A model generated the notes under the pieces. That model ran no database searches, was not told the origin of the DNA, and saw only the letters and a program-made list of their open reading frames with translations. A stretch of 64,000 nt of DNA. It comes from Strigops habroptila. Lineage: Eukaryota > Chordata > Aves > Psittaciformes > Psittacidae. The stretch is from the NCBI RefSeq assembly GCF_004027225.2, contig NC_044291.2, positions 9,966,707 to 10,030,706 of the forward strand, read 5' to 3'. Below, piece after piece: positions 1 to 64,000 of this stretch. Position 1 is the first letter of the stretch; every line of letters starts with the position of its first letter. The position numbers were made by a program, and so were the translations under genes.

Positions 1-103
1 TTCTCCATTTGCTGCTCGGTTACTGGTGGAGGTACCTGCATGTACTGGGGTAGGCAGTGGATGCCTTGGGAAATAGCCACAGTGTCACAGAGCTGAAGCA
101 CAT
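1..103 (-). CDS. possible partial coding exon of an unidentified gene
   Basis: Read on the minus strand, this segment follows a plausible acceptor (…ctgcaaag at about 104-111) and is open for 34 codons to the window edge. It reads DVLQLCDTVAISQG followed by HCLPQYMQVPPPVTEQQMEN. The composition, with no stop and a clustered Pro/Gln motif, looks protein-coding rather than random. I do not recognise the family. It could be a downstream exon of the minus-strand gene whose possible first exon lies near 5.7-5.9 kb. The phases of the two segments do not join directly, so at least one other exon would be needed between them. The rest of the gene would lie outside the window. Confidence 0.35.
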
Positions 104-483
104 CTTTGCAGAAGGTATATGCTATGGAATGCGCAGAAAGTGTTAACTGCTGCTCCTACCTCTGTTTCCCAAAACATCCAAACACAAGGCATGAACTCCA
201 TCTCCCAAGACAAAAGCTTCATTTCCCCTAAGAGTAGAGGTCTGCATCTGAGCTACTTACCCAGCCTGCCTAGGGTAGAGGATTGGGCATCTCAAGAGCA
301 TGGTTCAGCCAGCTTCCGTTTGATGTTTATCTTTGGAGGAGACAGCTCGCAGCCCCTCACGTGCCCTCTGTACTCACAGGGGTCTGGATGCCTAATTCAG
401 TGCAGAGGGTCACTCCTGCCATGGGTGACACAACACTGCGTCAACCAACAGGAACAATTTGCAAACAACTGAGCAGCAGACAA

Positions 484-803
484 ATCCCAGACTGGTTTGG
501 GTTGGACGGGACCTTAAAGCTCCTCCAGTCCCAAACCCCTGCCACAGGCAGGGACACCTTCCACTAGAGCAGGTTGCTCCAAGCCCCTGTGTCCAACCTG
601 GCCTTGAACACTGCCAGGGATGGGGCAGCCACAGCTTCTCTGGGCACCCTGTGCCAGCACCTCAGCACCCTCACAGGGAAGAGCTTCTGCCTAAGAGCTC
701 ATCTCAATCTCCCCTCTGGCAGGTTAAAGCCATTCCCCTTGTCCCGTCCCTACAGGCCCTTGTCCAAAGCCCCTCTCCAGGTTTCCTGGAGCCCCTTTAG
801 GTA
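484..803 (-). repeat. CR1 LINE 3' fragment
   Basis: Reverse-complement CR1 tail. It starts with the antisense of the CR1 3' end (cccagactggtttgggttgg) and runs to the antisense of the aaacctggagaggggc block. It is 5'-truncated, like most avian CR1 copies. Confidence 0.9.
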
Positions 804-1948
804 TTAGAAGGCTGAAATCATGCACATTTGCAATGTGCAAATGTATCTGTTGGCTACTTCTGGATAATGAATACATCATCTATTCCAACTCCCTTCCCTA
901 CCTACTTCTGGATAATGCGTCTGTGAGCCTGAGTCAGGTTTATAAATGGTTGGCAACGAGAAAAACAGGCAGCACTTGAGCCAAACATTATGTTCAGCAA
1001 ATAAGGCTGTTTTGCCATAGACAGTTGCTGTTAGAACTCAGTGTCAGCACCCAGCGCTTCCCATCCCGTGTACAACTGCTACATGGGGTGGCAGAACACA
1101 ACAACTGACTTTCACCTCTAGAATCTAATTTTATGCCTAAAGAGCAGTCTCTAATAAAAGAGCAATGTTTTATTCCTTTCCCATCTAACTGCTCCTTAGA
1201 AAGTCGCTCTTACATTTGGCTCAACTGCTGGGAATGCTCCAAAGAAAGCTAATTACAAGGTCATCGCAGTGCATTGCATTCAGTGGCATAACTCCGAGTC
1301 ACCAGTTCAATGCTTCCCCCCCTTCCACCCTGGAGTAACTCATTTAACAAGGGTGAAGAAAAGCAGAAAAAACTGGACAGACTCCCAGTGCATAAGACTT
1401 AATGGGGAGCCAGCATTTCCAAACTGTCCTGACTTCTGGGTGTGAGTTCTCTTGGGAATGGTGACAAACTGGACACCAAAGGTCTTCCTGTCACTTTGGG
1501 AAATGCTGCTTACCAGCCACACAGCCCTCGAGCAGGAGGAGAGGAGCCTGAAACTGTTTGGAGGCTTCCCAGGGTTGCCCACGCAGAAGCAAGTTTCATT
1601 CTTCCCCCAAGAAATCTACTCTCCATCTACTCAACCATTGGGAAGAAGAAAGAAAAGTCACTTCACTGCGTTGGGTGGCAAAAGCCTCGTCCCACCTCTG
1701 TTGATCCTGCTGCTGGCTGAGGTGTTTCCATCCTTGTTCGTCACCACACAGGGATGGACTCCCAAGAGGAAGGGGCTTGTTCCTTCTCATCACACGAAGG
1801 CTCAGTGAGGAGAAGCAAGCTGCAGGTTGCAGATCACGGTGCCTGGAGGATGTCTCATGCCGGATGCTGCTGCGAGGTGGTAAGTGGGTGCAGACCTCGT
1901 GAGGGATGGGTGCCTCTGGCTCCGTCATCTCTCCCCACGCTCCCAGCA

Positions 1949-2070
1949 GATGCATCCTCACGCTTTCCGGATGATCCGCCCTGGTTTCCTCCAGTCCCTG
2001 TACCTCTCCCTGCGCACCGAGTGCACCAGCGGCCTGGAGAAGCTGGAGTGGTTTGATCTGGTGGTGTTGC
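1949..2070 (+). other. exon-like segment, unassigned
   Basis: A pyrimidine-rich acceptor (ctctccccacgctcccagcag) is followed by about 40 open codons reading MHPHAFRMIRPGFLQSLYLS and then LRTECTSGLEKLEWFDL. A usable donor (cta|gtgagg) follows. The peptide looks like coding sequence but I cannot name a family, and no partner exon was found on the plus strand. It may be a real exon, a decayed pseudogene exon or chance. Confidence 0.2.
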
Positions 2071-3611
2071 TAGTGAGGAACAAAGTGAGACAGGGTTATA
2101 CTGGTGTGGGGCAGAGCTGAGGCACATCTCCTGCATCTGGACTGCAGGGACCCTGGTAAGCCACTCCTATACAGCTAAGTGGTGATGGGGACCCTCCCTG
2201 TGCCAGCTGCTGGAGGTCTTGGGGAGCTGCTGAACTACAAGTGCACAATCGTGAGCTCAGAACCCCCCAAACAGCCTGTCAGAGCCCCAAGGACTGTTCC
2301 CTCTGGCCAGGCGGGTCACTTGGCTCTCTGAAACTTCTACTTCCAATATCTTTGAGCAGTTTTCCTTAAACTCACTCAACCCAACAACATGCACGCCTGG
2401 CACTTTGGGCTTTTGCCACCCTTGTAACAGTCCATGTTCCCTCAGGGGGTTATCCAGGGTGAGAACCAACCACACCACATGCAGAGATGCCCAGGACACT
2501 CCAGGCTGCAGGAGCAGTGGGGCCAGGTCCACCTCGGCCTCTTCTGCGATGACTTAATACTCAGCCCCACTTGCCCTGGGCATTTCCACTCTCCCTAGGC
2601 ACTGTGTCTCAGGCATTTCTTTCCTTCCTCCTGGCTAACACCTTCACTACCTCTTTTTATATCTAGCTTTTGCTAGTCTGGCACAGTGACCATGCATGTT
2701 CTCCTGCCAGAGCAGAGGGTGATGTGGGACACGACGGTGTCTGTAGGAATTTGCAGTGAAATTCCTACAGAGTGAATTCCCCTCCACATCTCTGCATAAA
2801 GGACTGGGTACGGCTGTTAGAGACCTCTTTTCATATCCAGCTCAGAGTCCTTCTCCTGTGATCCTAGTGGTCAATAAACACCATCCATATCCTTTCCCCT
2901 GTGCCCATCAGCGGTGGAGGCAAGGCTCCTGGAGAGCAGAGCGATGTGGGATTCCAGGAGTGGTGGACGAATGGAGCAGGGCGTGGGGAGCGCCAGCCAC
3001 GCCAGGAGCGGAGGAAGACAGCGCTGTGGGAAAGCTGTGAATGTGAGAAAAGCTGCTTTACAACAGCTTGTTACTATTCAACAGCCACGGGAGGAGGAAG
3101 AGCCCCGCAATCCCTGCCTGCGCTGAGGCTGCAGCCAGGGGAGCGCTCCCATGTCCTCATTAACTTGCTGCTTTGTGACTTCATTTCCTAATTGGTTTTC
3201 GAGTTAATTACTTTTGCCAGGGGAGGTGGCAGCTCAGGCCCTGTGGCAGGAGATCAAGCCTCCCCTCCACAGTTCCAGGCCATGCCAGGAAGCAGAGTGG
3301 CCTTAATCCATCTCTTCCAAGGAGGTCTTGCTGGTGGCTCACGTTTAAGCTCTTAGGGGAAGGGTTTGGGTGACTAGCTTGGAAAGGAAAATCCTTCCTA
3401 AAGTGTGAGCAATCCATGGATCCCAGACTACACCAGCCTCTCGCTCTCATTCCTCCCAGCTGCAGATGGTACCCGGCAGCGCTGAGTGTGCACGGGGGGA
3501 GCAGACATCACATTCCAGCACACAGGAATGAGCTCACCCGGGTGCCCCAGATCCGTGCTCCCAATCTGGTGCAGGTGTGGGCGTACAGACACTTCCTGAC
3601 AATTCAATCCA

Positions 3612-3661
3612 AGCTGATATAGCAGCTTGCTTTATACTTTCATGTTTGTGCTATATCAGCT
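3612..3661. repeat. perfect 13-bp inverted repeat (stem-loop)
   Basis: The arm agctgatatagca (3612-3624) is exactly complementary to tgctatatcagct (3649-3661), with a 24-nt loop. The stem does not extend well beyond 13 bp, so it is short for a microRNA precursor. Confidence 0.6.
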
Positions 3662-5729
3662 GCAAGAGGATGGGTGATTCTTGGGCTGGGCTGCAGTGGA
3701 GGGATGGCACCTGGTCCAGCATTAAACCAACTGGTGTGAACCTCTCTTGTGAGCTGGTTTTGTGCTGTGGCGCTCCTGGCCTAAAGCGAGGCACAAGGAA
3801 GCTTCCTGCACTGCTGAGCCACGGCTTGAACTCTTTGGAGAGCCAGGCCACAGATGTGGCAACCACTTCTGAGCATTTTTTAAGCCCAAGCCCATACTGA
3901 TGGGTGGAACATCTGGCTCCAGCTGTGCTCTCTGAGCACTGGAAACCTGCCCTCTGGGGCTTATCACTCAAGAAAGCTTCAGCATCATTGCAGTGGGGGT
4001 GCATGGGCCCAGGCTACACTGGAATTGGGGCATCCATGCAGTACAATCGTAATTCCACCAAGATGATACCAGTTCGTGTTGTAATTTTGCAGATTCTGGG
4101 CACGAAGCTTCACTTGTTCATGGTGCAACCTGTGAATGACCCGTGCAGCGCACACAGACCTGGGGGCTCTGCTTTCCCAAGCTGGCTGGACTCAGGAGGG
4201 GGTTTAGGGCAGGGACAGGCTGTGCGATCTACTTGGATGGAGATGGCTGGGATGCTCCAGGGTGCAGGGCCCTGTACAACTCATCCAGCTTGGTCCCACT
4301 TCCCCAAATGAGGCTGGGTTAGATGGCAACCCCTGGAGATTTTTAATGGGGTACCTAACTCCCTTAGGTCCTCTTAAAACCCCCCATAATCATTCCCATG
4401 ACACTAATCCTGGCTGTTTGATGCAAATTGCTTGGTGGCCTCTAGTAAATAAGATGATTCCTTTAGGTTTTCTACATTGCATCTTTTTTGCTAGCACAGG
4501 GGTACCTCAGTGTCAGTTATTGCCCAATGCCTCCCTGCACTCCTCCCTAACAGCAGGAAATCTGCCTCTAACCTCAGTTATCATCAACCAGCCCTGTCGC
4601 CTTCAAGCTATTTCTGCTCTGGAGCTGTCTCCACCCATGGCTGCGTTCCCAGGGCTCATCATTTCACTTGTACCACACCAGACAGTGCAAGGTGCACTTC
4701 AGCTTTGCTGGGCTGGAAAAGCAGCCAGTGAATTTATCCCTGAGCTGCAGATGGAGAGGCTGGTGTCTGCTGGCTGCTGATCTCCAGCAAGCCACGGCGG
4801 CATCCTGGCTCCTGCTTCCTCTTGGTGGTCTCACCTATGCGCAGCACCAAGCACCGTGGGGCTGGAATTGCGGAGGGGATTGCTGCATGTCAGAGGATTA
4901 GGATAAGGAGCTGTGAGCTCTGCATGCTGCTGCAGCTGTCAGACCCAGAGCAAACTGGGTCACAGGCATCTTTTCAGGTCCAAAGCTATGAGGTGTTGAT
5001 CTGACATTGCCCAAAATCTGGCAGGAGGTGAATTTTGGGTGGTGGGGTGTGAGTTTCTAATCACACAGCTGATGGAAAGCTGTCAATATATCTTTCTTTA
5101 TAAGACCCCAACAATATTAAGACCAATTATTACAAGTGAACAAGATGTAAACAGTATTTGCAGAAACATATCTGAATTTTAAGGACATGCAGTGTTTATC
5201 TTTTATGCCCTTGTTTCTCCAGCTCTTTCCTGTTGTTGGGCAGAAAACAAGGCAGGGATTAGTGTAGTGGGCACGGCCCAGAGAGTGGGAGGAGACGGTG
5301 AGATAGTGACATGCACGCTAGTGATTTAACATGAGAGACTCGGATCGTGAGGAGTCTCTAGAGGCTTGTGCCTCATTGATGAATATCACACATGAAGTAT
5401 AGCTCCTTGTGCTATCCACAGTTTTCCAGGTATGCTGATGGGGAACCTGAGTCACAGGAAATATGCTGAGTTACAACACATTTCCACACACAAAAACCCC
5501 AAATCACAGGCGTTTTATCTGCAAGTGTGTCAAATGCACAATCTGTGCAGACAATACAGGCTCAAAAGATTAACAGACCTTAATCCTACCTCTGTGCATT
5601 CACAACCAATGGATGATACCCACACATACACAGCTATAAGGACAGAGGTACGCACACGAAACGCAGTCCTCCCCATCAAAGCACACCTGAGCTATTCCCC
5701 TTTTGGGTGCATAACAGGCATTAACTCAC

Positions 5730-5899
5730 CTAGAAGACCAAACTGGACTCGCCTGCTTCTTTGGCTTGGCTATCTGCTTCTGGTACTCCATCCAGCCACT
5801 CACCAGCTCGTGAAGGATCATCACATAGAGGAGGAAAATAAGAATCCTGGGATCCATCCGTGGCACTTCGGGGTCTGCTTCATCGGGTCCAGGTGACAT
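5730..5899 (-). CDS. possible first coding exon of a single-pass membrane protein (partial)
   Basis: The minus-strand frame opens with MSPGPDEADPEVPR and then MDPRILIFLLYVMILHELVS, followed by a Lys-rich stretch ending KQIAKPKKQASPVWSS. It stops at a good donor (tctag|gtgagttaa) in phase 2. The hydrophobic run ILIFLLYVMIL preceded by an acidic stretch and followed by positive charges fits a signal anchor or membrane segment. Two in-frame ATGs are available, at 5,897-5,899 and 5,855-5,857; neither has a strong Kozak -3 base. GC-rich, CpG-containing DNA at about 5.9-6.3 kb could be its promoter. I do not recognise the gene, and its remaining exons would lie towards position 1 or beyond. Confidence 0.35.
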
Positions 5900-6935
5900 T
5901 GGATCAAGACCAAGGGGAGGCAGCCGGCGGGGTGCAGGTCTGGGAGCTGGAGGGGTGCGGAGGCTGCTGCTGGAGAAGAGCCTTTGCGGGCTGGGCTTTG
6001 TGCAGAGTGAATTAGCGCTGTCGGAATCTCCCGGGGGGATGAGAGGCTGGTGCCTGGGGCGTGGAGCAGCACAAACACAGCTGCAGGGGCTACGGATGCT
6101 TCCTTTCACGGGGAGGATCACATCTTGTGAGACTCCATCCCTCCTGTTCCCCTCTCACTCGTGCTTTGTCTGCATCACTCCGCAGCTATGAGCTCCCTGC
6201 ACTTGGATGGCAGGAGCAGCCCTGCGATCGGCGCGGGGGGAGAGCCGGCTGCGGAGCCGGCACCGGGAGCACCGGGAGCACCGGCTGCCTGCGAGGAATG
6301 AATTAAACGCCCTCAGTGGCTCGGGATTCTCCGGCTGTCTCTTCTCTGTGGCTCAGGATTTGGGCTGTGCTGAGCCAGTGTTGATTGGGAGTGTTTCCAA
6401 GTATTCTATTGCTGAGAAACCTTGTCTATTGCTCACTTTTCTCACACAGGTTTTGTTCTCCCTGTTATTATTCCTTACCTAAACCTTCAGATGCTGTAAA
6501 GCTCTGGTGGGGTAACTGGTGTGCAGGAAACACTGCTGCCACAGCTTCCAGTCTTTTCCCTGCCACAGCTCCTCTCCCAGCCCCTCGACCTCTTTCTGTT
6601 TAGCAGTGTAGGATCACACTCCAACAATACCTTGTGACACCAAATCCCCCCAGCATCTCCCTTCCTTCCCCCATGGAGAGCCCCAGGACACGAGGCAGTA
6701 CATATGCCTGGTATATCTTGCAGGACAAAAGCATAACCCACTCTTGTTTAGACACCTGCGTAAGTAGAACAAGAAATTGCTCCCAATTCTAAGACCATCT
6801 TACTCAAAATTCAGGTTATTCCAGTGAAATTTTTCAATAAGTGAAACAGTAAACCCTCAGCAACTATTTAGTTACTAGGATCATCTAGAAGCAAGAAGGC
6901 AGATTGATCAACCTACCTTTGCTTAAGGGAGCTGA

Positions 6936-7273
6936 AAGAGGCCTGTACCTAAAGGGCCAACAAGAAACCTGGAGAGGGGCTTTGGACAACGGCCTGGAGG
7001 GACGGGACAAGGGGGAATGGCTTTAACCTGCCAGAGGGGAGATTGAGATGAGCTCTGAGGCAGAAGCTCTTCCCTGTGAGGGTGCTGAGGCGCTGGCACA
7101 GGGTGCCCAGAGAAGCTGTGGCTGCCCCATCCCTGGCAGTGTTCAAGGCCAGGTTGGACACAGGGGCTTGGAGCAACCTGCTCTAGTGGAAGGTGTCCCT
7201 GCCCGTGGCAGGGGGTTGGAACTGGATGAGCTTTAAGGTCTCTTCCAACCCAAACCAGGCTGGGATTCTATGA
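6936..7273 (+). repeat. CR1 LINE 3' fragment
   Basis: Sense-oriented CR1 tail running from the aaacctggagaggggc block to the diagnostic 3' end gggattctatga. It is nearly identical over most of its length to the other copies in this window. Confidence 0.9.
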
Positions 7274-8852
7274 GCTGCACCAATTCAGTGCAGAGAAGGA
7301 GGTCCAGATGAGGGGCAGATATAGCAACCCCTGTGATCTTCAACTCCACAGCTCCTCCATGAACACAGGGACCACTGGGCTTGCTCCCCACACAGAGCAG
7401 GGCTCAACGTGCTGGTCACTGTGGTTCTTCAAGGACAAGTGTGACAGCCACGTAATACACAATGTCACAGTAAATGTACCACGAGGAAGCTGCTTCCTAC
7501 CAAATCAGGTTACATTACCTGTGGGTTTAAAACCGGAGGTTAGAAGTTTCTCAGGAACTTTTGCCCTTGGGTATGTAACTGCAGACAAGTGTACAGAAGC
7601 AAGAGGTTTCAATAGCTGTCTATTAAACACCACTCTAATGCCCATTAGAGGATGATAATTACACAGTGCATATTTAATAAACCCAACAGCAGTATCAGTG
7701 TCCCAGTCAAATGTGCACCTCAAAGTAGGGTGTGACTTTCCCTCAGCTAACTAATGTTCTTTCATTATGACTCCAGAAGTGCTGAGTAACTCTCTATATT
7801 GGGAGGAGAGGATCTCATGGATGGGAGTGAGCAAGTGAATGAAACCAGTGGGGTCTGGAGGTGTTCCAGCAGCTACGAAAACCGGGATACTTAAGGTTCT
7901 CCACCAAAGGATAACGGAGCCGTTCCTATAGCAACAGAGAGAGTTGCCAGGCTGCGGGAGATGGGTTCTGATGCTTGGTACAAGTCATTCGTAGTGAGGG
8001 AGTTTAGACTAAAGACAACACTGATATTTGATGTTTGATACATATGCAATTAGCAGTGAGTAAAGAAAACGTGACTGCTTTGTTCCAGGGGAGAGCAAAA
8101 AAACAGAGAGATGATGGGGTGAAGCAGCAGGATAACTCATTGCAACTTGCTCCTAGTTTTGCATTAGGGGCTCCATCTTATGAACCCAAAATCATTTATA
8201 AACATCTCCTTCTTGCTGGACATCACAGTCCTGATTGACTACTGCTCCTTCTAAAAGCCACCAGACTGCCTCTGCCGTTTTACATCCTCAGTGCTCAAGA
8301 AAACATCTCCTAGGGCTGAAAATCTTTGAGTCTTGAAAAAGTTACTCAAACTTTAATACACAATTGTTTGCTAAAAATTTCACCAGTTTATCTTAATACT
8401 ACGTAAGGTAGAAAAGCCACAACCCATGAGTTACTGCCAGAGCTCACAGCTTTAATGCAGCACTTGGTTTCCAAACAGCTGGGTGACTGTCACAGGTAAG
8501 TTTTTTGACAAATGATTCAGAAAAGGAACTGGAAAAGCTGATTTTAGGGTGATTAAAGCCCACTTTGGGACGGGAAGATGGGCTGGGAAGTAGATGCGGT
8601 GCTGAAGAGCCACTCGAGCAGCCATGGGGCTGTTCCCCATCTGCCCTCAGCCTGCACTGGTGCATGAATTCAGCCCAAGGGCACAGCCTTGGTGTTGGCC
8701 TGGAGAGGTCTGGTGAGAGCAGAAGCGCCTGTGTGGGTCCTTTGATTTGTACAAATACTGTCACAGTAGAGACAAGCAGCAGACAGCAAACTCAGTGGGG
8801 ACTCCTAAGGGCTTGCAGCACTTAACACTTGGGCTGTGCACACTTTTACAGC

Positions 8853-9044
8853 CTGGTTTGGGTTGGAAGGGATCTTAAAGTTCATCCAGTTCCAAGCCCC
8901 TGCCACGGGCAAGGACACCTTCCACTAGAGCAGGTTGCTCCAAGCCCCTGTGTCCAACCTGGCCTTGAACACTGCCAGGGATGGGGCAGCCACAGCTTCT
9001 CTGGGCACCCTGTGCCAGCGCCTCAGCACCCTCACAGGGAAGAA
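8853..9044 (-). repeat. CR1 LINE 3' fragment, short
   Basis: Antisense CR1 tail beginning cctggtttgggttggaaggg and ending abruptly after ctcacagggaag, so only the last 190 bp or so of the element are present. Confidence 0.88.
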
Positions 9045-10279
9045 GATAGTGACAGTCAACAGGACAAGACATATGCCAATAAAATGTGTATACAAGGCTA
9101 TCATGTAATATGGGCACCCAAGTGCTGAAGCAGACCTTACTTGCAGGCCAGAGCCTTCATCTGCTTCTGGAGTTGTCCATCATTCTGCAAATGGCTTTAA
9201 TCAGGAGCCAGCGCTCCTCAGATGCATCATGTCTCATTCCTGCTGTTTCCAGACAACTCTGCAAAAAATGCAAATAGGTCAAACACGGATGAAGTTTGTG
9301 TGAAAGAAGTGGCATGGAAAGAAGCTTCTCCAAGCCTGAAGTGAGAGGCAGCAGGACCTGAGGTGAGGTCAGAGAGCCTGGAACTCAGGTGGGCTCTGAA
9401 GAACAAAAGCAAATGAAAAGCAGGCTCTGGAATACAAAGTTTAGTTGGGCAGAAACCCATGCAGAGGACACCTCTTTCCACTCACAGTTTAAGCAGACAC
9501 AAAAGGAACGGTGACAAAGCTGGGCCACTGATGCATTCATAAAATCTCATTCTGAAGCAGTAGAAGCAGCAGCATGTGCAGGTTTGTGATTCCTTTGTGA
9601 GTCCAGGGTGGAAATGGGGCACTCAGTCCAGGTAGTTGGGCTGGAATAAAAACCCAGAGTACTTGAATAGTTACTGAGCCTTTCTTCCTGACTGCTGCAG
9701 CATTCCCATTCTTTTGGGCTGTGTACTGTTGGAGCAAAGGCGCTGAGGAACAGGACTATGTCATTCTGCTACTTAGGGCCTATTCCCCTCTCTGCTGGGT
9801 GACAATCTGGGCCTCTTTACTACTAAGGAGATTTAAAATACAGAGGCGGGTAGACGCCAGTATTTATATTCATTGCAGCCCCAAGGGCAACACCAAAGAT
9901 CACCTTGCTTCAGTTTCCATGGAAGCACCCATCACCCCTCTCTTCTACCTTCTTCTTGGAGGGCAGCATAACTAACAGACTGGAAACCCACCCTTCCAAG
10001 GCTCACCATTGACCCAGAGCTCACACAATCTCCAAACTGCATCACAATTGTTTTGTTACAGTAAGTCAGGGTTGACCTAAACTGTGTGTTTGACCTGTTG
10101 CATTTACTGGCTTTTTAGAAGGAACTTCTGAGCTTCACTGAAAAGACGGTGACCAGCGTTACCCTTGCACGGGGCCCAAAGACTGCAGGATTCCTCTAGC
10201 TAACAGGATGACCAAGGACTAGAAACATCAAACCTGCCCACACAGCCCAAACTGAAAGATCAGGCCAAGCAGCTCCTAC

Positions 10280-10327
10280 AACAGGCCATGGCATGGCCTG
10301 TTGGCATCCATGGAATCCATGGATTCC
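10280..10327. repeat. two adjacent palindromes
   Basis: aacaggccatg/gcatggcctgtt (10,280-10,302) is an inverted repeat with 10-11 bp arms and almost no spacer. ggaatccatggattcc (10,312-10,327) is a perfect 16-bp palindrome 9 bp further on. Confidence 0.7.
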
Positions 10328-10854
10328 TGTGGCATCCGGAAGATACAGGGAGACCCCCCAGGCTGCAGTCAGGCCAAAAGCACCTGCAAGTGGAAATACT
10401 TCTATGTAGATACAGTGTGAGAAAAGGTGGATCTGGGGTCTCAGGGTCTTCAAATACCCAAGGCTGGACCCTATTAGCTGCAGGGATACTTCCTGCATCT
10501 CTATGCACACATGTCCTCAGCCAGAGCTCACGAGTGCCGTCCTGCTGGGACAGGTGAGATGGAAAACAGATTCCCTTCTCTGCCCTTTGGCCACTCTTCA
10601 AGGAACCTGCTTGTAAAAAAGCCCTCTGTAATTATATGTTTAATCACTATTGAGATTAAATCTCTGTATCAGAGTCTGTGGTGCTCATTTGGAGCAGACC
10701 ATGGGCTGGTAACAAGCCTGGCTATGACCTACTGGACCTGATGTTTTGTTGTTGCTGCCCAGGCTTTGCTTCACAGGTCAGTAATGACCCTGCCCCAGCA
10801 ACTCTGAAGTGGGGCTTCATGGGCAGTTCAGAGGAATAAACATCACCTGCAGAC

Positions 10855-11390
10855 TGGTTTGGGTTGGAAGGGACCTTAAAGCTCATCCAGTTCCAACCCG
10901 CTGCCACAGGCAGGGACACCTTCCACTAGAGCAGGTTGCTCCAAGCCCCTGTGTCCAACCTGGCCTTGAACACTGCCAGGGATGGGGCAGCCACAGCTGC
11001 CCTGGGCACCCTGTGCCAGCGCCTCAGCACCCTCACAGGGAAGAGCTTCTGCCTCAGAGCTCATCTCAATCTCCCCTCTTTCAGTTTGAACCCATCACCC
11101 CTTGTCTTATTGCTACAGTCCCTGATGAAGGTCCCTCTCCAGCATCCTTGTAGCCCCCTTCAGACACTGGAAGCTGCTCTGGGGTCTCCACGCAGCTTCT
11201 CTTTTCCAGGCTGAACAGCCCCAGTGTTCTCAGCCTGTCTTCATACGGGAGCTGCTCCAGCCCCTGATCATCCTCGTGGCCTCCTCTAGATTTGCTCCAA
11301 CAGCTCCGTGTCCTTCTTATGTTGAGGACACCAGAACTATACACAGTGCTCTCCTTCCCCTCTCACTGACACCAGTGCTGCCTTCCTAAG
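10855..11390 (-). repeat. CR1 LINE 3' fragment, longer copy
   Basis: Antisense CR1 copy that extends further 5' than most others here. After the common tail it continues through antisense blocks such as ccaggctgaacagccccag and gaggacaccagaactatac, typical of the CR1 region upstream of the conserved 3' end. The exact 5' limit is uncertain. Confidence 0.88.
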
Positions 11391-11458
11391 CTCAGTAGTA
11401 GCCTAACTGATCTGGAACCAGAGAGGAAATAGAGCTGCAAACAGAGCCAGAAGAGAGC

Positions 11459-11488
11459 AGATCTCAGCAGATCTCAGCAGATCTCAGC
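11459..11488. repeat. 10-bp tandem repeat, three units
   Basis: agatctcagc occurs three times in perfect tandem. Confidence 0.8.
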
Positions 11489-12444
11489 CTTAACAGCAGA
11501 CAGGAAAATGGATTTTCAGAGTTAAAAAGAAAAAAGATGTACTGCAGAATCTGTCGGCAGCTTCCACAGCCTCACACAAGTCAACAGTGAATAAAAGACA
11601 ACAGACGCTCTGAGACATAGTTATTCAGAGGATTTTGAATTGCTTCTACCTACAAATGTGATTGGAAACGTGGCAACATGAAACTTGCACGCTTCATCAC
11701 CAGATTGCTTTGTATCAGATTGCTCATGACTCAGCTCTAGGGTTTTATAAACATTTCACCACTTTTCATTCTGTTAACCCTGATCAGACAACACAGCTTT
11801 GGCACAGCAAACTGATGCTAGTCTGAGGGGAAAACATACTATTAATAATAATTGTGTCCTAAGTTCTGGACTGGTTTTCTACAACGATACAAGAATTGGC
11901 AAGAGTTTAGTGTGACTCAAGCTGGAGGACTGGTTACAGGGGTTATCTTTCTTACTTCATTGCATAGACAGAACCTGCAGGAGATAAAGGCACAGATACC
12001 CACTTCTGGGCTGCTGCCTTTAGCACAAATGAAGAAGCTGTGGTCAAATACTGATGCTTTTCTTCTTCCCTGAGCAGATCAGGGGCAGTAGCAATCTATA
12101 AGCCCAGGTGAGATACCTTTGCCCCTTGTGCAATTGTTTTGCAAGAAAAGGAAGCTGGTTTCACTGCATCCATTTGTTCAGCTTTGTCCTTCTCATCAGA
12201 CTCCCCTTGCAGGTCCAGCAGGCCAAAATCCACCCACACTGATGGTTTAGTTGCTTTCTGTGAAGTTACCCTTCAAGCTGGACTGAGCCTGTTATCTTTA
12301 GTATGGTCTCTGCATGCTGATGGATTCTCTATTCAGTGATGATCCTTCTTGCACTCCAGAGGATGGTATTAGCCAGGTTTAAAATTTTCCTACAAAGTAA
12401 GAAGCTTCCCAAAATCAGTGTCTTCTGCCAGAAAAATGTGATTG

Positions 12445-12510
12445 TTAGGGGGTTAAGATGATGAAGACGAAGACAATGGAGCTGAAGATCATGGCAATAA
12501 GTGCCAGGTG
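12445..12510 (-). other. candidate terminal exon encoding a membrane anchor
   Basis: Minus strand: a strong polypyrimidine tract and acceptor (cttctctgcttcttgcccttcag) is followed by 21 codons and a stop, reading HLALIAMIFSSIVFVFIILTP. That is one clean transmembrane segment ending the protein, a layout seen in small tail-anchored or two-helix membrane proteins. No matching upstream exon was recognised, so the call rests on the splice site and hydrophobicity alone. Confidence 0.25.
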
Positions 12511-15116
12511 CTGAAGGGCAAGAAGCAGAGAAGAAAGGACCTGGGAAAGAGCAGTGAATGCTGAGGATACCCATGAATGGCAAAGCCTGGAGCAACCTGA
12601 ATAGTAAAGCCTGAAACCCTGTCTCAGTGTCCTCAACACTAAGTGTGACCTGAACCTGGGTGGAGCTGCCTTTAATCCATGTTTCACACCCACCTGAAGA
12701 TGTGAGATGCTGATTCGCCCCTTGTTGTTAGTGCTGAGCCTGGCTGGTGAAGGGAGAGTGCTGCAAGGATACCCAGAGCATGTCTGTGGGTTCACAGCCT
12801 GGACTGGTCCACAAGCCCTGCTGGGCTCAGCCCTTCCTGACATAACAGCCTGAAGGGGAAATGAAGGTGAGAAAGCAAGTGGAGACACTCTTCAGAGCTG
12901 TATTACAATGGCATTTGCATGCCAGGACAGGCTTGTCACCTATCAGAATCGCAGTAAAGGCCAGAAAGTCTCTAAACCACCCTGTGGTGTTGTTCCCTGC
13001 CCCACAGAGCCCTGCTGCTGGTCACCTCCAGCCACCACCTCCCTTTGCCTGAGACACAACCCCAGTGTAAGGAGATCTACACTAGAAGTACCTTTATATG
13101 CAGGCAAAATTGGTATTCTCCATCCTCAAATGGCTTAACTATTCTGAAAAGGAATTAACAAGATTGTGGCACTTCATTTTCTGGGCTAGATGCAACTCTT
13201 CCAGAGTCAAAGCCAGATAAATCCCAAGGAAGCTGGATAAAGGGATCCTTGTATACAGGGAAAACCACATACCAAGTCCCCCACCATGCACAACTTCTCA
13301 GAGTTAACCTAAAGGCAATAGTAAAGCCTGAACCATACATCAGCTCCACCAGAACAGTATCTTGGAGAGTGATAATTCACTTTTCTGCTGTGCAGCATCT
13401 GCTCCAGACTTAGACACTCCTTTTAAATGGCCATCTTCCCTCCAGCCATCTGCATCACAACCCATTGTTCCCCAACCACTTTTCCATGGATCCACTGCCC
13501 ACAGCACTAAGAACAGGATGTTCTGCCAACAAACAGATGCTCTTGAGCATTCAGCCTTGTGAAGATGCAGGACAATGCCTTCTAACTGCTGGGTCCCCAC
13601 CTCTCATTATCCTGTAAGTCACAGCCTACCAGAAACACCCTTACAAGGGTCCTGTGGCTTTTGTGGGAGCATTTGGGAAACATGGGTTGGAAACCAGAAG
13701 TTGGCATCCAAGAGGATGATTTCAGGGCTATTCTTTTCCACCAATTCAGGTTTAATCCAGAGAAGGGCAGGAGTTGCAGGCTGTCAGCATCCAGCCCTCT
13801 TTTTGAACAAGAGACTTCCTCTCATGGGTGGAAATTGGTGCCATGAAGTTTCTCACTGCACCACTAAGGATCCTGCTGAGGCCACAGCACAACCAGAAGC
13901 ATCTTCAGAAGACAGACTTCTGGATGCTCTGTCCTAACAGGAGCTATTCCCTATCTGCCAGGCTCCTTGTTCCTTGTTCTATGATTCTCCTCTCACTGCT
14001 TCAGAGCAAATGAGGCCTGAAAGAGAAACCATCTAAATCTTTGAGATGTCTCCTAAAGGTGGACACACACGGTCCCCTGTCAAAACATCAAGGTTTAAAT
14101 GCCTAAATTGGATGGATCTCAGAGACAAATCAGGCACCCGAGTAGTAGAGAAGTACTAAATGCTCATGTTCTTGTTGAGCACGTTCCAGCCAAGCAGGAC
14201 CTGGTAGATGGTCACCAAGGCACTGAAACAGCATCAGCAAGCACCACACCAGTGTCTTCTTTCCACCTGCCAGGCTGTGGGGTGGCTCTGCAGGCAGGGA
14301 GGGTGCTGCTGTCCCATTGCTCCTCTTTCCTTTCCTCCTGGAGAAATCCACTGGTGAGCTGCAGGAAGAGCTCTGAAGATCAGGCACATCTCACAGCACA
14401 CCCAAGCTGATGCAGCAGGTCAGGGAGCTGGTGCTGTCAGTGAAGGGCTGTGCATTGCCAACCGAAGGACTTATCCTTCCCCCAAAACAGAGCAGTAAAC
14501 CAAGGACAAAGGTGTCACCAAGCCCCAGGGACCTCCAGGGAAGCAGCAACACACTTGCTGAACCACAGACAGAGCCACAATGCCCAGGACCCCTAACAGC
14601 ACAGGACAACCAGGGTGATGGTCATGTTGTACCCTGGTTTAAGCTCCCAGATGAAGGTGCACACTGAGAACTAGTACCTACCATGCAGTCTTGCACTTCT
14701 CTACAGCAGAAGGCCAGGAAGACACATCTAACTGCTTCCACCACACACTGCCCCAGCAGCCAACCTTTGAAGTCATAGCAAGAATAATTTGGTGAGGCTC
14801 CAGGTTTCCCAGCAGTAAGGAGTAATTCTGTCCATCTGCACGGAACCATCACTCCACGGACCAGGCAGAGCCACATTCCTGGAGGAGCAGTGAGGGAGCC
14901 AGCACCAGTGCCTGGTTCATCCATCCGTGCAGAGCAGCTCCAGCCCACAGACCTGAGCTGCTCCAGAGGCACAGCACAGGGACCATGGGGTGAAGTTCAG
15001 GACAACCCAAGCTTTGTGCTCCCCTCACACAAAGACAGGCCAGACGTGGAGATGTGCCTTCCCAAACCTGGCCACTTCAGTTCAGCCCAGGAATCGAACT
15101 GATCTGGGCAGAACAT

Positions 15117-15425
15117 ACAAGAAACCTGGGGAGGGGCTTTGGACAAGGGCCTGTAGGGACAGGACAAGGGGAATGGCTTTAACCTGACAGAGGGGAGATT
15201 GAGATGAGCTCTTAGGCAGAAGTTCTTCCCTGTGAGGGTGCTGAGGCGCTGGCACAGGGTGCCCAGAGAAGCTGTGGCTGCCCCATCCCTGGCAGTGTTC
15301 AAGGCCAGGTTGGACACAGGGGCTTGGAGCAACCTGCTCTAGTGGAAGGTGACCCTGCCTGTGGCAGGGGGTTGGAGCTGGGTGAGCTTTAAGGTCCCTT
15401 CCAGCCCAAAGTATTCTATGATTCC
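15117..15425 (+). repeat. CR1 LINE 3' fragment
   Basis: Sense CR1 tail starting at the aaacctggggaggggc block and ending attctatgattc. Confidence 0.9.
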
Positions 15426-16539
15426 ATGTGTCCTACACACAGCTCTGGCCCCTGCTCTGTGGAGGTTCACACATCCCACAGGTGTGTGAGTGGTTTCTGG
15501 CACTGGGATGAAATCATTCTCACCTCAAAGCATGGAAGCAGATCACTGTGTTCACTACTAAAAGGATGTTTCCTGGAAAGTATCCCTTATGTTGCTCCCA
15601 CTCTCAGCTGCCCACATTTCCCCCCCTCAGCCCAAGCAGCCACCAGCACAAGTAATGGGCAGTTTGTCCTCTGGGACTCAATTCCCTTATGGATTTAAAC
15701 AACCTGGGAAAAATCCCCAGCATGTATCTCGGTGTACAGGCTGAAACACAAGAGCCCTTTCCACCAAGTAGTAAACCACACAGCCTGGATTAAAAGGAGT
15801 TCATGCTGCAGGAGTGGTCATGTGGGTAAGAGAAACCTTTAGTAACCAAGAGAACCCTCCCCACAAACCTTTGAGTCTGAGCAGAGCGTGGGGCCTCAAT
15901 AAGTTCACTGTGAAAGGTTTGCCAGCAGCGTGGGATGTTATTGTGTGTCAGTTACCATGACAGTTTAAATGGTTTAAAACAAAACTTTGCAAGAAAAACA
16001 TGATTGTTATACCCAGATCCTGCTTCCAACAAGTCTGATGCCTGAATTGCTGAGAGCTGCCAAAGGCAACACCGACCTTGGGAGCTGGAGTGCAGAGGAG
16101 GTGCACGGAGGTGGTACGGGCTAGAGGACAGCGCCCCTGTCCCATCCACAAACCTAACCCAGCTTCCCATTGCCCACAAGATACAGGCAGGTCCCTGCAT
16201 AAAAGGAGAAATAAAGCACCAAGGTGACGAAAAGAGGTGATGCTCACTTGCCTCATGCAGCATCTGAGAGCTCAAGAGGAAGAAAACCATGCAAAGAGGG
16301 AGACAGCAGCTATGGGGAGGGATTCCATCTCTACTTAATCAGCATCTGGTTTTTGTTTTGGACACAGCTTTGGGAAATGGAGAAGCCTCACAAGCAGGAT
16401 TTGGCACTGGCAGTGCTCAAGTCCCAGGAAACAAGCAGGGACAGGGGAAAAAAATCATCCAGAAACAGGATGGAGAAGGAAGTGACAGGGCATGGCCAGC
16501 ACAGAGGGGAAATTCCAAGGATTAACTGTGCCTGACCAA

Positions 16540-17000
16540 CCCAACAACCTGCTATAAGGAGATGCTTGGCCTGGTGGATGGGGGAGCACAGTGTAGCTTA
16601 CTCTGACTTTAAAAGGGCTTTTGACACAACTGTCTGAGTAATCCACACAGGCACATCACCTTGAGACAGTTCAGATGGCTGCATGGCACCAGGCAGGACA
16701 CACTCAGGGGGCTGTGAGCTACAGCACAAAGCCCAGCTGGCAGCTCACTACTCACAGCATTCCTCAGGGGTCATTAATGGGGCTAATATCCTTCAATGCC
16801 TCTATTTAGAGCCTGAAGACAGAACACACCCTCAGCAAAGGACACCAGGTTGTGGGCATGCCTGACACATGGGGCAGGGCTGTTCAAAGGGACCCCCCTC
16901 CTCAACAGGCTGGAGAAATGGCCCAGCAGAAACCGCGTGAAACTCAAAGGTAAATGCAAATTCCTGCTCTTGAGCAACCTCACCTCGGCTGGTCCTGCTC
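16540..17000 (+). mobile_element. decayed CR1 ORF2 (reverse transcriptase) fragment
   Basis: The plus strand retains recognisable remnants of a CR1-type reverse transcriptase. Near 16,600-16,635 a frame reads YSDFKRAFDTTV, matching the family's LDFxKAFDTV motif. Around 16,760-16,780 sequence equivalent to the GVPQGS…LGP block can be traced, and at about 16,830 a frame reads HTLSK, equivalent to the segment before the FADDTK motif. Frameshifts and stops separate these pieces, so it is a non-functional fossil. It is clearly older than the near-identical 3' fragments elsewhere in the window. Confidence 0.6.
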
Positions 17001-17667
17001 TGAGGCAGGACCACGCATCCTCAGAGGTGCCTTCCTACCTGAATTACTCTGCCATTCAGAGTAAGCCATGCAGACAGCTTCCTGCCTACAGGGGACTGGC
17101 AAGACTTTTCCAGGCACATTGTAACCTCTTGAAATCAGCGTAAAGTGCACGGTAAACTCACACAACCCATTCTCCTCCCATGTCCATCTTCCTGCACACT
17201 CTACCTGAGGCTGTGGTAAAAGCAGAACAGGAATTAACTGTAGCAGTACAGACAGCAACACAAACAAGCCACGAAGAACAGGCTATTTTTTCAAAGACAG
17301 AATTTCACCCCACCTACACTCAAACCCTTTTGTCACAGGAGAATGTGCTAGTGCCTGGGTTTTTTCTTCCCCCACTGGCTCCCAGGCTCATTTCAAACTA
17401 CTCCTTTGGAGAAAAGGGAAGAGAATGATTCAATTTCTGGCCTTCTTTGCAAGAGCCTAATTGAGAAGATGGCTGTTCACTGCTTCTTGGTCAGGTGACA
17501 GTGGTGGGCATCTCTGACTAATGCAGCATGTCCTACCATGCACCAGAAGAGCTAGAACCTCAATCAGGGAATGGTATCAGTGGAGCTTTTCTCCTCTGAC
17601 ATTTCCTTCTGTTGATCATCTTCTCCAAAAAGCCAGAGAGCAAACTAACAAATGAAGTCCGTTTAAG

Positions 17668-18113
17668 GCCACGGAGCTGCTGCGAGGGCTGGAGCAGCTC
17701 TGCTCTGGAGCCAGGCTGAGAGAGCTGGGCTGGGGCAGCCTGGAGAAGAGAAGGCTCCTGAAGGGGAGACCTTAGAGCAGCTCCAGTGCCTAAAGGGGCT
17801 CCAGGAAACCTGGAGAGGGGCTTTGGACAAGGGCCTGGAGGGACAGGCCAAGAGGAATGGCTTTAACCTGCCAGAGGGGAGATTGAGATGAGCTCTGAGG
17901 CAGAAGCTCTTCCCTGGGAGGGTGCTGAGGTGCTGGCACAGGGTGCCCAGAGAAGCTGTGGCTGCCCCATCCCTGGCAGAGTTCAAGGCCAGGTTGGACA
18001 CAGGGGCTTGGAGCAACCTGCTCTAGTGGAAGGTGTCCCTGCCCGTGGCAGGGGGTTGGAGCTGGATGAGCTTTAAGGTCCCCTCCAACGCAAACAAGTC
18101 TGGGATTCTATGA
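17668..18113 (+). repeat. CR1 LINE 3' fragment downstream of NELFB
   Basis: Sense CR1 copy from gagctgctgcgagggctgga to gggattctatga. It lies about 420 bp beyond the NELFB stop codon, in opposite orientation to that gene, so it may lie in or next to the 3' UTR. Confidence 0.9.
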
Positions 18114-18529
18114 AGAAAGCTATGGTTAGCCCTCAGAAGTTCACGCTACCTGCTCAACCATAACGGAGTTAAACACTCATTGATCAGTTCTTAAAGGAGA
18201 ATTTAAAAATACAAGATGCCAAGCTTAAAAATATGCCTTTTTTTGGGAAATAAAAAAAACAAAACTAAAACCCAAAGTCAGATTTTAAAGTGGATCTACA
18301 AGACGACACCCAGCTATCTTTAAGAAAAGTAAACCTTGCAATGCACTGCATACAGTTTTCTAACCAGCAAGAGCCAGTGGGGTGGGTAATCTGCAGTGTT
18401 TCCTGAAAGAGCTCGAATGGCTTTTGGTTTGGTTTCCACCCTGTAGGCAGAGACACTTGAAAGGCAGCACAGTGCCTTCACGCTGCAGAGCACGAGGATA
18501 GTTCCTCTCCTGTGTCACTCAGGCAGAGC

Positions 18530-21500
18530 TCAGCGTGAGGCTGGTGTGGGCACAGTGGGCAGGGGCAGCTCCATGGAGGGGGTCTCAGTCACTTCAGCCG
18601 GACTCGGCTTCCGAAGCTCCAGTTTCTCAGTGAGTTGGTTGTAAAGCTCCTTCACAGCTTCCCCACTCTGCAGAATGAGAATTAGGGGGGGAACAAACAG
18701 AAGAGTTATACTTCATTCTTCATCAGGGACTGCAGCGATAGGACAAGGGGTGATGGGTTCAAACTGAAACAGGGAAAGTTCAGGTTAGATATAAGGAAGA
18801 AGTTCTTCCCTGTGAGGGTGCTGAGGCGCTGGCACAGGGTGCCCAGAGAAGCTGTGGCTGCCCCATCCCTTGTTCAAGGCCAGGTTGGACAGAGCCTTGG
18901 GCGACATGGTCTAGTGTGAGGTGTCCCTGCCCATGGCAGGGGGTTGGAACTGGATGATCTTAAGGTCCTTTCCAACCCTAACTATTCTATGATTCTATGT
19001 CACTACTAACTAGAACACTAAGCATGAAATTACCCTGTGTTTTAACACAAAGCAACAGAGAAAGAGGAAGTTCCAAGCTAATTAAGACACAACTTGGTAC
19101 ACTTGGAAAGCAGAGCACATGTTCCATTAAGCGACATCTGGAAAGGCAGCTGCTTTTATTTGCTATTAAGTTTCCCTTTCTCTTGCTTCCTTTCTTACCT
19201 GCTTGGTGGGTTCCAAAGCCTTCTGGAGAGACTCTAATTTGGCAGGTGCCACTTTGTGATGCAGATGAAGCAGCAGCCTTAGCACATGTCTGTGTACATT
19301 CTCCTTTCTGCAAAAAGCAATTTAAAGCAGAGGAGCTGATATCAACAAACACCATCTTGAGAAGAAGAAAGCTACAGCAACAGCACCAGAATAATTCACA
19401 CCCCCACAGACTGTTGCAATTTTCCCAGACACCTGAGAATTGTAGCCTGTGTGCTACAAAGCACTAACCCTGCCTTAAGACTTTCCAGGAATTCAGGTAA
19501 TTCTTCAACAGGAGTGGGCTAACTGGAGCACCCATGAGGAAGGAGGGGGAGATTTTAAGCATAGTACATGGCAGCAGCTGGTCTCTCTGCTGGACAGGCC
19601 ACATTGTGCATGCAGGAGGATGTTTGTGTCTCACTGTACGTGGAGGAGGTGGCAGCAGCAGCAGCAGCATGTGCTGCTGTGCCTGAACAGCACCTCTGGT
19701 CACTTTGGGAAAGCCTCCTGGGGGTTGGATCTGGGCTGTAGGCCACCAGCTGAACCACTCTGAATTAACGGATACAAACAGATTCTCTGTGTGCAAAGAG
19801 CTGAAGTTAGCTCTTCATATTCAGAGCTAGTGCAAAGCAGGAAGCATATTGTCTATTGCAACTCCAACTTAGGAATAATGAATTACAATTTAGGTAATAA
19901 TTCATAATCAACACTTCACAATTCTGCTGATAAAAACTTGATCACAAAATATAAACCTTTCCTTAAAGAAGAACAGCATCACGGTAACATTTCCACTCTG
20001 TATGAAGAGTTTGCTTAACTAAAGCACTACAACTCTCTCAGGTATCCTTCAAACTCACTTCCCCCACTTTCCCCTGAGGAAAATCCAATTTACCTTGAGC
20101 AGGCAGTGAGAAAGAAGTTGTCAAAGAGACTGGTGCAGAATTCCTCAAGTGCAAATTCCTCACCCAGCAGCGTCAGGTTTCCAGTAAGCAGATGCAGAAA
20201 GATATCACCGAAGGCCAAGTCACTGAAAGTCTCAACTATACAACATGAAAAGGAAGGAGACTGAGACTCATGTGCCAAAACCTGACTACAGAGCAGATGT
20301 TCCTGCTGAAAACTCTGCAGTGAGATTCCCTTTTCAAACACGTAGCCTAGGGAGGTGGCTTTGACCTTTCAGACATAAAAGATTAGGAGCAGAGAGGTGA
20401 GAAGACATAGAAAGCCCATGTCTTCACCAAGGCTGAAGCCTTGCTCCTGCCAGTATCACAGTCCCCTGCTACCCTTCGCCAGCACCCTCTGCTCAGGGCC
20501 ACATCCACCTCTCTGCACTCCTCAGACCCTGCAGGGAGCAGATGCAAATCACTTACCACTGGAAAACTCACCCATGTATATGAGCTGACAGTGCAGCAAA
20601 GGGTTCAGAGAACACCAGAGCCAGGGTGAGGGGTGGGAAATGAACCCTCACTGCCACTACTGGGAGCTGCAATTCCTAAGATTGTCTCAGAGCTCTTGTG
20701 CAACTCACTCCAGAGAAGTCAGTCAAGGTAATCCCAGGCAAAAAAAAATGAAGGCTGTGTTCAGTCCTGTTTTGTGACAGGCTTTTTTACCATACAAAGC
20801 CAAGTCCCAAGATTCTGGCCACCTGGAATTACTATGAGCAGCAGCAGAATTAAGCCTCCTGCTCTTTTACCTTTCAGATTTATTCCAGGCAGCTCTCAAC
20901 TCATCTCATTGTTAATACAGCCTTTGATCTAAGCAACTACTGACCATCAGCCACAGCCCCTAAATTCTCAGATCAGCAGAGAAGTACCCTAATTGCAGAC
21001 AAAAAAAGACCAACCACTTCTGCAGGGCCTTACAACTAAGTCACCAGAAGAGCCAAAGGCAGAACATCATGTCTTTAATGCTGAAATCACTTTCACCCCA
21101 GGTTTGCTTGCCTCCTGGGTGTCCAGTACAAGGCAAACAGCTACAGTGATGAGACAAAAAACTTACCTAGTGCTGGCAGGAGCCTGAGGAAAGCATTCTT
21201 GTTCCTCTGTTTAGTGATGTGAAGGATGTAATACAGACCAATCTCACAAGCTATTCTGTTCTCCTGCAAGAATCTGTTATGGCAGAAGCAAAGTTTCTTA
21301 ATGAATAAAGCTAAAACAGATTATATATTCTTTTAAGAGAGTTTAAAATACCACACCAAGCAGTTACAGCAGTAACCAATCTCAAACCCACTGAAGAGCA
21401 GCTACTCAGTGACTGAGTAGATGATGATCACTGTGTTCACTACCATAGTCCAGAAAAATCTACCATTCAACGAATGTTGTGCTGTCTAGCCATCAAACAG

Positions 21501-24500
21501 TTGGATTTTTCAACATTTAGACTAGTATTTATGATCAAAGTGCTCTTCAAACTGGGTTTTAGATGAAGCCCAAATTATATTATATAACTATAATCATATA
21601 TTATAATTATATATTATATATAAAAATTAAATAAAGCCCAATATTGTTTTGCTAGTTTCCTAAAGGTCAAATATCAACAGTGATAGAGGAGAATACAACC
21701 CTGAGGATGCCCAGATTGTGGCACGCAGATTAGAGTTGTGCTGGAAATTAGTGCAAGATCTGAATACAAGAGAGCACACAAAGGTCTTCTTTATCTTTTT
21801 GAGGCCCCTGAGGTGACAGGCTACCAACAGAGAATGAGTGTGTGACAAAAATGCCAACTTCACAATTTACAACAGCCCTCTTCAGAACCAAGCACAGGCA
21901 CCCACCCAGCTGCAACCAAGTATCACCCGCTCCTTGTTCACTTTTTGGGAAGCTACACAAGCAGTGTACTTGGAAGCAGTAACACCAAACACTTCCATAT
22001 TCAACCTACCAAAAGAATGGTTGTTACAAGAAATATTACTTTGCGTAGATTTTATTTGAAGAATCGTAGTGGAAACCTGTTCTGCTAAAGGAAAAGCTCA
22101 GGTTTGATTAACTGGCACTAAATCTTACCCCCAGGAAGTCTTCACTTTACCACACAGAGTGTCTTCCCCTGTCTGTGTTAGCTGGCTCCTTGCTGCTTTG
22201 CTTTGGTAACAACTCTATGTAACAACACAAAGTCAGTGAGGCAGGTTACGTACTTGGTGAAAGCTTCAGGGATGGTGCTGGGGTAGGGAATTGGTCCCTT
22301 CTCCTCTGAGGGCAGTTTCTGATCTACGTTGAACGTGTGGTCATCCACCACAAAGGACATCAGCATAGGCAAGAACCTGGTGATCAACTCAACTTCCTTG
22401 GAGAGATGGAAGAACAGAGGGAAAAGAATAATGCTTTTGTCAGTCACTTCATGCCACCTAATGGTCCCACAGTGCTGTTACAGACAGTGAGGCACCAGTA
22501 TGAGCCCCATCCTACAGTTGGGAAAACAAGCTTCCATTACCCAGTTCCAGTCAAAATTCTTGAGCCAATCACTTCCACGTGTTCCACTGGTAATTTGGAA
22601 AACTACTTCACCTCATCTCCAGAAATACTCCTGCTCAAATCCTTTCTCTTGACAATCACTTAGCATTTCTTCTGTGAGACATTCCCCAATGCTGCTGCAA
22701 GCTCTGCATGTTAAGGATGATACCAACTGCTTTTATCAACAATAACAAATCATTTTCTCCATTCCCTATGCTGACAGGGATCACTGTTAGAAGAGCAACA
22801 ATAAAGAGCAGCTCCCCACACAGGGCAGATCAGCCTATGTTGTATGGGATTCACAGAATGGGAAGTTACAGCTTGTGACAGTAAGAGATAAAACAGATTT
22901 GAAATACAGATTTAGAGATTCCCTTCAGGAAAAGCTTCACAAGTTCTTTCTAAGAGATTCATGAGAGCACCTCTGCAAGTCAAATCACAGTCATACTCAC
23001 TGTTACAATCTCAGTATGAATGCACACCCTGTGGTAAATTTAAATGTGCAATCAACCTGTAATATATATTTTGGAGACTTCAAATGCCCCCCTAGGTAGA
23101 TATTTGCTGCTTTATAGTTCAGAACAGAAGCAGCAAATTTCTCTTGAGGAACAGCCCTGCTGTGCAGCTTCCCGCCATCAGCTGAACATACCAGCTCCAG
23201 AACTACACCAGGCCTGCCCTTTGGAAAAGTATTTCCAAAGCAGGAAAGGCTGTAGCTAAATGTGGCACTAGACAACATGGCTACAAGATAGCCAGAAGGG
23301 AGCAACATTCTTCACCTCAGTGAAAAGCTGTTACACTGCTTCCAGTTTCAGACCAGCCTCTGAAATCCCACTTTCCTCATCCAAGATGCGTTTTACAAAC
23401 GTATCAGTTGTGTAGTGATGTATCCAGGAACAATGTTCTGTACCCAGTTGTGTTGCCAGGAACAATGAGCACCCAGTGCAGAATCTAACAGAGGTACAGT
23501 CTGATTTAAAACAGCAGGGCCAGGCATTCATGTAAAGAAGAAAGCAAGTAAATTAAGCTAAATTAAGCAGGTAAGTAAGCTTACAGTGTGTCTGCTTAGG
23601 CTGCTGCTGTGACCACTTACACACTTTGTCTAAGGAAGCTGTGATGAGAAGTATGATAAATCAGGGATGCAATAAAATAATGATCAAGTCTAAATTTGTT
23701 TCATTAAATGTGTTAAATTCTACACATCAGAATGACTCACCATTTTTGGTTCCTTGAAGACTTGACTGTCAATCATGTCCCAGGCCCCCTGTCCCAAAGA
23801 CAGCATCCTGAGGAGCAGCAGCATATCTGGGCTTTCCTTGGATTTTTAAGGGGAGGAGAAAAACAGCTGTTTTGATCTTCCACAAGTTGCTCATACAAAT
23901 ATTGATTTGGAAGTAGTGCTTTACACTCAAAGCTCTCCAAGTCTGCTAGAGGCATTCAGTTCTCCCATTTATTGACAACCGATTCCTCAAATGGGACTCA
24001 AATAACAGACACACCTGAGGGTTTGTGGGGTTTAGTAACATTCTATAATGCACCAAGAAGCATGCAGCCAATCTGATCCTATTTTTAAAGGTGTCCAGCC
24101 AAATCAGTACACTGAAATATAACATGTGACAGGACAAATCAAGTCATCTCAGCAGAAGTAAGGAGGAGAAAGTGTAAGCGGGACAATGGGGTTTTGGTTA
24201 TATTGTGCCCTGAAACTAGAACAATTTTCAGTCCTACACTGGAAGCTCTTCAATCCAACAATCAAATTTAACTCAGGGATAAACCCAGCAAATGCCTTAT
24301 GCTGTTCAGACACCTGTAAGGTTACACTCCTTTCACATTTAAGTACCTCCTGCAGTCACTGCTTGCAGGAAGTGTATTATATCACAACCACCAGACCAGA
24401 ACAGTGTAAACTAATCCTCTGTATTTACCATGGTGGGGACAAAAGGCTGCTGCTGTTAGGCAAACTGATGGAAGGACAAAGCAGGGAGGCACCTTTCTAT

Positions 24501-27500
24501 ATGTGCATAGCTGTTAGGATAGAATGAGCTGTGCAAAGAATTCACAGTCATTTCAGAGAGCTCCAAAACACCTGTGTCCAAACAGTGCTCCTGCAGAGCT
24601 CTGAGGTATGTGCTACGAACGAAGAGGGAGCATCTTGTTTCCCTTATCTCAGTTTACACATGCATTTGAGAACTTACATGTACTTCTACAGTGCCAGTCC
24701 CGTGCTTATGGATGCTATTCATTTAAGACAACAGTTCAGATTATATACACAAGCTGCAACACTCACCCTGGGTAAGGTGTCCTGCCCAACCAGGTCTTGC
24801 AGGTGCCTTATGGTACTCAAGGCTAAGGTGTTAATGGCAAAGGGATCACACAGGATCATTGATAAGTCCCTGAGAAGAAGTAAAAATCAAATACGTGCCA
24901 TACAAAATAAACAATCCAACCATACAGTCCCATATGTAGCTATAGACACCAGCTTCCTAAACATGTGTCACTAGGTTAAGACGTTTGAGCCCACTCTTTG
25001 TTGCCATCCTGTCAACTATCAGATGTAACATCAAAGCAGTGTGTATGTAGGTAGACACAGGGCAAGTACTGTAACAATACCTTTACTATGATAAGGTAAA
25101 ACCTGAGTTTCTCTCTTTTGTTACCTACAGGTGTCCAACTGATAAACCTTCTCCATTTATAGCCCTGTAAAAACATCATTAGTGTTATTTCTTCAACTTC
25201 AATGTTATCTGAAAACAATTACTACAAGTCTTCTGCACTGAAATCACACAGGAGTCCTCCCACAGTCAGTTACCAGGCCACAGGGGAGACTCAAGAGTGG
25301 TAACTTAATACAAGCTATGTCACCAGAACGTGCTTAGCTATGCCCTAGTGCATGCGTACTGGATGTGACTGCACCGAAGAGCTACCAGCTGTTAGCAGGC
25401 TCCAGGGAAGAATTGACACCTACAATACCTGCAGGATGCTGTGACTGCCAGGAACCCATTTTCAGTTTCTCAATAAATAGCTCAAGCACCTTACCCCAAC
25501 ACTTGTTCTTGTCCTTTCTTCACCCCATCCAGAAACCCCTGCAATTCCCGAGCTCTCTTGTTGTCCACAAACTTCTCCCGAATGCAAGCATCAAGGCACC
25601 AGGTGAACTGTCACAAAAACAGAGAAAGCTTTATGAAGCACAGCCACTCATGAAACCTGCAGTAAGATACACCATGTCAGACAAATCTGGCTCAAATGAC
25701 TGGGACCACCTACACAGGAGGGACTTGGAGCTGTTGGAGCAAGTCCAGAGAAAAGCCATGGAGCTGCTGCGAGGGCTGGAGCAGCTCTGCTCTGGAGCCA
25801 GGCTGAGAGAGCTGGGCTGGGGCAGCCTGGAGAAGAGAAGGCTCCTGAAGGGGAGACCTTAGAGCAGCTCCAGTGCCTAAAGGGGCTCCAGGAAACCTGG
25901 AGAGGGGCTTTGGTCAAGGGCCTGTAGGGACAGGACAAGGGGAATGGCTTTAACCTGCCAGAGGGGAGATTGAGATGAGCTCTGAGGCAGAAGCTCTTCC
26001 CTGTGAGGGTGCTGAGGCGCTGGCACAGGGTGCCCAGAGAAGCTGTGGCTGCCCCGTCCCTGGCAGTGTTCAAGGCCAGGTTGGACACAGGGGCTTGGAG
26101 CAACCTGCTCTAGTGGAAGGTGTCCCTGCCCGTGGCAGGGGGTTGGAGCTGGGTGAGCTTTAAGGTCCCTTCCAATCCAAACCAGCCTGGGATTTTATGA
26201 TCTCCAAATAGGTGGAATTAATACACTTTAATAGTACACTTAGGTATGATACCAAGCTGGTCACAAATACAGGAGGTCAGAAATACAAGCATCCCAAAAG
26301 GAGGACAGAGATACCAATGTAGGTTAACCTGGTGTACTTTCTCTGCTCCCAAGAAAGGCATTCCCTGGCAATCAAGGAGCCATGTATAAAATATACCAGT
26401 GCCCAGGGCACTGGATCAAGGTGGATTTACACAAGGAGGCAGAGAAAGAAGCAGCAGCACTTAGCAAGAACAGCACAGGGTATTTTAGCCACTGCAGTAC
26501 CACTCCCACCCTGGACGTAGGGGATACTAACAGTGGAGATGCTTCTGCTTTAGAGCTGTACTATCAAAATGGAAAAAGATGGTTAAGTGAAATGTTATTT
26601 GACCCCAAATTAAGGTCTTTTTCCTCCCCTTTCAGAAAACAACATATATTTCCCCCAACATTTCAATGGTCAAAAAGGACAACTTGCTGAATTTGCTGTG
26701 ATGCTTTCAGCAGGCTCCCTGCCTTTGCAGAAGTCACTGCCTGTTGCAGTGGCAAAATGAAGTTGATGAAAGTGAACTTGAACAAGAATTGCCCTTTTGT
26801 ATTCAGTCCCTGCATACTGATTTTGGGAGTCTTGATCAGAAGACATTAAAAATCACGCAGTAACATTTATCATCACTTTAGGGCATAATCTCTATAAGCA
26901 CAACAAACATAAAACTTAGCAATATTACTTAAGAGAAAAAGCCTTGTTCTAGATCAGTGATGCTAACCATGGACAAAGGACCACAACAAGATCCTGGTGT
27001 GACATTAACACAGCTGCCACCCCCCAATAGTTTCATAGTTTAATGTTTTCTTGTAATTCAAGATTCAAAGTATTTAATGTTACATACAAGTTTACCAACG
27101 GATGGAGTGTATCACACCAAGCACAGCAGGGAAGGAAGCAAGACCTGATTAAGAACCTGGGGCTGGCTAACAGTTTTGATCACTTTCTGCAGCACCTCCA
27201 TAGGTCAGATTAGGCACTGCACAAGTACCATAAACTTCAATGATTTATGGTTTATGAAATGAAAGCAAGCTGCTGGTTAACCAAGATGAGATTTTCACCT
27301 GAAGTTCCAAGGAATACAAGATGACTTTTGCATTCAAGGTCTGAACTCTCTTCACAGAGAGGAGTCATCTTCTCTGGGCTGAAGTCCTGCAGGGCAGCAG
27401 GTACGGGTGAAACAAAATTCTCCAGTAATACTCTTATGTGTCCCACATGATTAATACCTTATGACAGGGGTCAACAGTGCAGATTTCACTGATTTCCAGG

Positions 27501-30500
27501 TCGTGCAGTGACATGAGGAGCTCTGCCCGTAGTGTGCAGTAATGAATATTCCTTGTGCGGAGGAAGAGGGTTCTCAGAAACTGCAATACCATGTCATAGA
27601 GCTTCACATTCTTCCCAATCATCTGGGTCAGCTTCTGAACCACCTAAACAAAGCAGAAAAAACGTGCACTCAGTACCAAGAGATGCTGTTATTTCATGCA
27701 CGCACAATGTGAATTCATTCTTTTACATGATTTATTGAGACTGAACCATCTGCACTGAAAGGAGTTCCTGGAAAGGAACTATTTATACCAAGATTTCCAA
27801 GAGCATTTGTTCAAGAGATGTTCACCAAATCTTTCATAGCCATAATGAAATAGAGAATGTCCAGAAAAGGTTCTCTTCCCAAAGGAAATTGAAGCATTTG
27901 TAGAATAAGGTTCTCAGTTATGTGAAAGAACCAGTGCCTGTTACTGATCAATCACAGAAACTAAATGAGCTTCTGAAAGCAAAACCAAACCCAAACCGAC
28001 CTCCCCATGTAACAGAGTGCTGCCCTCTCTGCAATTAAAGCTTTCTGCTGCCTTATCACTGCAATTCCTTAGCATTCTCCATAGCAAAGGTCCTTACAGA
28101 AACTCTGATGTTCCCATTTTGGAGCACAAACCGCCCAAGGTAAAGCCACACACCACACCTGAACCACTGTAATGACTCACTGCTGCCAAGAAGAGACCCA
28201 CTCCTCAACACCTCTGCCACTGTTCCCTCCCACATCAATCCTGCCTGTGTGATCCATCTTCTTACAATGGCTTTGGTGCCAGCTGATCTCTTTGAGCAGA
28301 TCAACTCACTCTCTTGGAAAACTACTCACTGGTTTTATTTGCTAGAGTTTCCATAGCAATTACTGAGCTGAATCAGCTCATGGAAGGGTGGCAATCACCA
28401 GAGCTACAGGTGCAGAGGAGCAGCCCCTGCCCTTCCTGTGGCTGAGTGTTGGATCAGCTCAGCCACCTCCTGTAATCCCATTCAAAAAGCAATCTCTCCG
28501 AATGCCAGCTTAGCTACAACTTGCCATGTCCCTTTCCATTTGTACAAAATAAATGAATAACTAAAGTTTTTGTTGGCCTATGTCCTCAAGAAAAGCAATT
28601 TAACATATTCAAACTGATTTGATAGAGCTCCTCAGCCTTTAGAGGTGTATTAAAGCCACACTGAGCAATACAGGAAATTTGGCCTTCCTATTTTTTTTAA
28701 GCACATAAACAGCTCAGAATATTAATGAGTTATTGCTCAGAACTGAGTAACTATAAACGTAATTCCTGCAGCTTTCATCAAGATATGTAGGAAGAATCAG
28801 CCTGGTATTTCTGGCAAATACTTTGTCTAGTTAAACAGCTTCAGCAGCAAAGTTGGGTGGGTGAAATGGACATTCTTATTTCCTGAGGTGGACTGAAAGC
28901 TGGTGAATTCCACTCACAAGCCTGTTGTCAGAGGTTTCCTTGTCCTTACCTCTCCTTGACGCCTTGTTTTGGGAGATGGACTGAAGAAATTGTGCAAGAC
29001 AGAAATGTCACTGCTGAAGAGAACGTTCTCCTTCTCCAGAATGTATTGCTTCAACAGTGGAGATACCTCATCACCAAACAGAGCCTGGTTGTCCTGCCAA
29101 ATCTGGCGCTTCACCTCCACTGCACATGCTTTATACAAGTCCTTATCAGCCATCACTAACTTCAGCTTCTTTTCAGGGACCTACAATTAACAGAGCAGTT
29201 ACCAAGCGCAGAGCAGCTCACCTGCCTGACTGTGCAAGGAGTAAGGAACTGACTGCAGAGGACATCTAAATCATAACCTGGTAATTTACACAAGGATGCA
29301 ATTTAACAACAGGCAGTATGAGACTCATCTTTTGCCTCACATACCCCTGTAAGCCAGTCCTCAGACACTTAAATTCTTCAACAACAAAGTGACACCCCAA
29401 GCTTTCCTTACTTCTTTCAAAGAGGACAAAAGACTTCCTTTAAACCTCTGATGCTGAGATCTGGGATGATGTTTCAGTAACTTACAAAAGTTCTAATAGC
29501 TGTTTTGAAGCCATTACCTTAAGTACAATATGATGCTCTTAATAAGGGTACTCCATGACACTTTTGTTTCACAGATCTGAATCTCACTCCTGTCTACTTC
29601 TAGTTGCAGTCTTCAATTCTTAACTTCCAGCTGTCACAGATTTTTAAAACAGCTGTGGAAAACTTCACCTATCAGTGAACTTGACAACTTTCAGGAAGCC
29701 GCATATATTGAATAAAACAGGGAAATAGCCTCATCTGACTATGAAAATGTAAAATGCTTTTTAAATTACTCTAAGTTACCAGATACAAGAATGTAGTAAA
29801 TCTTCAGTCAGTTTCTAACACTGAATGACAAACTTGCATTTGTCTGCAGATGGAGCACACAGCCCACTGGCAGCACAGCTGAGAGAAGCCGCACAACGGA
29901 GATGGTTTTACCTTGGGCAAGTGCTTCATGACACACATTACCACAGGCTGGATGGAAGGCATCTTGACCAAGGAAAAGCTCTTCTCTAGGAGATCTTCCA
30001 GCTTCTTGTATCTGAAAAGACATAACAGCAAGAGACTAAGCACCAAATAACAGTATAAAGCACTAAAGTGGCTCATCTCAAAGCCACCAGAACGTGACCC
30101 CCGAGGAACCCAGCCCTTGCAGACGCCACTCGTCCACTGTAACTAGTTTTCACACAGAATCCCCAGCTCAATCCAAACAACCAGCAAGACTTAACAAACC
30201 TCTCCTCGACTTTCCCTTCCAAGGCGATGGCAGAGACCCTCTCCAGCAGCTTCTCCCTCAGCTCATCGAAAACCGACTGGTGGAACTCCAGCCGGGGGGT
30301 GCCGTGCAGGTCCAGGAAGGGCAGCGCCGACTGCAGGGAGGGCAGCAGCACCCCGTTCTCTGTCTGCCAACACAAACACCGCGCAGCGGTGGAGGAAGCC
30401 CATGAGAAAGGATAAACCCCACAAAGCAGAGCCCGCCTCGGGCCCTCCCGCTCTCCCACCTCCCCGCAGCGCCGGCCCCGCCGCGCGGGCATCTCGTCCC

Positions 30501-30609
30501 GCCCCACCTGGAACTGCTCGATGGCCTTCAGCGGCTCGGTGCAGTTGGTGAGCGTCTCCTTCAGGTCCTCGCCGTTGGCCACCCCCAGCTCCTGCAGCCC
30601 CGCGTACAT
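18530..30609 (-). CDS. NELFB: negative elongation factor subunit B, complete, 13 exons
   Basis: NELF-B (also COBRA1) is a nuclear subunit of the four-protein NELF complex, which with DSIF holds RNA polymerase II at promoter-proximal pause sites. Coding exons from 5' to 3': 30508-30609, 30200-30363, 29912-30011, 28950-29180, 27458-27643, 25495-25607, 24767-24869, 23741-23836, 22254-22396, 21167-21273, 20094-20235, 19199-19307 and 18530-18667. All junctions are GT/AG and phases agree, giving 577 codons plus stop (human protein 580). The start MYAGLQELGVANGEDLKETL matches the human N-terminus. Other strongly conserved stretches include VKRQIWQDNQALFGDEVSPL, LHNFFSPSPKTRRQGE, LYDMVLQFLRTLFLRTRN and FGDIFLHLLTGNL. 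The Pro-rich C-terminal tail (ELPLPTVPTPASR) is shorter and more divergent. In exon 9 the donor gtacgt, used in phase 2, keeps the conserved TKFLQE. Two CR1 copies sit in introns. No disabling change was seen. Confidence 0.97.
18727..18999 (+). repeat. CR1 LINE 3' fragment in the last NELFB intron
   Basis: Sense CR1 tail between NELFB exons 12 and 13, antisense to the host gene. It starts gcgataggacaaggggtgat and ends ctattctatgattctatg. It carries small differences (a gap in the 'cctggcagtg' block; ggatgatcttaaggtc), marking a different and probably older subfamily than the other copies. Confidence 0.88.
19651..19669. repeat. short GCA trinucleotide repeat in a NELFB intron
   Basis: About five to six consecutive gca units in the intron between exons 12 and 11, followed 5 bp later by gctgct. 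Confidence 0.7.
21571..21645. repeat. AT-rich, partly palindromic tract in a NELFB intron
   Basis: Between exons 10 and 9: almost pure A/T with repeated attatat/atataat units (for example atattataattatatattat), able to fold into hairpins. Low-complexity sequence. Confidence 0.75.
25697..26201 (+). repeat. CR1 LINE 3' fragment in a NELFB intron
   Basis: Sense CR1 copy starting near gggaccacctacacaggagg and ending gggattttatga, antisense to NELFB. It lies less than 100 bp upstream (in gene direction) of exon 6, the closest approach of a repeat to an exon in this gene. Confidence 0.9.
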
Positions 30610-30960
30610 GGCGGCTGCCGGGCCCGCGGGGCCCGCTCCCCGCCGCACCGCGCTCCGACCCACCGCGGGTCCCCCAGCGGAGCGCGGTCCGGCGCTGCGC
30701 CCCGCCCCGCGGAACACGCTCCGGCACACAAGGGTTCCGCCACATAAAGGCTCCGCCGCTGCTGCTACTGATGGGTACCCGCGCCCCCAGCCGGCACCGG
30801 GGAGCCCCAAGGGACGCTGCTCCGGCAGCAGCATTAGGGCAGCGCGGTCGGGGTTCCAGCGGGGCGAGGGGAATCCCTCCCGGCGGGGCAGCCGCAACTT
30901 CTGGCTGGTCCCTAGCAGACAGCGATGAAAAGGGGAAACGCAACCAAAAAGCCTCGCAAA
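30420..30960. promoter_or_regulatory. CpG-rich promoter and first-exon region of NELFB
   Basis: Dense CpG and G/C sequence surrounds the NELFB start codon (30,607-30,609) and extends about 350 bp upstream, in sharp contrast with the AT-rich introns. No TATA box is evident at the expected distance, as is usual for a housekeeping CpG-island promoter. Long open frames on both strands here are by-products of GC richness. Confidence 0.75.
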
Positions 30961-33169
30961 GGAGAAGTGGCCTTTCCCCGTTCATGGTCTGAGCTTTGCA
31001 GGCTCGTACTTTCAGAATAGCTGGCGCAGAGCGGGGAAATAAATCTTAACGTGCCCTTCACAAGGGCTGCAGCCAGGCGACAGGATTGTATAAAGCTGCG
31101 TCAGTCCAACCCATCGCAGAAACCCCTTTGGCACCTTCCCACAGTTAATATAACTATCTTGGCAAAATCTAATGGATTTAGAGCCACCCCAAACCTTTTG
31201 AAGGTTGGGCTGCTGTTGACAGACCCCTGTGAACCCCGATATCCAGGCAGGCGAATGGATGCTCTCCACTATTCCCAGTCATGAGCTGCTACAATGCCCT
31301 TCGGTCCCACATTTCCCCTCTCCATGTCCCAGCTGCCAAAGCAGCCCTGCATGGTTTGAGCTGCACGCGGGTGGGTTCTAAAGGAGCAAAGCAGGACTTG
31401 CCAGACCACAGCATCATCTGACAGCTCTTTGATAGAACCCTTAGCTTCCAATGATATATCATGATATTGGCATAAACTACCATGACAAGCCCATGGGCAA
31501 GAGCAATCAGCCAACCACTTCACACATCTCACGTGCAGCATTCCTTCCAGGCAGGAGGATGCCTGGGGCACCATTTCATTTCCAACACTGCAGCAAGATG
31601 AGCCACTGCACAAATCCTTCCCACCACAGCACTTGAAAGCCTGCCTGTCCTCATGGGCAGACAGGAGAGCAGGAGCATGAGGACTGTCAGCACTCTGGAG
31701 ATTTAATCCCAGCCCCCTTTATAAAGCAGAGCATTGCCAGCCCAAGTGTAGGCAAAACAAAGAATCTCAGATTGGTTTGTGTTGGAAGGGACCTTAAAGC
31801 TCATCCAGTTCCAACCCCCTGCCATGGGCAGGGACACCTTCCACTAGAGCAGGTTGCTCCAAGCCCCTGTCTCCAACCTGGCCTTGAACACTGCCAGGGA
31901 TGGGGCAGCCACAGCTTCTCCGGGCACCCTGTGCCAGCGCCTCAGCACCCTCATCATCAAAAAAGCCTTCCTTATGTGCAATCTAAACCTATCCTCTTTC
32001 AGTTTAAGCCCATTGCCCCTTGTCCTGTCACAACAGGACATCTGCAGATGCATTCTAGTTGCTGACCAGCAAAATCAGAACTGGAGCCTAAAGTCTGCAG
32101 GAAGAGGAGGAATTCTGCCACTTTGCTTAAAACAACTCTAAGATGGAAAAGTGCATCTCCAAATAACCCTGAGAGGCCAAGAAGGTGTCATTCCTTTAGT
32201 TCTGCAGACAGAGGCGTGGCTGGTGAACTGCTCTGCTGGGGGCAAGGTGGTCTTGCCAACAAATGGTCCAGCTCACACACACAAAAGCTTTTCTTTAAGG
32301 AGTTGCACTTTTATTCCTAGACCCAGTCCCTGGGAACCAGATGGGACAGCCTGAAAGGAGCCCATCTCCTGGGAACAGCACCTTTTTCTCCAGGAATTCT
32401 GGTTTTGGGGACGTGTCTCTGTGGCACCAGAAAGGAGAAAGCAGGCACATGCTTTGTAAAGACTGGGGGTTGGTTATCTTTCATGGGGAGGCTGAGGAAG
32501 GGGTGTACAGACACCTATGCTGACACTGACCTTCTGGGGGCAAGAGATCCAAGCAGTCCCTGCTGTCTCACATCCACAGCAACGACCAAACCAGTCAGAG
32601 CGTCCTGTAGTGTAAACTCAAATGTGCAGGGGTTTTCCTGCCCCAGGTGCCACCTGATATGAGGCAGGAGCAGCCTGCAGGAACACTGCTCTGCCCCAAC
32701 CCAGTGCACACGTGCTTGTGGAGAAGCACTCCAGGTTCACCCTGGAGCCTTCAGATCTAGAGTAAACCCAGCAACGAGGAGTTTCCCCACGTCTAATTTT
32801 GTCAGCCAGCACTGCCAGGAGCAGAATACCAAACGCATGAGTTCTGCCTGCTTTCTGCTCATCACACAGCTGAGTTAACCCCACAGGTCTGTTTAGCTCA
32901 ACCCTGTTGCCTGGGGCAGTTTCGAGGTTGCACTGATGCCTTTGCACTGGAACAGGCACGAAGCCATCATTGTATTTACTGTGTGGAGGGATCGAAGGAG
33001 AACTCCTTGAGTCATCGCTCCCTGTGGTCCCTGTGGCTTGGGGCTGGGCTGAACCCAGAGCCTGGCCCCGGCTCCGCCTTTCTCTTCTTTTAGAGGTTGT
33101 AGAGGCAGCCGCTGTCAGTTCACTGCTCCACTCTTCCTCTTTTGCCTTTCTGAAAGGAGAAAGCTCTTC
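30961..33169. other. intergenic region between NELFB and the NTPDase gene
   Basis: The two genes diverge, with 2.6 kb between their start codons. Besides one CR1 copy I see no coding exon. The upstream part of the NTPDase transcript (its 5' UTR) probably lies within the last few hundred bases. Confidence 0.5.
31766..32042 (-). repeat. CR1 LINE 3' fragment
   Basis: Antisense CR1 tail beginning cagattggtttgtgttggaa and ending near gccccttgtcctgtcacaac. It contains a diverged segment (atcatcaaaaaagccttcct) where other copies have the gggaagagcttctgcc block. Confidence 0.88.
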
Positions 33170-36100
33170 ATGTCTTGGCGTGAACTGCTTCCCCCCTGGC
33201 TGGTGATTGTAGCGGGACTGACGGGCATCGTGCTGCTCTGTGTCTCCACTAAAGATGTGCCCATCACCCCTGTCAGGACCAAGGTAAGAGCATCCTCCTG
33301 CTCAAGGGGTGGCCAAGCTGGGGTCGAGTGGATCAATAAGCAGAAGACCTTCTCCTTGCCTATGTGGCTGCTTCTTAAGGAGAACCTGCTGTTTCCTTGT
33401 GCAAGCTGGGCATTTAAATCGGTGTGTTTTGTTGCCTTTTACATTCATTGCACTACTGAGTTATTTACTAGCCTGAAACAACAAACTGAGGAGGGAGTAG
33501 AACAAGACTACAAGGACAGGTTGGCATCCTTCAACATGCTGTAGCTTTTCAAAGTGAAAACAAGCCAACCCCTTTGGCAGGACAGGGAAATACACCCTGG
33601 ATGTGGTCCATGGGTCACGTACCCCAGAATGGCAAGAAATCAGTGGAGTCAGGGAAGGGAAGAGCTAGGTCACTCTTGAAAGTCAGTAGGAATCTGGCCC
33701 TGAACTGCTGCTCCTGTCTTACATACATATATATGATATATATATATATATCTTCCATGTCTTCTCCTCTTCTGTCCTCTCTTGATTTTAACCAAAGGGC
33801 CAACCAGTTCCACATGGAAGGCTGAGATCTGCCTGGTGACCAGGGGGTTAATGCCCATCCGCTCTGCCTCTTGATAAACTCACTGCTGAGGTGAGAGCAG
33901 TGGCACGCTATGGTTGAATCAAACAGAAGTAGGTTAACCTGTGTGATTAGAGACACTACCCCTCCTCCACACTCCTCTGAAACAAAACTGGATTTAAAAC
34001 AAAAACCCCCAAACCCTTATTGCTGCCTGCTCTGTCCTTCCCTGGTGCTGAGCTGGGGCAGGAATGCCGTGACCCTTCCTCCTCCCTTGTGCTCCCAGCA
34101 GCCTCTCCCTTTGTGAAGGAGGAAGAACTCCAGGTTCCTCTGCCAACACCACCCGTTCCTTCCTCTTCTGCAGCAGCCGACGTGTCCCTGTGAGCAATAG
34201 GAGCTGTCACTCCTGCGGGCAGACACCAGCAGGCTCAGGCAGGGAGCTCCATCCTCCTTCCGCATTTCTGCTCCAGCTCCAGTCCCAGGCACCGTGCCTG
34301 GTGCAGCTGGGTCTCCCAGGAGGACAGAGGCAGCCAGCTTGGCTCTGAGGCTGCTGCCAGACTCTGTCTTGTGCTGAAACCCTTCTGATGGTGTTAACAT
34401 CAACCTCTGGGCGGGTTTCTCCTCCCACTCAGTCACAGCTACAACCATCTCTGTGCAAGATAACAGCTCAGACCATGTACCCCCCAGATCTCACGAGTTT
34501 CTTCCCCATCTTTGTAGATATCTCAGTTTGTGGCCATGTAATAGTGGGGGGAGAGGAGGAAATCCTAGGCTAGCACAAGGGCTATTTTGAGCATGCTGCA
34601 GGGTACACCAATGGCCTCTCATTTCCCAACCCTCATGTATAAGGGGCAGCTCAGCAAAGCTTGGTCAGCAGCAAACAGACCAGATGCTGGGCTGCGAAGA
34701 GACTAAGCAAGCCCTTGGCCTCCCTGCTAGGTATCAGGATGACTGTCAGTGGACAAGGTGTTGAGAAATCCCATGCTCGTTGCTGCTGTTTCTGACCAGA
34801 TGTTATCTTGGTTTCTGTGGGGCTGCTGCACTGGGCAGTGTCTGTGCTGGATGGTCCCAGCGTGTTGCAGCTCCTGCCCATGTCACACCATCTCCACAGT
34901 GGGTCATCAAGGAGATGTGGGATTCAGGTTCCTCAGAAGTAGGAGCAAGCCGCAGCTCTCTGATTCCTGCACAAAAGCCTTAGCAATCCAATCCAGCAGC
35001 TCCTTGAGTCCCAGAATTAGTCAAAAGCCTGGATGGTGCCATCTCCCACTGGTTTAGGACCTGTTTTTCCTGAGCTCCAGGTGGAAGCCCTCTGCCTGGT
35101 TTCAGGAACAGCTACACAGCATGCCACTGTAGGTCTGAAGTATTTCTGGGTGTCTCCACTCCTGCTGCTCCTCATGTATATTCAGAAATGCAGATGGTTC
35201 CCTGCAAACCCACATCATATTCTGGCTTCACCCTTTGCATGTAAAAAGCTAACTCAGACACTGCAGTGCAGGCCCACGGGTTACCCAGAACACCAATGCA
35301 GTGCTGAGTAACCCTACAATAACAAAGCAGCATGCATTGAGTGGTGTTGATCTGGAATGTTTTTGGGGTTTTCCAGTATGGCATTGTTTTGGATGCTGGC
35401 CCATCCCGCACCATCCTGTTCATCTACCAGTGGACCACCAGCAAGGCAAATAAGACCGGGGTGATCAGGGAATGTAGTTCCTGTCCTGGGCAAGGTAAGG
35501 TGCCTGATTTATGCTCAGTGGGCTGTGGGACTGGTGTGGCATGGATGGAAACAGAGATTTGTGCATGGACCATTGCTGCAATGTCCTTGGCTCCTGTATC
35601 GTCAGGCTGTATGCTGAAATAGTGGTGATAGTAAAGCACAAGCTGCTTATTTTCAACATGGGTCTTCTCAACACAGCAGGAGGTGACAGTTTCCTTGGCC
35701 TGCTGCAGGCAGGGAAGCACATAGACGGGATGGGGCTCATCCTCATGTCCACGTGCACCAGTGGCACAGCCAAGGTTGCTGAGCTTCTCACCTAGTGAAC
35801 AGCAACAGAGACAAATCTGGCTTCAGAGTGACTCCTGGTGTTTTCTGCTTCCTCCTGACTGTACGCTGGGCTCCAGTGTGTGTAGCTGTGTAGCTCCAGA
35901 GCAACAGAGGTGCAAAGACTCCAGCCCCTTACGTGGGGTTTGATAGCACAAGCATGAGTTCAGCTTGGGTTTAGGTGTCACACTTTGGAGAATACTGGGG
36001 TCTTCCTCACTAGTTTGAATCACTTTGGCCGTGCCAACACCAGCTGAAAGGGTTTCATGTGTTAATGCTTGGGGTTTTCCTTCCCTATCTCTCAATCTTG

Positions 36101-39100
36101 CTTTGATGTTGAAGCCTGATTATAGCAGGATGCTGGGAAGCCCTGAACGCTCAGTAGCAGTGTGCTGCGGGAGGGCAGCTGCAGAACAAGCAGGGAAGAG
36201 GGTTTGTGCCCTCGCAGACTGTAAGGAATACAAACCATGTACAGAAGATGCAATAAGGGCTTCCTGAAACCTTGTACATGTCCTTTGCCTGCTGCCACCT
36301 TCACCAGATGGGTTAAAAACAGCAACTGTAAGCTCAGTGCAGCAGTTTCCAGCCGCAGCAACGAGAGGTGCAGGCAGGTCTCTCATCCACATGTGAGAAT
36401 CCATCCATAGCAGAGCAGTCACAGCCTTGGAGTAGCTGTGCAGCTCAGCCCTATACAGGGCCCAGGAGAGCAAAGCACATGGTGAGGGTGGCACGCAGCC
36501 AGGAAGATGATGGGGCAGAGGATGGGGAAGTGAAGCTTTTTCTGGGTAGTAGTTCAAATCCAGCATGTAAGACCCCATTGAATCTTACTGGAAAGATGAG
36601 GCAGGGCTTGCACACAGTTTCTGTCTGCACAGTAACAGCTTCCTCTAAAGCAGAGGTGTCTTGTGGTGGCTCAGAAGCCACCTTTGTCAGCACAAGAGGA
36701 AGTGACTGTAGGAGAGAGGTGACACATCAGCCTCAGCTCTGTCTGCATGGCAGCGTGTCCTTTCCTTATCTTTTATAGCAGCTACAGCCACATTTCTTCC
36801 TCTGTGGCCTGAGACAGCCCCCATTGCTGAGGTGCCCTGTGGCTGATACATGGTCATTTGCAGGATGTCCCAGCAGCAGAGCTAGGGTTCTCAGTATGAT
36901 TTGGGATTTACATGCACAAGTGTTTTGCTCCCAGTACCATATTTCAGCAAGATTGTTACCTGGAGGAACTCCATTCCACCTGTGACAGGTCCTGACTTTA
37001 ACCATGCCCCAGGATAGCAACTTCCTGGGTAACGGCTCTCACACTTCTCCCATACTGTTCTTTCCCCGGTCCTCAGGTCTGGGAGTCTCCAACTACGCAG
37101 ACTCTCCTCAGAAAGCAGGGGAGAGCCTGCAGCAATGTTTGACCTGGGCCCAGCAAGAGATCCCAGCAGAGCAGCACAGCCAAACCCCGCTCTACTTGGG
37201 AGCAACCGCCAGCATGAGGCCGCAGAAGTGAGTGAATGTTGCAAACCCACCCCCAGCCATCAGCACGTGCCATGAGATCAGTCTGTGACTGCATCTCACC
37301 CTGCCTGCTCTGCAGTGATCCATCCCTAGCCTGCTAGTCAGGTAAACCTTCCCCAGGTCCCAATGTACTCGAGGGGACTGTGGCATGGCTGTGTGTCCGC
37401 AGTGTCCCCCCCCAAGTAGCAATGAGGATGACAGTCTTGCTTCTGCTACCAGTCTGTGTTGTGTCCTTCACAATTAGTGCTTGGGAGAACACCCAGCAGT
37501 CTGGAAATTGAAGTGCTTTCAGTTTATGTGACAATCCCCATGGGCTTGCAGGGGTGCTTCTCGTCAGCAGGTTGGAAATGATAATGGGAGGATTCACCTT
37601 ATAATACACCATTTTGTGGACCCTGTTCTCAGTTACCTCATTACTGGGACCTTTGTCTCCTTTAGACACCGGGGAAAAGCAGGGCCTGGAGGGGACCAGT
37701 TCAGTGGGGCAAGACCACAGGACTCCCTCAGTGGCAGAGGGTACAAAACTCCCACATTCTTGAATGGTGGCACAACTGCCCAAATCATGCCTCTGCTGTT
37801 CTTGCCCCCAGTATTGGAAGAGGGAAGCAGCAGGAGTGGGATTGTCATTGTGTCTCTGTGCTACTACCCAAAGCAGGAGCACAGCAGAAGCCCTGCAGCT
37901 ATGCCTCCACTGCAGGCTGCTCCTGCAGGGTCCTGCAACAACGAATGTACTTTGTTTTTCTTTTCTGTTTAGCCTCACCCATCCCATCTTCTCTGATGGT
38001 CTCCTTGCAGCCCTGAAGTCATCTCCCTTCAGCTTTCAGGGGGCACAAATCCTGTCCAGTCCAGAAAAGGAAGCATTCAATTGGGTTGCTGTTAACTATG
38101 TCCTGGAGAACTTCTTCAAGGTAAAGGACAATCCTGCCTGGGGAGTACAGAACTGAGCAACTCCCATTCGCAAACAGCCACAGAGGCATGCGGAGGGATC
38201 ATTAAAACCCTGCACTTTAAACAATGCTTAACCACAGCTTGCACTGCCTTTCAGAGGATGCGGGTTATATCCAACACCAGCTGGTTGGGGGACATAGTAT
38301 AAGATGGTTGTAACTAGGATGAAGGACCAAAGCTCTAATATATCTAATATATCATGGACACATTCATGCAGTTGCCCTAACAGATGTGAGGCTTTCTGGA
38401 CACCACATCCAGATGCTCCCATAGATGACCTTATGTAGCCTGGCCCTGGGGTGTCAATAACAGCTCCACTGCTCTGAGTCCCTGCAGCTCTAGTTACAGC
38501 ACCACTGTGAAACTGGCATTGCTGCTGTCTGTGGGATTGCCACTGGAGACCAGCAGTCCCACAGGATATCCTATGGACAGTGGACAGAGAAGCAGAGTCT
38601 TCTGCTGCCAAAGCAAAAGCCTCTCATTGAGATGCCAGTAGGAGTATAGCTGGGTGTCCCCAGCACATGGGGCTGCTCTGTATTGAGAAGGCACTTGCTA
38701 AACAAAAAGAATACACTTAAGTTTCCTTGCTTTCCCCTCCAGCCAAAGCCTCTGAGCTCTTCTCATGAACTCAAAGGGCAAGAGAAAGGCAGGTTAGGCC
38801 AAGTGATTCCACATTAGCAAAGTGAAAGGCAGTTCTGATAGCCAGCAGCAAGCATGCACTGGTTAGGGAATTGCTAGCAAATTCCAGCACAGCCTCCCCC
38901 AGCACAGCCAGGACAGAGAACTTCCACCCATGTAAACCTTCCTGCCTGCATTGCTAACTTCAGCATCACCAAAATCAGTTCTGCAAGACTGCAGGAGATG
39001 AAACATCAGGGTTCATTTGACAGCAGGACCACTTTAGCACCAAGGCAGCACTTGAAGCCCATCCCTTCCCATCTGGAAACCTCCCTCCCGCCCCCTCCCA

Positions 39101-42100
39101 CCACCCTCTCCTCTCTCCCCTGCTCCTACCTGCCAAGACTACTGCTTGAAGAGCAGGATGGGGAGCCCTGTTTGCTCTCGCTGGCCGTGGGAGCTCTCAA
39201 TGCAGATGGCAGTGCTTGTTCAATGGCTCCTCTGTTCCCTGCCAAGCCACCAGCTCAGCATCCTTATACCCTGTGGGCAAAACAAGAAGTTGAGCTATAC
39301 AGCACCAAACAGCTTTCTCTCCCTGTGCACTAATGCTTGCACCTGTGACCCAGATGTAGAAGTCTTAAGAACTGACCTCTCTGGTTCTTTTGGGTCAGTA
39401 CGACTGGCGAGGACAGTTGGTCCCCTCTGGGAAGGGGATGGCAGGAGTCCTGTCAGTGGGAGGAACCTCAGCACAGCTCACTGCCAGCGTGGAAGCGGAC
39501 AACCAGGCACCTAAAGAGGGAGTGAAGCTGCAGCTGTATGGACAGACACACAGTGTGTACACTCGCCACTGCCCCTGCCACGGCACGGCCCAGCTCCGCA
39601 GCAGGCTGCTCGCTCTGCTCATTCAAGTGAGTATCTCCAGAGGCATTTGCAATGTTCCTGGCTACAACAGCACTAAATGAGAGTTGCACAAGGTGTAGCT
39701 TCTAACAGGCAAAACATCAATCACTGTCTTTAACAGAGGGCACTTGCATGTATTTAAAAAAGCCCAGTGCATTGGTAGAACATACTTTCTGTGGCCGAAT
39801 CAATGCCCTCCAAGGAGACACACAGGCAACCGTTCAAGAGTTTCTTACTTGCAGGCTCTATTCGGCTTCTTTCTTAACACACAGGAGCACAAAATTGCTC
39901 TCCATAAGATCACCTTCAGGGTGAAGAACACAGCACCCAGGAACCAACCGGGACCTTCCATTTGGGGTATTTCCTTTAGCAACTTCAACCCTGAAGCATC
40001 TTTAAAAGAGCACTATTTAATGTTGAAAACATGCAGGTCTTTTGGCTCTTCCAAGCTGTATTGTACTTGGCAGGAGGCAGGATCTGATGCAAACTCAGGA
40101 ATCACTTTAGTCTCCACCAAACCTGATTTTATATGTCAGAAATAAACTACTCACTGCCCATCCACTTGCCTCCCTAAAACCACACCTCTTAAATGAGACC
40201 TGAATGTCCCACATGGAGACCCACTTCATCATAGTTATATTGGGAATTCCTAGAGATCACAGTCCGGATGGGGTTGGATGGACCAGTTCCAACCCCCTGC
40301 CACGGGCAGGGACACCTTCCACTAGAGCAGGTTGCTCCAAGCCCCTGTGTCCAACCTGGCCTTGAACACTGCCAGGGATGGGGCAGCCACAGCTTCTCTG
40401 GGCACCCTGTGCCAGCACCTCAGCACCCTCACAGGGAAGAGCTTCTGCCTAAGAGCTCATCTCAATCTCACCTCTGGCAGGTTAAAGCCATTCCTCTTTA
40501 TTTCCTGATAAGAAACACTGGTTCTTGAGAGGTTGTGCCATCTGGAAGGCAGACCTGAACATCCTCTTTCTTTCAACTAGAAAGAGTGCAGGACCCATTG
40601 AAACTGTATTTCTGGTCTCAGGGAGAGCAGGTAGGGCTGGGACTCCTCAGCCTCGCACAGCAGGTCCAGTCATTGCAGCTCTGCCCTGAACCCTGTGGGA
40701 GCTGGGAGCCTGCTGCATTGGTCTGGGCCTTTCAGTTGAGTGGCTGAGACAAGGTTTGCAAACCTTTTGCAGCCTGTTTGCTCACTACAATATCGTGGTG
40801 CCAGAGGAAAACCGTTCTTCACTGCGTAACATTTTGTCTTCATTTGTGAAGCCCTGGGATGCCAAACCTGTTCTCTTGCTGCCTCTGTCCTTGTTTTATT
40901 CTCTCTAGGATCAGAGGGGGGCTAAAACTGTGTCTAATCCCTGCTGGCCCCTCTCCTACTCCCAGGAAGTGCAGTGGCAATCTGTGCACGCTGGGCCCTG
41001 TGCTGTCAGCAAGGACACACCGGAGATCTCTGGTCCTGAGGTCTTCAATGTCACCGGCTCCAGCGATCCCACCGCCTGCATGAGACTTGTGCAGAGCCTG
41101 CTCAACTCTTCCTCCTCCTGCAGCTTCTTCAAGCATTCCCTCAGCAGTGTCTTCAAGCCCCTCCGGACCAGGTTTCTGGTGGGTTCTCATCTACACTGGG
41201 GTAGGCAGCTGGTGTGGAGAACCCATGCCATGGGACCAGTTTGATCATTAATAAGTACAGTGGGAATAGTCACGCTGTGCCCCTGCTAGCCGGGAGAGCC
41301 AGCGCTCTGGGTAATGCTGTACACATGCTCACCTGCCCTCTCCCCATCACTGACACACAGCTGGTCAAACATGGACCACAGGCTTCCCACCAGTGGCTGT
41401 GACAGGGCTTTGCTCATCCACGCCTCAGCAACGCCTGCTGCGAGACAAACTGTGGGGCTCCACAGAGTCAGCAGCGATAGGACAACCAGGAGTCTCCTGC
41501 TGAGCAGGTCTGCTCACATGAAGTCGGTGGTGAAGCTAAAGATCTTCTGCCACTTCCTCAGCGAACATCTGGGCATGTTCCACCACAAGCATACTTATAT
41601 CTGAGACCCCAGATCTAGTGTCCAAAGTCATTGGGTTGTTAATCCAGGACCAGCTCAAGATCCAAGGAAAAACTGAATGCACTTCAGAGGGAGGAATTAG
41701 ACATTTCCCCAGCTCCCTGCTCCTGAGAGCCTCCCATGGACACAGTGCAAGGAGCATAAGGACTAGTCTACTTATCCAGGCAGGGCATGCAAGCTAGAAA
41801 CAGCCCTCTTTCCATCTCCGGAGAGTAACAGATCTGCTTGTCTTCCTTGCACACATCAGAAGCACCACAACCACCAACACAGGCACATGGAGAGGGCACC
41901 CTGGCCATGCACCCCACACCTACTGCCACTTTCTTTTCTATAGGCACTGAATGTGATGTGAGGATGCAGAGTGCAGTGTGACCTGATGACTATTTCTGTT
42001 GCTGTTGTAGGTGATTTCTGAGGCCATGGACTTCATGAAAGAAACTGTGCCCTCTCCTGACTTGGGTCAGGCGGTCAACAGGCTTTGTGGGATGTCCGTC

Positions 42101-44457
42101 AAAGAGGTAACTGGAATAACTCAGCGTGCAGAGAGAGTGGGAAGCAAGGAACAGTCTGTTGCAAAAGCCCATGGGGCTCAGACTGACAGAGCCCTAATTG
42201 ACTGGCTCCCTCAAGGGAAAACCTGGATTTTCCTGTTTGCTGGTTTATGGTTGATATTCACTTTGAGGAAACAGGCTCCCCTTATTTTCTTCCTCTCAAA
42301 TCCCAGCTGCTGGTAACACTTGGACTTAATTAAATGAAAAGCCACAAGTACCTTTTGCTGCATATTAAGGAGTAAACAAGAAGGCTGTCTACTCACTCCT
42401 GTACATCACCCTGCTCTTCCTGTTACCCTTCTCTCCTTAAGCACAAGGAACATCCACTCAGACTCCAGGGGCTTTCTCATTTCACCTGGGCCCATGGAGA
42501 CCAAGCCAGGGAGAAGCTGTAAGTTCTTTCCCTCAGTTGGTGGCTTAGAGGTCACACTCATTTGCACCTACACTGACCAGCACCCACAGTAACATTCAAA
42601 CTGGACAATCTCTACAGGGTTTGCTAATGGAGTAGCAAAGCCCATAGGCAGCTCCCCAAAGCTTTCTCTTCTGGATAGAGGACACAGATCTTGTTCATGT
42701 TGCTGTTGAGAGAAAGGCTGCAGCATTAGCTCAACCTAATTAGAGAGCAGAGGATCATACCAAGCAGTTCACCCGCAAGGCAACTGCAGGAGACCTGCCT
42801 GGCAGCCCTGCTGCTCTTGAACTGCCTGGGCTTTAATAAGATGGGAACAAAGGCACACAGAGATGACACCAGTTCCCAGACCACATTCCAGAAGCTGCAG
42901 GAAACATGGTTTCAGTCTGCACAACACACAGCCCTCCTCCAGTCCCACAGTTGGTCCCAGAGCAGGAAAGGAGAGGTTACAGCAGGACTGAAATTCTGCT
43001 ACTGAATATTTACTTCCTTTATTTTTTCCCCATCTTCTTTTGGAAATGACACCAGCTGGTGAAGGAGTCCCAGACAAGCCTGGATACACTTGTGGATTAC
43101 TGCGTTGTGTCTGCCTTCATCTTCCACCTCAGTACAAAGGGATACACCTTTGACTTCAACGGGTCTGTTTGGACTTCATTCCAGAAGCAGGTCAGTTACC
43201 TACAGCATGGTACTTCCAGTTGCAAGGGAGGGGTGGTTTCAGCAAGGCCAACCTGACCCCACTCCTGCAAGCCTGAACCAGCCATTATTGCAAAATAAAT
43301 TCATAATTGTGCTAAGCAAGAAAGACAGTGACAGAAAGCTAGAGATTACACTGTCCCCTCTGAAAAATACATGGGTCAAAACCTGGAGCATTATCATCTT
43401 TCAGAGTCTATACCCAACAGGGAAGCATGGCTCGAGTGCCACTTTATGCTAAGGATAAGCTGCTGATAATATTTCCTGAGCCAGAAGATGCTGCCCTACC
43501 TCTTTGCAATCACCTTTATACTAGTGAGGCTCACAAGGTGTGGAAATGCTTCAGGATCTGGAGCCCCTAAGGAAAGGAGGATTGGATTCAGGTCCTCCCC
43601 TTCACGAAAGGAAAGCAAGCCTATTCCCAGACCCTGTCACAACCCACCAGCAAAGCAGAGTCCCAGTGAGCAGGGCTGCAGCAGTGACAGCAGTTCAGCC
43701 AGCCATGTGGCAATCATCACACTAGGGCAAGGTAAGGAGGTAGGACTGGGATCCAACCAGGGAGCCCAATCTGAGAAGCCTATAACATAGGTCTGAGGTG
43801 CAACCAGGCAACAAGGCCAGAGACAAAACTAAAGGACCTGATGCCCACCTGGGAAAACCATATAGCAAGAAGAAGAAGGAACAGCACACACCTACAGCCC
43901 AGCTCAGGAAAGAGGGGGCTGCCCAGGCCAGAGCTTAAATGCTGCTCCCAGGCCTATGGGCAGAGGTGGGGGGTGGAAGTTCCAGGTGAGGCTGGCGGGG
44001 GCAATGAAAGCCTATTAGTGCACTAATAAAAGTGGGATTGCTCCTCATTTCAAGTCTAATCCTTGGATCATAAAATGGTTTGGGTTGGAAAGAACCTTAA
44101 GATCATCTAGTTCCAACCTCCAGTCTGTCTCAAATAAAGCATACAAGGCCTTAGGCCTGCGCACAGAAATGCAGCTGGGTTCAGACTGGCTCCTCCTCTG
44201 ACCTCTCCTCCTTTTTCTTTCAATAGATGGGTGATAGATCCTCTGGCTGGACTCTGGGGTACCTGCTGGCTCTGACCAACACTGTCCCGCAGGACAGCCC
44301 GAGCTTCCTCAAGGGGATTGAGCCAGGGGTCTGGTCTTTGCTCCTCATCCTCTTTGTCGTGCTGCTCACTGGCTCTTTCATGCGCATCTCGTACCGAGTG
44401 ATGGTGAAGGAGAACAGCTTCAGTAACAGGAACAGCAGTGTCTTTGATGACAACTGA
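33170..44457 (+). CDS. ENTPD2-like: ecto-NTPDase (ENTPD2-type) paralogue, nine intact exons, catalytic residues lost
   Basis: Family members are cell-surface enzymes that hydrolyse extracellular nucleoside tri- and diphosphates, held by a membrane helix at each end. Coding exons: 33170-33283, 35377-35494, 37077-37227, 37973-38120, 39399-39626, 40909-41178, 42011-42106, 43056-43190, 44227-44457. All have GT/AG junctions and matching phases, giving 496 codons and a stop, the normal family length. Helix 1 is about residues 10-26 (LVIVAGLTGIVLLCV) and helix 2 about 452-470. The N-terminus, YGIVLDAG and the VLENFFKY region match NTPDase2 better than NTPDase8. The active site is altered. ACR1 reads DAGPSRT (family DAGSSHT). 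ACR2 reads GATASMRPQ (family GATAGMRLL). ACR3 reads SSPEKEAFNW, with Lys160 at the catalytic Glu (rat NTPDase2 E165). ACR4 reads SVGGTSAQ, with Ser196 at the essential Asp (rat D201). Nucleotide hydrolysis is therefore unlikely (inference). The cytoplasmic tail of about 25 residues is rich in Ser and Asn. Confidence 0.85.
33719..33752. repeat. TA dinucleotide repeat
   Basis: Interrupted (at)n/(ta)n tract in the first NTPDase intron (tatatatatatatatc); a likely polymorphic microsatellite. Confidence 0.8.
40262..40500 (-). repeat. CR1 LINE 3' fragment in an NTPDase intron
   Basis: Antisense CR1 tail between exons 5 and 6, from gatggggttggatggaccag to the antisense of the ggaatggctttaacctgcca block. 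Part of the extreme 3' end (the gggaccttaaagctcatc segment) is missing. Confidence 0.88.
44069..44145 (-). repeat. short CR1 3' end remnant
   Basis: ggatcataaaatggtttggg…ccttaagatcatctagttcc is the antisense CR1 terminus, cut off after about 75 bp. It lies 80 bp before the last NTPDase exon. Confidence 0.75.
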
Positions 44458-45196
44458 CCATTACTCTGGGACTCGATACTTCTGCCAGAGAGCAGTTCAT
44501 AGGGGACGTACAGAAACCACACCACTATAAGTCACTGGAGGATGCAAGTGATTTTCCTGCAGGACTCCCAGAGCCTCTGTGCCTTATTTCAACTTGCTAG
44601 CACTTGCACTGCCACACTTTGAGACAATGGATCCTGCTCTACAGGAAACCTGTGATTCCTGGTGGATGGCAAGCTATTCGTTGTCCAAATGAGAGCAGCC
44701 TGCACTGGTCTTGCTTGGGCTGCAACTGGGATTACTCATGTCAATGTAATGGAACGATGCCTCTGGGCAGGGAGGCCCTGAGATAATAGATTTAATACTG
44801 AATAACCCTGTCTAATCAGGAGAGGGGGTGCCTGAGGAAAGTGCTCTGTGCTCTTCTGTGCCTGCAAGAGAGATGCCACCTGCAGTATTGCCACCAGCAA
44901 AGACTGCAACAGCGTTAAATATGGTTGCAAAACAATAGGCAACTTGCTCCCATGTTCTAGGGAAAAAGCAGGGGATTTCTGCCTGCTCCTACTGATTGTC
45001 TTCCTTCTATCTCAGTGAGGGCATCCATGTGTCCCTTCAAGAACTCTCCAAAAGCAAAGCATTTTAGACTTGGCCTCTACAAAACGTGCAGAGCATCAAA
45101 GGAGAAGCAAAGAGCATGGACATGCAGCTGAGTTCCAGTGTCTCGGCTGAGTCGTGGCAACTCAGGGTTAACATTGTCAGTTTAAACTCTTTAACC

Positions 45197-45252
45197 AGGA
45201 CTTGGAACTAGATGACCTTTAAGGCCCCTTCCAACCCAAACCATTCTATGAC
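45197..45252 (+). repeat. short CR1 3' end remnant
   Basis: ggaactagatgacctttaag…ccaacccaaaccattctatga is the sense CR1 terminus, about 55 bp long. Confidence 0.75.
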
Positions 45253-47136
45253 TTGAATTAACACATTTAATTTCACATCTGCTAAAACAAGGTGCAGGCT
45301 GGGCTGAGGTCACTGCTTTGTTCATTTGCACTGAACTGCTTAACTCTGAAAGGGAAGTAGCTCATCTAACACTGTCCCTCAGACAAGAGTACACCCAAGA
45401 AGAGAAGCTTTCCTAATTGACTTTCATATTAGTCTGTGACCAGAGTTACTTTATAATCCAACACTCCAGATTCCTCGGGGCCTTGGCAGTCATTCCAAGA
45501 TGCTCTGCTTGCCTAAGAGCTGAGGTGTTATACAAACTCTGTGTTATTGTGAAGAAAGGGATCGATTCAGACAAACACTGTCCTTGGACTAGAGCACTTA
45601 CAGTTCACTTCTCTGCTTCAAAGCAACACACAGGCTGTTAAAAGCCCAAGGGACAAGTGTCTCCAGCTCATTTCAGACCACTTGAAAGAGAAATTTAAAT
45701 GCTCACAGATAATAATGATGTGCCTTGCAGGATTTTTAAAGCTACCATGGAACCCAAATCCTTTCAAATCTAATTAATAATTACTTGTGCTCCCAACTCA
45801 TATACATGGACACCCCCATAATATTGGGGTATTCATAAATTTTCAGGCCATTAATGAAGGTTTGGAACCTGTCAGTCAAGTTTGGAGGGGTGTGGAAACA
45901 GATTTAAATGAGCTTCACATTCATTTCTTGGAGTTGCAAGTTAGATATTTTTAATTATATCATGTTATTAAAGATGTTTTAATAGACTGTCTGTGTTATT
46001 CTTGGCAAGAGATCACAGCAGGGGGTTTATTGTGAATACAGAGTGCCCCAGTGAGGAGGATGGGGGGTGCTGGGTCTGCCTCTGTTTACTCCGGAGCTGT
46101 TTTGCTGTGTACTTTCGGGGTACACAATGAGACCCCCTGAGGGCACTTTCTTCCCAGTGGCAAGCAGGCAGAAAATGACTTCAGATAATCTGGCTGCTGG
46201 TATTTAGTTGATGAAAGACATGTCTACATCTTTGATGTGTTCTTTGCTCAAACCATCTAAAGAAGGTAGGAGGGATTCAGGCAAGCCTGCATAGAAAAAC
46301 AGAAGAGGTTATCAGGCAGTCAGTGACATCAGGGAAATTCCTGAGACTTCATTTGCCCCACATCTGGAAATGCAATCCTTAGCAGAGCTTTGGCTCTGTG
46401 ACCTGTCAGCCCACAGGAGAACTGTGGGATTCCTGGTGGAGATTTGCAACCTGCCCAAGAAGAGTGCTACCACTGTCAGGAATGGAAATAAGCCAGTGAG
46501 ATGCCAGGAACCCCAGGACTGGGTGTTCTGGCCTGCTCAGTCATTACAACTTCTTGACTTTGAATACTAGATCACAGGCTCCATTGGCTGCAACTTCCCT
46601 GAGCCCTTGTTTAGAAGCTTTAGGACTTCCCTGTGGATAATAAGTGAGCAATTAGACAAGAAGCTCAGCATGTCCTCCAACACTTTAGTTTTGCCTGTAC
46701 TGAGCACTGTACCAAGCTCTAATGAGCGATGGCATGTACAGAAGCCTAACTGGGCCCATTAAATCCATGACACCTGAGCCACCATTTGACATTGAGTGCA
46801 CTGCAAAGACAACCCCCAACAACCTGATTTCAAGCAGATCTTAAACTCTTGACCTAAAAGCTGCTGTTCTCACCAAAGGCACAGTGAGACGTTTCAATGG
46901 CTGCAGTTCTTGCGTTGGTTGTTCACACACCACATGCGGCAGCTCTGCTCTCTCCTTTCCCATCCTTCCTTCCAGATACCACCACCACTGCCCCCTCCTG
47001 CAGGCAGGGGCAGGACTTCTCATTAATGACTGTGCTGCCCCCGCCAAGCTGCAGCCCCCAGCATGAGGGCTCCCAGTGCACTGGGCTTGGGATGGGCTGT
47101 CTTGATGGTGCGTATCATTCTCTTTCTATCTGGCAG

Positions 47137-47193
47137 AAGAAAACCCACGTACAGATGTATTTACCAGACCATGAGCTAGACTGGTATTTTTAA
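47137..47193 (+). other. candidate short terminal exon, unassigned
   Basis: A good acceptor (ctctttctatctggcag) is followed by 18 codons, KKTHVQMYLPDHELDWYF, and a stop. The peptide has the look of a conserved C-terminus, but it is short and no upstream plus-strand exon was found. Confidence 0.18.
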
Positions 47194-47871
47194 ATCCCTG
47201 AAGTATGTTTTCAGTCATAAAAAGGCAAAAAATAACCCAAAATTGGGAACCCTTGAGAAGAATGGAAACTAATAAAAGATATTCCTTTCACCCAGCTCTC
47301 TATGGAAGCAGCTCCTTCATGTCAGCACTATGTAACTTTGCAGAATTAACCCCCAGATTACCTGGACAGCAAAAATCTACTTAATAGGAGATTCTAGATT
47401 AACTCACTGACTTTGAAACAAAGATGCTCGAGCCCTTGGTAACAATGCAGTTGTGGAAATGCTTAATAATGAGGATTTTCTATCTGTCCATAAATCCTTT
47501 ATGTTTATGCACAGCTCCCTCGCTTCCCCCTCAGGCTGAGACATGGGAGAGCTCTTCTGGCAGATAATGCCTGCTCATGTGTAATTGCAGTTCTCCTGCT
47601 GTTGGCAAGTACCAATAAGAAGGAATCAAAAGCACTAGATATAAAAATTGACATCAGAAAAGCACTTTGTCTATTTTAGCTCCAGAAACACACTAGGTTA
47701 TGTGACCTGCTGCTGGCTACAGCAGCCTAAATTTCATTTAGGCATGTTTGGAGTATATTAGCTCCTGTCTTTCTTCCAGCCCATACCATTTCCGAGGCAT
47801 CACAGATTCCCGACAGTACATCCCCTGGGTTGTTTCAATGAATTCTCATGAAAACTGAGAGGAATAATGGT

Positions 47872-48038
47872 TTATTGCCTGCAGTCCTGTTCTGCAGCAC
47901 AGAATTCACCACCACAGGATGTGCTTTTTGAGTACAGGTATTTTACAGGATCCTTACGGATGAAGTAGTTCACCAGGATTTCACAGGGCTGGAATCTCCA
48001 CCCCGTGCTGTCACAGACCTCCTGGATTACCTTGGTGA
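47872..48038 (-). other. exon-like segment, unassigned
   Basis: Minus strand: acceptor cttctcaccag, then an open frame reading TKVIQEVCDSTGWRFQPCEI and LVNYFIRKDPVKYLYSKSTS, ending in a stop that overlaps an AATAAA hexamer (47,871-47,876). An internal strong donor (atcc|gtaagg) is an alternative end. The cysteine/tryptophan-containing peptide looks coding-like, but I cannot assign it. Confidence 0.25.
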
Positions 48039-48317
48039 CTGGTGAGAAGGTCACCCATGCTTCAAGGACCTTCCAAAACTTACCACGTGGCTGAGCTCCA
48101 GCTTTCCATTAGTAGTGCAGTGATTGTAACTCCTCCTCTCCTTGAGATGTGGAGATATCCAGCTCAGTGGTTAAGGGAAGGCCTCTGGAATAGTGAGTGT
48201 AGAAACAATGTACAGCACCAGGCACTGCAGTCAGTTCAGTTAGGACAAACAATAATGAAATAACTTAAAATGCACAACCACTGGTGGAGCAAATCCAGCA
48301 GAACAGGAGAGGAATGG

Positions 48318-48395
48318 AATCATAGAATGATTTAGATTGGAAAAGACCTTGGAAAAGATCATCAAGTCTAACCATTAAATGCCTTTTGGAACGGC
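48318..48395 (-). repeat. short CR1 3' end remnant, diverged
   Basis: aatcatagaatgatttagat…gatcatcaagtctaaccatt is the antisense terminus of a different CR1 subfamily (tggaaaagacctt rather than tggaagggacctt). Confidence 0.8.
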
Positions 48396-48649
48396 TGGAT
48401 TAGAGACTGATCAGAACGTTTCATTTTGTTGCTATACCATAACTATGATCATGTATCTGGATATCTTCCAGAGAAGTAGGAAGCCATATGATGTTTATAT
48501 GTACCTCATGGACTGTCACTCCTACTTCAAGAGCTAATTCAGAACACACTAAAGTAGATGGAAGTGCTATCAGAAGAACAAGCCCAGATGAATACTGGGG
48601 TCAGTAAAACACCAATTTTGCCACAGATCTCTCAATGTAAAAGCCCTTT

Positions 48650-48858
48650 CATACGGGTGCTGAGGAGCTGGCACAGGGTGCCCAGAGAAGCTGTGGCTGC
48701 CCCATCCCTGGCAGTGTTCAAGGCCAGGTTGGACACAGGGGCTTGGAGCAACCTGCTCTAGTGGAAGGTGTCCCTGCCCGTGGCAGGGGGTTGGAACTGG
48801 AAGAGCTTTAAGGTCCCTTCCAGCACAAATCAGGCTGGGATTCTGTGATTCTATGATA
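48650..48858 (+). repeat. CR1 LINE 3' fragment
   Basis: Sense CR1 tail from cgggtgctgaggagctggca to gggattctgtgattctatga. Confidence 0.9.
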
Positions 48859-49519
48859 ATCCATCAAAGTCAGGCAAGTCAAAGTGTTCTGACGTTTTGC
48901 ACAGTGGAAACCCGGCAGAAGAGGTGTCTTTGAGCTAGTTTTCACCGTGCCCTCGATACGAGAGATTCAGAGCCTTGTTGCAGGAAGTGCTTTCAGATCC
49001 CTGCTCGAGTCAGACCAACACAGAACGTTGAGCTGTTGCTCCCCTGAGCGTGTAATGACAGGGACCAGTCACAAGAGGGAGAATGGCAGAACACCGCCTT
49101 AAGCCTCAGCAAGTCTCCAGCGCAGCGAGTAGCTGGTCCCACCACAAATGAACTCAATGAGCAAGCAGGCTTCTCTGGAGACTTGTCAAGGAGACTCCTG
49201 ATGCGGACACAGATGAAAGACACACTGCAGCATGGAAGCTGTCTACGTCTGGGATGTGAGAGCAGCACTAATCAGTGATTTAAGAAGCCACAGCGTTAGT
49301 GCAGGGCAGCCTCTGCACAAGGAGATGGGTACTAGCATAAAGTGTGGATGAAGGCTTTTCTGGAAGCAAGAGGGAGAAAGAATAACCCCTAATAGGGACA
49401 GGACTGCGCTGGGAATGAAGAAGAGGGAGTTTGAGAGAGAAAAGGAATGATAAAATCAACTCTTGTGTGAAGGAAAGCTTATTTTTGCTCACAGCAGGGG
49501 GGTGTCACCATATGCGCAC

Positions 49520-49629
49520 CTCATGATGGAATTAGTCACCACTTCTTGGTGGAAATTCTCCAGAGGAACAGATCTCCCAAGTGAAAGAAGATGCTGCCCC
49601 CAGGGCTTATCACCGGACACATACAGCAC
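49520..49629 (-). other. exon-like segment, unassigned
   Basis: Minus strand, between an acceptor (cacagctcag) and a donor (atgag|gtgcgc): 36 open codons beginning VLYVSGDKPWGQHLLSLGRS. Plausible but unsupported by any recognised family or neighbouring exon. Confidence 0.15.
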
Positions 49630-52600
49630 CTGAGCTGTGGGACTGAGTGAGGGAAAATTTATGGAAACACTGTTCAAAGTTCACTGGATTTAATCATGAA
49701 GGAGACGTAAACTGCCAATTAATGCTGACCCTTACGTCAAGTCAAAGCTGGTTTAGCATCACCTCCTGTTCCATGGTAATCACTGCTTTGAAATGACAGG
49801 CTTATGGCCACCTTCTGACCTGAGGAGCTCTGTGGAAACCATCAAACCAAATAGAAGCAGCTCTTCTTCCACACAGCATGTGGTTAAACCGTGGGATTCA
49901 GCGTGACAGGAGGTTGTTTTTACATGGCTGCAAAAGGCGATTAGATAAACTCACAATAATCCTTTGGGGGTATTAAACAAAAAGTTACTTGCTTGTGGCT
50001 AAAGAACTGCCTGAACAACCTGCCACCTCTGTAAATGTTTGCCCTGTTCTTTGGTAACTGCTGCTGATCACTAGAGACAAGACACTAGCCCAGAGGGCTC
50101 AATCCCCTTCAGCTGCTTCTACTTCTCTCAAGCAGGAATCCCCCCACTGCACCACTCCTTGGAAGCAGCTCCTCATCTTCAATAACTTCAGTCTTTTGGG
50201 AGCAATAGTTTCTAGAAAACAAGTATTGTTTACCCTTAGAAGTAACAATCAGAAAGACTGGAATGACGACAGGTCTGCACTTACCCACGTCATACTTCAG
50301 CGTTGTCATAAACCTGGAACAACCCCAACTCCAAAAGCTCTTCCATTCTGGAGGCAGGCTTCCACTCACACTCACTCTGCAGTGTCCATCTCAAACTCAG
50401 GGCTTCCGATTTTACCTGTATAAACAGAATTAGTTCTGTGATTTCTGTTTGGGCTCCTGCCAGCACCAGGTACTAGGCTGTTTAGACCAGGATGCTATTT
50501 CAGAGGCATAAGCTGCTATCATGCTGGGTAAGCATCAAGGATCACAGACCCTGTCTGCCTGCCTGCTGAGGGGAGGGATCCTCTCTATACACCCCCTGCA
50601 CTGGTTCAGTAAAAGAAGAAAGCAGTACTCAAAAGTATCTCCCCACTATGCTCAAAACAACTGTATTTACAGCAAAATCTGTTTCCATGCTGAAAGCAGT
50701 AGAGATAGCTAAAAAACCCAACAAAACAATGGCAATAAAAAGTTAAAAAATAACGAATATATAGTTCAACAAAACAGAAATGCAATTTCCAGCTTAGTTT
50801 TAACTTTGCTACCATGTCTTTCATTGGATTACACCCAGGGACATTGGCCCTGTAATATTCATCCCTAATATTTTCTAGTATCCCTCTTACAGCCATTAAT
50901 TGATACAGTGAACTTCCAGCTGGGAAATTCAGATGCACTTGAATGAGGTGATACCTCCTTGCTCTGCACTTGCAGCAGAAATCAAATACCAGATAAAAGC
51001 AATGACAAACATGATGTTGGAGCCATGCACCTCCGCACAGGGGTCGGGCTCTTCTCTCCTCTGCTACCCCAACTGCTTACCAACCATAGTTGGAGACCTG
51101 CAGCAGATTTCCAAAGACAACTAGAAATGCACTTCAGCATTGAGCTCAGGCAGGACTGTGGAATGCTCATGTTTTTCTTCCTAAATTTGCCCAATTGTCA
51201 GTGTTTCATGCAGAGCTTTGCCTCTGAAGGAAAGCTTCATGTGAGACAAGGTCCTGGCAGAAACCTGCCTCGTTACTCCCCAGCTCACCTACTGCTATGC
51301 ACTAATCCGGTTGCTGGGCTGCCACAGCATTAGAAGTCACAGGGTAAGATGGTCACAGCTCCAGCAGCTCTCCATGGAGATTCCTGGCAGCTTGGCTGTG
51401 TTCCTCCTCACAGAGAGCTCAGAACTGGCATTTCACTTCCATTTAAAAGATGCAAAAATATTTAAAACAGAATAGTCATTTCCTGTGGATCTGCATGTAG
51501 CCAAGAACACACGTACTCGCCGACTGGCATGGAATTAGCAAAAAGAAATGTTGCACAAATAATGTGAAATGCCTCCTAACCCATCGATCTGCAGGTGCTG
51601 CATCTCCCAGGGAAACCTCTGGAGGCTGGACCACAGGAGCAAAGTTTGAGCTGCCCCACAGGGTACCTCCCCTGCTCTGCTGGCTGCAGTCCTGCCGCCC
51701 TCTTGGAGATAGATATTGGAAACCTTAACCAAGCAGAGTATTTCCACTCTTTTGCTGCCACTGGGAACGCTGGGGGTGGCAACTATTTCTCACTACGCAT
51801 AACAGAGCAGCTGCCCAAACATTAAAAGCAGTGCAGGCTGAAGCACAAGCTGTGGGAAGCACCGGCTATAAAGGCTCCTGGTTTCTGATAAATTAAGGAA
51901 AAAGATCCTTGTCACTGATGCACAGTCCTGTGCTTGCTGGTCCTGGCTGAAAAAACCAACAAACCACAACTGTGCCTGCATTAACGACAGCAGCATTTGT
52001 ACCAGCAAACCTCCAGCCAGCCCTGCAGTGGCTCTCCCTGCTCCATTTTAGGGGTGGTTTTCGAGGAGCACAGGAGCTTGCTAACGCTGTTCTGAGTATG
52101 CCTCGATGAGAATTTTTGCTGAGTGTACTTTCCTAGACAGCAAAACACAAACAAGACGTTCCACATTCTCTTTTTCATAAGAAATAAGACAGAATTCCTC
52201 TTTTATGTTACCCTGAAGTGATGGCATTGCATCCTGAAGGAAAAGCTGTCTTTACCGATTATTACAGCCCTGTGTGAAATCTTCAGCACGTCTGATCCAG
52301 ATTCATCCTGGCTGCCTTTGATACCTCAGAGATACTGAGATTTTGGATTTGGTCACCTTAAACACATTTACAGAGAGCAGAAAGGTGTTGTTAGAGTGCT
52401 ACGCAGGGCTGGGGCGGGCAGAGCCTTTCCACTGACTCTGGTGTGAGCACAGCCCCGCGTTAGCTTTTGAAATCAATGTCTATAATTAGGTGGGATAAAT
52501 CTGGACCCTAAAGCCTTTGCATTACTCAGCTATCTCAAAGTGAACTGCATAAACCTCCTGCATTCTGGCTTCGAATGTGGGGGATGAGCCATATGTGTGT

Positions 52601-53224
52601 CTGACCAGGGTCCTCTTGGGTCACTCCTGATGCTCTGGGGCTGCTCCAAGTGCTCCTGGGCTCCTTCCAGCATCTCTGGGGGAACATGTTATTTACATGC
52701 CAGCAGTATCAATCACCATAACCTTTGTACTAAGCCGGCTATTTGATCTCCAGCAAGAACCTTCGCAGTCCTAGTCTTCTCCTGCCCTCCTCCTCAGGCA
52801 ACCCCCTCGCAGGAGCAGTTGGATATTGTTCTCCAAGCACAGACCATGGTATGTGCACAAGCCTTAAGGTACCTGTGTCTCATAGGAACGCCTTAATGAC
52901 ACAGAGTGCAAGCCCAACGCGCTGTGTAGAAAGAATCGAGGTCATCTGCTGCTCGTGCCTCAGTCCACTCCCACATCAAGGCAACACTGTGAGTCCAAGC
53001 CAGGCTTGGAGAGCTCAATTAGAAGCCGCTTTCAAGTTCTAGGTGCAGAGAGAAGGCGAGGGTGCTGTTTATCCAGCCCGGGATGCTTGGCTGCCGCACT
53101 GCGGGGCTGCCACACAGACACCCGCTCAGGACCGAGGCGACACCTCAGCACAACACCGCCCGGCCCGGCTCCAGAGCGGCCTCACGGCGGCGCGGGTCCA
53201 ACGCGGGCCGCAGCCCCGCCACCG

Positions 53225-53252
53225 CCCGGGCCCGGGCCCGGGCCCGGGCCCG
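53225..53252. repeat. cccggg hexamer tandem repeat
   Basis: Four full cccggg units plus cccg, perfectly periodic and self-complementary. It lies inside the CpG island, about 790 bp upstream of the TATA box. Confidence 0.85.
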
Positions 53253-53293
53253 CTCCCGCGGCGCAGGCCGGGCCGCCCCCACAGCGCGGCGCG

Positions 53294-53307
53294 GTTGCCA
53301 TAACAAC
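53294..53307. promoter_or_regulatory. X-box-like RFX site
   Basis: gttgccataacaac matches the RFX X-box (gttgccatggcaac type) in both half-sites except for one or two bases in the second. RFX factors activate cilium genes, and TUBB4B is an axonemal tubulin, so the site is plausible in this position. It could equally serve a divergent transcript. Confidence 0.5.
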
Positions 53308-53371
53308 AGCCGCCCGCCCCCGCCGCCTCAGGCGGCTGCGCGCCAGAAAGTGCTAGAAAGGCGCCGCAGCC

Positions 53372-53383
53372 CGCGCATGCGCA
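53372..53383. promoter_or_regulatory. NRF1 binding palindrome
   Basis: cgcgcatgcgca fits the NRF1 consensus YGCGCAYGCGCR exactly. It is common in bidirectional CpG-island promoters. Confidence 0.6.
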
Positions 53384-53706
53384 GGCCGGATCACCCCCAC
53401 CACGACCTCCAGCGCCGCTGCAGCGTTCCGGGGGTGCCGGAGCGCGGCGGGGACCGACGAGGATGGGTTGGGAATGAGGGGGGTGTCCCTCGGAGGAGCG
53501 GCGGGAGGCGGGGGGGTGCCTGGGAGCCGCGAGGGAACGGCCGGGTGAGGTTTCCGTGGAAACCGCCCTCTCCCGCAGTAAGGAGGAGCTGCCGCCTACG
53601 CTGCGCAAAGTGCGCAGCCAGCTTCGGGAATGGGGGGCTGCGCGAGCCACCGCCCAGCGCCCGCTGCGGAGTCATTGCGACGGTTACTAGGACACTTCGT
53701 GCTCAG

Positions 53707-53906
53707 CCAATCGGCTGGCGTTAGCTCATCCCAGGGGCCGGCAGCCAATCACGCTCGACATCAATCATTCAATTAAGCCAATCGGGAGCGTCCCGAGCGG
53801 GTAGGGCGGGCACTCGCGAGCCCCGGTTGCCTAACAGTAAAATCAACAGACAGCCGGGCGGGGCTAAGAGGAGCCGATGCTTTGAATGACAGCTCTGTTG
53901 ACCAAT
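53707..53906. promoter_or_regulatory. cluster of four CCAAT boxes
   Basis: CCAAT occurs at 53,707-53,711, 53,745-53,749, 53,778-53,782 and 53,902-53,906, all in the same orientation. The first three are spaced 38 and 33 bp apart. The flanks (agccaatcgg, agccaatcac, agccaatcgg) are good NF-Y sites. They lie 100-300 bp upstream of the TATA box. Confidence 0.7.
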
Positions 53907-54005
53907 AAGATGTCCTCTTTCGCAGAGCCTCGTTATGAGTAGCCAGTAGCTGCTGCGGGCGGCCGCCTGGGAGGGGAAAGGGAGGCTGCGCGCGCATTCC
54001 GCTGC

Positions 54006-54013
54006 TATATAAG
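54006..54013 (+). promoter_or_regulatory. TATA box of TUBB4B
   Basis: tatataag lies 89 bp before the start codon. Transcription would begin near 54,035-54,040, giving a short 5' UTR of roughly 55-60 nt, as expected for this gene family. Confidence 0.75.
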
Positions 54014-54094
54014 GGTTGGCGGTTTCCTTCACGCAGCCACAGTCGGTTGGGGGAAGAGTGGCGTTGGGTAGAAGTGTCCGGTGCCGCCGCCATC

Positions 54095-56094
<2,000 letters not shown>

Positions 56095-56220
56095 CAGCTA
56101 TGCAGATGAACACCTGTAAATTTTGTTTAAAGCTGTATGAACTCTCTCATCAAACCTTCTCTGTCTGTGTTGTGTTCCTCTTTATGTCTCAAAAGTCACT
56201 TCAACTGCTGTACAGGCACC

Positions 56221-56226
56221 ATTAAA
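56221..56226 (+). terminator. polyadenylation signal of TUBB4B
   Basis: attaaa 127 bp after the stop codon, followed by a GT/T-rich region (ctcgtctctgttgttccttttgg) that suits a downstream element. Confidence 0.65.
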
Positions 56227-56249
56227 GCATTTTTCACAGTGCACAAGCT

Positions 56250-59200
56250 CGTCTCTGTTGTTCCTTTTGGTAAGCCTTTCGGGTGCTGCTTCCGTAAGTC
56301 AGCGCGTAGGTGTTCCGGAGCTCTGGAAAAGAGAAGCAAAGGACTTGGGGTGAGCCCTGCCTGAGGCAGCCGGGCTTCTCCTGCCTCCCAGCCTGGTGTG
56401 GGGGTCACTGGATGTGGTGAACTGGTGTTCCTTTGCAATCCGAGTGTGCTGGTGGTGGGGATAACGCCTCCTGAGAGGATGGAATTCAGCTCCGAGCTGC
56501 ATCTAAATTTAGGTACCTATGTGTGGACTTCTGTTACAGGCTCAGCAGGAGCTGAGCAGCTCTGGCTGTAGGAGATACAGGTTCTGTCTGCCTGACAACA
56601 CCTTCCCAAGGCGGGCAGGGTTCCAGCAGCAGATGAGCCAGGCTCGGCGGTGCAAAGCGGGCAGGTAGCCGTGGCCTGTCCCAGCAGTGCTGGGGACAGC
56701 AGTGACACACCTCACTGCTGAGGGGAAACAGCTCCTGTATTAAAATCGTGTATGGAGGGTTTAAACCTCAGTGAGTGTTGCTGCAGCCTCTGCTGCTGAG
56801 GTGGGCTGAACAACACCCCTGTTCTAACACCACATTCCTACTGTGGTAGCCATAGTGTGGGCTGAAGTGACAGACCCGCCACTGGAGAGCTGGACAGGAG
56901 AGCAGAGTGCTTTCCTGTGGAGGAAACCCTCCTCAGTGGTCTTTAATTCTAAATTATTCCATGTGATGTTTGTGTGTCTTGAAAATAAGTTTCTCCTTCC
57001 AGTGTCTGAGTTTGAGTTCAAATGGCACCGGCTGGAAAGAGCCTGTCTGCAGGAATGGGTGGCTGGGTGCAAACCTACCCCGGAGGAAGCTGCTGTACGT
57101 GAAAAGGTGTCAACAGATTGTTAAAGCATGAGGTACCGATGGTAGCATGGGGTTTTCCTTTGGGCTTTACCTTGCAGGGCCCATCTTAGTGTGTGTGACC
57201 AGAGCCCTCCCCAAGCAACCCCGCACGGAGGAAACAGCCCTGGAACAGCCTGGGCTATGCTGTGAGACACCCCAGAGCTGCCACACTCAGGATGCGTGTT
57301 TCCCCGCTCTTTGCATTCATTTCTACCACATTTTGGCTTCTACCATTTTCCTCCTCTGCACTGCATTAAGTACAAGCTATGAGGTTGGTTCTTTCTCACT
57401 TCTCTCCATGATTTCCCAGCCCACATTACTGAGCTCTGGGCAGAGACAGCAAAATTAGTTGCTGATTTGTTGACATTTTAGCCTGATACCTTAATGCTTT
57501 CAGGTGCATGGGCAGAGCTTCCCCTTCACACACAAAATTACTTCAGCCCTCTCCCTTTAGGCAACACCACTAACAAGGATCAGGCAGACAGTGTGGGGTA
57601 ACCACTGCCTGTCTCTATGGCTAACACCATTTCACTGCTATTTTGTGCATTCTCACCCCATTTGTATCATCTGCATCTTGCTTTTTATCACACTTTAAGG
57701 ACATGGACCTGCTTGAGCGAGTCCAGAGGAGGCTACGGAGCTGCTGCGAGGGCTGGAGCAGCTCTGCTCTGGAGCCAGGCTGAGAGAGCTGGGCTGGGGC
57801 AGCCTGGAGAAGAGAAGGCTCCTGAAGGGGAGACCTTAAAGCAGCTCCAGTGCCTAAAGGGGCTCCAGGAAACCTGGAGAGGGGCTTTGGACAAGGGCCT
57901 GTAGGGACAGGCCAAGGGGAATGGCTTTAACCTGCCAGGGGGGAGATGGAGATGAGCTCTTAGGCAGAAGCTCTTCCCTGTGAGGGTGCTGAGGCGCTGG
58001 CACAGGGTGCCCAGAGAAGCTGTGGCTGCCCCATCCCTGGCAGTGTTCAAGGCCAGGTTGGACACAGGGGCTTGGAGCAACCTGCTCTAGTGGAAGGTGT
58101 CCCTGCCCGTGGCAGGGGGTTGGAACTGGATGAGTTTTAAGGTCCCTTCCACCCAAACCAGGCTGTGACTCTATGAATCACTTTCCTGACAGACACTAAC
58201 GCACCCGGGTGACGGGCAGGTGTTACTGAGCCTCCGCTGCTTTAGCAGGGGGTTGGTGGCTGGAAACCAGAGGAACATTCTGCACAAGCCCAGGCTGGCA
58301 GCCAGGCTGACGGGCTCTCCTGCAGGAAGGGGATGGCACCACTCCAGCACCTCAGCACAGACTGGGAAATAACCTACTAGCCATGTGGAACAGTTGAGTA
58401 ATCGTTCACTTCTACAGCACTACAGCTAATAACAAACAGCGCTACTTAATGACAGCAATTAGTATCAGTGACTTTCACTCAGCTGATAACATTACCTGGT
58501 ACAAAGCCCATGTAGGAAGGTATCAGTCCAGCACTGGTGTAAATTCTATTGGTAGGCCAGTAATTTTGGGGATATCTCTTGCCAAAGCTACAACATGGGT
58601 TCCTCAGCATAAACTGGGGGAAAAAAACACCACCAGAGTACAGTTAATTTTAAAACACACTGTTTTTACCAAGTCATGTGCTTCGACTCTGCATTAAATG
58701 TTTAAGGCATGTAAAGCAATTCTCTTTCCAGTTCAGTTTTCTTCTAATTTGGAGCTACACTGCATTCACCTCATCACCTCTGGGTATCACCCACAAGTCC
58801 CAAATGCCTTATGCTCCTACATCTGACGTACTGGGAGCCAGCACTGTCTGCTGGGCTTGGGTACAAGCCTTATCTACTCCTGTGCTGTGACTCTGCATGT
58901 CTGGGGGTTGGTTTGAACCCTTCAACTGGTTTTGTTTCTGCCCGAGTCCCACTGGTGGCGATTAGCCAGTAATTCCCTGGCTAGGAGGAACAGGAAGGCT
59001 TAGGGAGCGTTAACTGCAGGGAGTGTGTAAATCATCCCCTGGAAGTGTCTGACCCTCCAAGGTCAGACCCAGACGAGGGGCTGGAGGGTGGTTGTTGCTG
59101 CTCTCAGTACTCAGATGTCACTAACGCTGTGCTGCCCTCCTGGGTGGAGAAGGGACGGGGCTGATGGACCCACGCAACCCGTGGGGCCAACTGACCCATC

Positions 59201-60508
59201 GTGTGGTGGTGATGGAGCGGCTGCTGCATCCCTCAAGCGCCGCACTGAAGCATGAGGGCTGCACTATTTTGCCTGATGCAGGCAGTAAGCAATGATCCAT
59301 AGCACATCCCAGTATGTAACCTAGGGCAACAGAGATTTAGGGCAGCAGATTAATGGCATGAAGCCGTCTTAGATAGAAATGTGGTGTGATTTGGGGTTTT
59401 TTTTTTTTTAGTGTACTCGTATTCCTTCAGTGCTTGATGTGCCGCAGCTCAACTCTGCAAGCCTGGATTCTGCTGAATCCTGCAACAGAAACACCTCCCT
59501 CGCTGATTTACTACATGCAGAACGTTACTTAAAGAATCAGGGGCAGAAAGGCTCTGCAAACAGCACATTTAGTTTTAATAATGCCATGGTTTGGGGTTGT
59601 TTTTCCTTGCTGCTTCATTTCAATTCCTATTAATGGCAGAAGCATGAGGAAGCCAGCACAGGAAAATACATTTCAGCCTGAGAAGCAAGAGGCTGCCATG
59701 AGAGCCAGCCCTGCTGCTCTCCCTGCTGAGTCATTTCTTCCCAGCTGAGGATCCTCAATCCTGGAATTTTTTCCTACATCAGACCCGTACGCTCTGGGAT
59801 GCAGGCACTGCAGCGAATCCCGGTGACCAGGCAGGGCTGGGAATGTTGTAACCCATGTCACTGAGCCCGCACTGGTGCTGGACCAGGGATGCTGCTGCAT
59901 CTCACTGCATCCTGGTAGCAGGAAGAAATGCGTAGCTTTGAATGCAAACTATTAACTACCGGGGGAGGGATCTCATTTTCCCATGTAGGAGGGAATTACA
60001 TGGCAGATCTGACAGCAAGGGGACAAATAGTTTTTCAGAAAGATCCTTCCCAAAAGGAGAAGATCTAGATCCCTTTAAGACAAATTATGTTAGGAAAGGA
60101 AAAAGCCTTACAACCAATTAAAAGGGAGGAATATCCACCCAAGCAGCCCAGGAAGCCATCCAGCACTTCCATCCCAATAGAGAAGATGAATTGCACAAAG
60201 GAAGCAGAGATAGTTGCATCCTGTGTTTCTGCACTCAGAGCCACATTTTTAATAGCCACCTTTGAACCCAACCCTCACTAGATTTGCTTAATCCTTTTAT
60301 GAACTCATTTATCCTCCTTTAATGTCCCAAGGAAACAAGTTACAGACTTTAATTGCTCTTGATTTTTTCACCATGTTACCTAATAGTATTTTATTTTGCT
60401 TGTAACTTATAACCCCAGTCCTAACCCTACTGCTGTAAGTGAAACCACTTCTGGTGTTGCAGCTGAACCAATTACATGGTTGAAATAAGATTTGTGCATA
60501 TAATGTAC
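56250..60508. other. intergenic stretch between TUBB4B and CIMIP2A
   Basis: Holds one CR1 copy and a short poly-T run (59,399-59,411). The 3' exon(s) of the minus-strand CIMIP2A gene should lie here, but I could not recognise them. Confidence 0.4.
57700..58177 (+). repeat. CR1 LINE 3' fragment
   Basis: Sense CR1 copy from tggacctgcttgagcgagtc through the common tail to gtgactctatga; one of the longest and least diverged in the window. Confidence 0.9.
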
Positions 60509-62563
60509 CTGGTGTTGGTCAAATTCCTTCATTGCTTCCTTCACGCTCCGGACGTAGTTCACACCATGAAACCAGGAGAGGCGGGGGATGAATCCAGCGT
60601 ACCCTGTGGATGAAGACAAGAGAGAACATTGTCTGCTTGAGAACATACATATGCTATAAAGATCAACCAGCCTGGAAGTGGAAGAGGCTGGGGAAAATAT
60701 AAAACCTCAGCAGAGTACAGGAAGGAAAAATGCACCCATTTGAAGTGTAAAATTAACCTGTGGATGGCATCTGCCATTTCCAGTTCTTCCCAGCTTTACA
60801 CTAAGAGCTACCCAAAGATTTCTGGAGTGACCAGCCAATATATCCGAGGTTTCCCCATGGGGAAGGTTGGTGACATGATTTCTTCCGAGAGAGACTCCTG
60901 TTGCACGTAACCTCCCTCCCTTTTACCTGTAATGACTTTCTGCTGGATCACATTTGGTATATCCGTTTTTGGCAACCAAGTATCTTCCTCCTCGGCCCCT
61001 TCAGTTCTCACAGGCTGCTCGGTCAGTGGTGGCAATATCACCCGTCCGTGCTTTACAGGTTCGAAACAAAAGCAGAAATAAAACAAACGCTGGTAAAAGC
61101 TGCTTCTTCCTTCGGCTCCATTGCTTAAATCACTAACAGAACCTGTGAATGGCAACTGCCATCTCCAGTTCTTCCCAGCTTTACGCTAAGAGCTGCCCAA
61201 AGAATTTCTGGTGAAGTCACATTGCATGTGCTCTCTGTACACAGAGGTTCCACAGGGAGAACAAGGGGAGCTTTGGGCACTGAGCTCCACTGTAAATCTG
61301 CTTTTCAGAGCGAGGAGCAGGAATGCCCCTTCCTGGGATTTATATCCTTTTGATGTGATACATCAAATCCCTACTCTCTGCCTTCAGGGGCTGGCTGGCT
61401 GGCTGGAACGGGGTGGAAGAAGTGAGGGTCTCAAGCACGTTGGTCCCAAGTGGTACCCGCTCTGCCGTCTGAAACATCACCAGCTCCAGAGGCAAACCCC
61501 AGTGCTTGTGTTTAAACAAGGGATAACAGTGGTAGGAAATTCAGGTGGGAGCAGGGAAGGGGTCAGAAACGTGGCACATAACCAAAGGGGGCAGGAGCAC
61601 TCTCTTTTCAGGACAAGGAGGAAGAAGAGGAGGAGGGTGCCAGGGCTAACAGCTCCCATAGAGGACACACAAGCCTGGCACAGTGCAACCTGAGATCTGA
61701 TGGCTGGGATTTGAAGCTAAAACTCCACCAAACAAGAAGTTCAGGCTTTTTAATTAGGAAGAGTAATTAATGAGTACAGCAAGTTCCTGGATATGTAGTG
61801 GATTTGCTACTGCTAGAAACGTTTCTATATTTGATATTTCTCTACATGACACTCTAAGCTTTATGCCCTTGTCATTCAACCCATATCATAGAATCCCAGA
61901 CTGGTTTGTGTTGGAAGGGACCTTAAAGCTCCTCCAGTTCCAACCCCTGCCACGGGCAGGGACACCTTCCACTAGAGCAGGTTGCTCCAAGCCCCTGTGT
62001 CCAACCTGGCCTTGAACACTGCCAGGGATGGGGCAGCCACAGCTTCTCTGGGCACCCTGTGCCAGCGCCTCAGCACCCTCACAGGGAAGAACTTCCGCCT
62101 TTTAAGTTTTAAGCCATTCCCCCTTGTCCTATCACTACAGCCCCTGATGAAGAGTAAATCGAAGTCCCTTTTCACACCCCTGGATCAAGGAGATCCCTTC
62201 CATGCCCACCAGTCCCAACCCCATACCCCTCCACAGCAGCACCCTTTGCCCCATGTCTGTTCCACCCCAGACCACTTACTGGTGCGCTTCCTGCCCAGGC
62301 GCCGCTGGGCTGGCCGGGTCCACACCTTCTTGTCAGCCACTCTCGCCCTTCCGACACAGGATAGCATGGAATACTGCGGGGGTATTCCCGAAGCACTTGT
62401 GTCCTCGGGACGTACTCGCTGGGGTGGTCCCGGGGCTCAGGATCCATCTGCATCATGGTCAGCTCTTCCTCTGTCAGCTCTGGCTTCAGCCGGGGCAGTC
62501 TGGGCTGGAGGATGGGGTCAGGAAAGCTCGTTGTAGCCCCAGCTCTCTCATAGGGAAAGTACC
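60509..62563 (-). CDS. CIMIP2A: ciliary microtubule inner protein 2A (FAM166A) homologue, partial, three internal exons
   Basis: The family lines the inside of axonemal doublet microtubules. Exons on the minus strand: 62280-62563, 60927-61050 and 60509-60603. The junctions are phase-consistent GT/AG: 284 nt ending in phase 0, 124 nt ending in phase 1, then 95 nt ending in phase 0. The last exon reads GYAGFIPRLSWFHGVNYV and then RSVKEAMKEFDQHQ, matching the human GYAGFIPR…GVNY…AMDEFDK segment. The middle exon ends DIPNVIQQKVIT, matching human HPNLIQRKAIS just before it. The first exon (beginning YFPYERAGATTSFPDPIL, Pro/Glu-rich) is poorly conserved. The N-terminal exons probably lie beyond 64,000, and the C-terminal exon was not found below 60,509. 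The gene is tail to tail with TUBB4B, as I remember it in human. A direct repeat flanks the middle exon. Confidence 0.8.
60755..61214. repeat. direct repeat pair (about 75 bp) flanking one CIMIP2A exon
   Basis: Positions 60,755-60,830 and 61,140-61,214 share about 90% identity, including an unbroken ccagttcttcccagctttac and an adjacent ctaagagct. The units begin 385 bp apart and enclose the exon at 60,927-61,050. They do not resemble the CR1 copies. Confidence 0.85.
61888..62160 (-). repeat. CR1 LINE 3' fragment in a CIMIP2A intron
   Basis: CR1 tail whose 3' end abuts catagaatcccagactggtt. It lies in the intron between the 62,280 and 60,927 exons and has the same orientation as the gene. Its inner part ends near ctacagcccctgatgaagag. 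Confidence 0.9.
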
Positions 62564-64000
62564 CTGCGGAATGGACACTGAGGTGAGGGAAAGGAGTGGC
62601 TGAACAAGGGATTCCCATCACCCTGGGCCTCAGCCCTCCCATAGCCTCTGTAGTGAAGGAAAGGAGCCTGGACGTCAACAGAGTCTGTGAACATATCCCT
62701 TGAGTGCCATCAGCCCATCCAGTGAACCATCCTGCACAGGAAAACTGCACAAAGAGAAGCTCGATAACTTAGAATTTAATTTAAATGACACCTAAATTAT
62801 AAAATACCATCAACTGAGCTATAAAGAATGGGACAAAAACCCCAAATATCCTTTTCTCCACATGGCTGTGTCAGTGCACCCCAAACACAGACCCCACGGA
62901 TCCAGCACTGCCATGAGCTCTCTGATCTCCATCATGGAAAATACCCCAAAAGATGCCAGGCAAGGTTGCAGTGAAGGGTTTAAGGAACCCCTCACTGACA
63001 GCAGGAGCTGGGCATGAAGTTACCAGCAGCACCCATCACTTCCCAGTGAGCACCAAACAAGAGCTCCCAGCTCTAACGTTGGAGATGACATCAGGGTTGG
63101 TGAGGAGAGAGTGGAATGAGGACAGGATAATGAGAGAGAGCAAGTGGGTCAACTGGTTAGTTGGGTCCATCTAAATTACAGTTTAATCCAAGGAAATGCA
63201 AATATAAATGTCCAGGAATGAAGCCTGTAAATACCATCTGTGTGGTGGAGACTTGGCTCCTGGAAAACAGAGCTGGGATGGACAGAAAGGCTGGAAGATT
63301 CCAAGAAGCTACATGGCACAAATTCCCAGTGAGAAATGGGAAAGCATTGCTTTGGTGTGGTCATCCCCAGGGAAATGGAGACCCAGATCCTGCTGGGAAT
63401 GTTACCCTCAGCCTGGAGAAGACTCACTCCCACTGAACAGGGCATCCACATGGTATGGTACATGGCACACATCTCCAAGGGACAGATCATGGGGTGGCTG
63501 CTGCTGCAGCCTCCTTTGGGTCTGCTCCGCGAGGACCAGGCTCTTTGCCCAGAAGTGCTGGGACTTGGTAGGAAATTCCTGCAAATTCCCAGTGTTGGGA
63601 ATCTAGAGGAGCATGTCTCAGTGTCTGATGGAGGAGATGGGGCCTGTGAGCAGGGAAGGAGAGAAAGGGAAAGAGGGAAAGGGAAAGAGGGAAAGCCCAC
63701 ACAAGCCCATGTACTGAGCTGAGTTAGGAGCAGCAGGATGCAAAACGAGTCACAAGCTGTAGTAGCTCTGAGGAGAACAAGCTCTGCACCAGGCGGGTCA
63801 GACAGGAAAGGGTCGGAAGCAGCAGAACTGACTGTCCCCAGAGAGGTGGATTTTAGCCTGCGGAATTGTGCTGGATTGACTGGGGTAGTTCATTGTCTTC
63901 ACAGTAGCTGGTGCGGGCGATGGTTTGGGTTTGCGCTGCAGTGTTGCTCACACAGGGATGTTTCAGTCACTGCTGAGCAGCACTTACACAGAGCCAGGAC
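62564..64000. other. probable CIMIP2A intron or upstream region
   Basis: No coding exon was recognised. The expected N-terminal GYAGF-type exon of CIMIP2A is not visible, so it is likely outside the window. A polypurine tract lies at 63,652-63,695. Confidence 0.4.
63652..63695. repeat. 44-nt polypurine tract with internal repeats
   Basis: Unbroken A/G run made of gaaaggga and aagaggg units in near-tandem order (aaagggaaagaggg twice). The mirror-like symmetry could allow triplex (H-DNA) formation. Confidence 0.7.

Follow-up and report, generated by a model that had tools for sequence, protein, structure and literature searches.

A full-length NTPDase2-like gene of Strigops habroptila that has probably lost catalysis and been retained

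Results

Gene structure and neighbourhood

We analysed a 64,000-nucleotide stretch of the Strigops habroptila genome (contig NC_044291.2; hereafter the window), which contains an NTPDase gene of nine exons on the plus strand (positions 33170-44457). As the initial annotation had stated, the gene is intact: the joined exons comprise 1,491 nt, which is divisible by three, they encode 496 amino acids plus a stop codon with no internal stops, and 8 of the 8 introns are bounded by GT and AG. The product is a GDA1/CD39 protein (Pfam PF01150, E=7.5e-55, 186.7 bits with a cut-off of 24.9), which places it among the E-NTPDases by descent. In hydropathy profiles, the top-scoring 19-residue segments begin at residues 6-9 and 450-458, near both termini. 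This agrees with the two membrane helices annotated before, and with the cell-surface NTPDases (types 1, 2, 3 and 8), where such helices flank the ectodomain.

Exon 1 (33170-33283) provides the start codon and the first hydrophobic, putatively membrane-spanning stretch. The apyrase conserved regions ACR1 to ACR4 follow in exons 2 (35377-35494), 3 (37077-37227), 4 (37973-38120) and 5 (39399-39626). Exons 6 (40909-41178), 7 (42011-42106) and 8 (43056-43190) lead to exon 9 (44227-44457), which encodes ACR5 (GWTLGYLLALTN), the second hydrophobic stretch, a cytoplasmic tail and the stop codon. Exons 2-8 measure 118, 151, 148, 228, 270, 96 and 135 nt, compared with 118, 151, 160, 228, 267, 120 and 135 nt in ENTPD2 of the same bird. 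That is, all differences are multiples of three, including the 12 nt missing from exon 4 (160 nt in 5/5 modelled paralogues) and the 24 nt missing from exon 7. Third codon positions have a GC content of 0.69 versus 0.50 in introns, and the CpG observed/expected ratio is 0.30 in coding sequence versus 0.12 in introns. Downstream of the stop codon, the first ATTAAA on the plus strand lies at 45967; from the stop up to 47271, this strand has no AATAAA.

The gene is flanked by an open reading frame with N-terminal parts of NELFB (30073-30981, minus strand) and by a beta-tubulin coding exon (55012-56094, plus strand), whose best match is tubulin beta-4B (TUBB4B). On chicken chromosome 17, ENTPD2L is located beside TUBB4B with lnc-LTR5B in between, according to excerpts of PMC8667585. 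Since TUBB4B is the neighbour in both birds, the window gene, to judge by its position, very likely represents the chicken ENTPD2L locus.

Catalytic motifs, nucleotide contacts and cysteines

Compared with rat NTPDase2, the catalytic E165, which is Glu in 7/7 comparators and which we take to be the general base, is replaced by Lys160 (codon 38067-38069). The Asp of the ACR4 DXG motif, D201, is replaced by Ser196 (codon 39453-39455). DXG motifs contribute two Asp that face the metal (PMC12489842), and the one in ACR1 is retained (rat D45, window D44). Thus, among the residues typical of active E-NTPDases, the window protein lacks the Glu of ACR3 and has one instead of both DXG Asp. ACR1 reads DAGPSRT instead of DAGSSHT, with Pro47 (codon 35401-35403) in place of Ser48, a Ser in 7/7 motif-intact comparators; the GMRLL of ACR2 reads SMRPQ, at the end of exon 3. 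All of these changes, and the surviving Asp, had been pointed out in the initial annotation and were found as described. The His to Arg exchange in ACR1 is weak evidence, however, since Arg occurs naturally in human NTPDase3 (PMC12489842) and an ENTPD3 exon of the same bird reads DAGSSRT. Several phosphate-loop residues (D45, S49, T51, G203, G204, S206 and Q208, rat numbering) are still present.

The nucleotide contacts of NTPDase2 are gone too. Arg394, which contacts the base, is Thr386 (codon 43086-43088, exon 8), and the ribose contacts R245/D246 (exon 5) are Thr/Ala at residues 240/241. The base-stacking Tyr350 is deleted, as a 9-nt in-frame alignment gap in exon 7 removes F348-Y350. A shifted, cryptic exon 6 donor was considered and rejected: in all six paralogues that were read (L009-L013 and L015), exon 6 stops one residue past NF, QF or DF and exon 7 opens with AFSAF or similar. 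Because these boundaries agree, the donor is ancestral and Tyr350 was lost within exon 7.

Nine of the ten conserved cysteines of cell-surface NTPDases are present. The exception is Cys328, the presumed partner of Cys323, which is His329 (codon 41134-41136, exon 6). The protein has two further cysteines, at residues 71 and 235, which fall outside the conserved ten in the alignment, and its tail is longer than that of ENTPD2, both as seen in this one species.

Comparison with paralogues

A genome search with the window protein recovered its own nine exons at 84-97% (the matches overrun exon ends) and, among the best candidates scored, no close copy: the 21 other matches all reached 57% or less. 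We grouped the other GDA1/CD39 loci into ten, of which five (L009-L013, L009 being ENTPD2) were modelled from exon 2 onward; L015, an incomplete locus, was inspected by eye, and L014, L016 and the C10 and C4 matches lie outside the modelled set. Because the score used to choose exon joins in these models requires an open frame, exon lengths and phases are the only independent evidence from them. Rat NTPDase1 and NTPDase2 queries found no relative in genomic and viral contig collections, both of which exclude vertebrates by design.

Within the same genome, ENTPD2, ENTPD1 and three ENTPD8-type genes (our naming; 1.2 Mb away on the same contig) all retain E165 and D201. The ENTPD8-type genes thus differ from the window gene despite belonging to the same family, and they group with ENTPD1, apart from it. 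The window protein is most similar to rat NTPDase2 (42.1% identity, versus 39.3% to ENTPD2 of the same bird), and its gene joins outside the rat/bird ENTPD2 pair (support 72.8/74) on a long branch (1.31 versus 0.35 for ENTPD2).

Seven motif-intact enzymes share 111 invariant positions, and each of them retains these 111 among the 114-123 common to the other six. The window gene keeps 74 of the 111. Within the ACRs, 31/47 invariant positions survive, compared with 43/64 in the remainder; the 16 losses include S48, E165 and D201. Since the ACRs are no better preserved than the rest of the protein, the added constraint on catalysis appears to be gone.

Evidence for selection

On the branch of the window gene, omega was 0.20, a rough estimate because synonymous sites are saturated between the paralogues (branch lengths of 6-20 per codon, one at the upper bound). 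The likelihood ratio test statistic against omega=1 was 11.58, which 0 of 100 parametric bootstraps under omega=1 reached; this test spans the entire branch, including the period before catalysis was lost. In simulated neutral drift, 16 of 47 ACR losses required about 0.21 substitutions per site (0.087 in the run that needed least), and none of the 400 runs was stop-free by then. Less favourable to selection, replacements outside the ACRs were only slightly more conservative than expected by chance (P=0.08, or 0.07 in the second of two sets, which included chicken sequences), and those in ACR3 and ACR4 tended to be milder than chance would give (P=0.03 for each set). The frame has neither stops nor frameshifts, no splice site is broken, and omega is not close to 1. 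The window gene is not an old pseudogene, in line with what its open frame had first suggested.

Discussion

We interpret the window gene as a retained, non-catalytic NTPDase2-like paralogue, with a probability of roughly 0.78. Under this reading, which comes from sequence comparison, it would be a paralogue that separated from ENTPD2 long ago, would most likely correspond to ENTPD2L of chicken, and would encode a two-pass cell-surface protein with an NTPDase fold. Lacking the catalytic base, an Asp of the metal-facing pair and the clamp for base and ribose, the protein is predicted not to hydrolyse nucleotides. Selection, as seen for the branch as a whole, appears to have preserved the reading frame, exon structure, hydrophobic ends and 9/10 cysteines for a non-catalytic job. 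The loss of a conserved cysteine and the survival of several phosphate-loop residues speak against this reading. As the ATP-handling parts are gone and the remainder is apparently under selection, this job is probably something other than ATP breakdown. Nucleotide sensing, one role suggested in the initial annotation, is disfavoured because the base and ribose contacts were lost as well.

The likeliest job would be protein-protein in nature, at the membrane. Surface NTPDases require oligomers for full activity, according to excerpts of PMC7954995, and on these grounds we tentatively propose that the window protein joins, or competes inside, oligomers of active NTPDases, where it might tune their activity or delivery. 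The protein may be the decoy or dimer partner envisaged earlier. Somewhat less likely is a role in adhesion or as a receptor that has nothing to do with NTPDases, with a pocket that may bind another anionic ligand; such a protein would be equally dead but retained, differing in its job alone, so that its odds overlap with those of our main reading. The retained fold family and hydrophobic ends, the altered pocket, the two additional cysteines and the longer tail would all fit, but tail and cysteines are known from one species. It is improbable that selection on the gene ceased within the last few million years and that it now drifts, too recently released to have gained a stop or frameshift. 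The fast branch is consistent with such recent death, and neutral drift of 0.01-0.02 substitutions per site would leave the frame clean with a probability of 23-5% (at an assumed indel rate), but the drift simulations indicate that the loss of catalysis probably far predates any recent decay. That the protein still acts as an enzyme or nucleotide binder through another arrangement is very improbable: some residues of the phosphate loop survive and Lys160 and Arg49 contribute positive charge, but the presumed general base, an Asp of the DXG pair and the base and ribose contacts are missing.

Among known systems, ENTPD2/NTPDase2 (rat structures 3CJ1 and 4BQZ, and L009 of the same genome) has the fold family, exon pattern and hydrophobic ends in common with the window gene, which has lost the Glu of ACR3, the Asp of ACR4, the contacts to base and ribose and a conserved Cys. 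ENTPD8L1 and ENTPD8L2 of chicken are named in excerpts of PMC13356744 and PMC11584914. The inactive form of ENTPD5, mt-PCPH, is an NTPDase-family protein described as lacking detectable activity (excerpts of PMC3829800), whereas inactivity of the window protein is deduced from its sequence; mt-PCPH is also a truncated, cancer-related form (excerpts of PMC4090452), in contrast to this full-length germline paralogue. Arabidopsis APYRASE 7 belongs to the family, has two membrane domains and plays an unusual role; it does not complement a yeast apyrase mutant, but all five of its conserved motifs are described as present (excerpts of PMC10824444), while those of the window gene are broken. Among the matches listed from the open-licence literature (titles and abstract openings), none reported an inactive ENTPD2L or bird NTPDase, and 'NTPDase' together with 'pseudoenzyme' was not found in that literature.

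Surface NTPDases determine how long extracellular ATP and ADP signals last. A full-length germline NTPDase that kept its frame and lost catalysis and nucleotide contacts would offer a natural test of non-catalytic roles and oligomer control. The name ENTPD2L already exists in chicken and by itself implies an enzyme; since the locus is named there, expression, knockout and partner studies could begin in that bird. It is a doubtful but conceivable extension that birds, or sauropsids, have long retained an NTPDase2-like pseudoenzyme that regulates surface NTPDases as one of their subunits or acts on them as a dominant-negative partner. If so, the control of extracellular ATP in birds would gain a layer that is absent from mammals.

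The ENTPD2-like gene and its locus

The initial annotation of the window gene (33170-44457, forward strand) holds: there are nine exons, the product has 496 residues, and all listed substitutions are present. Its product matched the GDA1/CD39 profile with 186.7 bits (cut-off 24.9), and among solved relatives rat NTPDase2 came first (322.8 bits; 42.1% identity over 418 aligned residues), followed by rat NTPDase1 (215.7 bits; 34.3% identity over 399 aligned residues). Exons 2 to 8 measure 118, 151, 148, 228, 270, 96 and 135 nt, versus 118, 151, 160, 228, 267, 120 and 135 nt in ENTPD2 of the same bird. Since every length difference is a multiple of three, the intron phases of both genes agree. 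The cytoplasmic tail (44395-44457, ending NSSVFDDN) exceeds that of the bird's ENTPD2 (ending RRSKSGTI) and could possibly carry a new motif.

The window corresponds to C16:9966707-10030706 in a genome of 1.149 Gb (89 contigs), whose chicken-like gene order and matches to chicken NTPDases suggest a bird. The gene is flanked by the N-terminal part of NELFB, encoded on the opposite strand, and by tubulin beta-4B. The GC-rich segment 30001-32000 (0.583 versus 0.43 in the 8 kb to its left) lies at the 5' end of NELFB, whose orientation is opposite to that of the window gene. According to two studies, a non-coding RNA on chicken chromosome 17 is flanked by TUBB4B and ENTPD2L (PMC8667585), and human and chicken show strong conservation of gene order around NOXA1, which neighbours ENTPD8 (PMC2121648). 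Given these neighbours, the gene most likely represents the ENTPD2L locus, already named in chicken, rather than ENTPD8. Among the open-licence papers listed in our searches, covered mostly by titles and abstract beginnings, we found no text describing ENTPD2L as inactive and no natural full-length NTPDase pseudoenzyme.

Searching the genome with the window protein revealed no second copy. L009, which we take for the bird's true ENTPD2 (63.0% identical to rat NTPDase2), lies on the same contig 1.8 Mb away, and three ENTPD8-type genes lie 1.2 Mb away. Two ENTPD8-type genes in opposite orientation (L011 and L012, C16:11210500-11229500) share a 1.3 kb stretch comprising exons 3 and 4 with the intervening intron, and a 292-bp stretch at exon 6, both 97.9% identical, a pattern suggestive of gene conversion, or of a recent duplication, involving the two inverted copies. 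L012 carries FSW instead of FGW in ACR3; its residues at the E165 and D201 positions are unchanged.

Phylogenetic analysis placed the window gene outside the pair of rat and bird ENTPD2 (support 72.8/74). Taken at face value, the duplication would predate the bird/mammal split, although this placement may be distorted by the long branch. A DNA comparison with ENTPD2 revealed no exon match on the same strand; it gave a single weak 123-nt match involving exon 4 (70.7%, E 1.5e-6) and 13 repeat matches. One repeat, presumably a bird CR1-type fragment by its look, occurs at 31755-31942, 40283-40420 and eleven more sites of the window, its copies being 83.5-99.3% alike to that adjoining L009.

Loss of catalytic and nucleotide-contact residues

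Seven motif-intact enzymes (five of the same bird, two of rat), assumed to be active on account of their motifs and of what is known about the rat enzymes, served as comparators. The window gene retains 74 of the 111 aligned positions invariant among them. When each comparator was left out in turn, the other six shared between 114 and 123 positions, of which it retained 111. Within limits of the apyrase conserved regions (ACRs) drawn by us, 16 of 47 invariant positions are lost (rat NTPDase2 numbering: S48P, H50R, G124S, L127P, L128Q, G162S, E165K, G166E, L176V, A199V, D201S, T207A, I209L, M441L, N443A and I448V). E165 is the catalytic base. H50R by itself means little, because NTPDase3 carries Arg at the same place.

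PMC12489842 describes the Asp of each DXG motif as metal-facing and, in human NTPDase2 models, assigns the binding of ribose and base to R245, D246, Y350 and R394. At these four positions the window gene has Thr, Ala, a gap and Thr; all four are kept in the bird's ENTPD2 and are variable in ENTPD1 and ENTPD8-type genes. D45, S49, T51, G203, G204, S206, Q208 and W436 are retained, so the product may still bind anions weakly.

Selection on the window branch

In a branch codon model of five same-genome genes (432 codons), omega was 0.20 on the window branch, a rough value given that synonymous sites are saturated and that the length of one branch is at its bound, and 0.04 elsewhere (LRT 8.1 versus equal omegas, 11.5 versus omega 1). 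With 439 codons the LRT versus omega 1 was 11.58. Among 100 bootstrap data sets generated with omega set to 1, none came up to this value (maximum 4.76; omega estimates no lower than 0.36); the test spans the whole branch and does not date constraint to after the loss of catalysis. Omega on the window branch was 0.095 versus a background of 0.010 in ACR codons (69 codons, limits slightly narrower than for the 47 positions), and 0.217 versus 0.046 in the others.

On a neutral clock, 16 ACR losses require about 0.21 substitutions per site, and none of 400 simulated neutral runs reached that number stop-free. The catalytic losses therefore most likely accumulated while the reading frame was maintained. 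A very recent death of the gene, no more than roughly 0.02 substitutions per site ago under an assumed indel rate, is possible.

Several points weigh against a retained pseudoenzyme. The protein is fast-evolving (branch 1.31 versus 0.35), and its non-ACR replacements show little excess of conservative changes over random expectation (P=0.08 or 0.07); in ACR3 and ACR4 the average replacement is rather mild (P=0.03). One of the ten cysteines conserved in E-NTPases (PMC516237) is gone and nine are kept, and the loss counts against retention. All evidence on the gene comes from one genome.

Possible role

The window gene has an open frame, has lost catalytic residues and evolved under constraint on its branch. 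Judged from these residues, its product would neither hydrolyse nor firmly bind nucleotides; it is probably located at the cell surface, where it might act through other NTPDases. Among the three roles suggested by the initial annotation, nucleotide sensing is the least likely. Surface NTPDases form oligomers that are required for full activity, as reported in PMC7954995, and a catalytically dead partner is therefore plausible.
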